Below are positions 1-64,000 of a DNA stretch of 64,000 bases, piece after piece. This DNA comes from Verpa conica (lineage: Eukaryota > Ascomycota > Pezizomycetes > Pezizales > Morchellaceae), in the NCBI GenBank assembly GCA_033030425.1, contig JAUFSD010000015.1, positions 496,001-560,000 on the forward strand, given 5' to 3'. The notes beneath the pieces are model-generated. The model saw only the letters and a list, made by a program, of their open reading frames with translations, was not told the DNA's origin and did not search any database. The translations under genes and the position numbers were made by a program. Each line of letters opens with the position of its first letter. Position 1 is the stretch's first letter.

Positions 1-309
1 GGCAACGAACATGAAAGGGATTCCATTCCACAACATACCTGTGCCATCCATACTCATCCTCCCCTTACCCTTTACCTTCTCGATCACCTCAAACCCACTT
101 TTATTTCCACTGAACGACACCGACAGCCTCTTGCTCTCCGCCTCATTCTCCGTGTTTTCTCCCTCGTCCTCGTCATCGCTAAATAGGCCGAACCCTCTCC
201 TTTTCACGGGAGCCTTGACGGGGAGTAACGAGCCCTGGCGCCCGCCCTGGCTACGGCTGAGCATCGACGAGGCGAGTAGCGGGTTCTGGGACGTACGGTT
301 GAGGACCAT
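1..309 (-). CDS. Unknown acidic/basic low-complexity protein, 5' part only
   Basis: Reading leftwards from an ATG at 309 there is an open frame of 90 codons beginning MVLNRTSQNPLLASSMLSRS. It has a basic stretch (APVKRRGFGLF) followed by an acidic run (SDDEDEGENTENEAESKR). The frame ends in a consensus donor, AG|GTATGT, with the last exon base at 39, so exon 1 is probably 39-309 and an intron runs off the left edge. The codon pattern and the perfect donor argue for a real gene, but the rest lies outside the window. I do not recognise a family. The SDDEDE motif is typical of disordered nuclear proteins, which is only a hint. An opposing frame over the same bases looks like a shadow. Confidence 0.5.
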   Translation of the reverse strand, partial: MVLNRTSQNPLLASSMLSRSQGGRQGSLLPVKAPVKRRGFGLFSDDEDEGENTENEAESKRLSVSFSGNKSGFEVIEKVKGKGRMSMDGTGMLWNGIPFMFVA

Positions 310-1119
310 CGCAGGAGGAGTATAAACAAATAAAGAAAACGAGAGTTTTTTTGTTTTTTTAGTCTTCTCGACCTTACCGTGATGAAACTGTGGATAGAGT
401 GGATGAGAGGCTCTTGTGAGGACGAATTGATTTGAAGAAGGTGAGAGCGACGTCGCGACCGATGGAAACAGGGCGCCATCGCGAAGTCTTGGCGGGGGGC
501 TGGGGCTAGGACAGATTGGGCACGTGGTCAATGATCGGTAACGCGAGATGGCTCGGCTGTCCAGTGGATTGCGGGGGGGTAATGATTTGGACCACGTACT
601 CGGGCCCAACCCACTGGGGTGGGAACCTTCAAGTGGGTTCTAGGGGTGATGTGTCCCGGTTGAGAGATTGATTGAGATTCTCTTGTTAAGATATCGTGTG
701 GTTCACAGTGCCAGATCCTTTCGGCCCAAGTACATGTAGCGTGTGTAGCCAACAAGTACATCTAACCGTGGAGGGTTCTCAAGAGTACATGCATGCACAT
801 ATATTCCATCTCTTGGTATTCCTTAAAGACACCCTAACCCTTTGATGGCAAAGATCAACCCCCACCACTTGTCGAATCACATTCAGTCACTCGCCTCTAC
901 CCCTCACTACCCATTATCCAATACTACTTCAGTCCATCTTCCCTTCTTCCCTTGCCCCTTCAATCCTCTCCATCTCCCTCCTACCTTCTATCCCTACTAA
1001 CCCAACCTCACCCAACATTCCTTGGCAAGTTGGGTTAGGGCTACTAGTGCCAAGACCCTGCATCCCACATAAGAATTTTTCACCTCACAACACAGCACCA
1101 TCAACCCACAAGGCACACA
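310..1119. other. Shared upstream region of two divergent genes
   Basis: This stretch separates the minus-strand gene starting at 309 from nop15 starting at 1120, so it should hold both promoters. The part nearest nop15 (about 850-1020) is strongly pyrimidine-rich on the plus strand, as is common upstream of fungal housekeeping genes. I see no convincing coding region or RNA gene. Short frames here lack splice or codon support. Confidence 0.6.
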
Positions 1120-2669
1120 ATGACATTCGAGACAAAACAAAAGAAGCGCAAGGGTAAGCTCGCCCTCAATTCTCTTCCTACTTCTCCAATTGAACATCAC
1201 TAACACAAAACAGCCGCGGCCTCGGCCCCCTCCCCCACTGCTAAAAAGGCTAAGCCTGCAACTCGCTCGCGCAAGAAGGCCGCCGACTTCATGTCCGACT
1301 CAGACTCCGAAGAAGGCGGCTGGGAAGCACTTGAGGCGAAGAAGAAGGTTGCAGTAAAGGCTACAAAGGAGAAGACTACCGGGAAGAAGGGCAAGAAGGA
1401 GGTTCCTGCATCTATACCTGCTACCGAGAAAGATGAGAAGAAGGAAAAGAAGGAGAAGAAGAAAACGGAAGAGTCGAATGAGGATGATGTTATTTCTCTC
1501 GATTCTGTAGCTGCAGAGGATGACAGCGCAGCTGAGAGCGAAGAAGAGGAGATTGATGATCAGACAGCAACATTACTAAAGGGATTTGAGAGTTCTGATG
1601 AGGAGGAAGAGGAGGCAGCAAAGAAAGAGGTAAATCAGTTCGATAAGGCAAAAATGGCGGTTGCGAGGATTCCGGATGAGAAGAAAATCAAGAAGAAGGT
1701 TGCTGCGCTCAAGGGAGACAAGGTATGTCTTTTTCACTATTTCTTTTCTCGGTGCTCGCGGCGATAAGCCAAGACACCACATTGCCCACTTTCCTGGCTT
1801 GATATGATGATAAGATAAGGGATTTAAAAGACAAATCTATGGTTATCAAAAAAAACATGAGTAATTGTGCTCTGATCAGCCAACAACTCACTCCCGTTTC
1901 CAATCTCACAACCCTCCTACCTTCACATACTAACTCCCGGCACTCCTAGTCCACCCCCGGCGTCCTCTACCTTGGCCGCATTCCCCACGGCTTCTACGAA
2001 CAAGAAATGCGCTCCTACTTCTCCCAATTCGGCACACTCACACGCCTACGTCTCTCCCGCAACAAAAAAACCGGCCACAGCAAGCACTACGCATTTCTTG
2101 AATTTGCCGACCACGAGGTTGCCCGTATTGTCGCGGAAACCATGGACAATTATCTCCTCTTTGGCCATATTCTCAAATGCAAAACTATCCCTCGCGACGA
2201 TCTTGAGTTCATCGAGCGTCTATTTAAGGGTGCCAACAAACGTTACAAACCTCGCCCCGGTGCAAAACTACAGAAGGCTGTTCACGAGCGAAAGCGTACA
2301 GCCGAGGAATGGGAGAAGAAGGAGAGCCGTGAGAGGGGGAGGAGGAGAAAGATTAATGATGGATTGAAGGCAAAGGGAATTGACTACGAGTTTGATGCGC
2401 CTGAAGTTAGGGCCCCAGAGATTGAGGCTGCGCCAGTCATGAAGTCAATCGAGGTGGCAGTACCTCAGGTGGAGGTCGTGGAGGCAGTCGTTGAAAAGGC
2501 TGTTGAAACAGCTGTTGACGTTGTTTCTAAGGATGGAATTAACGAGGTTGAGGTTCAGGTGGTTATAAAGAAGGCGAAGAAGGCGAAGACATCGACCAAG
2601 TCGTCAGCCAAGTCCCCGGCGTCAAAGGTCAAGAAGACGAAGAAACCATCAAAGAAGTCGAAGGCGTAA
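1120..2669 (+). CDS. nop15: Nop15-like RRM ribosome-biogenesis protein
   Basis: Three exons: 1120-1153, 1214-1722 and 1950-2669, giving 420 aa. Both introns have good signals (GTAAGC..CAG; GTATGT..TAG with CTAAC at about 1930). Residues about 1-180 are Lys/Glu/Ser-rich and probably disordered. Residues about 184-262 form one RRM containing GRIPHGFYEQEMRSYFSQFG and the second ribonucleoprotein motif SKHYAFLEFAD. This block is diagnostic for the Nop15/NIFK family, nucleolar RNA-binding proteins that act in 60S subunit assembly and ITS2 processing. The C-terminus is a long Lys/Ser/Val tail ending KKPSKKSKA, likely nucleolar-targeting. The protein is much longer than yeast Nop15 because of both tails, which is usual in filamentous fungi. 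The start is the first ATG in frame with exon 2 across a clean donor. Confidence 0.9.
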
Positions 2670-3319
2670 TGCAAGGGAGTAATTATATATATAATTTCCA
2701 AAAGCAATGTGTTTTAGCCGGGTCTGTACAGCCATAGGCAATAAGTCGTCTGACGGCCTGGGCCGTGGTAAGATATGTTTTAGGTAGCAACTAATGTGAG
2801 ATATTGGTGTACTATCTACATCTATAGACCTCTGGAATATGGGGATATAGTTTAACACCTAGTAAGGCCTTTTTTTGTCGTTCTGTTCCCCACCTAAGTT
2901 TATACACGTAAAAAGAGGTAAAAAAAAATACCCTATGAGTATATAGATTAGATATAAACCCTAGATTCATTGGCTTTGGAGCTCGACCCTCTTTACAGCT
3001 ATGGTAACCCCTTGCCCGAGAACTATGGATAAACGGGCTAAAACACGCCAATATTTGCTGAAACCACGTCTGATGACTGATTGCCTATAAGTACTCCGCA
3101 TGCATATAATATGATGAATTATGACCAGTACTATGATTGTACTACGCATTATGCACTCTTGTAGGAAAGCGCCGTGTGACTCTTCAAACAATCTGGAATC
3201 TGTTAATGAGTCTTTCCACATTAATATTCCCAGTATGCGGCTCTACCCGCTACCTATCAATTTCTGTGCACAGCCTTAATCATCCAACCACCTCTCTCAA
3301 AACCGTATATAACCCCGCC
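2670..3319. other. Intergenic between nop15 and the TatD-like gene
   Basis: About 650 nt holding the nop15 3' UTR and the promoter of the next gene. An upstream in-frame ATG at 3137 would lengthen the TatD-like protein by 61 residues, but that stretch shows no conserved look. No other feature is visible. Confidence 0.5.
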
Positions 3320-4793
3320 ATGACTCTCCCTGACACTGCCCGTAAAGTGTTTGGCCTCCAGCGCTCAAAAATTAACTTCGTCCCCTCCGGGATCCCATAC
3401 GTACCCGGGAAACCGCCACCAATCCGCAAAGTTGCATTCGACGGGAAAGGGTCATTGGAGAAGAGGATACCAGACGTCCACCGCTACAACGCTCTCCCAG
3501 TACTAAACCTTAGGTCCTCACAAATTAGGGAAGGGACATCACCGCACCACGGATTACCAACTATAAGAAAGGTTGGGCTTGGGTGGTCTCCAGACTGGGG
3601 AAAGCTTAGGATCAGGAAGGTGAAGGTCGATCGGTATTCTCCCTTTGACGAGGACTCGCCGTATAATCCGGAGGCACCAGTGAAAATGACAGCGCCCGGG
3701 CACCAGAGTAATTTGGATGAGAAGTTGGCGGCGGTGGCGGCTGCGGCGGAGAACCCGCAGGTGAAGAAGAAGAGTAAGAGTTCGAAAAATAACTTGGCGG
3801 TGGAAGGACATAGGATTGAGAGGCCGGATGTGAAGACTACTTATGTAGATACACATTGTCACTTGGTTTCTACACTACAGATGTTGATAGATGTGAGTAT
3901 CTCCTTCTCTCTGTAGGAAATATCTAACAAATACTCAGAACAGCGGTGATGGAGAAACAATACCCCAAAACGCCCTCGACACATTCGTCAAGACCATCTT
4001 CCCACCCCAAGTCACAGCCGTAGTCGACATCCACTGCGATCTCCCTCTCAAGGACTACCACGAGAAAGCTGCAACCCTCAACTGGCCATACCACTTCAAA
4101 TACCACTTCTCTATCGGCGTGCACCCACACTGCGCAATGTCCTACACCGACGAGGTCCACGAATCACTCGTGAAAGCAATGTCTCACCCCTCCTGTGTCG
4201 CATGGGGTGAATGCGGACTCGACTACTTCAAGAACCACATCTCCACACACCCAACCCAGCGCGCGGTATTTGCACGTCAACTCGCCGCAGCTGTACAGCT
4301 CGGTAAACCTATCGTTGTACATACCCGTGAAGCGGACGAAGACACCCTCGCTGCGATTAGAGAGAATGTTCCGAAGGACCATAGAATTCATGTCCACTGC
4401 TTTACGTCGGGTCCTACGCTTGCAAAAACAATGTTGAAGGAGTATCCGAATTCGTATATTGGTATCACGGGGGTTATCTCGTATAATGGGATTGACCATG
4501 TTAATCAGTTGATCCGCAGTGGGGAGATACCTGTTGAGAGAATGCTGTTGGAGACGGATAGTCCGTATATGGTTCCGAAGAAGGCGTATGAGTGGCTTGT
4601 GGAGGAGCGGCCCCAGGATCGGAAAAAGAGGTTTTTGGTTAGTCATTCGGGGATGATACCATTTACGGCGGACAGGATCGTGGAGGAGATTAATAGAGGT
4701 AGGAAAGCGAGGGAGGAGAAGGAGATTGCGTTAGATGAGGTGTTGGATATTACGAGAGGGAATGCAGCGAAGATGTATGGGATTGATGTTTAG
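3320..4793 (+). CDS. TatD-family metallo-hydrolase, Scn1 (Cut9-interacting)-like
   Basis: Two exons, 3320-3892 and 3939-4793, joined across a 46-nt intron (GTGAGT, CTAAC at 3924, CAG), giving 475 aa. The first about 170 residues are a fungal-specific, probably disordered extension. The TatD TIM-barrel fold follows, with the expected metal-site motifs in order: DTHCH (D177, H179, H181), GECGLDY, VVHTREAD, VHCFT and LLETDSPY near the C-terminus. TatD enzymes are divalent-metal DNases. The fungal long form is usually annotated as Cut9-interacting protein Scn1. The long N-terminus and the whole metal set fit that subgroup; substrate is inferred only from family. I chose 3320 as start because its context (GCC before ATG) is good; an in-frame ATG at 3137 is the alternative. 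Confidence 0.88.
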
Positions 4794-6650
4794 GGGCGGT
4801 GATTAGGACCATAGAAAGAAGTAGGCTAGAGTTTATCTTTTTACACTAAGAGAGGACGAATATAGCCTCTTCTAGAGGGTAAGATGGTTGCATATTACTG
4901 TGCCTTTTTCTTCAAAGTAACCGTTAAGATTGATCGACTACGGCCCCATAGACCATGAAACTCCCCTTTATAGCTCTATCACGATGAATGGACTACTGTA
5001 ATCAGGACTTAGAGCCGAGTGTTATCTCGCGATGCCTTTGGTAAGAGCATCGATTATCGCCTTTATAGGATTACATATAAGCTCTTTCCGGGAGGATAAA
5101 GCCGGAAGAAGCACTAGTCGTAGGGAACATAAGATAAAAATTCAACCTAGAGCGTTTCCACCACATATACACTAAGCCCACCGCCTTCCCGTATGAGTAG
5201 ATGGACTTAATTACGGACTTCGAAACCAAGTGGCTTCTTGAGGGTCAACTGCCTTTGAGGAATAAATCTACATTGTAAGCACGGGTAGATGAACAACAAT
5301 GTTCGTTGAATCTCAAATCACTCATAGATCAAAGTTCTCTAAGCCGTTAAAACAAAAAAAGCATCTTAATATTAGGATAAATTGCTATACCAACGCCCCA
5401 TCCATACTAGAAGGATAATCAAAACGCATGCTTAGTCACTAGTACAATTTCTAGGGTATGAAAAAACCAATATTATTTAGATAAATCACAATCGTACAAC
5501 CCAAAGGGCTCATACTTCAAGAACAACAGATAACTAACATGATCTCGTAGCGTGATTAGAAGACTCCCCTACTCTACCACACTATAGTCATAGGTTATCA
5601 CTCGCTGTCTGGCATCCCAAGGAAATGAATGAATGAATGAATTAATCATAAATACATAAGAAAAGGAATTAATGTTTTCCCTAGACCGCATTAACCTCCC
5701 CCTAGTCCCATCTTCATCCTGATTGTTGCTTTGCCTATAGTGACACAGAAAGCCACGTCTAGGGGCTGGGCACAAAACTAGCCCCCAAAGAAGGATCAAA
5801 CACTCGGTGCGCCGATACAACTCCGACGTTTTACTTATTAGACCCAGTGTTTCAACCACTAAGCTATCTTCCAAGTACCTTCTACTGATGTCTTTTTATG
5901 CTGAAGTAGTCTTTGATGAAGTTTAGTGTCGTCATTGTCTTTTTTTATCTACCCGGCAAACTATTTTCTCACTATCCCCCTAAGAGCATGAAAATTCCAT
6001 TCTTATCATTATGTCACTACTATAGTATGCATATATCTACTAAACTTCATGTAGGGATTTCATAATAAAGCTGGACAATGCTACTAAGAGTAGATATGTA
6101 CCTTTGTTCCTGCTGCCAGAGTCACACTATGACCCTTCCCGAGGATGCTAAACAAGTGTCTTCCCTATGTAAGGTATCCTTAGTGTAGTGATTACAAAGA
6201 CAAGATGGAAACGACTCTTCAAGCATTCACTCGCTTGTTAAGCCCAAAAATTTAAGCCCTACTATATATATTTGAGTATTAGCGCCTGGCCTGGCCTAGC
6301 CTAGCCCTAAGTACTAACACCTTAAAGCAAGGAGTATCGGAAACAATATAGACTGTTATTATCAATGCTACCATGCAGCTATATGCAGAGAAAACTTAGT
6401 TATATAACTGCAATAATTCCATACCGCCAATCAGAATACATGCTGTACATGTAATTACGATACCGCGTGGCTGAAATTACCCGGATGATGATTGTTGACG
6501 TCATTCTATAGAACATTAACACTATCAAATCGTGAGATTTACTCAAAACAGGTAAACCTACCCACCGCTCATCTTGGCTTTCTCGCCCTCGGCATCAAAG
6601 AAAGATCCCTGAGCCCTCGACAACCATTCCCAAGCTTACACAAGTCGATA
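4794..6650. other. AT-rich intergenic region with a SINE
   Basis: About 1.86 kb without a convincing gene. The only structured item is the SINE-like element at 5625-5872 on the minus strand. The remainder is AT-rich with short homopolymer runs. A few tandem pentamers (CTGGC/CTAGC) lie near 6285-6305. Confidence 0.6.
5625..5872 (-). mobile_element. tRNA-derived SINE-like retroelement
   Basis: Read on the minus strand, the element starts at 5872 with GGAAGAT followed by an A-box-like TAGCTTAGTGG. A B-box-like GTTTGATCC follows about 60 nt further on, which is the layout of a RNA polymerase III tRNA-type promoter. The body of about 150 nt is unrelated to tRNA. The 3' end is TTTATGATTAATTCATTC continuing as an ATTC tetramer array, a typical SINE tail. 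Two short fragments elsewhere (21524-21552 and 48671-48707) share this same 3' end and are flanked by direct repeats. That supports a family mobilised by a LINE-type machinery. Target-site duplication around this copy is unclear (only CCAAG-like similarity). Confidence 0.6.
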
Positions 6651-8496
6651 ATGCCGTACAACCTTCGACCAAGAAATACTACTGCCGTCAAGCGACCAGC
6701 CGAAGCCGCCCTTTCTTCTCGCAAGCGGCAGCGAGGAGGATCAAAATCAGGCCAAGTTTTATACAGTGATGTTGGGAATGCGCTCAGAAAGAAGGTTCTC
6801 CGGCCGTTAGGGCTATTCGAGTCACTTTTTACAGCTTATCCGGTTACCCAATCTATCATCCAGCATCTCTCTACCCCCGATGTCATATCACTGTGTATCA
6901 CAACGCCACATCTCTGGCGCCTGTTGGCAGAAAATCATTCTTTCCATGTATTCTCCAACCACCGTAATGGCCTCGATTTAGCCAGACCTGTTCGTAATCT
7001 CAAGGAATATTATTCTCGAAACATCTACGAGAAATTTTTCAGTGGAATCGGTGATCTAGAACGCTTATTCTCTAATTATGTTGACTGTGCAGCAATCACC
7101 CATTTAGTCCTCGATAGGACAGATTTGGAGTACCGAGTGCTACTTGCTATTACGACGAAAACGAAATTGAAATTACTCAGCTTGAAGCATTGCCGAAAGC
7201 TAGTGTTGGAGGGGATCGAAGCTCTCCTTGATCCGTCATCTCGTTTCAGGGGACTTCTCGATGCGTATCCGCCAACAAGCACTAGACTGCAAGATGGGCC
7301 ACCCAAAGCCTTGCTTTCCGATTTAGAGACCTTATGTGTATGCAACCCTGCTTGTATCTTCGCAGATACTGCCTACTAATATTACTCCATCACAAAGATC
7401 TGGGGTCTTCCTAAGACACACTGGGTCTACATCTCCAGCAGCTATTCAGAAGACAATCATCTAGATGATACCATCACATTTACCAATATCCTTCGTTTCT
7501 GCCGTAAGAAAAATATCGATCTTGACGTATCCCGCTGCCTCTCCCCTGTCCCGTGTACTGGGTTCCAAGGTGCAATGGAGAGATGGGCACTAAACTCCCA
7601 CAGTAGTTTTTTTAATGACCAACCAATCTCCGATGAATCAATATGGATGTGTGAAAAGAAAAAGCTACAGTGTGCGTGCGGGGAAATCAAAGACCTTTCG
7701 ATTTGCGAAGAGTGTATCGGTGACTGGTATATGGAGATGTATGGCTTCTGTCAGACCTGTGAACAGTAAGCGTCCCGCTCCTGAAGCTAGTACCATACTG
7801 AAAAATCAGATTTATATGCGATAGCGAGATTTGCGAGGGAGTATGGCCATTATGTGATGAATGCGGCCCTCAGTGCTGGGAGTATGTACCGGCAACTATT
7901 TCAGCTAAAACAAATGATTGAATACTTATATATCTAATAATCTCTCTCTAGTTGCTCGTTCGCAAAGTGGCATGATACCTGCACATCATGTGGCGATGAC
8001 ATCTGCATGCCCCACGCAACTTCAAAGCGTGTTAAACAATCTTGCAATATCTGCGAAGCTCGTTACTGCGATAACTGTTACTTTCGTTATGATTACTGCA
8101 TCATCGAGAAGTGCTGTGTCTGCAAAGAAAATATTTGCGCGGTAAGTCACGAATCCAATACTACTCGGCACATCCTTTACTAACCCTGTATCCCAGGATT
8201 GTCTGCTCACCGACCCAGTCTGTGAGCGCTGTGCTATGGGCGTCTGTAAATCGTGCCGAAAATCAATCGATGAAGCCTGTCCAGAAAAAGCGTTTACCCC
8301 AAATGCCCGCGAAGTTTTCTCCCAGTACGATCGCGAGAGTTCACCGAGTATGGATTGGTGCGATGGGAAGTGGCTCTGTGGGGGTTGTCTCAGTAGTATC
8401 AAGAGTAGGTTAAGTCTAAGACGTAGTGTGCGGAGTGGAGATTACGAGAGGGAAAGGAGCTTTGTGTGGATTGATAAACAATGGTCGTCGTTTTGA
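6651..8496 (+). CDS. Cys-rich zinc-finger-like protein with F-box-like N-terminus
   Basis: Five exons: 6651-7337, 7398-7765, 7825-7881, 7952-8141 and 8197-8496, giving 533 aa. Introns are 55-70 nt with good donors (GTATGC, GTAAGC, GTATGT, GTAAGT) and branch points such as CTACTAAT. The N-terminus is MPYNLRPRN plus a basic patch. Residues about 60-100 (LFESLFTAYPVTQSIIQHLS, then DVISLCITTPHLWRLL) resemble an F-box. A leucine-rich part follows (THLVLDRTDLEYRVLLAI). The last about 200 residues carry a dense series of CxxC pairs (CACG, CEEC, CQTC, CEIC, CDEC, CWEC, CTSC, CNIC, CDNC, CCVC, CADC, CERC, CKSC), so several zinc ions are probably bound. Similar fungal proteins may be ubiquitin-ligase adaptors; that is inference. 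I do not recognise a named family. Confidence 0.75.
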
Positions 8497-11400
8497 CATT
8501 GGACACGTATTGTTATTTGCTTTTGGTATTACCTTGGACTTTCTTTGTATTACAGCAGAATTATTCCTTTGATTTGTTCTCTTTTCAACTAAGCAGCAAG
8601 ACTCCCAACTCAATGCTTTAAGGATTATCATAAACTAGTATAAAAGAGCCGCTGATTTGCGCTGTTACCCTCTCTAATTTACTAATCACCTACTATGTGA
8701 CTAGTCACTCAAAAAAAAAAAAGTTTCCCAAAAGTAAAAAAAATTCTAGTGTGATCGAATCGATATCCCGCGAGCTGAAAAACAAGCACCTGTAGAACAT
8801 ACTAGGCGATCAACTACATATTCATATTGAAAGACACGAAACAGAATCAACGGGCTCGTAAAAGTTAGTAACCCTCTCATTAGCCGCCTAGAAGTAACTG
8901 CAAGAATATGAAATGTAGCCATGCCCTTCAATATAGCCGGTATATATATCCTATCACATACGAGTGACATTCTATGACTTGTGATCAACAGTACACTAAC
9001 CAACATTATTACCGGGGAAAGAGAAGAAGAAAACATTCAGGCACAGACCAGACCCCACAAACCCACAAGAAGAAGGGGGAGAGGGGGAAAAAAGAAACAA
9101 ACAGCTCGTGTGCCCTTAGAAAATTTGGGGGCATAGAGGTACATCTACATATTCTACAGGAAAGCCTAAACGAACATGCGCAGCAATCAGTGAATTGTAG
9201 GTTGCCACGTGCACCTACATATACATACAAATTGCGTAACTAAGTACTCCACGTATTGATCATCTTGCCGTATCACAGGTAGGCCAAGAGGTCGGAAGTG
9301 AAGTGGTGAGAAAGAGTGCGCGTCGCCAATTAGGTGGTTAAAGTAACCTCACTTATTTGTGGAGCCGCATTAGGTAATGTCTCATATCTCAATTATTGCT
9401 CTCTTGAAATTTGTCTCCCATTCCTCGAAATACACATATTGTAGATATAGGGCCACTCGATGAATTAAATAAGTACCTAACTACATTTCCGCAGCCTCGT
9501 TATTACACTATTCACTGATTAATAGGGTGCTCTACGCTAGAGGAACCTAGGGTTCGGTACACGTGACTACGCTGCCAACTAATCCTAAACCTAATCCAAC
9601 CATGGGCTACTCTCACACCAAGAACAGGGACATCTCGATCAGTAGGCACGTCCATCCAGATTTACTCAATGGATGCGGATACTGTAAGGATTTCCGCCGC
9701 GACAGTGAACCCCACGTGTCGGGTATGTTTGAGGTTTCCTGTACCTCCAGAGACAGTGCGCAAGAAGAGGTTTGAGAGCGTACATATCGCTAATGAACTG
9801 CCAATTATACTTGCAACCTCTGGTATGCATGGTATATTGGCTATGTTTCGAGTATGTTCTCCGTAGCGTCGTTCGCCAGACCTTATCAATGTTTTGAGTA
9901 TGGTATACTGCTATTTACCCGGGAACTGTGGGGTTAGCTAGGTCTGGGGGGGGGGGGCGCAGGTCTTGTGGGATGTTTTGTTGAGAGTCCTTATCGATTG
10001 CCTGCATATATGTATTGGGAGAGGATGGCCTGTTGATAAGAGATAGGATATACTTACTCAATAGTTTCAACGGATATAAGTCCGAGGAAATTTCTGTGCC
10101 CTGCAGCAGAGGGATCACGGGGGATGGGGATGGCGGCTGAGGGAGTGGAGTACGAGATCTGAGATCGAACATATATTCGATTTAATACCAATAAACCTTC
10201 CTGCCAGAGAGGTCGTACTTACCAGAAAGGAAATATTTTGTCAATAGATCAACCACCAAGACCTTAGTTTTTGGTAGGTACAAGTGAAGAACAATAATTC
10301 CAATTGGTTATCGAGTGATTAAACATGTCTATAGAAACTAAGACAATATAACCCTGTACCTTGAGTGGCTAGGACTGAAGTGGGCAGTTTACCCGAGGCG
10401 CATGGCGGTGTTTCTCATTTCCTTCTAGAACCAAGTTTTTGGCTTCTCTTGCTTGCAGCTGCCAGGAACGCTGGAACATTTCCTGTCGAACATTACCTGT
10501 CGTACTACGTAGCTGTTTATGGGGTTTTTCCGACTTGAACACAAACCCTGTTTCACCGCAGTATTATGCACTATGACGATCTAACTTCCAGGTTCGACTA
10601 TTTGAATTCTCCGACTTGCGGAAGCAGGTCTCTCGGGAGTACTGCTGATCATATAAGACCCGGTAGATGCGTACCCATGTTCTTTCCATCGTAGACTAGA
10701 TCAGGTGGCGGCCCCACCAATTCATTGGGCTATAGCTCATCTCCACACTGTAACTACCGTACACAGTACCGCGACGACTATTCCCACTGGTTGAAAGCGA
10801 AAGTATCAAAAATTTGGCTGCCCGTATCCGTTTGGAGCGCCTGGAGCCGATATGAAAGTAAAAGGTCAGATCTTATGATTAGTATTATTACCAACTACCA
10901 GTCCGTTTTTCCCGCGACCCTAACTACATAACGTGGAGTGTCTAACCGAGGGAAAACAAAAGAGTAAGGTATGCACACTTTTAGCGGGTTCCTGATTGGG
11001 ACAGCTGTGATATTGGGTGCAGGTAAGGCATTGTAAAGCCGGCAGGACCTCTGGTAACAGAAGTACAATGACGTCGGTATCCCTGAGGTCTCCCTGAGTA
11101 GGTCTCCCTGAGTGGTCTCATCCCGATAAGGCTCAGTGATTTCCTAAACTTAAAGCCTTTCTCAATGATCTAAGTGTTGAGTCTATGGTTCCTTAATGTC
11201 GAACACGAATTTTATTAACTATTAGTCGGAAAGATCATTAGGACAGCAGGATCCCTGTAAACTTGTTAGTATTAGCCTAATGAAGAAGGAATATTTCGTC
11301 TGAAAACCATTCTCTGACCTTTTAAGGTAAGCCCATCAATAGGTGCTGTTTTACCTGGATAATTTTTCCTTTGGAGTATTAAATCCAGCCCCGTAGACAC

Positions 11401-12928
11401 CAGAAAGTCTGAGTGACAGCAATATCCCTGTAGAGAAGGTATGACCAACGGGAGCCCAGAAGGCCCAAGGCTTCCATATCTTCAACGCTTTCTTGACGAC
11501 CCCCACGCGGGGCAAGGTTTAAAATCGGTAATTGACATGTTCAGGAAGTCTTTTCTATAAACTCAGGTTAGCTTTATATCCTAAGAGGTAATTGGGAGCG
11601 TTCGGTCTTGTAGGACCGTAGGTAGTCTTGAAGGGGCGTGTCTTCAAAGTTATGCTGGTCCGTTCGATGATCAATGCAGGAACCACGGAGGGCCTAGATT
11701 TCAAATATGTCGTCTGAAAGATGAGTTGTAAGGAAAGAAAACTCTGAAAGGTAATGGATATGATGAGGTCCCATGTGTCGTCATCTGCCCCACGCTACTA
11801 AACCGGCCTACAGATACCGTAATATCCCTTGTTTTGCGTCGATAGGCAGATCACGACCAGCCACTGTAAAAAGCAAAAAATCTAAAATCTAAAATGCGTC
11901 GGTAATAAGTCCTAGCATTATTGTAATAGAGGGGCAAAATTCTATAGAGTGATATGGTATTATAGTTAATGACGAGTGATACCTTATGAGTTGGGATTTT
12001 TGGATCATATACCTGCAAACTTCAATAATACATATATGAGGGGGTCGTTTCATATTTCTGCCTTTCTGTGGGCTGATTTGAACCCAGACGCCTACTTGCA
12101 GTCTTAATATTCATGTATAATGCTTGGCGCAGTGTCATTTTCTTTGGTTCTCCGCGGCGCTCGGTCTAATTCGTATCGGTTTTACAAGTAACAATTGATT
12201 ATCCTCTCAAGCCTCCAATTCGATTGACCCGATCTGATCAGTTCTTGCCTCTTCCCCGCATTTTGAGTGGGTGGGTCTATACGAGTACAAAGGTTTGCTT
12301 TTTCCCCCTTCCCCAGCTGTTTTTATTTCTTTGCTGCGGGTTGGTTTAACGTTGGTCCTGCAGCAGACCGAGACGACTCTGCAGTATAGCCATTCGTGGC
12401 CTGTCCATGGGTTGCGAATATTTAACTGGCCGTGTAGATCAAACTAAACGAATCCCCGGGATTTCTGTTGGCCGACGTGGGACGACTGATCCATGAGCAT
12501 GCTAACTACCATGCAATTGCGTAAACCGTGATGATATGCAAAGCAGGACAGCCAAGAAGGTATTGATATTCCGGATTACCCGGTGGAATATCTATATAAT
12601 TTTTTTGTCTGAGAGTATATATAAAACGGTCAACGTCGCTTTCCTAAACCCATTCTCTCAAATAGATAGGACTCGTACGGATAGCTGCCGTGTTACTCTG
12701 CAAGGATCTCAATTAGACAAGCTTTTCCCCACGCAAACTAAACGAGCCCTGCAGTGCGCTGTCCGGTTAGACTAGCCATATTGATTCTACCGGAGCAAAG
12801 GGTCACGATAACTCCCCCCCTCCGGCCCCACAGGTCTCCTCCTCTCCCTACAAAAAGGACCACACATCCCCCCCCTTCTCTTACCCTTCATCCTTTCACG
12901 ATTAAAGAACCACACCACAAAAACGACA
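8497..12928. other. Long gene-poor interval
   Basis: About 4.4 kb with no gene I can support. Small open frames occur, for example at 8974-9243, 9563-9775 and on the minus strand at 9915-10172. They lack recognisable domains. The last contains an AT-rich stretch with a possible GTAAGT donor and CAG acceptor, so a tiny decayed gene cannot be excluded. A short direct repeat of GGTCTCCCTGAG lies at about 11085-11117. A tRNA-like B-box (GGTTCAAATC on the minus strand, about 12070) lacks a foldable cloverleaf. Confidence 0.5.
11085..11117. repeat. Short tandem repeat
   Basis: The motif GGTCTCCCTGAGT occurs twice back to back, with a third partial copy (GGTCTC) following. It is a small local duplication in non-coding DNA with no evident function. 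Confidence 0.6.
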
Positions 12929-13479
12929 ATGGCTACTACAACAATATTCCTCATGAGCGAGTCCCCGCTCCCTCACTCCCCCATAATCTCCCATACACCA
13001 CCCCAATCAATCGCCGAGGCTGAGGCTGAGGCTGAGGCAGAGGCCGAAGGCTTCCGGAAGCAAGCCTACGCGATCCGAGGCCTCGTCTACCCAGGCCCTC
13101 GCCGCATTACACATAAGCGACCTTCGATCACAAAGGCCTCATCAACTCCGAGCGCAAAGAGGCCAAAGAGTCTTGGTGCGGGGCAAACAGTTTCAGCCGG
13201 TATGATCTTTCTCCCGCTCACCACCACGCTAGTGCTATGATCACGAGGACTAACAGCCACTCATTTTATTTGTTTTTAGCCCCAAGTAAGCCATCACCTG
13301 CTCCTAAGGAAGAAAGCTTTGCGGCAAAGGAACCCTCGTTTGCACGGTTAATTGAGGACCTCCTTCGGACACATTCTTCAACCGCTTCACCATACGGCCA
13401 GCACCTATCGCATTCCATCTTGAATGATAGTAATAAGGTCTACCTTGGAAATTTCTATGGTGGCATCGGCCCCAATTGA
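12929..13479 (+). CDS. Small unknown protein with an Ala-Glu repeat
   Basis: Two exons, 12929-13199 and 13280-13479, separated by an 80-nt intron (GTATGA donor, GACTAAC branch point at about 13249, TTTTTAG acceptor), giving 156 aa. The start ATG sits in a clean CAACG-ACA context after an A/C-rich leader, and the frame stays open through the join. Visible features are an (AE)5-6 run encoded by a GAGGCT repeat, a basic middle (PRRITHKRPSITK, SAKRPK) and a C-terminal segment (FARLIEDLLRTHSS, then NKVYLGNFYGGIGPN). I do not recognise a family. It is followed by the 3' end of arp10 on the other strand. Confidence 0.5.
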
Positions 13480-13921
13480 TTAATTGTTTTTCTCTTTTCG
13501 GCTATATCAGCGTGTACTAGACGTCAACTTTGGGGGCTATTCTTCTTTGTATTTGTGTATACTTTTCTTGCAGGCGGGCAAGCATGGCGTCAAAAGTTAG
13601 CAACAGCAACCTTGGGACCTTGGTGTTATCTTTATTTTTCTATTATAAATGGGTGGAAAGCGGAAAAAGAGGGTAGAGTCTGTGTTTTTGTTGGGTATTT
13701 CTTTACGGCGTTCTCGTTTCTGCGAGCCGGTATCGGTGTTTCTGTTGGACATGGGTTGATTATAAACAGTCTTTTTGGATTATTTCTTCGTTTCTTATCA
13801 ATTACGACATCTAACGGCCTCGATTTAAACACTCCTTACGAGCACTCTCCTAATTTAAATAATTTACAAGTAAAATTGATATCATTACCCCCCACAAACT
13901 CCATTTAAGAAAGCAGCACTT
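13480..13921. other. Interval between two convergent genes
   Basis: About 440 nt between the stop at 13479 (plus) and the stop of arp10 at 13922 (minus). A 117-codon plus-strand frame at 13555-13908 lies here. Its T-rich composition and lack of any domain suggest 3' UTR sequence. Confidence 0.5.
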
Positions 13922-15559
13922 TTAATATCCAAACGGTAACCCGGTCCCTCCACTCGCAACTGTCTGTAAGAACTTCTCCCTCTCAACCTCTACCGCACCT
14001 CTCCCTTTCATTCCTGCAACTAAGCTAGCACCGACCCAATTCCCTAGACTCTCTAGTCCTTTCACCTTGGGTGTTCCTTCAACTGGTCCTTTTTTCTCCA
14101 AGCCGCCTCGTGGGCTCCCTGGTGAAAGTGTAACTTCCTGTCGCCATTCATATCTTACCCTTCTCATCTCTTCCTCTTCAGAGTCAAGGTCTTGCTCATC
14201 TTCGCTGTTGCGTTGGACTTCATCTTTTGGTGGTGGTGGAGGTGGCGGTGGTGGAGGAGGGGCCGACTTTTGCGTTGGCTTATGTCGACTCTGTCCTTTC
14301 TCCCAGCCGACCCGCTCAACAATACCACGGACCTCATCAACAATGCGTTTTTTTACACCTATGACGAGGCTACCGCCACCAACAATGATTATGCGTTGCA
14401 TACATGCAGCCCTAACATCAATTGGGGAATCTTTTAACGCTTCATAAATAAGTTGTGGTATTGGTAGGTCATCATCATCTGGATATTCCGGACTACTGCT
14501 CGGGACTGTTGTCGATGCAAAGAATGTCCGTTCTGCTGGCTCCGATAATCTAATAAAGGGAATTTTCAGTATTGTGGGAGGTGACGTTGAGGTTATCGAG
14601 ATATCAAAAACCGGATTTCCTTCTGCGGCTGCAAGCTCTTCACTCTGCCCGAACTTTCTACACCACCCCAACCTTGCGAGGATCTCCTCCACTTCTTGGT
14701 CCTTGATCTTTACTTTCGGTACAGAGCTAACTCTCTTTACCTCTGCTTCCAGGAACTCTTTCCAGATGCTCCTGAGAACCTTTCCACCACGCCTACTTCG
14801 GCCACGTGCGCCACCTCGACCGACCACACGGAGCTCATAGACAACATTAATGATAGCCTCCTCCCAGCCGAGATCAACGATAAGAGCGCTACGTGTGCCA
14901 GCAGCGATAGTGGCCATGATTGGTGCTTCTAGGAGCATAATGCCAGGCATCTGAAAGTGAACGAAGATAGATTTGACTAGGGCTGTTAGAACTTTTGTTG
15001 GGAAGCACGTGGGGACTACGATCATGACTCGTTTAATTTTTGAATCAATGAGGAGATATCTGTTTTCTTATCAGTCCTATTCTGGTAGAGGAAATTTTCC
15101 GGTGAGAAATTAGGTTTGGTAGAAGGTAGAAGGAGTAACAGACTTATTATAAGCCATTCTCACACCTCTCTCTACCACATCCTCGACTACCCCTAACTCA
15201 ACACTTCTTAAATCGCCTCTCCATAGCTCTCCCTTGTTCCCTTCACCTCCCTTGCCTCCGCTCCATATAATGCCTTCCCTACACCAAAAGACTTCTTTGC
15301 TCCACTCCAGTACACACCGTGGTGTACTCTCATTCGCAAATCCTGCTCGTAGTAGTCTTGAACCGATTTCGAAGATCAATGGGTCTTCTGCGTGATGTAG
15401 GTATGATGCTGCCCCACCGGCAGCGCTGCCAGATGTGTAGCTCTGCAGGAGGGCATGTCGGGCGGGGGTGAGGCCGGGGGAGACGGGAGGGTTGAGGGAG
15501 GAGGTACGAGGGGGAAGACGGTAGTTGTTTGAAGAAGTTGAGGGGGCGTGTGTCGTCAT
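13922..15559 (-). CDS. arp10: Actin-related protein Arp10/RO-7 (dynactin pointed-end Arp11)
   Basis: Two exons on the minus strand, 15144-15559 and 13922-15059, giving 517 aa. The join (donor GTCTGT, acceptor ACAG) restores YNKYLLIDSKIKRVMIVVP, the conserved actin-fold strand of this family. Recognisable parts are EDPLIFEIGSRLLRAGFANE (first phosphate-binding region), PGIMLLEAPIMATIAAGTRSALIVDLGWEEA (second) and MQRIIIVGGGSLVIGVKKRI (adenosine region). A Pro-rich insert (twelve consecutive Pro) and a Glu/Asp-rich stretch interrupt the C-terminal third. Neurospora ro-7 encodes the pointed-end Arp of dynactin, which links dynein to cargo in nuclear migration. The divergent actin core and length fit that protein better than actin or Arp2/3. 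The donor is non-consensus but the protein match is good. Confidence 0.82.
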
Positions 15560-17897
15560 TGCAGCGGAGATACTGAGGCCAGTTTAATTAAAGAGGGGTG
15601 TGCCGAAGGAGGAAGTGGTGGAGGAGAAGGAGGAGGCTCTGTTTGCGAGTTGGTCTGTGCGCGGACCCCTGCGGGACAACGCAAGGTTAGTGGTGATGTC
15701 AGGTCATACACTCTCACTCGGCTACGCTATCTGTGAGTTGGTATAATCCTAGCACTAGCTCTATGTAAGTGGGAAGGCGTCTCTTCTACATGTAGTTATT
15801 GGAGCACTTTAGCCAACTCTCTAGGATCACCTCATGGGACCCTGTATCAAGATGCTATGAGCATCCACGTACCACCTACGAATTGAGTTTAGGGAACGAA
15901 GGTATGTGGTTTCCTTCTCCCCAATGGGTGCGTATTATTGATAAGTTCGACATGTATAGTTAATTACTATAGCTACGTACCTCGGTTTATTCAAAGCGCC
16001 ATGTCTTGTAATAACCTAGCATCTCGTAACCTGCTAACAGAGCCAGGGGATTGGTAGTATTTTTGGCGATTTTTTAAAGTATTTATAATGGTATATAATC
16101 CGTCTTTGAATCTTAGATTAAAAGACTCCGTCGATGCTACATAGGCGACATTTCCCTTTATTTACACTAATAATACCGGTCTATTGTGTATATATAGAAA
16201 AAATTCATACGAAATGCTAGTCTCGTTCCCAGCCCCAATGGGCACGAGACTAACGAAATGCACGAAATTAGATTTTACAACGCACAAAATAGTCTAGGCA
16301 GCAAATTCCTTGGTCCCGCAAGTGTTATATGTAGACCATTTCACAGGGCTTTTATACTGAACTTAGTATAAATATCTAGAGCATTCACGAATCACGTAGG
16401 AGGTGGAAAATGCGAAGCCTCTCACTAAAGACGGGATCTGGAATTAAAGGACTTAAATGTTAGCCCTGGATCATGTCAAGCTTACTTAGGGTTTTTTACC
16501 CCTTGATACATCACATTTCACCTAAACAGATAAACACGTGCCCTACACCATAAAAAAATACCAGGGGTCGTAATAAATGCAAATCCCTATCTATTGGTCA
16601 TTCTTGAATATAAATGCTGCGAAAATAACTTCACGTCCCAAACCAGGAAGATCGAAGGATATCACCTTTTAAGCTTGTTGAGCCAAGAGCTCCTCTATCC
16701 CAAAAGCGCTAATATATATTTTAGACTACACCTTATGTACAGTTGGCTGCCCCCTAACTAAAATATATGGCTCAAGCTGTTGATCAGAATTAGCAAGGGT
16801 ACCACTGGCATGTCTCCGCATTTTAAAAGTAATTCAACAGCCAAAGGGTTCTACTTTATATGTAGATGCGTTTGGGTTACACGATTCAGTAGTAATAGAA
16901 ATATCTGCTAAAGGGCTTATCAGTGTACGTAGATAGAAGGACTTGTCGATACAGCGGCTGGTGAGTTCAGCAAGGATAATTAGCAAAGGCCCTCATTAAT
17001 GTGAAATCGTACAACTCTAACCCTACATACAAAGTACATTTTTCTGACTAATAGGAAGGATCAGGGTGTGCACTAAATGAGTTCTTTTCTTTTCTCCTTT
17101 TTACAATTAAGTCAATAAATAACTCTTTGATGGTTTCTTCAAGAAAGGTTTTGTAATGGTATATATAGAATATAGAGTCCCAAGGCAAGGTTCTACGTCC
17201 TATTGGGTGATGGTATCTCACTTAGTTCTGAAATTATATATAAAGGTCGATACCCCTCTAGAAGTTAGTACAGAAAGAACTTAGCCAAGATGCAATCTAG
17301 AAAATAGTATACCGCTGTCATTTTTTATTCAATCTATCTAACATACTCTATATTTAGGCTCCAGACGCCCTTATGTAGCCGTTTTTTAAGCACTATATAA
17401 CCTTTTACTTGGCTCCCTTCATCATAATACCACTAACAAAACACAACACAATCAACATCAAAACTCTAGAACCAATAATGAATACGCAAGATGAAAGAGG
17501 CCAAAGTACACCAGGAGAGCAAGAAACAAGTGGTAACACGAGGGCATTAGAGTAACTAAAGAAATGTGGTGGACCTCTCTTTTAATTGACCTGACGACTC
17601 TACACAAGACATCAAAACCGTACAACTCTATGCCCCCATAATTCAACATAACACACACAGATCTACACCTTTATATTTTTCCCGACTAAGATACAACCAT
17701 TGCAAACAACCAACCGGGGGGGAGGGTTACGATCCCCCGAGTGAGAACCCATGAATCACCCGACCACTCACGTGACTACAAACAGCAAGATTATTCCCTA
17801 TAGCCAATAAAAAAATAAATAAAAATAAAAAATAACCCCCTCCCACCACATCCACTAAAAATACAACCCTTGTCCTCCTTCTTTTAAACAAATAATT
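15560..17897. other. AT-rich intergenic region
   Basis: About 2.3 kb with no supported gene. The first 200 nt are GC-rich promoter DNA of arp10. The rest is AT-rich. The only distinct structure is a hairpin with flanking direct repeats at 16210-16262. A short A-rich tract near 17808-17835 is low complexity. Confidence 0.6.
16210..16262. mobile_element. 35-bp hairpin insertion flanked by 9-bp direct repeats
   Basis: Bases 16219-16227 (TAGTCTCGT) are perfectly inverted at 16245-16253 (ACGAGACTA). Inside, CCCA at 16229 pairs with TGGG at 16240, leaving a 7-nt loop. The hairpin is bordered on both sides by the identical 9-mer ACGAAATGC (16210-16218 and 16254-16262). That arrangement matches a miniature terminal-inverted-repeat insertion with a 9-bp target duplication, the size typical of Mutator-like elements. 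Chance is possible at this length, and one copy cannot prove mobility. Confidence 0.5.
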
Positions 17898-19619
17898 CTA
17901 CTGCGTCTTTCCTCTAGCCAAAAGTAGATAAACATTCTCACCGACTCTATCAAAGAATTCCTTCCTCCTACTTTCCTCCTCTTCCACTCCCCCTCCAGTC
18001 TCACCACTCAATGTATCCAGATCCCTCTTCTGGCTGCTAACCCATCGCTTAACGAACCCGGCAGGGTCTACGGAGAGCGCGTTCCAGAAGTCGCGTTTGG
18101 CTTTGGAGTGGTTGATTGCCTGGACGAGGACAGCGATTTGTTCGTCGATTTGTGCAATCTCGCGGAGGGATGCGGAGTATGAGGGGGAGGCGAGGAGTGC
18201 GCCCATCTTGCTGCGGATGGGGTCGTCTATGGAGACAGTGACGTCGTAGACGATGGGGGAGAAGTTGGAGGCCGAGTCACACCGGATAGTGTATGGGATT
18301 GTTATAGGCTCAAGAGGGAGAATGTGGGATAGTGTTAGTTCGGGGATTTGTGGGAAGTAGAGGCGGTCGACTTGGAATATCTGGTAGGTGTCAATAATAT
18401 TCGGTCACGTGATAGTCGAGTGATAATACAGGGGGGGGCAACAAACATTTCTCAAAGCGATATCACAATTGATGGTCCTCCTCTCTTCGGGGTCTTGTAG
18501 GCCATTGATCCGAACATATTCCCAAATACCCATGACGATCCCTGCCCGTGTGTCCTCCTTTGTATCCAGCAGATCTGCAAGCTGTGGGGAGAGCCTAAAC
18601 CGATCTGGCACCTCGTCGCGGACAAGCTTGATGGTGCAATTAACATTCTCGTCACCCTTACGCTCAAACTCAAATCCATCGAACTCTGCCGGTCCATTGT
18701 TTGCAGGACCCTGTGGGGCATTCGGCGCAGGCTTCCTCCACTCGATGGCATTTCCTTCTGGGTGGATATCCTTGTTGCGGTCGAGCTCGACAGAAATACT
18801 CTTGAAGAAGTTTGAGAACTTTTTACGTGGGGGTGTGGGGAGGGCAGACGTAGGGGATGAGAGGTTTAAGTCCGAGTCGGGGTCGAGTTCGGCAGCATCG
18901 TCTTCGGTGTCTGAGAGAAGACGGCCCTCAATGCGGACGCGGAAGGTAGGGATTTGACCGGTGTCAAAGTCGAACGCGTTTTCATCGAGGGGACGATCGG
19001 AGTTTTGCCAAGGTTGATCTTTGGCGGTGTTGGAGATGAAGATGCGAAGGGTTTTGTAATTCTAGGATCTGTTAGCATGAAGGGGTAAACATCAGACCGG
19101 TAGGATATTTCAATCCTACCCAACAACCAAGGAGTAGTAGAGATTTACCTTGACATTCCTATTTACCGCATCCTGCACATCCAACCTCTTCCTCAAGATG
19201 GTCGCATCGTACCTCTTCTCCATGTCCCTCAACTGGCGATACAACACAACCCCCGGTACAATTTCCTCAACGCCCTCGGGGACCGTTTTGTCCGTCGGTT
19301 TCCTCGCGCGACGCTTCGCTAGTTCCCTTTCCTGCATGGCCTGCTGATGCTGTTGATTTATCTGGGCCTGCGTTAGATTCTGATGGGGATTCCCGCCTGA
19401 AGAGGCTAGCATTGGGCCGGGACCACGGCGCGCTGTTGGTGGTTGGTTATGAGGTGCCTGGGGGTAACCAGCGCGGGGGGGCAATGGGGAGGGGTGATGC
19501 GAGCGGTCCATGATGGGTGGGGGGGGGCTGTCGTAGCTAGGTAGTTGACTATGGGGAGGTGACGTGCTGATGTGCGCGTTGAGGGGAGCACTGGCTGTGG
19601 TGGTGCTAAGAAGATTCAC
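17898..19619 (-). CDS. ssr3: SWI/SNF (BAF60-type) SWIB-domain subunit, Ssr3/Snf12/Rsc6-like
   Basis: Three exons on the minus strand: 19149-19619, 18447-19061 and 17898-18380, giving 522 aa. Intron 1 (GTAAAT..CCTAG) and intron 2 (GTTTGT..CCAG) are placed by frame and conservation. The first about 100 residues are Pro/Gln/Ser-rich. Then comes the BAF60 core (LYRQLRDMEKRYDATILRKR; NYKTLRIFISNT). The SWIB/MDM2 fold lies at about residues 307-385 (PDRFRLSPQLADLLDTKEDT, GIVMGIWEYVRINGLQD, IFQVDRLYFPQIPEL). The C-terminus is helical (IDEQIAVLVQAINHSKAKRDF). The family forms a core subunit of SWI/SNF and RSC chromatin remodellers in the nucleus. Yeast has two paralogues; filamentous fungi commonly have one, so the complex cannot be assigned from sequence alone. 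Confidence 0.9.
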
Positions 19620-20181
19620 GAGACAGGCGCTGGTTGTGGGTTGTCTGTCGGTTGTCGCGTTGAGGGAGACTGATTATGTAAACATTCCTGATTGGGGTTG
19701 GCGTGGCTGTGGATCTGTATTACCGTCACTTCACGTCACTCGACCCGCCATTTGATAGCTACATGTACATGTATATACATATACACTATACATATAGCTA
19801 CATTCAAGTCGAAATACACCAAGCAAGTTAGTTAGTATCCCGAGAGTCAAATACGGTAGATTAGCTCGCCCGTTCTAGCTGGGTCTTGACTCTTGACTAC
19901 ATCTAGCCATCAAAGGATTAGCACGCCAAGGCTTGCTCGTGGGTTATTTTGTTGTCTACATAGTTTAGACGTTTAATTTTATGAGGCTACTCGCCACAGT
20001 CCAGTCTACTGTGGTTGGCCCTATTCTTTGTTCTCCCGTGTGATTTAATAGCGAGATAACCTACCTCCATGACATGACAATAGGATTCACTCCTTGAACC
20101 TTCCTCTATCACCATATAGAGCTTCTCCGCTGTATCTGAGGGACATACGTCACATCTCCTAACCTCCCCCCCCAATACCTA
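19620..20181. other. Divergent promoter interval
   Basis: This 560-nt stretch lies between the SWIB gene (minus) and the small gene at 20182 (plus), so it holds both upstream regions. It contains ACATGTACATGT and neighbouring TATA/CATA runs at about 19758-19800. No other feature is visible. Confidence 0.5.
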
Positions 20182-20619
20182 ATGTCTCTCGCTGCCTCCG
20201 CTACCCTCACCGATACACAGCTCTCCCTCATACTCTCCCCCCTCATCACAGACACCCTCTCCAATATCACCACCTACTCCGTCACACTCACCGAACTCCT
20301 CGACCTCCTCCCAACTATCCTCCCAATCCCCACCCCACCCTCCCATGAGAGCCTAATAGAGATCAAAACCGTGTTGCTCCGCTTCAGAGTGGTGAAGATG
20401 GAGATGGAGTGTACACGCACGGCAATCAACTCAATCAAAAATCAGTTTGTGGGGAAATGGGTGGATGAGATGGTGGTGCGGTTGGAAGAAGGGTGGGCGG
20501 GTATAGTGGCCAAGAGAGACGAGGCGGAAAGGGGCTTGGAAGGGTGGAGTTTGAAGGACTTGGAGGATGTGTATTTGGATGAAGATTGTGGGGAGTGGGA
20601 AAAAGTGGAGGGAGAATAA
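20182..20619 (+). CDS. Unknown 145-residue helical protein
   Basis: Single-exon frame of 145 codons. The first half is Leu/Thr-rich (TLTDTQLSLILSPLI, then TELLDLLPTILPIPTPPS) and the second half is charged and helical (KTVLLRFRVVKMEMECTRTA, then VVRLEEGWAGIVAKRDEAER), ending in an acidic tail (YLDEDCGEWEKVEGE). The heptad-like spacing suggests a small subunit of a larger complex. I do not recognise the family. The codon pattern and an ATG after a pyrimidine-rich leader favour a real gene, with moderate confidence. Confidence 0.5.
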   Translation: MSLAASATLTDTQLSLILSPLITDTLSNITTYSVTLTELLDLLPTILPIPTPPSHESLIEIKTVLLRFRVVKMEMECTRTAINSIKNQFVGKWVDEMVVRLEEGWAGIVAKRDEAERGLEGWSLKDLEDVYLDEDCGEWEKVEGE

Positions 20620-21509
20620 TTGTGTGCTTGCGGTGGATAGTAACTCCTGTGTGTATTCTATTACGGTCATTAAATGTCACTCGGAGAGTTGATTGATCGT
20701 GGTAATTGATATACTACGGCTGTAGACCTACATATAATACATATACCATAAAGTGAAGAAAAATTACAATTCTAACTATGTTCTCTCACTTCGTTCCTTA
20801 GACTATTTCACACCCACATATGTTTCACCCCAATCATACCACTCGCACTCAACAAGAAATATATCTCGCACCTTATCCGTGAAATTTACTCGAAGTTAAG
20901 AAACAAGGTTAAATTGCTTAAGTTGCCCACATTTAAGACGAAATTATGTTCGGTACACCTTTGTCCTGGGTTTTGTTTCTTTTTTCTTCGTCTCTCGTTC
21001 TTTACCAGACACTATACGTTTTCCTTGGTTTCTATTACCAGTTTGTTTAAGAATATATGTTATGGCTAAGGGGGAGATACATGTAGTGACCAGAGAAATT
21101 TTTTTATAGATAAACTATATTCTTAGCTAGACCAAGGAACTTTCTATAGTGGAGAACGAAGTATAGTGCGATATTTAAGGTGCTAGGTATATGTAGGCGA
21201 GGGTAGGAACAAACCTAGACGGCAGCCTAGAGCCTGTTAAGGCTTGTAAAGAGAGTAGAAAAACCACTGAGATAGAAGTTAGCCTCTATTTGTGACATAG
21301 ATATTAATACCGACCTAACCTCAGCTATTTTAATCATTACAAACCCCCTCCTCAAGAGAGTGATCTTTTCAGTAGAAAAATACAGTAAGATGGTCCAGCG
21401 GTGCAGGTACCTGGTCTAATTAGCAAGGCTCAAACCATCAGTCGACGTAATAGATTTTAGGTCCTCCTTGGGGGAGAATTCATGAGAAACCCGGGTAACA
21501 TTAGTTCCT

Positions 21510-21566
21510 TAGTTCCAGAGGGCCATCAATGATAAATTCATTCATTCATTCATAGTTCCAGAGGGC
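21510..21566 (+). mobile_element. 5'-truncated SINE fragment with 14-bp target-site duplication
   Basis: The 14-mer TAGTTCCAGAGGGC occurs at 21510-21523 and again, identically, at 21553-21566. Between them lie 29 bp reading CATCAATGATAAATTCATTC and continuing the ATTC array. That matches the 3' end of the SINE-like element at 5625-5872. The arrangement is that of an extremely 5'-truncated insertion made by target-primed reverse transcription. Confidence 0.6.
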
Positions 21567-21624
21567 TCTAAAATGCGAGTGATATTTTATGATATATAGA
21601 ATTCATCTAAAATTAGCGTGATTA

Positions 21625-21989
21625 TGTTCTGGCCCGTTGGGGGGACGTGCCCGTTGGGGGGACGTCCCCTCAACGGGCAATCTGTTAGGTGCCCTACCCA
21701 TTGGAGGGACACCCATGGGTGGGCCAACAAAGTATAGCCTAATTAATACAGGGACACTCAAAAGAATAAGAATAATAGCTAGAAAATATAAATCTATCTT
21801 GAAATATATTTGTGATTTTTTTGGATTTTATTCTATGCTTTATTAAACTTGTAGGAGGCTGGAAGCTTTGTTCTGAGTGTTTTTTTGTAGCCAGGGTTTT
21901 TTTTATGTTGTTACCCGTGCAAGGGACGTAGGTTGGCCCATATAGAGGACGTCCCCCCAACGGGCACGTCCCCCCAATGGGCCAGAACA
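21625..21989. mobile_element. 365-bp MITE with about 43-bp terminal inverted repeats
   Basis: The left end starts TGTTCTGGCCCGTTGGGGGG and the right end, read on the minus strand, starts TGTTCTGGCCCATTGGGGGG. The two stay nearly identical for about 43 bp. Each terminal repeat contains two tandem copies of the unit GCCCGTTGGGGGGACGT. A related inverted unit follows just inside the left end. The flanks carry ATTA at 21621-21624 and 21990-21993, a possible 4-bp target duplication. The interior is AT-rich and encodes nothing. This is a non-autonomous DNA transposon; the superfamily cannot be fixed from one copy. Confidence 0.8.
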
Positions 21990-22944
21990 ATTACATAACC
22001 AGGATCTACTCTTTTCTCCCCTTTCTCTTTTATAAGACCCAACTAGAATTTAGAAGGGAAAATGGGCAATAACCGGGTTAGCTAGGAGAACATGAGCCTC
22101 AGATAACATAAGTATGACAATCTCTGTAAATTACCACAAAATAGTGAAAATTAGAGTGAAAATACCATATATGGGAAGTAGTCTGGAATAACAATAACGT
22201 AGTCCCAAAAAGGTTCTAATCTCTATAAAAATAGAGTCCCGCTTCTTACCCATCATTGTAGGCCTCGTAGCTGTATTCCTGTGTCAACTTAGCTATTAAC
22301 TACCTCAACAAACCCGTTAACCTTCCTCCCCAGCTTTACCAAACCAGAGTGAACCCTACGTAAATAAAGACAGTATTAACTATCGAATGAGCTTCTATAA
22401 GCTTTTTTTGACTACCTAAGCCTTAAATTCTCTATTAAGTAGAGTAAAGGAGGTTTCCCGTTCATGATAGCTCCTATTCATGATTAATGCTGATGGTAGA
22501 TATTGCGGCGGAGCGATAGTGATGCCTAGCTAGGCTGAACAAAAGAAAGACCTCTTACTCACGTAAATCCAGTCCCTAGATGAAAATAGGAACTTTTTAG
22601 ATAATTTAACCCAAGCAGAAAGTTCCGAGCAGAAGAGCCAGGACGAGAGAAATTTCGTAGATTAAAAATTATCGTATTCGGATGGTTTTAGGCTTATGGA
22701 ATAAACTCGGTGGATGGGTCTGCCTTACAGGACTATATAAATATGTATAGTAACCATCCAATATAAGTATCAGTCGTGTTTTACTTGGTCATTGGTTCTC
22801 ATAAAAAAAATCTCTGTCTTAATCTAACCCATCCTGCACAGCCCGATTCTAAAGAGATTCAAAACAATTCCATACGGAGATCACCAACATTCAATACGGA
22901 GATCACAAACTCCACTGAGTGAATGAACGAACGAACACCAAAGA

Positions 22945-24288
22945 GTGGAAGTAGTAGTGACAATGATGATACTACCCCCTGGCTCTACAAGCCTCGTTGT
23001 TTATTGCTTACTGGCGGCTAGCTTCCTAGATGATAAGCAAAGCTTTGCCCGCTCACTGTATAGCCTATACCCAGCCTCCATACTGACTTTCTCGCAAGGC
23101 GTTTTTGTGTTAATTGCCTATCATTCCCCTTACGCCAAGGATCAACACGGAAAGCCCTTGCCGAAAGCCCCAGGTCCTGCGCTTTCGTCAGAAGGGGTCA
23201 CACTTCTAGGATCGATACTCTGGCTAAAGTAACTTGTAAGAGTTAAGTAAGCTTATTAGGGACTAGAGAGCATGGGGTTTTAATGAAGTTACAAACCTAG
23301 TAACACCACCTAATATCCGTTTTCGTACGATCCCAAATTTCTTGATCACGCTTCGAACGAAGAAAAGTCACGATCCTCATAATACACCTTTCACGACAGT
23401 TCATCGGAAGAGGGCCCAGTAGTACTAAACCACAGAAAATCGAACGCGCGGCCATCTACAATCCGCTTATGTATAAAAAACATTAGAGTAGTCATTTCTT
23501 CATATCAAGAATCTCGAGAAACACAAAAGCGCACGTGGTTTCACACAAAAAAACTATTTGAGGGAGTACAAGACGAAAAAACGCCTCGCCAACGTATCAG
23601 CCAGACCGATATAAGGTTGCCAAGTCTTTGACTAAAGTGAACAGATCGAAAGAGAAAGAAAAAACCTTATCTGATAGATTGCCTAAATATCACATTTGAC
23701 GGGCTGTGATCTGGGCGGCGAGTGAGTCATGGTGCTTCCGCAGCAGGTACCATCCAAGCGCGTTTTAACAAAGAAACACACTCCTTTGTTCACAAGTTTT
23801 TACTATGCTGACTACTTTCCCGCCAACCGTTGCCCGTATTAGGACGGGCAAAGCGGCTAAAACAGGACCTTTACCGCCTGATTTGGGGGGTGCCTGCCGT
23901 TTGCATATTTGCATACTGGTTCTGTGGTCGGAAATTTCCCCGCAAGAGTCTAAGCCCTGTCAAAGAAATCCCAGCGGGGGCTGGCCCGCTGGTTATATTG
24001 CTAGTAGCTTAACACTTGCATGCATAAAAGCAGATTACGCTTATATTCGCTTCATTCGTGAGAGGAAGATGTGTACCTATCGTTTTCTCCCGTGAGATTT
24101 ATTCAGGGTTCGGGAAGCAACATGTAGACTCAGGGATCAGTGCCATCAAGAGTCAGGACACACCACTGAGCCTCAACGGCCATGCCCACAAACAAGCGGG
24201 TTCTGGAATAATTCCTACTGTGGAGCACCCTAGCTCGGAAGAGTATGACCTCATGAGTGGTGAAGTCGAGACAGACACAGACACATAG
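22945..24288 (+). pseudogene. Possible decayed gene fragments, unrecognised
   Basis: Three short plus-strand frames look more protein-like than chance. One at 22945-23232 has a hydrophobic segment (ASILTFSQGVFVLIAYHS). One at 23830-24012 holds LYRLIWGVPAVCIFAYWFCG. One at 24058-24288 ends with a tail-like stretch (VEHPSSEEYDLMSGEVETDT). They could be exons of one membrane protein or remnants of it. I could not join them convincingly with splice sites, and I recognise no family. Confidence 0.2.
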
Positions 24289-24979
24289 CGCCGAGACCGT
24301 AATCCCTCGCTATGTAAATCAGTCCGGTGACCGCGAGCGTTTTTAGGCCCTAGGTTCGGAAGTTTAGTGCCGCAACAGCCAGCAGATTCCCCTCAAGATA
24401 CATCTATTTACGCTGTGAATCTACGCACAACACACGTAGGCGCATGTGAATGAAAGCGAGTGAGATAAATTCTATGCAGAGAATATTAAGGATATTGAAT
24501 CGATAGGGACTCCTTGGGGGAGTTGGTCTCGCAGCGGAGGTGTCGCCGAAGAGTGCTATCTTGTCTTTTGTCGTGTCGCACATGGAATGGGAGTGGAGGT
24601 GGGGGCTAGAGCGAGTCACCATAGAAAAGACAAATATTCTGCCTTGTACAACAGGAGGTTTGGGGACTTTGAGAACACTGTAAATATATGGAGATTTCTA
24701 CCCAATGCTTGCAATACGGGTTGGGATGAGCGGGGTTTTACCTAGACGCAGATGGGTCTGGAGTGGTTGACCCTGTGTGAGTGATACCAAGCACTGCCCG
24801 CAGTTCCCTAGCACGCGAGATCACCAATGTGTCTGGCCTGACCTAGTTGTGCGGTGCTGTGGACAGTACATATAGCAACCAACTGCCCACCTCTGTTCCT
24901 CTTGCTCCCTCACACCACAACGAACTACATACTTCAATAGACTCTCAATCACTCAATTCCAATCGTAACATCAAACACA

Positions 24980-26121
24980 ATGAGCGACATTACCAAGTCT
25001 GTTGGTGCGGATTCCACCCCGGGCAACGGTGGCTATCATGCTGCTTCTTCTTCTGCTACCAACCCGGGTGGTGCGAGGTCTACTAACACTGATACTCCCC
25101 TTATCAATGTGCAGCCGGCAAAGCGTAGTGATCTTCAGCCATCTTATGCTCAGCTGCTTCCTGATGATAACGATGCTTCTACCACTGGGTGGTACGGGGC
25201 TATGAGTATGTCTTTTCTCTTGTCTCGATTGTTGAGTAATCAATTATTAACAGCTAGCCAGTCAATACTCTTGGTTCCTGTGTTGGATTCCTCGGTGCCA
25301 TTCCTTGCTGCATTATCTGCCCGAACCCCTACAAGCCTGTCCAGCAGGGTTCCGTCGGTCTCGTCACCCGCTTCGGCCGCTTCCACCGCGCTGTCGACCC
25401 CGGTCTCGTTAAGATTAATCCTCTATCCGAGCGTCTTGTCTCTGTCGATGTCAAGATTCAAATCTGCGAAGTTCCCCAGCAAGTGTGCATGACCAAGGAC
25501 AATGTCACAGTCCACCTCACATCTGTAATCTATTACCACATCAATTCACCCCATAAGGCCACTTTTGGAATCACCAATGTCCGCCAAGCCCTCATTGAGC
25601 GTACCCAGACAACCCTCCGCCATGTTGTTGGTGCCCGTGTTCTCCAGGACGTGATTGAGCGTCGTGAGGAAATTGCTCAGAGCATTGCAGAGATCATTGA
25701 GGATGTTGCGACAGGATGGGGTGTTCAGGTCGAGAGTATGCTTATTAAGGATATCATCTTCTCCCGGGAACTCCAGGATTCCCTCTCCATGGCCGCCCAG
25801 AGCAAGCGTATCGGAGAATCCAAGATTATTGCTGCACGTGCTGAGGTTGAGTCCGCAAAACTCATGCGCCAAGCTGCTGATATCCTTTCAAGCGCTCCGG
25901 CTATGCAGATCAGGCAGCTCGAGGCAATGCAGGCTATGGCTAAATCAGCCAACTCGAAGGTCATCTTCATGCCAACTTCCAACCCAGGACTTCAGCACCA
26001 GCTCCGCGCCAGCAATGGTGGTGAGGGTTCGAGCTCAGGCCCAACCACTGACAACTTTGGCAGTGAGTTTGACCCTGATATGCACAGGGCTATCAACGCT
26101 CACATAGTTTCAGAGATGTAA
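24980..26121 (+). CDS. Stomatin-like SPFH/Band 7 membrane protein
   Basis: Two exons, 24980-25205 and 25262-26121, giving 361 aa. The intron (GTATGT..GCCAG) is placed by frame: it restores GWYGAMINTLGSC, while two nearer AG sites give a stop or the wrong frame. The first about 75 residues are a Ser/Thr/Gly-rich cytoplasmic tail. A hydrophobic hairpin with Cys pairs (GSCVGFLGAIPCCIICPNPY) follows, likely inserted into the inner leaflet. The Band 7 core comes next (GSVGLVTRFGRFHRAVDPGL, VQVESMLIKDIIFSRELQDS, KIIAARAEVESAKLMRQAAD), with the oligomerisation motif SSAPAMQIRQLEAMQAMAKS. Stomatins form oligomeric microdomains that regulate membrane proteins; the partner in this fungus is unknown. 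Length and order match filamentous-fungal stomatins. Confidence 0.92.
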
Positions 26122-26981
26122 AGTAGCTGCTGCTTTCCTATAGACTAGTTTGGGTCTGGATTCAGAGTGCTGAAGTAACGCAAAAACCTCGATTTTCCTT
26201 TCTAATTTTTAGGGGTATTCTTTTTTTACGGTGGATGTTTTTATTATTATTTCTTTTGTCATTCACGGCTGGAAATTACAGGTAATTGAACAGGATTAGG
26301 AGGTTCTTTAATTCGGTCACTGTGATTAATTATTCTTTTATTCCTTTTGTTTTTCTTGTATAATTGCGGATAGGGTGATGATTGGCTGCGATTGGGTTGG
26401 TGGGGGTTCTCTCTTTTTGACGTTTACTCTACTCTTATGTTAATCAGATGAAATATCATGAATCTCTTTGCCAAGCTTTGATGTTATGGAGAATGTGGAG
26501 AAGTGCAATGTGTGTTCTCAAGTAGTTCTCAAGTGTTCTCATAGGACGAGTGATCTAGTAATTTACATTGAGAGTTTTCCCAAAATTGGTATTCACATCT
26601 ATGACACAATAGTTTACCAACACCGCCACGATAATCTTACTCTTTTTGTCACCCGTTAATATTAGATACTACATCATAACAATTGACTTGTCGTGCTTAA
26701 CTAAATGGGTAAAAGCCCCTGGTACCTACCCTGGCCCGTCAAAGTGATCCTCCCGTTGATCCTGATTGGCCTCTCCCGTCAGTAACCGGGATTATTCCAA
26801 GACATTAAACAACTTGGCAATATCCTCAAGCCCCCAACGCGACCAGTACAGTGTATTAAAAATACTAAACACGACTTCGCCCCAAATCCTCAACATCCCT
26901 CCTTGATATCAATCCTTAAAAATATTCGTGTTTTTTTTATATTGTTTTTTAAGAATAAATACTATAGTTACAATAAACAAC
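26122..26981. other. Intergenic 3' UTR and promoter DNA
   Basis: About 860 nt between two plus-strand genes. It is T-rich directly after the stomatin-like gene and has a short A/T-rich leader before 26982. A 63-codon frame at 26468-26659 has no domain and is probably chance. Confidence 0.5.
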
Positions 26982-28637
26982 ATGTCATACATACCCCTAC
27001 CAGCAAGGATATACACACCCACCCAACACTATCCACCCCACCGTGATACCGACGCCCTCGCCTCATATCCGCTCTGCCTGCACCCTCGTGCAACAATCAA
27101 ACTATACCGTACTCGCGAACATCAGCCGCTCGAAGCGCCCTGTCGCCAGTGTGCTAAGCCAGTACCTATCACGTTGACACAGCAGAAGCTATTCCTAACA
27201 ATCGAGCGGCTACTTCAAACACCCGCGACAAAACTGGAAGATAGAGAGCGTAATGAGGTGGATAATTGGGCTGTGAACCACGAGGTTGGGGTCGAAACAC
27301 CGTTTGTGGAGGATGGTGGCGGTGGTGGCGGCGGCGGGGCGGGGAGGGGGCGAGCGTGGCCTTTTGTGGATGAGTTTGAGTTGGATGTGGCTATGAAGCT
27401 GCTGCGGAGGGTGGGGGAGGGGTTGAATGAGAAGTCGTTGGATATGTACCTGCTTATGCTAAAGAGTTTGAATGGGGTCCCGGAGGTGTCTGTTCCAGTA
27501 GCCCCGTTGACGGGTTTTGGGACGCCGAGGAAACCAAAGAGCTATAGGAGGGGTAGATATGTTCCACCGCCAGAATCTTCGCCTTTAAAGTCACCGGTAT
27601 CGTCTATTCTCGTGAATGAGCCGCCATTGCGCTCCTTTAATACGATGAAGGATTTGTTTGGTCTGTTTGATAGAATTGAGGGTGGCTCACATGCGGAGGC
27701 GCGGTTGGTGGAAACTTATGCAGATGTTGTGGTGAATGAGGCGTGCACTGATTGCTGGATTGAGCATAATGTTATTGATATAGGCGAGGGAACAGAGGAT
27801 AGTGTGGACTTTATGAGCCCGGCTCTACTTCCTGCCTTGGGGAATGGGCGCGGGAGTATGGGGCTTGGAACACCTGTGAAAAGTTTGAGAGGAGACGGGC
27901 CTGCTTCACGGTCTCTACATGCCATACCGCCGCCACGACGATATTCACAGACTCCATATGCTTTATCAACACCACAGACTCCGAGAACGCCGTTCTTGGA
28001 AGTCGGGAGCAATATTCGAAGCGTGAACCCGGGTAAACGGGCAAGGGAAGAAGATGGAGAAGAAGATGAACTAGAGGAGAGATGGGGGGAGAGAGCCAAA
28101 AAGAGAAGGGCTGCAAGAGGAGGGCCTAGCACCCCCCAGCGGCAGAAAGGTGAAAGGAGCAATCAACCAGGAGGACCAAAGATTAGAGAGTCGGGTCAGT
28201 CTGTAAGGAGTAGGACAGAAGGAAGGAATGGAGGAGGAAATCATGCTAGAGGCTGCCAAAATGGGAAGACCAGTGGATTTGATGAAGAGGCGAATACTAT
28301 GATTAAGAGGAGAGGTGCAAAGGCCACTAGCCCAACTGGTAGAGAGAAAATTAAAGAGATGTGGGAAATGATTAATAATTCCATGATGAAAAGGGTAAGA
28401 GGCAAAGAAAATGCGGTACCGAAGCAGTCGATCAAGGAGGAAAACAGTACTAAGGTTAACAAATTTATAAGTAGTGGGAAAAGGCTTGCAGGACTGAGGA
28501 ATCCCGGTAGGCCAGTCAAAAAACAAGGCCGTACTACAAGTTACGGTGCGAGTATTGGACGACCAAGCAAGCCGAGTAAATCCAAAAAATGGAGTATAGA
28601 GGAAATTGACGGAAAAGAAGTCATCGTTATTGATTGA
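26982..28637 (+). CDS. Unknown disordered protein with a KEN box
   Basis: Single exon of 551 codons. An in-frame ATG at 26928 exists, but 26982 (CAACATGTC) has better context and a more typical start, MSYIPLPARIYTPT. Residues about 20-110 hold a possible small Cys motif (CLHP..CRQCAKPVPIT). A Gly run follows (about residue 112), then a helical part (FELDVAMKLLRRVGEGLNEK). The remainder is Ser/Pro/Lys-rich and disordered, with several SP/TP sites. A KEN sequence starts at residue 475 (GKENAVPK), and RxxL sequences occur nearby (KRLAGLRN). KEN and RxxL are degrons for the anaphase-promoting complex, so cell-cycle-regulated turnover is possible; that is inference from short motifs. I do not recognise a family. 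Confidence 0.7.
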   Translation: MSYIPLPARIYTPTQHYPPHRDTDALASYPLCLHPRATIKLYRTREHQPLEAPCRQCAKPVPITLTQQKLFLTIERLLQTPATKLEDRERNEVDNWAVNHEVGVETPFVEDGGGGGGGGAGRGRAWPFVDEFELDVAMKLLRRVGEGLNEKSLDMYLLMLKSLNGVPEVSVPVAPLTGFGTPRKPKSYRRGRYVPPPESSPLKSPVSSILVNEPPLRSFNTMKDLFGLFDRIEGGSHAEARLVETYADVVVNEACTDCWIEHNVIDIGEGTEDSVDFMSPALLPALGNGRGSMGLGTPVKSLRGDGPASRSLHAIPPPRRYSQTPYALSTPQTPRTPFLEVGSNIRSVNPGKRAREEDGEEDELEERWGERAKKRRAARGGPSTPQRQKGERSNQPGGPKIRESGQSVRSRTEGRNGGGNHARGCQNGKTSGFDEEANTMIKRRGAKATSPTGREKIKEMWEMINNSMMKRVRGKENAVPKQSIKEENSTKVNKFISSGKRLAGLRNPGRPVKKQGRTTSYGASIGRPSKPSKSKKWSIEEIDGKEVIVID

Positions 28638-28801
28638 GGGACCGTGTTTCGAGAGGTTAGTGCTGCCATATTATTGTAATATTTATCATACTTTAGTTTA
28701 TTAAGCATTATTATACATGTAAATCGAAGATATCAATAATATAACAAAAGAGATTTACAGCCCCCTAAAACTTTTACCAAATAACTAAATATCGTATCTG
28801 C

Positions 28802-30277
28802 TTAGACTGAAGTTCCAGCTTCTGTCCCAAACACCTCGTCGTATTCGTTAACCTCGCCCACACACCGTACCGCTTCTGCGTAAATTTCGTTTGCTTCAAA
28901 TTCCGCCTTCATACGCCGTCCCGCTTCTCCAAAAATCTCTACTGATTCAATCCATAGCTCGCACGACATGCATCGTGGTGGCTGGGTGATATTATAGAGC
29001 TCCCGCTCTTCCCTAGTTGATACAATTACCTCACTAGTGTGTTTTTCCTTCTTACCCTTCCTCTTCCTCTTCCTAGCTATGGATTCTTTAGGTTTGGCGA
29101 GAGTTCCTTCGAGTGTTCGGAAGTTCATAGCCGTGTAGGATCCTCTAAGGTCATCTTCAACTAGGGCCTTGACTCCAAGTATATTAATCATCTTCTCTTC
29201 CTCTTCTCCTACTCTTCTTGCTCCACTTTTAGGTAGATTATCCCCAACACACCAGCAACAACGTTGTTCCAAAAATGTCTTCTGTGGCTTAACACATGGG
29301 GTTGTTGACATTATATAGGGGTTGTATGTTATTGAAACTTTCTTCCTAAATTTGCTTAGCTGATCTGCTGACCCATGTGCAGCAGAATAGATGAGTATCC
29401 GCTTGTCGAATTCATCAATGCCAATAACCTGTAACTCTAGGACGGCTCTACAAGCGTCTTCGATCTCCGACCACGACTCGATGCTCCACCCAGACCCCCA
29501 GACCCACTCGTATTCACACTTAACTTTATAGAAATCGGTGAAGTCAACAATGACTTGACTACTTTTGCGTTTGTTCTTGCGGAACTTCCCTAGCTCGGTG
29601 CAATGCGACCAATTAGGATATTTTACTTGTCGGTATAGAATTTGGACACTCTCGAGTTCTGATTGCATGTTCTCAAGGAGTAGGCGGTGATGATTCGTAA
29701 TGTGGAGATGATCATGTTCGTATGCCGGTTGACATTGTGTCGTAGTAGATTCTCCAGTAAAGGGGTTGTTGAATTTTTCCCAGCCTTTCATTGTCTGTAG
29801 TGCGCACATCGGCCCCCCCGCGCGGATTAACTTGTCAAAACTCTCAAATTCCGAGAGACAGATCTCGTCTTCGAGGAGACAACGTTTGTTTGTACAAACA
29901 TAACAGTGAGGTCGTTTCGCATTTTTTAAAGCAATGTCGGCCTCGTTGACTAATGACTTGAGACGGCTGACGAGGGTTTCGGTAGTATTTTTGAGTATCT
30001 TGAGGTTCGCAAGGGCAAGTTCGACGCCGTCAAGTGGTTTATTGGTTTCTAAGGTAATTCTAAAGAAGATTTTCTATTTTAGCAATATCCTTGTGATAGA
30101 AAATCAAGGGTTCTCTTACTTCATTTTTCGAAGTGATTTCCCAGGGTCAGGGTCGTTAGAGAATTGTCGACATAAAAACGATTTTCGGGGATCATCTGAG
30201 TTTTTGGATAACTTGGGGTTTTCTTCTGGGTTTTCTTTGCTTCTTGGAAAAAAGTTGGTGAAATTAATTGCACCCAT
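28802..30277 (-). CDS. Unknown 471-residue protein with Cys pairs
   Basis: Two exons on the minus strand, 30120-30277 and 28802-30059, with a 60-nt intron (GTAAGA..CTTTAG, branch-like TTGCTAAAAT), giving 471 aa. The start MGAINFTNFFPRSKEN lies upstream of the longest ATG-initiated frame; without this exon the open frame before 29809 would have no start. A helical, Leu-rich N-terminal part (VELALANLKILKNTTETLVS) leads to CYVCTNKRC. Later Cys pairs are CCWC and CMSC, with a Lys/Arg-rich stretch (ARKRKRKGKKEK) that could be a nuclear signal. Four Cys pairs might bind zinc. I do not recognise a family, and no neighbour explains its role. Confidence 0.6.
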
Positions 30278-32025
30278 TGATTAACTCAGGAGAGTTGGTT
30301 GGGGAATGGTAGCACGATAGAGAGGCCTGAATATATACTCTTAACTACACAGCGAGACAGATGTATGTTTAAATGCTGAGATACTTGTTGCTCCATACTT
30401 TGACCAAAGGAGTGACGATAGCATTCCATGGGTTATGCACGTTGTAAAATGACGTAGAGACTTGAATGTCCCTACAATGTATGTACATATATAGCTAGCT
30501 AATACTATGGGTAAGTATTTAGTTAGATTCCCTAAGCGTAACGGGTGCGTAGTTAATTATCTTAATAGATAAATAGATCACGCTATAATATCAGACCTGC
30601 TCATCGCATGTCACTCGGTAACGTGGCTACGCCTTTAGCCCTGGTGTGCCGTGACGTGATGGCTCAATCAACAAGCATCGAACCCCTCGCTACTACTTGA
30701 TTCCGCGGGTGACACTCAAAGATGAGCTATTACTCAATTTGAGATCTCCAGAAGTTCTTATCGCACGGCTATAATTACCGCTTACCAGAGCGACGCCCTA
30801 CAAGAATCTCAGGCTGCCTCAAAATTCTACAGGGTAAGTGAAATTACGGTTGCCATTGCAGCTCATAAGGAATTGGTACACAGCCCCAGAACCGTAGTAG
30901 GCATGCATGTCGATCACTAAGGAGGCAGACACCACTAGATATAGTACATGAAGTACCTAAACTAGAAAACTTTTGTTGAATAATACTAGGCCTAAATATC
31001 GGACCACTGTACTTAGCATATGGTCGAAGCTTTGGACAGAGTACTGGAGTTGGTTCGCATAGTCGAGTACGGCTTTCCCCCACATTTGGTGATGACAGGT
31101 TGCCTCAATTACTCTACCAAGGTTAATCACGTAACTGTCACGTCCACCGACGATCACCCGGTATTTTCGGATACCAAGGTTTGTGGCTGAAGAAAACCAA
31201 ATGTGCATGTATCCACTGAAATCGCCTTACCATTCCCGTTAGCTCGCTTAAATTCAAGCTATTTCTAATAGTGGCCGTTTTTTGTCTTCACAAATAGTAA
31301 CAATTCAGCCCTTGTATGGAGACTGGGAAAGCCATTAGCTTAGAATAAATCTATTTATTACTTCAGGGTAAATGATGTTATCGTAGCTTGGACAGCACAT
31401 CGATTCCTTGGCTTTATAGCCTGGCTTATGTGCATGATTTTGGAATCGAAGTAAAAGCTGGTGATCAACTTTGCGTCCCCTTGGGGTTGAAGTTATGTAG
31501 ATAGTCACCCGCCGTAAAATTTATAATGACCTATCATTCTCAGGAATCGCACAAGGTTATATCTGGAACATAACTGCTCACTCGAATACCGATAATCAGC
31601 TCTCCTATTTACCCAAGGTGACACAAACCACGCCTGTAGTCACACAAGCACCATCCGCGCCTCGTATCAAATAAGGTGATCGTCAGGTTAGGCTAGACCA
31701 CAACTCTTATTGTTGGCTGGCGATTCGTAGATTTATTCCCATGGGCTAACAAGATGTAAATAATTGTACCCTGTTGAAACCGGGTGTGACTGCTCTCAGC
31801 TGGAGTCCTTAATAGTGGTTGTTATTATACATTTTACTGGGTCCGTGCAAGAATCTGACGAAATAACTTGTACAAGGCTGACTGGCGAGCTGAAACTCAC
31901 AATCTAAGACGTGGGGTGGGGTCCCTATTAGTCCTACATATATAGCCTCAGAATCTCCGAGGTTTGCTCAAAACCTCAAGGCACTCTCTAACTTTGAATT
32001 AGTAGATTACTCTGCTGCTTTCACA
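30278..32025. other. Intergenic region
   Basis: About 1.75 kb with no supported gene; short minus-strand frames near 30844-31208 show no domain. A TATA-like ACATATATAG lies at about 31937-31947, roughly 85 nt before the next start codon, where a core promoter would be expected. Confidence 0.5.
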
Positions 32026-32910
32026 ATGGCAGCATACCCTCAAGAGATACCACAGCCAGTCCAAACCCTAATAATCACCAGTCGCGTCTTACAAACAAAA
32101 TACGTCTTTACGCCTTTAAACAGCACCGACGTCCGCTACTATGTCCTTGCGCCTCCAAAATACAAGGGTGGAAAAGGTGCCCGCCATTCCAATGTTTGGT
32201 GCGCTATCGTCCACGCTGGGGATAATCCGAAATATCACACACTCACCGAGTCCCCGATAGTTGGGAGATGTAAGAGGACAATGTTCTGGAAGAAATACCT
32301 TATCGAATACGGTGGATCAGTGCAGAGCGATGTTAAGAAAGATGAGAAGGTGATAAAAGAAAAGAAACTAAAGGCCGCTAATTGGTTCAGGGGGTGCTTC
32401 TGCATGGGGCCAAAAGAACTTGAGTGGTCCGAAGAAGAAGAAGCAGCGATTTCAGAAGCTGCCGAAAAAGGTACGGAGGCAACGAAGGTGCTGGAATTAA
32501 AACATACGGGCCATAGGAAGTATGAGTTTGTTGTGGATGGGAGGACTTATAGGTGGTCTGGGACGAAGATGCATGCAGGGAGTTTTATCAATAAAATAGG
32601 GCTAAAGGGGTTTGCTTATCATGTCAAGGTATGTTTTCCATGTCCGTAAAAATCCTTTCATAGCGGGGGACTAATGTTTGTTTAGCTGATACGGGTGGAT
32701 GACCATAAACTCATTGCCTCGTTCAAGAAATGCTACCTAGGGAAAAAGGGTAAATATGGGGAGTTGAATTTCTACGCCGATGATGCTGGAGCTGGGCTAG
32801 AAGAGCTTTTTATTGTACAGACTGCTTTCTGCGTGACAAAAGCAGAAAAGGAGAAGAGGAACAGGGTATGGGAAATCTTAGAAGAGATAGGTGAAAACGC
32901 GGAAGGTTAA
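32026..32910 (+). CDS. Unknown 275-residue beta-rich protein
   Basis: Two exons, 32026-32628 and 32686-32910, joined across a 57-nt intron (AAG|GTATGT, GACTAATG, TTTAG), giving 275 aa. Many short alternating hydrophobic stretches suggest a beta fold (TLIITSRVLQTKYVFTPLNS; KYEFVVDGRTYRWSGTKM; GELNFYADDAGAGLEELFIV). A charged helical insert (EEEEAAISEAAEKGTEA) sits in the middle. The overall pattern loosely recalls tubby/LURP-like C-terminal barrels found in fungi, but I cannot support that by a signature. The gene stands alone, with no operon-like neighbours. Confidence 0.65.
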
Positions 32911-33414
32911 GGATGTATGGTGGAAGAAGTTGCGTACAATGGAAGGCTTATAGGAAGCTGGTCCGAGATAATGTCATTCATTTTACTTTTCTTTTGTCTG
33001 GTTTCCTAATTAATTTAGGAGGTTTAAATAGCTTTTAGAGTATCGATTTCAGTTTCCCTATGCAAGACACATGTATTAACTATAGTATGCCTAATTAAGG
33101 TCTAGTATAGCTCAGTAGAATTTCTACGAGATATTGGGCGCGGGGAGGTTTGCTTCAAGACGTTCTACCAAATACGGGTCCCAATCTATCCCTAGTAGTG
33201 TTTTCACTTGCTTCACACTTAGGTGACTAATCGGCCTTGGCGTCATGGTGGGACGCCATGAGCTTCAACGCGGGCACCATAAGAGAATCCCACTTCGACA
33301 TCAATCAGTCATCCATCAGCACAAACATCAGCATTATCCCACCATTCCATCTCCTCCATCATCTCCATCCCCTCATCCAGTAATTAGCATCTACTCCGCA
33401 AGCAAACAATCAGG
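32911..33414. other. Intergenic region upstream of rpn6
   Basis: About 500 nt holding the 3' UTR of the preceding gene and the rpn6 promoter. Just before 33415 there is a run of CAT/CCA-rich leader sequence. No further feature is visible. Confidence 0.5.
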
Positions 33415-34807
33415 ATGGGCCGGTTAGAAGATGCCCAAGAGCTCACAAAGTCGGACCCGGTTCAGGCTGAGGCCATTTACAAGGACATTCTCTCCACGCC
33501 TCCGGGGATGAATGATGCTGCGTTGAGGGACTATGAGTTAGCGTTGATGGATCTAGGAGGATTGTATAGGGATAACAGGTTTGCTTGATTCCGTAGGACG
33601 AGAAGGAAGATGAGGGTTGGAGGTTGGAGTTAACTCTGCGGTACGGATAGGCGAACATCTGAGCTCGCAGAGTTAATCAAGACAAGTCGGTCAGTGCTCT
33701 CTGCATTTGCCAAGGCAAAGACCGCAAAAATCGGTACGCATATGGTCACTTGTACTTGATAAACAGATGAACAAAAAATGAAATGCTAACTCCTCATCAG
33801 TCCGCCAACTGATTGACCTCTTCACCACGATCCCCGACACTCTTGATATCCAAATCACAGTAACTAAATCATGCATCGAGTGGGCAATTTCAGAGAAACG
33901 TTCCTTCCTCCGTCAGAACCTCGAAACTCGTCTCATCGGACTCTACCTCCAAAAACACTCTTATACCGAAGCAATAACCCTCATCAACTCACTCCTCAAA
34001 GAGCTTAAAAGACTCGACGATAAGATGGTACTCGTAGAAGTCCAACTTCTCGAATCCCGCGCTTATCATGCTCTCCGCAACATCCCTAAATCTCGTGCAT
34101 CACTCACATCAGCTCGCACATCCGCGAACGCTGTCTACTGTCCTCCACTCATGCAGGCAGGACTCGACATGCAAAGCGGTATTCTTCATGCAGAAGATAA
34201 AGACTACAACACCGCATTCTCATACTTCATTGAAGCGCTCGACGGCTACTCCTCCCAGGATGACTCAAAGAAGTCTGTTGCGGCACTGAAATACATGCTC
34301 CTCTCAAAGATCATGCTGAACCTAACCGATGACGTCCACCAGATCATGACTGGGAAACTCGCAATTAAGTACGCCGGCCGCGACATCGAAGCAATGAAAG
34401 CCGTTGCCAGAGCGCACTCAAACCGCTCATTAGCCGAATTCGAGCAAGCGCTCGCAGACTTCAAGGGGGAACTGGGTTCAGACACATTTATTCGCTCCCA
34501 CTTCACCGCACTGTATGACACCCTGTTAGAACAGAATCTCGTCCGTGTCATCGAGCCATTCTCTCGCGTCGAGATCGAGCATGTCGCGAAGTTAGTGGGA
34601 CTAGGGACACAACAGGTCGAGGGGAAGCTAAGCCAGATGATTCTGGATAAGGTGTTTTCAGGGGTGTTGGACCAGGGGAGTGGATGTTTGATTGTTTTTG
34701 ATGAGGTTGGTCGTGATAAGAGCTATGATGCGGCGTTGGAAACGATCAAGAAGCTATCAGATGTAGTTGAAGTGCTTTATACCAACCAAGCTTCCATGCT
34801 GGATTAA
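33415..34807 (+). CDS. rpn6: 26S proteasome lid subunit Rpn6
   Basis: Three exons, 33415-33578, 33651-33733 and 33801-34807, giving 417 aa. Intron 1 (GTTTGC..GATAG) restores [19 protein letters not shown] and intron 2 (GTACGC..ATCAG) restores [13 protein letters not shown], both conserved. The N-terminal two thirds are TPR-like helical repeats ([43 protein letters not shown]). The C-terminal PCI domain runs from about residue 250 ([56 protein letters not shown]). Rpn6 (human PSMD11) holds the regulatory-particle lid to the 20S core. Length fits the family (about 420-430). The start is a short leader ATG in frame with the conserved N-terminus. Confidence 0.96.
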
Positions 34808-35130
34808 GAATTTAGCATAGTGCTATACCTAGACGATGAATAGATCTTGTTGGTCCAGGTGATGGAGGGTAAAAAAAAGGGAATTACTGTATTTACTAGC
34901 AATTTTTCGCTTTCCAGCTTCAGCACTGATCACTCGCATATTTTTGTGTGTTCAGAAGCATGTTCTTGAAATTTTTAAATTATTTCCAAATAGTTGAAAC
35001 AAAATAACCATGCGCCATCGAGTATCGTACTCCTACCAAAGATAAATAACAGATACAGGTATCCTATGTAATCGTGCCGATCCCGCAACACGCCTAATCC
35101 AAACAATTAATCTAGTTGAATAACTACCAC
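34808..35130. other. Interval between convergent genes
   Basis: About 320 nt between the stop codons of rpn6 (plus) and the SDR gene (minus). It is 3' UTR sequence, AT-rich, with no other feature seen. Confidence 0.5.
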
Positions 35131-36310
35131 CTATTTATTATCCACCTCCTTAATCCCTTCTCTTCCTTTAAATCCAGCCATAGCCCTGTCACACCCACTC
35201 AACCATCGCAATCCTCGTTGAAAACTGACAGGAAGAATATCCATAATCCCAATCCACCTCGCATACGTTGGCATCGCAATAACTCCTCCAGCACCTTCAT
35301 CGATCGCGGCGATAATCTCTTTAGCGACCTCGACGGGCTCTAGTATAGGCGCGAAGAAGTTGCTTGGTGTCTCAACGCCTTCAAACAATGGGGTTTGGAG
35401 CTGACCAGGGCATACAAGAAGAGTTTTGATTCCCGGGTGGGTTACTGCGAGTTCGGCGGTGACAGAGGAGTGGAGTGACTTAAGCGCAGCTTTAGATGCA
35501 GCGTAGGCTGATGTGTTTGCAGGTGCAATGGAAGATAGGACCGAGGAAATGGTGATGAGTGAGCCCTTGTTAAGGCGTTGCATACCAGGGAGGAATTGTT
35601 TGGTCGTGTAGAATGCAGAAAGGGTGTTGGATTGGAAGGTTCTGTAAGAGGGGTTAGTTGGGTTCTAAACGAACGGGGAAGTGACCTACTTTTCAATTTC
35701 CTCATAAGATAGATCCAAGATACTCTTTCCGTGGACAATAGAAGCATTGTTGATTAATACTGTCGGTGTCCCCAAGTCCCTCTCAATCTCCTTTGCCGCC
35801 GCTTCAACCTGTTTACGGTCCCCAACATCACACTTGTAGAATGCAACGTTTCTAGCCTCACCGCCTTCGGGTTCGCGGACGTCAAGCACAGCAACGGAGA
35901 CACCGCGCATACCGTAGGTCTCGGCAATTAGGAGACCAAGACCGCTACTACCACCAGTAATTACAACAACTTCCTCAGTCCAGTCGAAATCACGCTTCTT
36001 GCCAAACGCGAGACGCTTGTTGACGAATTTCCATATAAAGAGGATGATTACGATTCCAGCATATATACTCGAATAAACAAAGGGGGGTGAATTGTAATGG
36101 TAAGTCTGAGCACGGTAGGCGAGTGGGAGGAGAATTGCAAAGCCGGGGTTCAAGAATGTGTGACTGAAGATTCTAACGAGAAGGTCGACTAGAGCTAGGT
36201 TAGCGAGCTGCCATTCATTTTGTTTCGAGGACAAAGAGGAATATACTTGTGAGGTGCTCTAGCAACGGTTTATCACTCTGGAAAGAGCTGATAGACGGTG
36301 GGCCAGACAT
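35131..36310 (-). CDS. Membrane-anchored short-chain dehydrogenase/reductase
   Basis: Three exons on the minus strand, 36247-36310, 35690-36194 and 35131-35641, giving 359 aa. The first short exon supplies the start MSGPPSISSFQSDKPLLEHL; without it the second exon has no ATG. Joins use GTATAT..CCTAG and GTAGGT..TTACAG. Hydrophobic segments near residues 35-75 (NPGFAILLPLAYRA; SSIYAGIVIILFIWKFV) suggest membrane anchoring. The Rossmann motif is TGGSSGLG, followed by NNAS, the catalytic Ser in ISSVLSS and YAASK (Tyr and Lys of the SDR triad). Classical SDRs reduce or oxidise lipids, steroids or retinoid-like substrates with NAD(P)H. The layout resembles RDH10/DHRS3-type lipid-droplet or ER enzymes; the substrate is unknown. 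Confidence 0.88.
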
Positions 36311-37203
36311 TATGTTTGTAGTCGTGGAGTAGGCACTGCTATTAAGTGTAGATTCGTGATATCTTCCAAGTATGTACCAGAATTACAGCAGTGATACGTC
36401 TCGAGTAGAGGAAAGAAAGGTCGAGGTCACGGTTAGCGAGCTGAGGATATGAGATGGACGCCGGGTCAACCGATGGATAGTAGTATGTAAAGTAAGGAGA
36501 AAAGAGGGCGAAGGGAGTAGAAATAAAGGAAGGGAAAGGGAAAGGAGGCATTCGTGAGAGAGATGATTGATTGGAGACGTTGAGATGGAACGTGGTGTGA
36601 TGGATGTTGGTGACGGTTGGTTACCAGATGGAAGGTAGTGTGGTGTGTGGGGTGGGGTCCCTGCACGAAGGAAAGCCCCCGGCGCTTAGGAAACTGTAGA
36701 CGTCGCCAGATGTGTTCCAAGGCTTTCTGGATGGGGAATATCCATCGGGTGCCTGGGAGATGTGTGGAACGGATACTACCTACCAGGGGCAGAAAGAGAC
36801 TGGGTTGATACGGAAACGCCCACCACAACCATCAACTAGAAAACCGAGTAGAATAAGTGGTTGAATCCATCTACCCACAGATGCTTGATATCATATCCAC
36901 CACCCACCCGCCAACGCTTTACCGCTCTCGTCACCTAAAAACAAAATTCACAAAAATACATAGAAACCTTTAATACTATAGAGGAACGTTCTTCGTGGTG
37001 GTACAAGTAAATGCTAACAAGGCGCCTTTTTTGAAATCCATTTCCCCCTGGTATGCTTTTGTTCATGTATCATGAGAACTTGCTTTATTCCCCAGTGCAC
37101 AAAAAAAAAGCCCCAACTTTTTGGTCACCCAGTTGCTTGTATTTTTATTTGTTACCAACAAGAACCCCCCGCCACGAAGAAAAAAATACAAAGAAATATG
37201 CAT
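36311..37203. other. Intergenic region
   Basis: About 890 nt between the SDR start and the end of the eL27 gene, both on the minus strand. A 120-codon minus-strand frame (36466-36828) is His/Pro-rich, lacks a domain and probably is not a gene. Confidence 0.5.
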
Positions 37204-38092
37204 CTAGAACCGCAGAGCTATATCACAAATGAATTGTCAGCATTAAATTTAGATTAACCCCTCCCCCAACATATATTCTCCAAATGGTGTAAACTTACGA
37301 GTAAAGAACCATTTGTTCTTCCCAGTCTGATACCTCTCTTCGAACGCTTTCTTAATGGTCTTCTTGGCATCCTCCCTTTGCGACGGCTCTTTGAAGGTAT
37401 CCTGGGAAATGACACCCTTCAGGGTCTCGAGCTCAAGTGTGTAACGGGTGGGCATGAGGTGGTTATAGTTGACGACCTTGACGAATGGCTTGACCTTAGA
37501 GCGGACGGCGGCCTTCTTTTTCGACATAGAACGGGTAACCTTGGAGGGGTAGCGCTCAATACCAGCGACCAGGGCGTGGCCAAAGGGGTGAGACTTGGAA
37601 CCGTCATCCATCACTGTTTGGGGGATTTGTTAGAATTCGAGACTTTTGCGAATCGGGGGTGAGGAGGAGCTGATGCGCTGACTCGATCCGGAATGGGGAG
37701 TGATTTGGACTAACCCTTGATAATGACGACCTGGGGGGAGTTGTTAGTGAGTCTCTTTGGGAAAGATATATTGAGGAATCGTTGACCTACCTTCTTTCCG
37801 GCGAACCTGCCCCGGGTGATAATCGCGACTCTGCCAGTCTTGAGGACTACACCGACAAAAAGGTCAGCTTCTCGTTCAGCAATCCAGAACTATCCCATCT
37901 AATTCTCCACGCAGTATTCCCCCTCTTGATGCCACCCCAATCCCACTATAATAAACCCCTATCTTTCTCATCGAGCTCCCTAAACTACCCAGATACATCC
38001 AATCCCTAAACCATTCTGATCCCACCACGATCCAAAACTCCAAAACCTTCCGGGGGAAAAAAGGGAGAAAGCTGGCAACACGTACACTTCAT
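37204..38092 (-). CDS. rpl27: 60S ribosomal protein eL27
   Basis: Five exons on the minus strand: 38086-38092 (7 nt), 37791-37846, 37715-37730 (16 nt), 37299-37613 and 37204-37217 (14 nt), giving 135 aa. The joined protein starts [19 protein letters not shown], continues [20 protein letters not shown] and ends KWFFTPLRF, the exact family termini. Length matches yeast eL27 (136 aa). Reading straight through the fourth exon instead gives an aberrant tail ([17 protein letters not shown]) that no eL27 has, and the donor there is a perfect GTAAGT. Intron 1 is 239 nt, long for this window, as is common in ribosomal-protein genes. eL27 lies on the solvent side of the large subunit. Confidence 0.95.
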
Positions 38093-40211
38093 CTTTCAGT
38101 TGCTGGGGGGTTGTCGTTGGATAGATTGTTGGGTTGTCGTTGGGTGTCGTCGTAATTTTGTGGAATTTGGCCGTGTAGAGGAAATTCAAACAACCTGAGA
38201 ATGAACCGCGCAGGATTCCTGTGTGGGTGGCAGTCACGGTGGGTAAGGTGGCTTGGCAGTAATTTACGATGGGATGATTAGATTGGGGCTGTTGCCCTAT
38301 TGCTAGGTATCACATTTGTAGTGCAACGAGTAGCACAGATTAAGGGGTGATCTTAGACCTAGAGTAAATTATAGTTATACTTGTCCTCCAGGGTAAGAAC
38401 CAGAAATAAGGGGGTCACGATTTGTATGGGGAAATATCTGTGTATGACGCTACACTATATAAAATTGACTCCTGTTTTCTGGTTCTTACCTGGAGGACGA
38501 GTACCAAAGCCCACAATCTCTATGAGTTCACTAAAGTGAAACCTGTCTTGAAAAGTCGTAATTTATTCTACGCTTGGGTGATGCCGTTATTCGCTTATTT
38601 GAGTTGGGAATAATTTCCCCCACAGTGAGGGGAACGCAATTGGCCCAATGTCTTAGATGCGGATTCAAGATACCCATAGTGGCATCTTATCAGTGGAGTG
38701 CATTAGTTATATCGATATAAGTAGGTTAGCACCTACAAAAGGGTACATGCGTATGATATGGGCCCAATAGGTACTTATACCGCCCCGACTCCTATCAGCT
38801 TAAACATAACCTCTATAAAATTTATAAATCCATAGGTAGTGATGTGATAGGTAGTGTAGTAACAAACAACCCTAAGAAAACAGAAGGAATATCCTAAATC
38901 TCTTGACTCAGCTGCCAAGGTACTTGGATAAGGTAGGTGTCATAAAGGCTGAAAGAGCACTTGACTATGAGTTCTAGATCCCACTCCCACTGAGACGTGA
39001 GTGACTATTTAAGAACAATGCGCATCCTAGAGATTGTTAGGATTTATACAAGTACGTTTAAACTATATAGAGTCTTTTTTTGTTAGCCTGCGTAATGATA
39101 GGGTATATGGTATACGTGAACCTGTACCTTAACTGGTTGCCAGATTGAGTGACAAAATGTGGCCTCACTGATCAGTTTCCATAAGTTGTGGAATAAGGCT
39201 TTCATGTAACTATGTGGGCTGGTAGTCCCATTATTTACTGCCTATATCAATGTTCCCAAGTACCACAATTTGGCTATATGTGGATAGAAGATGCAAATAT
39301 ACTTAGGAATACATATCCTGAGATATACTCGTAGTTGTTGTGTAGATTCCGGGACTATACAGAGTCACCAATTAAAACTTCTTTCACGGACAGTTCTCTC
39401 AGAAAGGGGGAATACAGGCCTAAGTATAGTTGTAGCCAGGATGAATGTAACGAGTATTTCGGGCTAGAAACTTATGTAGTTACGTGCAGTGGGAGAAAGA
39501 TGTAAATACATTTAGGGTAAACGTGGTCAATGGTTGCGTGGGCTATTAAAGTTAGCGCTTTGTTGGGGACTGATTTTGGCACTGTGATCCGGGAGTGAAC
39601 ATTGCAACATGAGTGTTTTGTTTATTGCAACGGTAGCCCAACGTTGTCGTCTCGGTTATGAAGCTCGGCACCAACCGATGAACTTCTTTAATCTAATATG
39701 TAGAGGGGCTAACTCGATAAGGAGAGGCCACTCGAACTAAGTGCCACCTCATCTGCCAAGACCATACGTTGCTGCAGCAACCAGCTCTAATTTATCTCGT
39801 TTACCATGTTTTCGCTCTACGGGCCACTCAATCGAGTTGGTGGGTGTTGATGTTTACATACCAGACCTGCATGAGTGGACAGGAGTGGACAAGCCAGCTG
39901 AGCAGAGGAGTCGCACATCACTCGCATCGCATACAAGAAGCACATACACACGGACTATTTTCCCTCATCGCCTTGTCGCTTGCTTTGGTCTTTGTTTCTC
40001 TTTAAACACATTGCACCGTTTTGTTTTTACTCTTAGCCGTGGCTTCACAATTCATCATCCACAAAGAGCAGAGAGAACATCGTAAGTATCATCCTCCTCC
40101 TCATCCCCCCCCCATTCCATCAATCCCCTTGCTTTTTCTATCATCCGAATCTCACTCGCCTGTTGCTGCTTCAAACTAGGTATCTAAAGAAAACTGCAAA
40201 ATCGAGTGAGA
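38093..40211. other. Intergenic region with a palindromic element
   Basis: About 2.1 kb. The eL27 promoter occupies the first few hundred bases. A palindromic element sits at 38381-38500. The last 130 nt hold the leader of the next gene with a probable 5' UTR intron (GTAAGT at 40082 to TAG at 40179, 98 nt). No other gene is supported. Confidence 0.55.
38381..38500. mobile_element. 120-bp palindromic MITE-like element
   Basis: The left arm starts TTGTCCTCCAGGGTAAGAAC and the right arm, read on the minus strand, starts TCGTCCTCCAGGTAAGAACC. The arms match over about 26 bp with a one-base insertion, separated by about 68 bp. A TAC trinucleotide lies just outside each arm (with one extra base on the right), so a 3-bp duplication is possible but not clear. 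It could be a foldback transposon fragment or a hairpin RNA precursor. Confidence 0.55.
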
Positions 40212-43200
40212 ATGCCGCCTACACCAGGCAATCTTTCTACTACCCCGAAGGCTGCTTCGCGGGATACGCAGGCCGTAGTACCAATGTTTGTGTTCTTGTC
40301 TTTTGCGCATTGTTTCTAGTTTCTCATGACCATAGCTTTCAAAACAACGCTGTTCGCAACTCCAGCAGTCTAACGACAGCCCGTGATAGGTGGGACTCAG
40401 CGGATCCTTCTCGCCACCCACCTCCTTTGCCGTTAAATCCTAATCCTGGTGTTCCTGCTAGTCCTCGTACCATTGGGCGAATCGAGAGCCCTTTTCTCGC
40501 TTCCACTCAAACTCAATCCCGAGAGATATCTCCAATACGCCGTCCCCGAGAGGGCTCACCTCCCAATGGAGGAGGGTCACCCGGAAATAATAGCTCAGCC
40601 ACCCGGTCACAGCAGGTTATTTCAACTCATAGGAGACTAAATTCGATGCAACCTACACCCTCAGTTCGTGAGATTGGGAGTATGCTTGCGAATGGAGGTG
40701 CCCCCCCAGTACCCGGGCACACTAGTAATAGGAATAGTACTCCCACTCCCAAGGAATTATTTGGGACCCAGACTAGTTTCCCAACTCTCAGGGAGTCCGG
40801 GAGTCAACCAAATCTTCCAGCTACCAAGGACAACCAGCCGCCGAGTTTCCCTGCACTCAGGGAATCAGGCAGTTTCCCCTCATTTTTACAAACACCTGGC
40901 TATCGTGGATCACTAGATTTTGATAGGACACCATCTCTACTCCCTCCAATGCGTAGTTTCAAGTCTCCAGAAGGCTCACCCCCGGGCCCCGGCAATGCTC
41001 TTACTACAAAAAGTTTTTCAACTCCCCCAAAGGAACCGATGGACCGTGATCGGCTTAGAGATCAAGAGCGGGAGATGGAGGACCGACATAGGGACTGGGA
41101 GCGAGATGAGATCCCAAAATTCACAGTTCATGATCTCGAGACTCTCACATCCCAACTTTCTGGACTCACATCAATTGCCAATAGCCTTCAGAGGGAAATG
41201 ACGAATCTATCTCGGCGTTCCAAGGACAATGCCACCGACCTTATATCTTTGAAAGAAGCTACCAAAAGCAGGGACGAAGATATTCGAACTAGCCTCCGTG
41301 AGCTCGTCCACAGCCTCCGCATTATGGAGAGCGACAGGTTACTTGAAGGCCCTAGTGCATCTGTTCCCATGATTACAGCTGGGTCAACCAGCAGTCGTGC
41401 GTCTAGTTTTGCCAGTGATTTGGCCTCTTCAAAGGTCTCAGCAAGCTCCAAAGCCTCTAGTATCGACAAGTCAGGTGCTGAGATGCAAGCACTTGATAAG
41501 ATCCTGAAAGATATGCCTACGAAAGAAGAGCAGGAGCGTGTCATCGCCCTTTTACAGGATGTCCAGGGGGCTCTGAAATCCCAGGCTGGTAGGTCAGAGA
41601 GCGAGGAAAAGGTCTTATCTCTACTAGAGGAATTCAAGGACCGGGAATATGCTAGGGGAAAGGAGTTGGCTATCCCTGGAAAACTACCTGAACATGCGGA
41701 AGAAAAGATTATGTCTATGCTCGAGGATCTTCGAGAGGATCTTCATCAGCGGGAGCCAAAGGAGGTTGATAGGCGGGTTCTGTTTATGCTCGAGGAGATT
41801 AAGCAAAAGGACGTGGAAGATGAGGAGCGGATATTTTCTGTGCTGGAGGACTTGAAAGACAAGGAAGGGGATGAACGGATCGAAACGGTTCTGACCTTAC
41901 TCCAGGAACTCAAGGAACAAGGAGGGGATGCCAAAGTCCTGTCTTTCTTAGAGGATATCAAGGTTAGGATCGAAAACATGACGGCGGATATAGCAAAGTG
42001 TGTGAGTGCTGTCCAAAATCAACCACGATCACAATCCCCCGCACAATCTGAGATCAAACCCACCTCCGATCCAATTGCTAGCGACGAATTTCTTGAAGTT
42101 TTAAATAGTGTGAAGGAGGGTGTTGATAGCGGAGGAGACGTAATGGCAGAGGTGAAGAAATTGTTGGAGGACTGGAAGGGATTGAAAGGCGGACAAGAAA
42201 GGGAAGCCCAGCAGACCCTCAAAGATTTGATGAAGGAAATTGAAGTCTTGGTGACCGAGCAACGGCATGCTATTGCTAGGTTAAACAACTCTTCAGGTCT
42301 CCCATCGACTGCCCTCACTTTTAACCCCCCCCTCCCCCCTGATCTTGACAACGAAGCCGCCATCACCGCCCTCGCCAATATTGCATCTACGACTACACGT
42401 ACAGATATTACTCTTTCTTCTATCAATGCTCTTATCAAAGTTTTTCAGAAGGATGTCAGCCATGCAAATACGCACAGCGCTGAGAGTCTTTTGTCTGTTT
42501 CAAGGTTTTTGGACGACCTGCAAGAATCTATGGCTGGTACGAACTCCCAAGCTGGGGAGATACGTAAAATTATTGAGGTTATTCGGACAGGGGTAGGCAG
42601 CACAAACGATAAAATCGCTCAGTTTGACGGTTCATTCTCGCAAAAGGTCGAAGAACTTTTGCACATACAGAAACACATGCAACGAAAAATTCTCGGAAAT
42701 GAAGACGAGTACATCTGGAAGCAGGATGTGGGCGTCAAGGGGTCTGTAGAGGAGCTACGAGCCGAGGTCGAAGACATGATGGAGCGGAACACGGAGACCC
42801 TGAATGAGTCCACTGAGAAGACAATCGAAGCTATCAACAATTCCAACCCCACCCCCCTTATCGAAGAGCTGAAAACAGCACTCGGTGCAATGGCGGAGAG
42901 AAGTCTCCAAGCCTTCAAAGATGCTGACCCAACTGAATCTCTCGAGAAGCTCAGAGCTGAAATTGCTGAGTCTGCCGAAAAGACTGTCGAGGCTATCAAC
43001 AGCGCCAATCCTACAGAGCCCATTGAGCAGTTTAGGACTGAGGTCAAGGATTTGTTGGAAAAATCTTTGACTTCTATTGATTCGAAAGCTGGTACAGATG
43101 AGGTAACGGACCTCCTCAACAGCATGAAGCAGGAGCTAGGGGAGCTTGTTGAAAAATCGACTGCATCTAGTTTGACCGAGTCTGCGGAGGTGAAGCTTGC

Positions 43201-46200
43201 TATCCAAACTTTCAAGGTAGAAGTTGAAGAAATGCTTGAGAAATCACTCAACTCAGCCATGACTCTCACCTCTGCCCACGCTGATGACAGGACCAGTGCT
43301 GCAATCTCAGAGTTGAAGGTCGAGGTTAGTGATATGATGTCAAAAGCAGTCGCTATTGCAGAAAAGCCGGACGGCTTGGAGAAAATTCAGGAGTCAATCC
43401 AGGGTCTCAAGGTAGAGGTCACTGATCTCATGGATAAGTATACAACTGCCCTTACACCTCCGACAACCTACCCCGAAGCAGAAGAGATCAAAGCTCGCAT
43501 TGCTGCATTGAGTAACGAACTCTGTGAGGCTATGGAACGAACAATGGCCCTTGCTAGCGAATCCTCGTCTGAGTCTAGCCACAAGATTAAGACAACTGTC
43601 GAGGAACTCCGAAGCGATATTGGTGAGCTTGGTAAGTCGATGGCAGCAGCTGTGACTAGTAATTCTGCCTCAAGTGTCGAGGAGTCTATGAAAACCGCGT
43701 TCGAGTTGATGAGGAGCGAGGTCCTGGAGAAGATTGAAAAATCAACCTCCACCAACGTTGAGACAAATGATAAGATGACCGCAGCCATCGAAGAGCTCAA
43801 GAAGGAAGTAAACGAAGCAGTTGAAAATAGCATCTCGTTAGCTGTTGCTGCCGTTCCGGAACCTGATCTCGAGCCTATCAATAAGGTCCATGAAGCCCTC
43901 GAGGGTCTCAAAGAGCAGATTTCAAACGCCATGGACAAATCTTTGGTCACAGCAGGCTCCGGGTCTGGTAACGTTGGGGAAATTGTTGAACAACTGAGAA
44001 AGGAAGTTTCTGAGATGATGGAGAAGACAACGTCTATGCTTGCTCCTTCAGGCTCCGAGGAGGGAACCAAGAGACTCCTTGCAGATATCAAGAAGGATAT
44101 TGCCAGCATGTTGGAAAACGCACCATCACCTGCTACATCCAGCATCGATGCTATTAAGGACGCTGTGAACGAGCTCCGCAAGGATGTGTCGGATATGCTT
44201 GAAAAGTCAATGTTTACAATGTCCGCCTCTAGGGGTGCCGACGCCGATAATACACCAGTTATTGCCGATCCAAGTGCTGTCGAAAGAATCGAAAACACTA
44301 TCTCCGAGCTCAAGACGGATATTAGCGAAATGGTAGAGCGAAGTTTGGCCGCTGCTATTGCGAACTCCACCTTCGATTCGGAAGAGAATGTGAAGGAGGT
44401 CATCGAAGAACTGAAGAAGGATGTGCGTGATATCCTTCAGATGTCTATTGTACCCATCGGACCAGCAAAAGAGGACACCGTCGAGCTTGTTAAGTTGGCT
44501 TTGGCAAATTTCAAGAGCGAGCTTGGAGTTAGCTCTACGGCAGGAGTTCCTGTTTCTGCGGGACCTAGTGATGGAATGATGGAAGCAATTTCAGAGCTGA
44601 AAGCTCAGGTAGCCGGGATGGTGGACAGATCCAAGGACGACGAAATTAGGGGTGCTTTAGAAGCGTTAAGGATGCAGGTAGAAGGGTTTTCTGGGGGTGT
44701 TTCTGGTGGACAGGAGAAGGAGGCAATCGAGGCATTGAAGAAGGAAGTCGGAGGGTTGGCGGAGAAATTCGGTACGGCAGCAGGGGAGATAAAGAGTGTG
44801 GTTGAAGGGTTGAAGGCAAGGGAATCAGGGCAGTTGCAGGTGTTGGGAGAATCCGGCGGAATTGAAGTTAGGGAAGCTATCGAAGCCCTAACGAATGAGG
44901 TGAAAGGATTGGAGATCAAGGACAGCATGGATGCCCTGAAAGCTCAACTCGGGGAACTGTCCGAGAAGTCGAAGGACGAAGAAATCAAGGAGGCCATCGA
45001 GTCACTTAAGCAGGATATTGAACATTCCATGGACCGGTCGATTTCTGCCCTCGTCATCCCCAAATCAGAGGATGGTCCTGCAGTGAAGGAGATGATTGAC
45101 ACGCTCAGGAAGGACTTGTTACAATCCGTCGAGAAGGGGTTCGAAGCTGCCAAAGACTCCGAAGCAATCCGAGACTTGACAAAAGCGGTTCGTGAACTAA
45201 TGGAGAGGCCGATTAAATTTGGCGGCAGTGACGCCGGCAGCGAACAGCCTCCTGTTTTCGACAAAATCGAGTACCGAGCGACTGACAAAGCCGGCGACAA
45301 AGCGGATAAGCTCAAGGTTGCAGTCGATGTCCTTCGAAAGGAGTTCTTGGAGATGATGGAAAAGTTTTCTGGAATCGTCAGCACATCTGTCTCCGCCCCC
45401 GAATCAGAGCAAGCCTTTGAAGATATGAGGAATGCAGCAATGGAGGTCAAACAAGCAACATTTGAAGTCAAAAGAGCCTTGGGTGGTCTTGCGCAAGGAC
45501 AGGCAGAGGAGAAGGAGGCGATCTCTGATATCAATTCTGATATTGGTGAATGCCGAGTCGAGGTTGCAGTGGTTAAGACCTTAGTTGAGGAGAAGAGTGG
45601 CGAAGTCAAAGATAGCATTGCAGGTGTCGCAAAGGCTGTCAGTGAGTCTAATGTCGAAGTCAAGGAATCGGTATCTGAGGTCAAGGAAGGCATCGAAATA
45701 CTTCAGACGGTCACTACAGAAGGCATTGTTGGCGTTTCCAGTGCGGTTTCCGAATTTCAGACTGAGACAAAAGAAGGACTTGCTGGAATTGATAGCAACA
45801 TTTCTAAGTTCCAGAAAGAAGTCAATGAAGGAGTCGCTAGTATTAATATCACCATCACCAATCTCAAATCTGAAGTGAAGGAAGATATCGCCGATGTTAA
45901 GCACATTATCTCGGAAATACAACTGGAAACGACTGAAGGCATCACTGATATCAACAAAGCAATTTCTGAGTTTCAGGCGGAGAGCAAGGTGGGAATCAGT
46001 GGCGTGAAGGAAGTAGTTGAGTTTGTGAAGGTAGACTTGAAGGAAGGAGTTGAAGCGGTGAAAAAGAGGGTTGAGGATTCACAGCTAGAGGTCAAGGAGG
46101 TAGTCGTCGGAATTGGGGCAAAGATCGAGGCATCAGAAACCGGACTCAAGACTGCCATTGAGGAGTCTCACACAAAAGTTCACGAGAGTCTCGCGGGTGT

Positions 46201-47647
46201 CAATGCAGTGGTTGAAGGATACAGTACAGAAGTCAAAGAAGATGTTTTTGCTGTTAAAAAGGCTGTCGAGGAATCACATACCACTACCGTCCAGGAACAC
46301 CATAATACTCAGAAGCAAGTCAAGGAGATTATGGGTCTCATGGATGTATTGCAGACAGAGTGGAAAGGATCGCAGCCAACTTTATTCAACGCTTTATTAG
46401 AGCTGAAGCACCTACTCAGAGATGCACAAGAGTCAATCGCGAAAAAACCAGACTCAATTCCTCCTCCACCTGCTTATGATGACTCACAAACACAAGAGAA
46501 GTTGAATATACTTCTAGCCGCCGAGACCAGGACTGCGAAGCACCTTCCACAATTGGATCTTTTGGACTCTATCCAGCAGCAAGTCTCGACTACCTCGGCA
46601 GATATTGCAGAATTTCTGAGCATGCAGAAAGAAGTTCTTCTTGAGGATGCCACCGCTAAAATTGATGCTGCTCGACAGGCTGAAAATGATTTAGAGAAGG
46701 CCAACGCAGACAAAAAGATCATTGAAGCCGCTACAGCTGCTCTCCGAGATGAACACGCCAACCTCCAGGATTCCATCGAAGCTTTGAAAGACGAAACGGA
46801 GTCTCTCAATGCTCGGAGACTTAAGCTCACTGCCCAGGTTGCCGGACTAGAGACTGCACTTGACTTGAGGAGGGATGAATTGGTGCTACTTGAAGCTAGG
46901 GCCGAGGGTCTAGAACGTAGGGTCATTGAAGGCGTCATCGAGCAGTCCCGGGCACTACTTTCGAAACCACGTTCAAGTAACTCCCGCCTGTCGAAGGCTG
47001 GTGCCGAAGCTATCCGGATGAAGGCCCAGCATAGTCCTATCCCCCGAGCATCCGCTGCACCTGGAAGACGACACCTCTCGCTCAACGAAATCTCCGGCGA
47101 TTCCCAAGGTACTACAAGTAACAAGTCCACCAAATCTAGTAGAGCAAGCCTCAACGGTACTGTCTTAGGCTTGGGTCAGCATGAATATTCTGCTAGCCTT
47201 GGACTCTTATCGAGGAGTCAATCTACCCGGAGCGTTCGTGGTACTCGGAAGAGCAGTTGGAACCAGAAAAACGGCAGGACAATTTCCGAGAATAGCAAAG
47301 AAAATGAGAGGGAGTCGCCAGTAAGGGAAGAGGAGATTGGTGATATTGATGCAGATGGAGGCGTTGATGTGAACATGGATGTCTTGAGAGATGATGTGGA
47401 TATGGATGTCTTGAGACATGATCTGGTGGAGGAAGATGAAGAGCTAGATATCGAATTCAATGAAGAGAGGAGGAGTAGTAGTGGGAGTGTTAGAAGATTC
47501 GCAGATGACGACGATAATACAGGTAGCCCGAGCTTGAAGAAGAAGAAGACTTATCCGGCTCTGGGGCTTGATTTCTCTAATGAAGGGATGGATAGGAGGG
47601 ATCTTAGTGGGCAAAGGACGCCTAGTGGTTTCAGTACTGGGCCTTAG
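40212..47647 (+). CDS. Giant coiled-coil repeat protein (2,461 aa)
   Basis: Proposed exons 40212-40285 and 40336-47647 (50-nt intron, GTTTGT..ATAG), starting MPPTPGNLSTTPKAASRDTQ and continuing IFQNNAVRNSSSLTTARDRW. A 98-nt intron likely sits in the leader. Residues about 30-300 are Ser/Pro-rich and disordered. Three helical repeat types follow: about 25-residue units (ERIFSVLEDLKDKEGD, residues about 420-575), about 45-60-residue units (ELRAEVEDMMERNTETLNES; ELKTDISEMVERS; about 825-1650) and 22-residue units (SEFQTETKEGLAGIDSNI; about 1760-2010). A last coiled coil (EALKDETESLNARRLKLTAQ) precedes a Ser-rich, acidic tail. Fungal genomes often label such proteins M-protein repeat or involucrin-repeat. 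The heptad character suggests a scaffold or tether; location is unknown. Confidence 0.8.
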
Positions 47648-48656
47648 TCAAGAGGGTTGTTTAGTCTACGTATTTGTTTTTTTCTCTTTCTTTTCCTTTT
47701 GTTATCATGGAAGCAGCGAAGCGGTTGACTTTTCTATTGTTATTATCATTTGATACCACGGTTTCACAAGGGTTTGTATTCTGGAGCTTGGGTTGATTGG
47801 GCTTTTCTTTTTATTCTTTTTTTCTCTACTTTTTATGCTCCTTTTGCCTTCTTTCTTTTCGTTTGTTGAATCGCGAATTGCTATAGCACGGATTTTCTTT
47901 TGTGCAGATTCTTTACTATTTCTCTATGTAATAGCTTGGGGTATATTCACAGAAACGGTTATGAAATTAAGTAATGAGCTCAAATGAATTCTGTCAGGTC
48001 TATTCTCAGTTATTACAGTGGCTTTGCGGTCTGCGTGTTCTTAGTTGACTTGTGCGGTCAAGAAAACTCTCAAGCAGTAAAAGAGCTCCCGAAAGACGAC
48101 TAAACAACTACTGGAAGCAATTAGATATCTCTTCGGAGTAATGAGAGGTAAAAAAGACTAGTAGTGTACAAGCACAAAGCATCTACTAATGAAATTCTGG
48201 CACAAAGTGCAAATAACCTAGGATAGATCCTTATCCCCCATACAGGATATCTTTTTTCTGAGAAAAGTAGCTAGGTTCTATCACTAGGGTGTTATCTCAA
48301 GTCAGTGACATGCTTGGCGGTGTTTTGACAGTGGCTCTGATAAAGGCTATTGTGAGGATAGGAAAAAATCTTTCTTGTATTAAAAGGTAATAGTCTCACT
48401 TCCCTTGGGCCTACTTGTTGGTGAGCGATTTCTCGAGTGATCAGTTGTGGAGTTGTGTAACCTTAGAAAACAAAACCAACTATTCCCCACGAAGGAAGCT
48501 AGACAGCCAAGAACAGTGTTAGCAAAGGCATATATGGTAAAAGGATCGTAAATCTGGCCGGATAAGGAGGCCATAATTTTCCCATCGGGTGCTCAGCTTG
48601 AAGCACTAACCCTAGGGAAGAACCTATCCTTCATGAATGTTTGAGGGCTATTAGCC

Positions 48657-48721
48657 TGTCATTTTCCTTGAATGAATGAATGAATGAATTAACCATAACT
48701 ACACGCATGTCATTTTTCTTG
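48657..48721 (-). mobile_element. 5'-truncated SINE fragment with imperfect 14-bp target-site duplication
   Basis: TGTCATTTTCCTTG (48657-48670) and TGTCATTTTTCTTG (48708-48721) differ at one base. They flank 37 bp that, read on the minus strand, give TGTAGTTATGGTTAATTCAT followed by the ATTC array. That is the same 3' terminus seen in the element at 5625-5872 (TGTATTTATGATTAATTCAT). It is a second extremely short insertion of the same family, in the opposite orientation to the 21510 copy. Confidence 0.6.
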
Positions 48722-49858
48722 TATACTAGGACCCGGTAAATAAGTAGTTGTTATGATGCCTTGTAAACACGGAGCATTCTAACGGAAGGTGTAGGTGATA
48801 TGACACCGCTCCTCGGCACCGCTTGTGAAAATCCGGTTTTCTAGCAATTATTTAGGACTTCTGGATGCTTTGTGGGACCTTTGTGTCTAACAACTTCAGT
48901 ATAACTGATATCTTTGCTTCATACAACAATTTAACCCTCGTGTTTCACTTATCTCTTACAGTTCAGCAATGTGATTCTATGGACCTTCGCAATAGTGGAG
49001 AAATTTCAGATACAGGCTGAGGGCTACAATGTAGTTTCTCAGTAAATAGGGTTACATGTGCCAAGGGGGAGAAAGCTTGAAGTGTTTCTTTCCGAGTGAT
49101 GTTGGATGATTTGCTTTTCCTCACATGAATTCATAACCAGCCCCAGAATAACAACAACATATATAGTACCTCCGCAAAAATGGGAAATGGGCTGGAAGGA
49201 GGTGCTTTAGCCTCCACAAAGAAATATTACCGCACTTTAGTCCGGCTTTCTCCAGAACTAGTCCTTGTCTGGCACTTTATTGGTCGCGAGAATTTATGCA
49301 GCACATAAATCTGCTCAAACGTGCACGTGGAACCAAGGGGCCTGGAGTCAAAACGTTACTATGAGTACCGCTGCGGATCCCCGAGTCTTGACAAAACAAG
49401 ACTTCGCTTAATGAAGAGCTAAAGAAGTCCCTGAAATGGTACCCCTCTGTCGGGTATTGGTAGCACGCTTGTGGTCAGTGAATCAGGTCATTGGGCAGCC
49501 AAGATTTTCTAGTAGCTCCATGCATGGCCTAGTAAGAACACTTATTATAGTACCACCTACTAGCCCTATAACCCTGTCTTTGGTTAGGAATTATCATTGT
49601 TTTTTATTTTATTTTTTATATCGTTAACTATTGGGATGTATATGCCCATATATACTCGGTACCCTTGGTTTACTCCTAATTTCAATATGTCAAATAGAGC
49701 AGTTAGACTAGGTATTGGGGTTACTTATCGGTGGTGAGCCTACTATCCTGCCAAAACAGCAGGCAAAATTCCCTACTACATCCGATATTCCACACTACAA
49801 TTACATCCCTTGATATCAGCTGAGTATTGGAATCAGATATCTCCGCGGCCTGCCGCCG

Positions 49859-49918
49859 GTAAGGGCTGACGTGTTCCTAGACCGCTGCCTTCTATATAAA
49901 ACGCTTGGCAGCCCTTAC
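49859..49918. repeat. 10-bp perfect inverted repeat
   Basis: GTAAGGGCTG at 49859-49868 is exactly inverted as CAGCCCTTAC at 49909-49918, with 40 bp between. GCTGCC/GGCAGC just inside adds a competing pairing. No flanking duplication is evident. It may be a foldback relic or a chance hairpin. Confidence 0.4.
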
Positions 49919-51294
49919 TGACGCCTGGTAGAGTTGGTTCGGGCTCGACCCCACAACGTAACTACTACTAAGAGTTTCTTAAAAAGGGAGGGCGCGTCAG
50001 GTATATTGTTGGTCCAAGATTGAACTAACATTTGGGATAAGGTTTACCAGGGCTCGATAGTAGATATCATGTAGTTTTTACAGGCCATGTCCATGCAAGG
50101 GAGGGCGTTTCCCCACCAGAATTTGTACAATTGCAACATATTGTCTCGAATCAGCCACACATTGCATAACATAGTTTTAGCCGCTGGTTATAGGGCATCA
50201 CACTGAGTATTACGGGATAGGGAAGCACAAAAACACAATTATTAGCAAATGGTAATTGGTAAACAAGCCACGGCGGACATGGATGAAAGCGGCTAGAATT
50301 ATGGGAAGCTGGTTGCATCACGAGATTCTTGGCACGTAAGAGCCCCTCAGTCTTTGTTTCTATGAGCACGATGATCTGCCGGCATAGTTATCGAGATATG
50401 CAAGCCTTTGTATGAGGCTTGAGTCGATCGTTTAATAATTCACCCTTAGTCGTCACGCTCTATGCTGATTGAACCGGGTGCCGATATCTTAAACAAAGTC
50501 GCGCGTAGCAATCGCAAGACATCTTTTTGACTTTGTGGCGCCTCGTTTTCACGCCATATCGGATACTAGTAAATAAGATATGCCTTATACTCGGCCCCTG
50601 ATTGTGACAAGAGTCGGAGTTGGTTGACGGGTGGGGGGGCTCTTGGCAGCAGTTGAAACGCGCGCGCGGTTCCAAGCGTCAGCAACTGTCGCGTGGGAGA
50701 TGGTCCAGGTCGATGGGCGATTTCCTTTTACAATCGCCAAGATGTCGCTCTACGCTCGGTAAGGACTTGGAGTCCAGGGCTTGTTTCGACTTCTACTTGC
50801 CCAGTGCACGAACTTTTTGGTTCTCGTTGGTTGGGTTGGCCCTGTGGGTAGTCTGGGGTGGCAAAGGGACAAAGTCACATACGTTACAGGTATGCAGATG
50901 TTGAGCTTCAGAGTGGGGCCCTGGAGTGAAACCCACAGAACAGCCAAGTGTAACACTCGTCGCTCCTGTTCACGATCACCTTCTTGTACCAGTTCTCGGA
51001 TCCCTCGCCAGAGTTTGCCGCTATTAAAATACTAGACAGGAGAATATTGTGAGACAAACTTGGCAGTATGGTAGTTACAGATGCAAATGGATAAGAATCA
51101 CGGTTTCCGCCATGAATTTGAGGTTTCCCCAATCTTCTCCCAGTGCTCTCGGCTGGTCCTCGTTACATTCGGTACATTGCGCAATAGTCTTAACTCTTTC
51201 CTTTCTTACACAATAACTTCTATTAGTTTCCCAAAGCTGGACCTTGAGAACTCTTAATATACATATATTCTTTAAAGGGACGAAATATTCAACA

Positions 51295-54200
51295 ATGGCG
51301 ATCCATAATTCAAGATGCCCTGTTAGTGGTAATTCTGATGCTTCCGGTTCCTGCCCTGGTTCAAGGAGCTCTTCAAGGATGGGACCTAGAGGTTGCGCTT
51401 TCTCTGGCTTTTCTTTAGATGCTCAACAAGTTCTCTACGGTGTAAGATACAAATCCTTTTCTTTTAACTATTTGTTTCATTAAGGGATATATTTGGGGGC
51501 TAATTGAGTGGTAATAGGCACCTCAAGGACCTAATGCACCCGCAATAATCTATGAAAACGAACGTAGGACGATGGTCGACGTACTGCTCCCAGAAGCCCC
51601 CCCAAAAGAACGAACCTGGGGCCTTAAGAATGCAGACGTCCTTACACCATCACCAGAAGATGTCCTAGCTGCCGCACTAGGTGCACCAGCACGTCGAGTT
51701 CTGCAGCGGGCAGAATCTATGGGGCCAAGAACAGGCTGGCGCGACGGATATCTGACAAGCTCACATGGTTTCTGCCCACCTGATCCTTCAGCATCTCCCA
51801 TTGCCTTAGCTTCCTGCCCAGGAAGAGTCTGGAGTGACTTGTGTAGTCGAATGCCTGGTTTGGTCGGCAGGGGTAAAATTCGAGAAGCCATCCTAGAGCT
51901 ACCACTTATCAGTGGTGGACCTGAAGTCATCCCTGATAAAGCACTTTGGGCTGCAACAGTATGCCTAGGAATCCTGGCAAGTGTTTATCGCTACGAAGAA
52001 CGGAATGATGGTCATGAGGGAATTGTTGCTGGTGCACACGCATCAGCCTTCCTGAATGCTACGGGAGATGCCGAAGATGAGGAAGAGGAGACTAAGGGAA
52101 TACCACGGAATGTCGCAATCCCATTGAGGGCGGTCTGTACTCGTATGGGACGTCCATTGCCACATCTCACTCAGTACGATGTTTCAATATACAATTACAA
52201 ATTGCGCGATCCAACTAGTGTTTATCCATATGTTGAGAGATTTGAGAATATGGACTTGAGATGGCCAGTGTTCCAAGATCTTGCTGAGCGTGGGTTCTTG
52301 CTATGCATGGCTGCTAGTCATGGTTGCTTTACTCCTGGAGTTGAGCTTATTGCTCGCTGTCAAGAGATGGTAATGGAGAAGTAAGTCTTGGATCAGCACT
52401 CAATACTAGGAATGGAAGGGACTCTTTATCTAACTCGTGTTCACTTAGGAATAACGAAGGATTATTAAGAGAACTCATAGCCTTGAAGGAGGTGGTCGAT
52501 CAGCTGGGTTACGTTTTCCATCAAATCAGTGTAAACCCAGGTTCTGGCGAGAATTTCTCCAATCCAGTAAGTATCAAATCTCATTGAAAACTAGGTCCCC
52601 TTAGAGTTCTAACGATTTTACAGGTCGAATGGGGTCAACGATATGCGAAGTTTTCGGCTCCACTCTCAAAACGTGTACCGGCTTTATCTGGGCTTGCATT
52701 ACCGCTATTCCAACTTATGGATGCCTTTCTAGGCCGTAAAAAATACGACTCCTTCCTCGGGCTAGAGGCACTTCATCTCCGAGCGTGGTTGCCTTTGAAC
52801 ATTCGAGCATTCATCACAGCCGTGGAACAATATTACACGATCCCAGAATATGTGAAAGCAAGTGGGGATTCACGATTAATGGGTGTTCTAGAGGGAATCG
52901 TCGAGTCATACGCTGGGGAAAGGGGCTTTATGGGAACACATAGATGTGAGTTTATGTTATTATTCTTAATCGCATAAAACCTGACGTGTCATGATAGACA
53001 AGGTATATGGGTTTTTAGAGGTAGTTGCAAAAACTGGCCGTACAGAAACAAACGGCAACGCTGGTGCTGGAGATAATCAAGGTCGACCTTGGGAAGAGGT
53101 TCACAAGACCTTATCAGATTCAATGATTGAACGACTAGAACCTTTCCGAGATAATATTACTCGCAAGCCTCACGAGATGAGAGGATGTTTTGAAGAATGC
53201 CGTTTTAAAGCAAGGATTGCACACCGCTCCTTTATCGACAATGACCCTGACCGAAGCACGGCTAAGGTCACAATTGATCTTATGCAATCTGGAATTACTT
53301 TCGGTCCAGGAGATCGTCTTGCAATCATGCCACTAAATCCTTGGAAAGAAGTTGTGAAAGTGGCTGATGTGTTTGGTTTGATACAGAGATTAGAGGAGGT
53401 TATTGCATTGGAAAGGTCTTCTGAGTGGAAGCGATACGCAGGTCATGAGGCAGCAATTGCAAGAAATAATTCTGCTGCTGTGTTGAAAGTTAAGGATATC
53501 CTTAGAAAAGGACATCTATCCCCTCTTACAAAAGAAACAGTAATGCAGGTAAGTTCATACCCTTGATCTCTTTTCGGGCGATTTCTCATAATGGGGCCGA
53601 ACTAGGTCCATGTCCTCCTTCGAACTTCATCACCGACTGTCTTAAAAGTACTTGCGTCAGAGACATGGCCGGTCAGGGGGTCACTGGGGGATCTCCTAAC
53701 TGCTGCTTACTCTGAGGTCGTACCAGAAGTGTGGAACAAAGCATTTAACCCCGATGATTTATCATGGTTAGCAAAGCTAGTTCCTGTTGAAGTCCCTAGG
53801 ACCTACTCAATTTCTAGCTATTCTGATGAGCTTCTCCCAAGCTCTCTAGATCTAACAGTATCACGTGTGGAGCATGAGGTTTTCCCAGCTCTCCTTCCTG
53901 GAGGTGTCAGGAAAGAATTCTGCGCTGGTGTGAGCAGCGGATTTCTAAACCCTCATCCTGAAGAGGAAAGAATAATTTCTGAAATTCCCGGCTTTGCTGA
54001 AATCGAAGACACTGTACTCGTTGGTGTATCTCGGCCGTTGAACTTTCAACTCCCTATCTCACCTGCAGCGCCAGTAGCCATGTTTGCTGGTGGATCTGGG
54101 ATCGCTCCTTTCAGAAGTTTCTGGAATCAACGGATTTCTTCTGGGGCTGTTGGGCGAAACATCTTATTCCTAGGAGTTCAATCCCGGAAAAAGCTCGTTT

Positions 54201-56553
54201 ACGAGGATGAGCTTCGTGACCACGTTCGGTATAATGGCCTTGAACTTCACACTGCTTTCTCACGTGATCGTAAGGGACTTATGTACGACCAATACGTCCG
54301 GGATTTAGTGGAGAGAGATATGGAACCAAGATACCTTGACATGGCTATTGTTGAGAATGGAAGTACTGTCTGCGATATTGTGATGTCGACAAAGCTCGGT
54401 GGACTAGGCGGATACCTCTATATTTGCGGTTCGGTTTCTGTCTACGAAACTGTGATTTCTGGCATTAGAAAATCAATCTACAACAATCGGGCAGTGACTG
54501 AAAAGTCTGCAGATATTCTTCTGGCAACTGCCTTCGCTGAGCGAAGGTTGATGCTTGATATTTTCATGACTCCTAAAGCAATGTCATTCAAGGAGCCGGT
54601 TATACCCATATCAGAACTTTCGAAGAATACTGGTCACCGAGAAGGCTCTAAGACCTGGATCGGTGTTCATGGTGCTGTATACGATATTACCGAGTTTCTA
54701 CCTATCCATCCTGGGGGCTCCCTTATTGTCGCAGCCAGTGCGGGCCTAGACGCAACAAAGACCTTCGACGATCTTGCCCATACCTCAAATCCAGAAGTCA
54801 TGAGTCTTCTCTCAAAATATTTCATCGGATATCTGGCTCCAAAGCCAAATCTACAGTCTACAGAGCTGTCTTCACTATATGATGGATGGCAAGATTATCT
54901 GAGGACTTGTGTAGAGAGTTTAACCACTCTATCGTTCGAGGTGAAGTCTCTCATGAAAGATAATCACATTTGGTTCTCTGGTGGTATGTTAAATATGGGG
55001 GGAGTACGTAAATTCTACCAGGTATGTGTTTCCCCGCGTTACATTTAGAACATCTTGCTAAATTAGTTTTATAGTTCCAATCACGCTTGATGCAAAATGC
55101 ATTTAGTGAACTATTCGGTACAAAGCTTCAGGAGCTATATCTCAAACTAACTTTCAACTTAATGGCCCTTCAAAGTACCGGATCAAGATTTCCCGACGTC
55201 ATGGGCATCATATCTCGTGCACAATCCTCTCAAGCGGCTACCAAGGCCCAGAAGGAAATTGCACAGATTGGGGATTTGGTTTGCAACAGTGGAGCAGCAC
55301 AATCTATTGAACGTGGCTTGATTCGATATGCTCAGTCAGTCACCGAGTTAGATGTGCGATTCTTAGAGCAAATCCGAGAGGAGATTTGTACAGGTATGGA
55401 TGGATTTGATCTGGTTGCAACAATGAAGACCACAACAATGGAGAAGCAGGTATGTTCACAGCTATTTCCAAGGAAACCTCTTAGCTATGGGTCCTAACAT
55501 CAAATATTTTACTAGCGATTATTTAAAGTATCTGCTTTCTTGATATCATTACTTGAAAGAGTTGCTGAGCGACTTGACAACTTCTACGCTGAAATTGCTC
55601 AACAATCTCTTTACCATCCAGAGATAGAAGAGAACCCCGCCCGTGCCCGCTGGAGACTTGTCAAACGGCGCATCTTCGATGGCAGTTTCTTCCTGTTCAC
55701 TCAAGATATTTCTTTAGATAGCCAACCCATGGACAGCATAAACGAACCAATGTCACCATTCCAACCCCTACGGCAAGCACGAATGCGCCAAAGTGTATCG
55801 TTTAACCAGATCGTGTCGAGTGCAAATGATATGGTCAACCGGTTAAACCATGGAAGAAGTCTTGAAAGTTTTATGCAATCGACAACCAGTAATGAGAGAG
55901 GACGCGATACTCAAAACGATAAGGGCACTATCACTGTACAACCCCTCCGAAGATTAGCAGATATGCATACCACACGAGCAACGAAGTCTGAGAACCCAAC
56001 ATCGAGCTACATTGAACATTTGGATCGAAAAGCTGCAAGTAGAATGTCTATCTTCATGTCTGAGAACGTGAAAGCACTTAAAAGACTAAGTCGGATCCCC
56101 CTGGACCCTATTGCCCTCCAGCATGCAATGAGTGTTTATGGCGGTTCAAATCACGGCGGTTCAAATCACGGTGGTTTAAATCATGGTGGTTCAAATTATG
56201 GTGGTTCAAATCATGGTGGTTCTGTTTATGGCGGTAGCTCTAGTCGAGCTCCACGTAGACTAGCAAGGTCGATACCTGAAGCAACAATCAGTAGCCGTGC
56301 AAGCTCTCGAGAAAGAATTAATCTCGCAAATGTGGAAACCGTTAGACTGGATGATGGTAGATCCACTATATCAAACCATATGCGTACAGAAAGTGTTGCA
56401 TCTCGATTTTCCTCGGCACGCGAACGATCCTCGTCTTCATCCTCGTCGAGGAATCTTCACCGAAAACTATCAATGTCTTCAGTTCACTCTGTAAGCAGTG
56501 ATGCAATGAGTAGGGGCTTAGAGGCACTAAAGAAGAAATACGTGGTGACATAG
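51295..56553 (+). CDS. IDO-like dioxygenase / FAD-NAD(P)H reductase / cytochrome b5 fusion
   Basis: Eight exons: 51295-51441, 51518-52380, 52449-52566, 52624-52945, 52998-53548, 53606-55021, 55075-55449 and 55516-56553, giving 1,609 aa; all introns are 52-76 nt with consensus donors. Residues about 60-510 match indoleamine 2,3-dioxygenase (PRNVAIPL at about 245, VFHQI near 360, likely proximal heme His482 in GTHRYKVYGFLE). Residues about 560-930 are a P450-reductase-type FAD/NAD(P)H module (R732 in RTYSISSY; GGSGIAPFRSF from 829; LYICGS) with no FMN domain. Residues about 998-1079 are cytochrome b5 (HPGG with His1035; second ligand His1059, spacing 24 as in the family). A helical domain (about 1090-1370) and a Ser-rich tail with GGSNH repeats (about 1473-1507) follow. 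Inferred role: NAD(P)H-driven heme dioxygenation of an indole-type substrate, cytosolic; substrate unproven. Confidence 0.88.
56142..56247 (+). repeat. In-frame GGSNHG minisatellite inside the fusion gene
   Basis: A 15-bp unit of type GGTGGTTCAAATCAT is repeated about six times with point changes, encoding GGSNHGGSNHGGLNHGGSNY and related units. It lies in the disordered C-terminal tail. The length of such repeats often varies between strains. Confidence 0.8.
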
Positions 56554-57269
56554 TAGACTATACTAGCTATTTGTACTTTGTTTTTTTTTATAGGGTTAAG
56601 GGATCGGGAGTAGAGCGGGTGTAATTGAGGGAGTTTTTTGTATGATTTAATGACAAGTATTTTAAGCAAGAGAATGAGAAATTAGAAAATGTATTTCTAT
56701 CACATCATAAACCCACTTCCAAAATGTTCTTGAGTGGTCTCTAAAATCATAGAACATCACTCGACATTGACAGCCGAGAACAGCCCGCGGGAATGCTTAA
56801 TAAGAAGCCTGGGATAAAATTTTATGACCTGGTATAAGATTTATGACTTGATATAAGTGTGATGCACTCACCCTATCTCTATTATCAACTGATTGCAACG
56901 CTTCGGAACACCAGGACCAATAGGATTTTTCATCGTAATAAGAAATAAAGTAGTAAGACCCAATGCAGTAAGTATTTACTTGCATCGGGATACTATAGGG
57001 TCTTGATATGCGGGCTGCGGGCATCAATGATCCCATCCCCATATTGCGGGCTCGGCTAATCAGGCCTTCTTAGCGAGTGGCGCATGACATCTTACGCAAC
57101 GGTAACAGGCATCCTTGCGAACCCCTCACCTAAAGATCTCCGCCTCTCCGCTAGAGCAAGCAAGCAACAAAGGAAACCGCCCTCTTTTAACAAACCCCGA
57201 GATTCAAACCAGACATCTCGATAACAAAGCCAAGTGTGTTCAAGTCAATTCGTTTTTAATCAACTAAAG
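56554..57269. other. Intergenic region upstream of pin1
   Basis: About 715 nt between two plus-strand genes. The first part is the fusion gene's 3' UTR with a T-rich run. No gene or RNA is visible. Confidence 0.5.
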
Positions 57270-58165
57270 ATGGTATGCAACCTAATCAATCCCCTACCCC
57301 TCCTCTCCTGCCGTGGTGCAGCTGTATGTGTGGATTATATACATATATATATATACCTACTAGGGAGCGTAGATTGATTGCATATGATAAGACATGATGC
57401 GATCCGAGCACCATCGTTAACGTGCTATACTCTAGTCTACAGAAGAAACAGGGCTTCCCGCAAACTGGACCGTCAGATTCTCCAAGTCAAAGAACCTCCC
57501 GTACTACTTCAACACGGCAACAAACGCATCGCAATGGGCCCCACCAGCTGATGCAGATTCAGAGACTCTAAAGGTGTACATGGCAAAGCAGTTTCCGGCT
57601 ACAACGCTACAGCCGTCTGAGGGTGGGGCACAAGCTGGAAAGATCAGGTGTAGCCATTTGCTCGTCAAGCATAAAGGTAGCAGAAGACCGAGCTCATGGA
57701 AGGAAGTTGGTTCCCCATTCCACTCTCCCCCATGGCATTCATCCGAATGCTTTTACTAATATAGTGTAGGCAAATATTACTAGAACGAAGGAAGAAGCCA
57801 TGGAAATCATTCTAGGCTTCGAGGCGCGTGTTAGAGAAGGTTCGGTTAGCTTGGCAGACCTTGCGCTCACCGAGTCCGACTGTAGCAGTGCTAGGAAACG
57901 CGGTGACCTGTTAGTGACCTCCTAGAAACCTCAAACTTCTCATCAACTCCAAAGTTCCCACTTCTCAAATACTTAAACCTTGTCTCAATGGCACACATAT
58001 ATATAAATTGATGCTGATAATGAATAATATAGCGGCTTCTTTGGCAGGGGTGAAATGCAGAAGGAGTTTGAAGAGGCTGCTTTTGAGCTCAAGCCCGGCG
58101 AGATGAGCCATACAGTTGAGACGGCATCCGGGATCCATCTTATCGAAAGGTTAATATCCCCCTAG
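57270..58165 (+). CDS. pin1: Pin1/Ess1 WW-domain parvulin prolyl isomerase
   Basis: Four exons: 57270-57272 (the ATG alone), 57436-57705, 57770-57909 and 58033-58165, giving 181 aa. The first join gives [20 protein letters not shown], the normal family start. The WW domain has both tryptophans (NW and QWAPP). The parvulin domain shows [19 protein letters not shown], then [39 protein letters not shown] and SGIHLIERL. The Cys of CSHLL, the basic patch (K and two R) and the later His match Pin1 catalytic and phosphate-binding residues. The enzyme isomerises pSer/pThr-Pro bonds, for instance in the RNA polymerase II tail and mitotic proteins. Donors of introns 2 and 3 (GTTGGT, GTTAGT) are off-consensus. 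The last codons (ISP) are read through to a TAG; an extra 3' intron is the alternative. Confidence 0.93.
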
Positions 58166-60990
58166 TACTATTTTTTCTTCTTCCTCTCTTTTCTCTCATG
58201 GGGTGGTTGGATATTCGCAGGAACTAACTCTCTATGGCATGTAGGTTGGAATGAATAATTATTTTCTTATAGGTTTACCTATATCGAGCGTCCATTCACA
58301 TGAGAGGAACAAAATGGAGTAAAGTATTTCAAGAACGATATGATTAGCCTTTTACCCCCTCCCACTATAGCTTCTTATTTTCTTTCCTTCTTCAATTTAT
58401 TGTCAGTAATCTCAGACCAATAAAGAATGAATGCATAAGTAGGGAAATCTTATGTTGGAAATTTTAGGTTCGTACTAAAAAAGACAGAAGCAAAAATGTT
58501 TTAATTAGGAAAAAAGCAACATTTCTTTGTGTCCCTCTTTGCTTACTATATTTTCCGGTTGCGGCGGACTTTTTACTTGTATAGCCCCCAGTGGGGGGAG
58601 GAGGAAATTCTTCAATTCGACGCTCTATCTCCATACCATAATCAGTGTCAACTTAAGAACTCTGTAAGAAGCAAATGAACATATGTGGGGGCCGAAGATC
58701 CCGACTTCCTGCAAAGATGTCATTTCTATTTTCCAGCCCGTGTTCAGGTCGGGGGATCATATCCAGATACTGATTGCAGGGAAAGAACCCGATTCATGGT
58801 CCGCACCATGCAGTTTGTCTCTGCCTATCTGTCTGCCTCCGTTATATCATCCCTTCGCACTTGTTTTTTTCACCCTTGCATGAACCATACCGCCAATGTT
58901 TTGCAAAACGGGCCGGACCCTAAAACAGCTGCAAGCTAAAAAATGAAAGCGGGGCGGATAGTGACGGTAGGCGTTGGTTATTTGTTTTAAGTTGATACAT
59001 GAATCATCATCCGTCTCCACATATGAGATGACTTCACAAGTAAAATTAGAGCATGTGGGGGCAGCTAAACGATCGAATAAAGTTGCTCGTGACAGTCCAT
59101 CATCCCTCGGAGTGGGGAGACTCACGCAGCGGGGACGAGTAGAAAAAAGGAAACTGGAATTCGGAAGTGATAAAACAGCCTTGAAACAATCAGTATCGGA
59201 GATGGGGTACCTTTTTTTTACGTCCTGCTTGAAAGAAGGAAAAAGAGGATTCTCGTCAGGAATTGATGGCTAATACCGAGTTGCACTTATGATTCGCCGG
59301 ACATCGCCGATTGAGGTGAGCGCCATCGCATAGTAATTTCACACAACAATTGTTTTCCAGGCGGCTCGAAGGACTTCACGTATGACCAGATCTGACAGCT
59401 AAACGGTTTTGGCTACTTATTGTCAAATAAGTACCTGCAAGCGGAAATAGCACCAGGGAAAGGGACCGCAACTATGACACGGGTAGGGTAAGAATTTTTC
59501 CGAAGTTTTCAAAATTCTGGTATTGATATTCACATGTGATATAACAGTAAGAATGTCATGGGCGCACATGCTTGGTGGGGTGGAGGGTTTAATTGAGCCT
59601 CATGCCATTCCAAGACTTCATGTACCTCGGATGCGTGGAATGAGGAAGCTTTGGCTCCTCGGGTGATTATGGCGAGATTGAGGCCAATTAAGGCCTTGGG
59701 TCTCCGCCTACCGGGAGAGAAAAGGTTTTGCGTTACAATTGTGTGTCCAATGCTGTTGCGGCGAGCTTTCATGAGTATTTAGCCAAACCTTCCGCCACAG
59801 GGCTGATGATGCATGTGGCACCTTTAAACAGGCCGGAAGCGAGAATCGGGTTAGGTGCTAAGGTACATGTCAAGAACTCGTTCCGAGTGAGCTTTAATCC
59901 TTGCGTGTTGATCATCCCTTCCGCGGATTAGGATTAGGTGTGGTTATCTTTGGCGCGACAAGTCTGTGCTCGAGCCGCGAGGGCGTTTTTCACATGTGAA
60001 GAGGGAAAGCTTTCCAACGTCCATTCTGTGACACATAACAGCTGCCTAGACTGACGCCTTCAGGAAAAGAAGAAAGGACGACGTGAGCTACGATAAGTGA
60101 ATTTGATGGACAGCAGAGATAGGAACCTGACAGACGGGTTAATTGTAGGAATTCAGGGAGGTGATAATGGTGGTGGTGGGGCGGTCAAAATCTCGAGTAC
60201 AAACGACATGCAGGTTGTAACTGGACTGCAGATATGGTGGGCACACACACAGAGCTCAGAGATATCATGGAAGCTTAGGTTAAATCTAGCGATTTGCGGA
60301 CAGGAGACCGTATCGGAAACCCCACCCAGCAGCCCAATGAGTCCTCAGTGCAAGGGACCCAGAACGGCGGTTGATAAGCCCTGACCGTGTCGAACGGCCC
60401 AGGTATCCATCTTTTGGGCAACATTCTCTTGTATTTCCTTTTTTCTTTTCACGTGTCAAAGAAATGGGGGGCGTTGCAGGCGAGGGCTATTCGCCTAGAT
60501 GTCCCTCCCTTGCGGCGCGTTCTCCCCACTGCGGTTTTTTGTTCTGAGGCAGAATAGTCGTTGGCGGGAGGGAGGGGTTGGTGTTGCATACGTAAACACA
60601 GGGACTTATCTCTCTTGACCAGTCCTGGCATTCTGATACAAGCTAGCTACTGGGGATTGTCTTCCATACAAATACTGCAGCTTCCCTCCTCCACCTCTCT
60701 TGTCCTCTTCCCCTCTGCTCATCTCTTTACCTACTGTCCGCTATACTTGATCACCTTGTACAGGCCGTGATAGTAAGTCCATCTACTCCATTCCCCTAAA
60801 TTTCTATCTATCCATAGCAAACTCTCCATCCTCTATTTATCCTCTCACAACCCTACCTCATTGATCTCATCTCTATCTACCTACATATCAACACCTTGCT
60901 AACTCGTACCTTTATAGCCTCGCCTGCTCCCACAAGACCACTCAAAGACACAATCCTCCCCATATATTAATTCACAGCAAGAAAGACAGC
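58166..60990. other. Long intergenic region and perilipin leader
   Basis: About 2.8 kb with no supported gene. Frames at 58974-59273 and elsewhere have no domain. The last 380 nt are strongly pyrimidine-rich, typical of the promoter and leader of a highly expressed gene. A GTAAGT at 60773 and a CACAG ending at 60977 probably bound a 205-nt leader intron. Confidence 0.5.
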
Positions 60991-61602
60991 ATGTCTACTA
61001 CTGAGAACGGAAAGCCAATGACAAACGGCGAGACACCCACCTACAAGTCGCTCGACCACCTTGCATCTTACCCGATAATCTCTGATTCCATCTCAACATT
61101 CAAAGGCTACCCACTATGCCAGCGCTCCATTGATATCACACACTCCGCATGGAGCACATTCATTGCACCCCTATCACCATACCTTTCCAAGGCCGCACCC
61201 TACGTCACCCGTGCTGACGACCTCGCTGAAAGTGGTCTCGGCAAGCTCGAGGAACGCTTTCCTATTGTCAAGGAGCCTACTGAGAATATCAAGAACTCGG
61301 TTGTTGGCGCTGTTGGGTATCCACGGAAGCTTGTAGGCGAGGTATATGTTCGTGGGTCAGACTTTGCGAAGGACTTTGCCAAGGAAACCAAGGAATACGT
61401 CTTCAATGTCTACGATGACGAGCTCAGCAGACAAGATACTGCTGAGAAGAAGGGTGGATACATTCCCATGGCAAAGGCTGGTGTCTCGACGGGATTTGTA
61501 GTGAGTTCGGAGTTGATGAGCGCGATTGCGTCTTATCTAGGTAGTAAGAAAGCCCAGGCCAATGGCAAAGTTGACCAGATTAAGAAGGAAATGAAGAAAT
61601 AG
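60991..61602 (+). CDS. CAP20/MPL1-type fungal perilipin
   Basis: Single-exon frame of 203 aa starting MSTTENGKPMTNGETPTYKS. Family blocks are SYPIISDSISTFKGYPLCQR, YVTRADDLAESGLGKLEERF and PIVKEPTENIKNSVVGAVGY, followed by EYVFNVYDDEL. These are the signature of fungal perilipins such as Colletotrichum CAP20 and Metarhizium MPL1. These proteins coat lipid droplets and affect turgor and appressorium function in pathogens. The amphipathic repeat structure and length (about 180-200 aa) fit. A long CT-rich leader with a probable intron suggests strong expression. The C-terminal Lys-rich tail (KVDQIKKEMKK) is normal for the group. Confidence 0.92.
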   Translation: MSTTENGKPMTNGETPTYKSLDHLASYPIISDSISTFKGYPLCQRSIDITHSAWSTFIAPLSPYLSKAAPYVTRADDLAESGLGKLEERFPIVKEPTENIKNSVVGAVGYPRKLVGEVYVRGSDFAKDFAKETKEYVFNVYDDELSRQDTAEKKGGYIPMAKAGVSTGFVVSSELMSAIASYLGSKKAQANGKVDQIKKEMKK

Positions 61603-63825
61603 GGGCTCCCTTTAGCCTTCTATTTCCCTCTATTCCCTTTTGTCTACTTTCTTACCTTTCCTAATGTACTTTTCTACGCTGTCCGGTGTTAATAAGCTGT
61701 CTACACTGTTATTGCGCATTCTGTTGTGGAGGTTGTGGGGGGTTTTCTGCTTTTGGGAGCCTGGGTCTTAGCGGTCTTTCCTATTATCTTGTTCTGTTAT
61801 TTTACAAAGGTGACCAGAACAGACTGTCCCTTGTTTTTCTATTGGGAAGATGGCATGCCAATAGATGCTTGTCGTGTCTTTCCTTTTCGTTTTCAGGGAC
61901 GCATTAATAGAATTGGTTCGTGCTTTATCCAATTTCCAAGTATCCTCATCTTGACAAATCTATTCCTAGACACTTAGAAAATCAGTTTTCTTACGAGTTG
62001 CCATTCCAAACCCTCCCTCGGCTTGACTTTTTGTAGGTGTATCTATGCCGGCTGGAAAAGTGGAAGGAAGGAATCTCTAAAGCGGCCAGGGTTAGGTCAG
62101 GGTCTGCTTCCTTTCAGGTGCCCGGTCTGATCGAACCTAAAAGCTGTAGCTTGTGGCGTGAAACTCGAGATCGGGGTACTGCGATTTAGTATTATCAAAC
62201 AAGTGATGCCTGTATGCCGTAGGCTCCCGTGGTACACGCATCACTGATCGATTGCAGACACACTTGAGAATGGCAAAAAGCAATTGTCGAAGAGCGGGGT
62301 TCATAATAGCTATTGTTATTGGCTGTATTTCCCTGAAGCACAACTGTCAAGAGTCTGGTGTTGCACTGCTTTAGACAAGACAGGAAACGATGTGTTTGGC
62401 TAGGTCGCCTACCCATCAACACTTTCCTACTATACTAGTAAGGACAGCTCTCCCCTATCCTTTTTACAGTCGCCGGTCAGTATCTTGGGCTTGGCGGCCC
62501 AGGTGTTATCTTGATTGGGGTATATCTGACGCCCCTGCTTTGTCTATCACAGCTTTTGTTGTTTCTACATAAGAGTACCAACCAAAAGATTGTTTCTATC
62601 ACGGCGGAGTATCACAACTCCGCTGCCTCTGCATATACCCACAGAAAAAAGCAAATATCTAACTGAGCAAAGAAAAAACTCGTAAAGTACTAAACAGATG
62701 ACTAGAGGGTATCCAATCCCTTATCAACACTAAGCCTAGCTCGTTTCGCAGAATATGACCAGTGGAAGGAACTCGCCTGCCCCTCCAAGTCATCTAGGCT
62801 CTTGGAAACCAATACCAAATACTACCCATAGGCCTTGCAGATACAATAGTGCAAATTGAGCTCGTGACTTACACTAATGCCGGGGAAATCTTTAGATCTC
62901 ATTCTAAGCCCGAGGGCTTTAGAAGTCATGTTTGTTTTATCACATTTAAAAGCCATGTCTCTTCTAATTCTTTGTTTTTGCTATGTACTCTACATCAAAG
63001 GTGCAAAAGGATATGCAGAGAATTTTTTTCCTAGGCTCTACTAAATATCGCAGGGTCAACAACTTCGGCAACCTTACAGACTTCCCGGAAAAAGTAAAAT
63101 CAATATTTTATCTCATAACAAGTCATCAAGAAAAACTAGAGGCTGAAGAAGTTTCAGGTTCCTACTTATGAGTGATAGAGACTGGCTGCTGCCTTGATCT
63201 TATATCAAAAAAATAAAAATATATATCTGATAATGATGATATGTTGCATATGTCTTTACCCCAAGGGACAGACTCATGAATCATCACTCGGGAAGAGTCA
63301 GATTTAAGGTTATTTACGTCATTTCTTCGTACAGCCTGATCGCAAGCGACATGTAGTTTCCCTGGGGTTACTGGCTCTAGGCAGCATACCTCATGTTGTC
63401 CTTAGTAATTAACCTGCAAGCTGCAAGTTTGGCAGTCATAAGGCAAGTGTTGGCACTTTGACGCGAAGTACGCACCTCCCATTGTAGATGAGGGAAGGTG
63501 TCACTAATCTTGCCGTTGCTCATAGATACCCAACTTCCACTCGGACAATTGGTACACAAAACCTCCCGAAGTGGGGGCCACGATGACAGCGACGATCAAG
63601 ATCCTGGAGGCTTGGCGCATCTGTGCGTGGCATCACTGACCTCGTCCCCTTAGTAAAGAACAGACTGGTTTTTTCTCCTCCTCTACCCTTCTGCTAATAT
63701 CCAAGCCCGGATGAGAGTCTAATCAGAACTTCATACACAAGTAAGGGAGCATGCAGTACCAGTTATAAAGACAGTGAGCTTTACTAATTCACATATAGAA
63801 CAGACCCCTGTCCCACTTCAACACT
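61603..63825. other. Intergenic region
   Basis: About 2.2 kb without a supported gene. It starts with the T-rich perilipin 3' UTR, where overlapping frames at 61686-61977 are hydrophobic by composition only. A minus-strand B-box-like GGTTCGATC near 62132 has no A-box at the proper distance. Confidence 0.5.
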
Positions 63826-64000
63826 ATGCCCCTCCTCAGCTTTCCAAACGAGCTGCTTCTCATGATCGCAAAGGAGCTTGATAAGCCGAGGGATATCAGC
63901 TCCCTACTACAGACAAATCACCGTTTTGCCTATCTCTTAACACCAGTACTCAACGACATCGCACTTTGGGCCAAACACTATAAGGAGGCTGCACTATTCT
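63826..64000 (+). CDS. F-box protein, N-terminal fragment cut by the window edge
   Basis: An ATG at 63826 opens a frame to the right edge: MPLLSFPNELLLMIAKELDK, then PRDISSLLQTNHRFAYLLTP and VLNDIALWAKHYKEAALF. The pattern LxxLPxEL..IA..L....D...L..TN..F..LL is an F-box (about residues 3-45). In Pezizomycetes and other filamentous fungi this exact N-terminus usually precedes ankyrin repeats, making SCF ubiquitin-ligase adaptors. The ankyrin part is outside the window, so that half is a prediction. Confidence 0.75.
   Translation, partial: MPLLSFPNELLLMIAKELDKPRDISSLLQTNHRFAYLLTPVLNDIALWAKHYKEAALF

Follow-up and report, generated by a model that had tools for sequence, protein, structure and literature searches.

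A predicted single-chain protein of Verpa conica combining an IDO-fold heme domain, a P450-reductase-type FAD/NAD(P)H module and cytochrome b5

Gene structure and module order

The window analyzed here is a stretch of 64,000 nucleotides of Verpa conica DNA. On the basis of splice sites and translation, a gene was predicted at 51295..56553 on the forward strand, with an ATG at 51295, a stop at 56551-56553 and 1609 codons, and its start, stop, length and seven introns agree with a preliminary description of this DNA. The introns are 52-76 nt long, with GTAAGA, GTAAGT, GTGAGT or GTATGT as donors and TAG or CAG as acceptors, and an in-frame stop would arise from retention of any one of them. The features of the gene are as follows.

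51295-51441, 51518-52380, 52449-52566, 52624-52945, 52998-53548, 53606-55021, 55075-55449 and 55516-56553, + strand: whole gene, eight exons including the stop
51295..51441, + strand: N-terminal extension with Cys-Pro dipeptides and an RGCAF motif (residues 1-49)
51758..53137, + strand: IDO-fold heme domain (about residues 130-530, exons 2-5; Pfam core 130-364)
52630..52632, + strand: Trp379, invariant (W in 55/55 rows), in the column of classical Phe226
52939..52941, + strand: His482, predicted proximal heme ligand, in the column of the human IDO1 proximal His
53204..53869, + strand: FAD_binding_1 module (residues 553-755, Pfam E 5.5e-9; FAD motif RTYSISS)
54080..54328, + strand: NAD(P)H-binding module (residues 826-908, the Pfam core NAD_binding_1, E 7e-8; GGSGIAPFR, AFSRD)
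54614..54838, + strand: cytochrome b5 domain (residues 1004-1078, Pfam Cyt-b5 E 7.2e-15)
54707..54709, + strand: His1035 (HPGG), predicted b5 heme ligand
54779..54781, + strand: His1059 (LAHT), predicted b5 heme ligand
54857..55758, + strand: conserved helical C-terminal region (about residues 1085-1345), with introns 55022-55074 and 55450-55515 inside
55759..56550, + strand: low-complexity tail with a GGSNH-type repeat (about residues 1346-1609)

The family-model search that the preliminary description had proposed gave matches to IDO, FAD_binding_1, NAD_binding_1 and Cyt-b5 in the claimed order, each exceeding its curated cut-off in Pfam. In an alignment against five relatives, all seven exon junctions were gap-free; two small gaps lie no more than 10 residues before the junctions that follow residues 49 and 1264. 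Two separate genes, an outcome that the preliminary description had allowed for, were not seen, and at least 103 relatives (103 of the 120 listed) carry all four Pfam families in a single NCBI-named polypeptide. Two genes and a gene-prediction artefact were both rejected, given that the junctions are continuous in relatives and that distant proteins from metagenomes show the same architecture within one long ORF. The locus holds one continuous gene with four modules.

Reductase module and cytochrome b5

The reductase module combines FAD_binding_1 and NAD_binding_1 with RxYS and GxxG motifs, as expected of the diflavin type, and RTYSISSY, GGSGIAPFR and LYICGS, the motifs noted earlier, are all present. 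The FAD motif residues R732 and Y734 are kept in 54 of the 54 rows with a letter and S735 in 53; in the NAD(P)H motifs, G832 and R887 are kept in 54/54 and S886 in 52/54, with T in the other two. Together with the three predicted heme ligands of the chain, the FAD/NAD(P)H motifs are thus invariant or nearly so. Diflavin reductases (P450 reductase, P450 BM3, sulfite reductase flavoprotein and nitric-oxide synthase) share this FAD/NAD(P)H module, as judged from both sequence and fold, and also have an aromatic residue close to its end (here F987, kept in 53 of the 54 rows with a letter).

The preliminary description had likened the protein to cytochrome b5 reductase, a comparison that suits the order of electron flow better than it suits the type of reductase, as the closest matches among those listed in the PDB sequence search and Foldseek include P450 reductase, sulfite reductase flavoprotein and nitric-oxide synthase. 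In predicted models of relatives, the listed fold matches of the FAD module include the P450 BM3 FAD domain, P450 reductase and sulfite reductase flavoprotein. No b5 reductase occurs among the 60 of 106 PDB sequence matches listed or the 50 Foldseek rows listed. Cytochrome b5 reductases are usually assigned to another FAD family. The available text of PMC4557397 nevertheless labels the FAD domain of fungal b5 reductases PF00667 too.

Diflavin reductases contain an FMN/flavodoxin domain, whereas here Pfam gave no match to an FMN-binding flavodoxin domain up to E 1 across the 1609 residues, as described earlier, and b5 comes next. The b5 domain matched a cytochrome b5 chain in the PDB sequence search (E 5e-15) and has the HPGG motif and both axial histidines of cytochrome b5. 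His1035 and His1059, each H in 54 of the 54 rows with a letter, are 24 residues apart, the spacing given in the preliminary description. Because no FMN domain was found, the natural route for electrons would be from FAD through b5 to heme, as that description had proposed. Cytochrome b5/b5-reductase fusions such as fungal ZtCBR2 likewise join an FAD module to b5 in a single chain, with the same presumed flow from FAD to b5. However, in the fungal fusions covered by the available text of PMC4557397, b5 is N-terminal and no IDO-fold oxygenase is described, whereas here b5 lies C-terminal of the reductase and an IDO domain is present.

IDO-fold domain and its pocket

Residues 130-364 match IDO (PF01231) with E 7.5e-15 and a score of 55 bits (cut-off 26), and PF01231 was also matched in 9/9 members of sequence set A1. 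The IDO fold was recovered in predicted structure models of relatives, as distinct from a model of the window protein itself. These significant sequence and fold matches rule out chance similarity; matches to the mTOR FRB domain (E 0.055 and above) and to phage families (E 0.2) were themselves taken as chance. His482 aligns with the proximal heme histidine of human IDO1, His346, and this column is H in 55/55 family rows and in both classical IDOs aligned. Loss of the heme ligand and lack of an IDO match, which the preliminary description had named as points that would speak against it, were therefore not seen. By family-model match, fold and proximal His, the protein belongs to the broadly defined IDO family (PF01231).

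The substrate pocket differs from that of classical IDO, in which Phe226 and Arg231 are important. The Phe226 column is Trp379 throughout the family and Tyr in the archaeal IDO of the alignment. The Arg231 column is A in 40 rows, G in 14 and a gap in one (55 rows; A 8, G 1 in a nine-row alignment), although it is less certain than the His column, given that the Arg231-bearing loop differs in length from that of classical IDO. The GTGG motif of the JK loop, which was scored by motif count because the aligned columns of this loop are untrustworthy, was found in 0/55 family IDO cuts and in both classical IDOs compared; in 53/55 family cuts, TNG follows KxGRxx, and it may stand in for the role of GTGG. 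Thus, neither the Phe226/Arg231 pocket nor the GTGG motif of a strict tryptophan-cleaving IDO is matched. In addition, a separate classical IDO, with an FYFKIRPFL stretch, is encoded in the same genome on contig C5; like human IDO1 and IDO2, it is unfused, whereas the protein described here has a reductase, b5, a helical region and an altered pocket.

These observations bear on a rival explanation, a genuine tryptophan (or indoleamine) 2,3-dioxygenase whose attached reductase and b5 serve only to hold the heme in the ferrous state. In its favor, the fold and proximal His are the same, and fungal IDOs are enzymes of the kynurenine pathway. The classical IDO reaction has no net use of reductant, so that a fused reductase could serve only heme re-activation. 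In vitro, P450 reductase is also reported to support human IDO1, both in the presence and in the absence of b5 (PMC13142367, in the text available). However, the replaced Phe226 and Arg231 columns, the missing GTGG and the presence of a classical IDO in the same genome all argue against this explanation, and we consider it unlikely; a tryptophan-dioxygenase reading goes too far. Tryptophan could still be the substrate if it has another anchor.

The replaced tryptophan pocket would also be explained if the protein were a nitric-oxide dioxygenase or denitrosylase, in which heme-bound O2 turns NO into nitrate and the reductase restores ferrous heme, as in flavohaemoglobin. According to the accessible part of PMC3820574, flavohaemoglobin and the raphidophyte truncated-haemoglobin nitrate reductase have reductase and heme in one chain, and cytoglobin NO dioxygenase is supported by b5 in vitro; in the same source, the indoleamine-dioxygenase-like myoglobin of Turbo is said not to be a faithful NO dioxygenase. 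On the pocket side, W379, P403 and D409 are conserved in 55/55 rows and S398 and G399 in 54/54, and this strict conservation suggests an organic substrate. (The list of near-invariant residues leaves out P0238 and P0242, and the His482 count covers all 55 rows.) Moreover, nothing NO-related was found among the Pfam-matched neighbors: the 20 neighboring frames scanned belong to ordinary families or to none, with no gene cluster seen around the gene. Taken together, an NO-directed function appears improbable.

Terminal regions

The preliminary description did not mention a further stretch after b5, about 260 residues long, which is conserved and helical. This region (about residues 1085-1345) gave no Pfam match up to E 1 and no PDB sequence match up to E 10; it is moderately conserved in fungi and forms long helices in the predicted model of P0250. 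As the fold lists of the models were filled by IDO chains, the absence of other folds there is uninformative.

At the other end, at least two CP dipeptides lie upstream of the GAPAR motif in 83/123 long relatives, and GxRGCxF or GPRGC occurs in 90/123. Such conserved non-catalytic ends, with a helical region common to fungi, would fit a redox sensor or signaling protein in which the heme and flavin state is read by the C-terminal helices and by Cys-Pro motifs resembling heme-regulatory motifs. However, P0250 and P0252 lack CP within residues 1-75 (the start of P0252 is possibly cut), and average conservation is lower at the ends than in the four-domain core: in 114 rows, the mean share of the commonest letter is 0.52-0.55 (residues 1-100) and 0.57-0.68 (1101-1350), compared with 0.61-0.83 (101-1100). 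A sensor role is therefore very unlikely.

Distribution of relatives

The same set of modules is found in relatives from many fungi and from outside the fungi, including metagenome proteins that we call 'bacteria-like' (P0250, P0252) or 'protist-like' (P0241-P0243), terms that refer only to a single long ORF and to general look. The preliminary description had held that the fungus made the fusion; the architecture is instead widely conserved and was not made by one fungus, and it is probably old. The trees comprised 54 rows each, with P0238 left out, and were midpoint-rooted with no outgroup and a long-branch warning. In a set of 142 matches, the 120 listed look like exon-wise or partial models of the same family, and no clear stand-alone orthologue was noticed among them. 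P0134, which has IDO and b5 but lacks the reductase, appears to be a faulty gene model.

A scan of bacterial-genome and viral contigs with a fungal profile found no relative, and a scan of bacterial genomes with the P0250/P0252 pair found one locus, matching the reductase part only; the genome with this locus gave no IDO match, but a control search was equally without a match. A plasmid search with P0252 returned 84 records, in none of which 80% of the query was covered; of the 15 matches listed, 14 were to the reductase part and one was to an archaeal stand-alone IDO beside a kynureninase.

Proposed function

Given that relatives with the same parts are found in many fungi and beyond, the protein is probably an enzyme with its own electron supply. 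We propose, with a probability of roughly 0.6, that it is an NADPH-driven, self-contained heme oxygenase built from an IDO-fold domain, an FAD module and b5, whose substrate is probably an aromatic compound other than free L-tryptophan. Heme bound through His482 in the IDO-fold domain would bind O2. The P450-reductase-type module, which would have lost its FMN domain or never had one, would accept hydride from NADPH, and the C-terminal b5 would act as a one-electron carrier in place of the FMN domain and reduce the catalytic heme. The substrate may be indole-like, and the lack of an Arg231-type carboxylate clamp suggests that it is probably not free L-tryptophan. Heme binding, the direction and route of electrons, the preference for NADPH, the oxygenase chemistry and the kind of substrate are inferred.

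To our knowledge, PrnB, MarE, SfmD and TyrH are stand-alone proteins with neither a fused reductase nor b5. They are described as IDO/TDO-like, His-ligated proteins acting on aromatic substrates, and the fold and His of the window protein fit this group; the chemistry of the superfamily is broader than tryptophan dioxygenation (PMC11791213, in the portion available). The same text reports that PrnB gave no product in vitro with P450 reductase or reduced b5, and thus such electron donors are not functional for every member of the IDO-like fold.

P450 BM3 and nitric-oxide synthase also combine a heme protein with a flavin reductase in a single chain. The same holds for flavohaemoglobin and the raphidophyte truncated-haemoglobin nitrate reductase (PMC3820574, as far as available). 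In these self-sufficient heme enzymes, the heme domain has a globin, P450 or NOS fold, whereas here it has the IDO fold. More tentatively, and with less confidence than doubt, we suggest that these proteins form an ancient class of self-sufficient IDO-fold oxygenases in fungi and in protist- and bacteria-like metagenome proteins. As the IDO-fold equivalent of P450 BM3 and nitric-oxide synthase, they would have b5 in place of the FMN domain and would spend NADPH at each turnover to monooxygenate a conserved substrate other than tryptophan, or to oxygenate it reductively in another way.

In agreement with the preliminary description, no characterized enzyme with this module order was found in the literature searched; the fungal-IDO papers of Yuasa and Ball might mention one. 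The cellular upkeep of reduced IDO1 is still called unclear in the available text of PMC13142367, and a natural chain of IDO-fold heme domain, FAD module and b5 would make this question testable in one molecule. Because its route skips FMN, the protein would also be a natural test of b5 alone as the feeder of a heme oxygenase from a P450-reductase-type FAD. If the altered pocket does reflect a new substrate, fungi would conserve a reaction that is not yet known. Many relatives are currently annotated as 'sulfite reductase flavoprotein' and some as 'nitrate reductase' or 'related to nitric-oxide synthase', names that would mislead.

Architecture of the fusion protein

The gene had been described as a single spliced frame of 1609 codons, and splice sites and translation showed that frame to be real: the joined exons come to 4830 nt, that is, 1609 codons with one terminal stop. 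The seven introns measure 52-76 nt, and retention of any one of them gives an in-frame stop. When the window protein was aligned with five relatives, all seven exon junctions were gap-free; two small gaps occur shortly before the junctions that follow residues 49 and 1264, at a distance of at most 10 residues. Its N-terminus is similar to those of fungal relatives. A Pfam search recovered each of the modules previously named, all above the curated cut-offs; the exons and the Pfam matches are:

Exons (+): 51295-51441, 51518-52380, 52449-52566, 52624-52945, 52998-53548, 53606-55021, 55075-55449 and 55516-56553
Residues 130-364: IDO
Residues 553-755: FAD_binding_1
Residues 826-908: NAD_binding_1
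Residues 1004-1078: Cyt-b5

Up to E 1, no other Pfam family matched the window protein; flavodoxin was likewise without a match, in agreement with the proposed absence of an FMN domain. Among solved structures, the first third of the protein matched human IDO1 at E 1.8e-8 as a single sequence, and a nine-relative profile of the IDO part did so at E 2.8e-14, so that together with the Pfam hit the IDO assignment is significant. Among the best 60 of 106 sequence matches to solved structures, those to the middle of the protein were sulfite reductase flavoprotein, P450 reductase and nitric-oxide synthase; the b5 region matched cytochrome b5.

We also noted conserved Cys-Pro dipeptides (83 of 123 long relatives) and an RGCAF motif (90 of 123) at the N-terminus (window 51295-51441), which resemble heme regulatory motifs. 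A conserved helical C-terminal region, encoded by the coding parts of window 54857-55758, had no match to a known family, and an in-frame GGSNH-type short repeat (window 56137-56238) lies inside a low-complexity tail.

Conserved residues and the IDO pocket

We aligned the window protein and 54 relatives with two classical IDOs, that of Verpa conica and an archaeal one adjoining kynureninase. His482 is invariant (55/55) and aligns with the proximal histidine of the classical IDOs, so the predicted heme ligand is retained at the level of sequence alignment. All 54 rows with a letter at the positions of the predicted b5 ligands, His1035 and His1059, have histidine there. The same count gave, for the reductase, 54/54 for R732, Y734, G832, R887, C941 and G942, 53/54 for S735 and F987, and 52/54 for S886 (Thr in two). 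The pocket is different. The Phe226 column is Trp in 55 of 55 rows, the Arg231 column holds Ala in 40, Gly in 14 and a gap in one, and the GTGG motif occurs in none of the 55 family IDO cuts versus both classical IDOs. Phe226 and Arg231 are numbered as in human IDO1 and belong to the classical substrate pocket. A nine-row alignment concurs (Phe226 column, W in nine; Arg231 column, A in eight and G in one). The Arg231 column is the least certain point, because the loop length differs from that of classical IDO. We read this pattern as a pocket that was rebuilt once and kept constant thereafter, for a substrate anchored otherwise than L-tryptophan.

Distribution and phylogeny

About 5.8 billion proteins were searched, and among 7989 scored candidates 350 relatives reached E <= 0.001. 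By precomputed domains, 114 of the best 120 carry all four Pfam families; the other six are P0002, P0027, P0041, P0043, P0049 and P0083. The closest among the matches listed come from two Pezizomycetes, Ascobolus immersus at 71% identity and Kalaharituber pfeilii at 72%. Next within the best 120, at 60-65%, are the basidiomycetes Rhizoctonia, Serendipita, Marasmius and Mycena together with Gaertneriomyces, a chytrid; a second group at 52-56% includes Colletotrichum and Podospora, among others. This second group is a paralogue, since at least five organisms among the matches listed own both kinds (P0008/P0067, P0016/P0105, P0023/P0068, P0027/P0096 and P0037/P0095). Database names among these matches include 'NADPH-hemoprotein reductase', 'sulfite reductase flavoprotein alpha-component', 'nitrate reductase', 'indoleamine 2,3-dioxygenase' and 'related to nitric-oxide synthase, salivary gland'.

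A query aimed at far full-length relatives returned 56 proteins, including the protist-like P0241, P0242 and P0243 and the bacteria-like P0250 and P0252. All five matched the four families at E <= 0.1, with FAD_binding_1 below the curated cut-off in P0241, P0250 and P0252, as in the chytrid-named P0247; they share 26-34% identity with roughly the first 950-1330 residues of the window protein. P0250 and P0252 are full-length metagenome fusions with a mutual identity of 40%. Profile scans found no fusions of their type in contigs of prokaryote genomes.

Maximum-likelihood trees were built for the IDO part and for the reductase-b5 part, each from 54 rows and without outgroup, the tool warning that long branches meet. 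In both, the fungi group together (IDO 100/99; reductase-b5 100/100) and are separated from the bacteria-like pair and from the three rows that look protist-like. In the reductase-b5 tree two chytrids are outermost, followed by basidiomycetes and finally by ascomycetes, among which the paralogue group is nested. The IDO tree differs, placing one chytrid with basidiomycetes and the other with an ascomycete and leaving several forks open; it too unites the paralogue group (100/100). A single old fusion that was passed on whole would be the simplest, though not proven, reading of both trees, given long branches and no outgroup.

Proposed electron route

Classical dioxygenation needs re-reduction only now and then. 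Given this, the attached reductase and the changed pocket, an NADPH-consuming oxygenation is worth testing. The FAD would be reduced by NADPH and pass single electrons to the b5 heme, which would reduce the IDO-type heme; the ferrous heme could then bind O2 and oxidise an aromatic substrate. With its parts present in one chain, this is the most likely route, each transfer being putative. The preliminary description is confirmed as to the gene and its modules, and its interpretation is supported in part. According to PMC13142367, NADPH-P450 reductase can sustain human IDO1 in vitro whether or not b5 is added, and the in vivo system is called unclear. In PMC11791213, neither P450 reductase nor reduced b5 is reported to yield product from PrnB, which counts against a general rule; even so, fusing an IDO-type heme with reductase and b5 makes structural sense.

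We found no report treating this architecture in the open-access full-text literature, in line with the earlier remark that no characterised enzyme of this order is known. Passages of PMC4595289 and PMC10269595 concern ordinary IDO, those of PMC4557397 b5 reductases and those of PMC3820574 haemoglobins fused to reductases. Each single domain is known; the combination, its wide distribution and the uniformly altered pocket together offer good prospects for a new activity.

Genomic context

In the Verpa conica assembly (45.8 Mb, 25 contigs), IDO matches fell on contig C5 (the classical IDO), on C15 (the fusion locus) and, weakly, on C13. The classical copy gave three exon-wise matches (best E 3.3e-79) and contains HVQMVTRY and GTGGT stretches; we place the one TAG within each of two of these matches at intron ends. 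The C13 stretch is divergent (near 1456608; positions 3159-3929 of locus L007). FAD_binding_1 fell below the cut-off at the fusion locus when scanned exon by exon, and stronger matches, the best at E 5.5e-69, lie on other contigs and indicate that separate P450-reductase-type genes exist.

Neighbouring frames with a Pfam match encode proteins of ordinary kinds: TatD DNase, an RNA-binding protein, actin-related, SWIB, Band 7 and RPN6 proteins, a short-chain dehydrogenase, a perilipin-like protein and, directly downstream of the fusion gene, a WW-domain protein; no biosynthetic cluster was seen among the scanned frames within the window. The WW-domain frame lies at about 57270-58300 (+), and the frames after it resemble a Pin1-type prolyl isomerase (WW by Pfam, the rest by eye). 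Upstream, 40037-47644 (+) is an uninterrupted 2536-codon frame whose Pfam matches are weak and below the cut-off. A Haladaptatus salinisoli plasmid carries an archaeal stand-alone IDO (locus L024, 5971-7131) with kynureninase, an alpha/beta hydrolase and trpB close by, in what appears to be a kynurenine pathway located on the plasmid.
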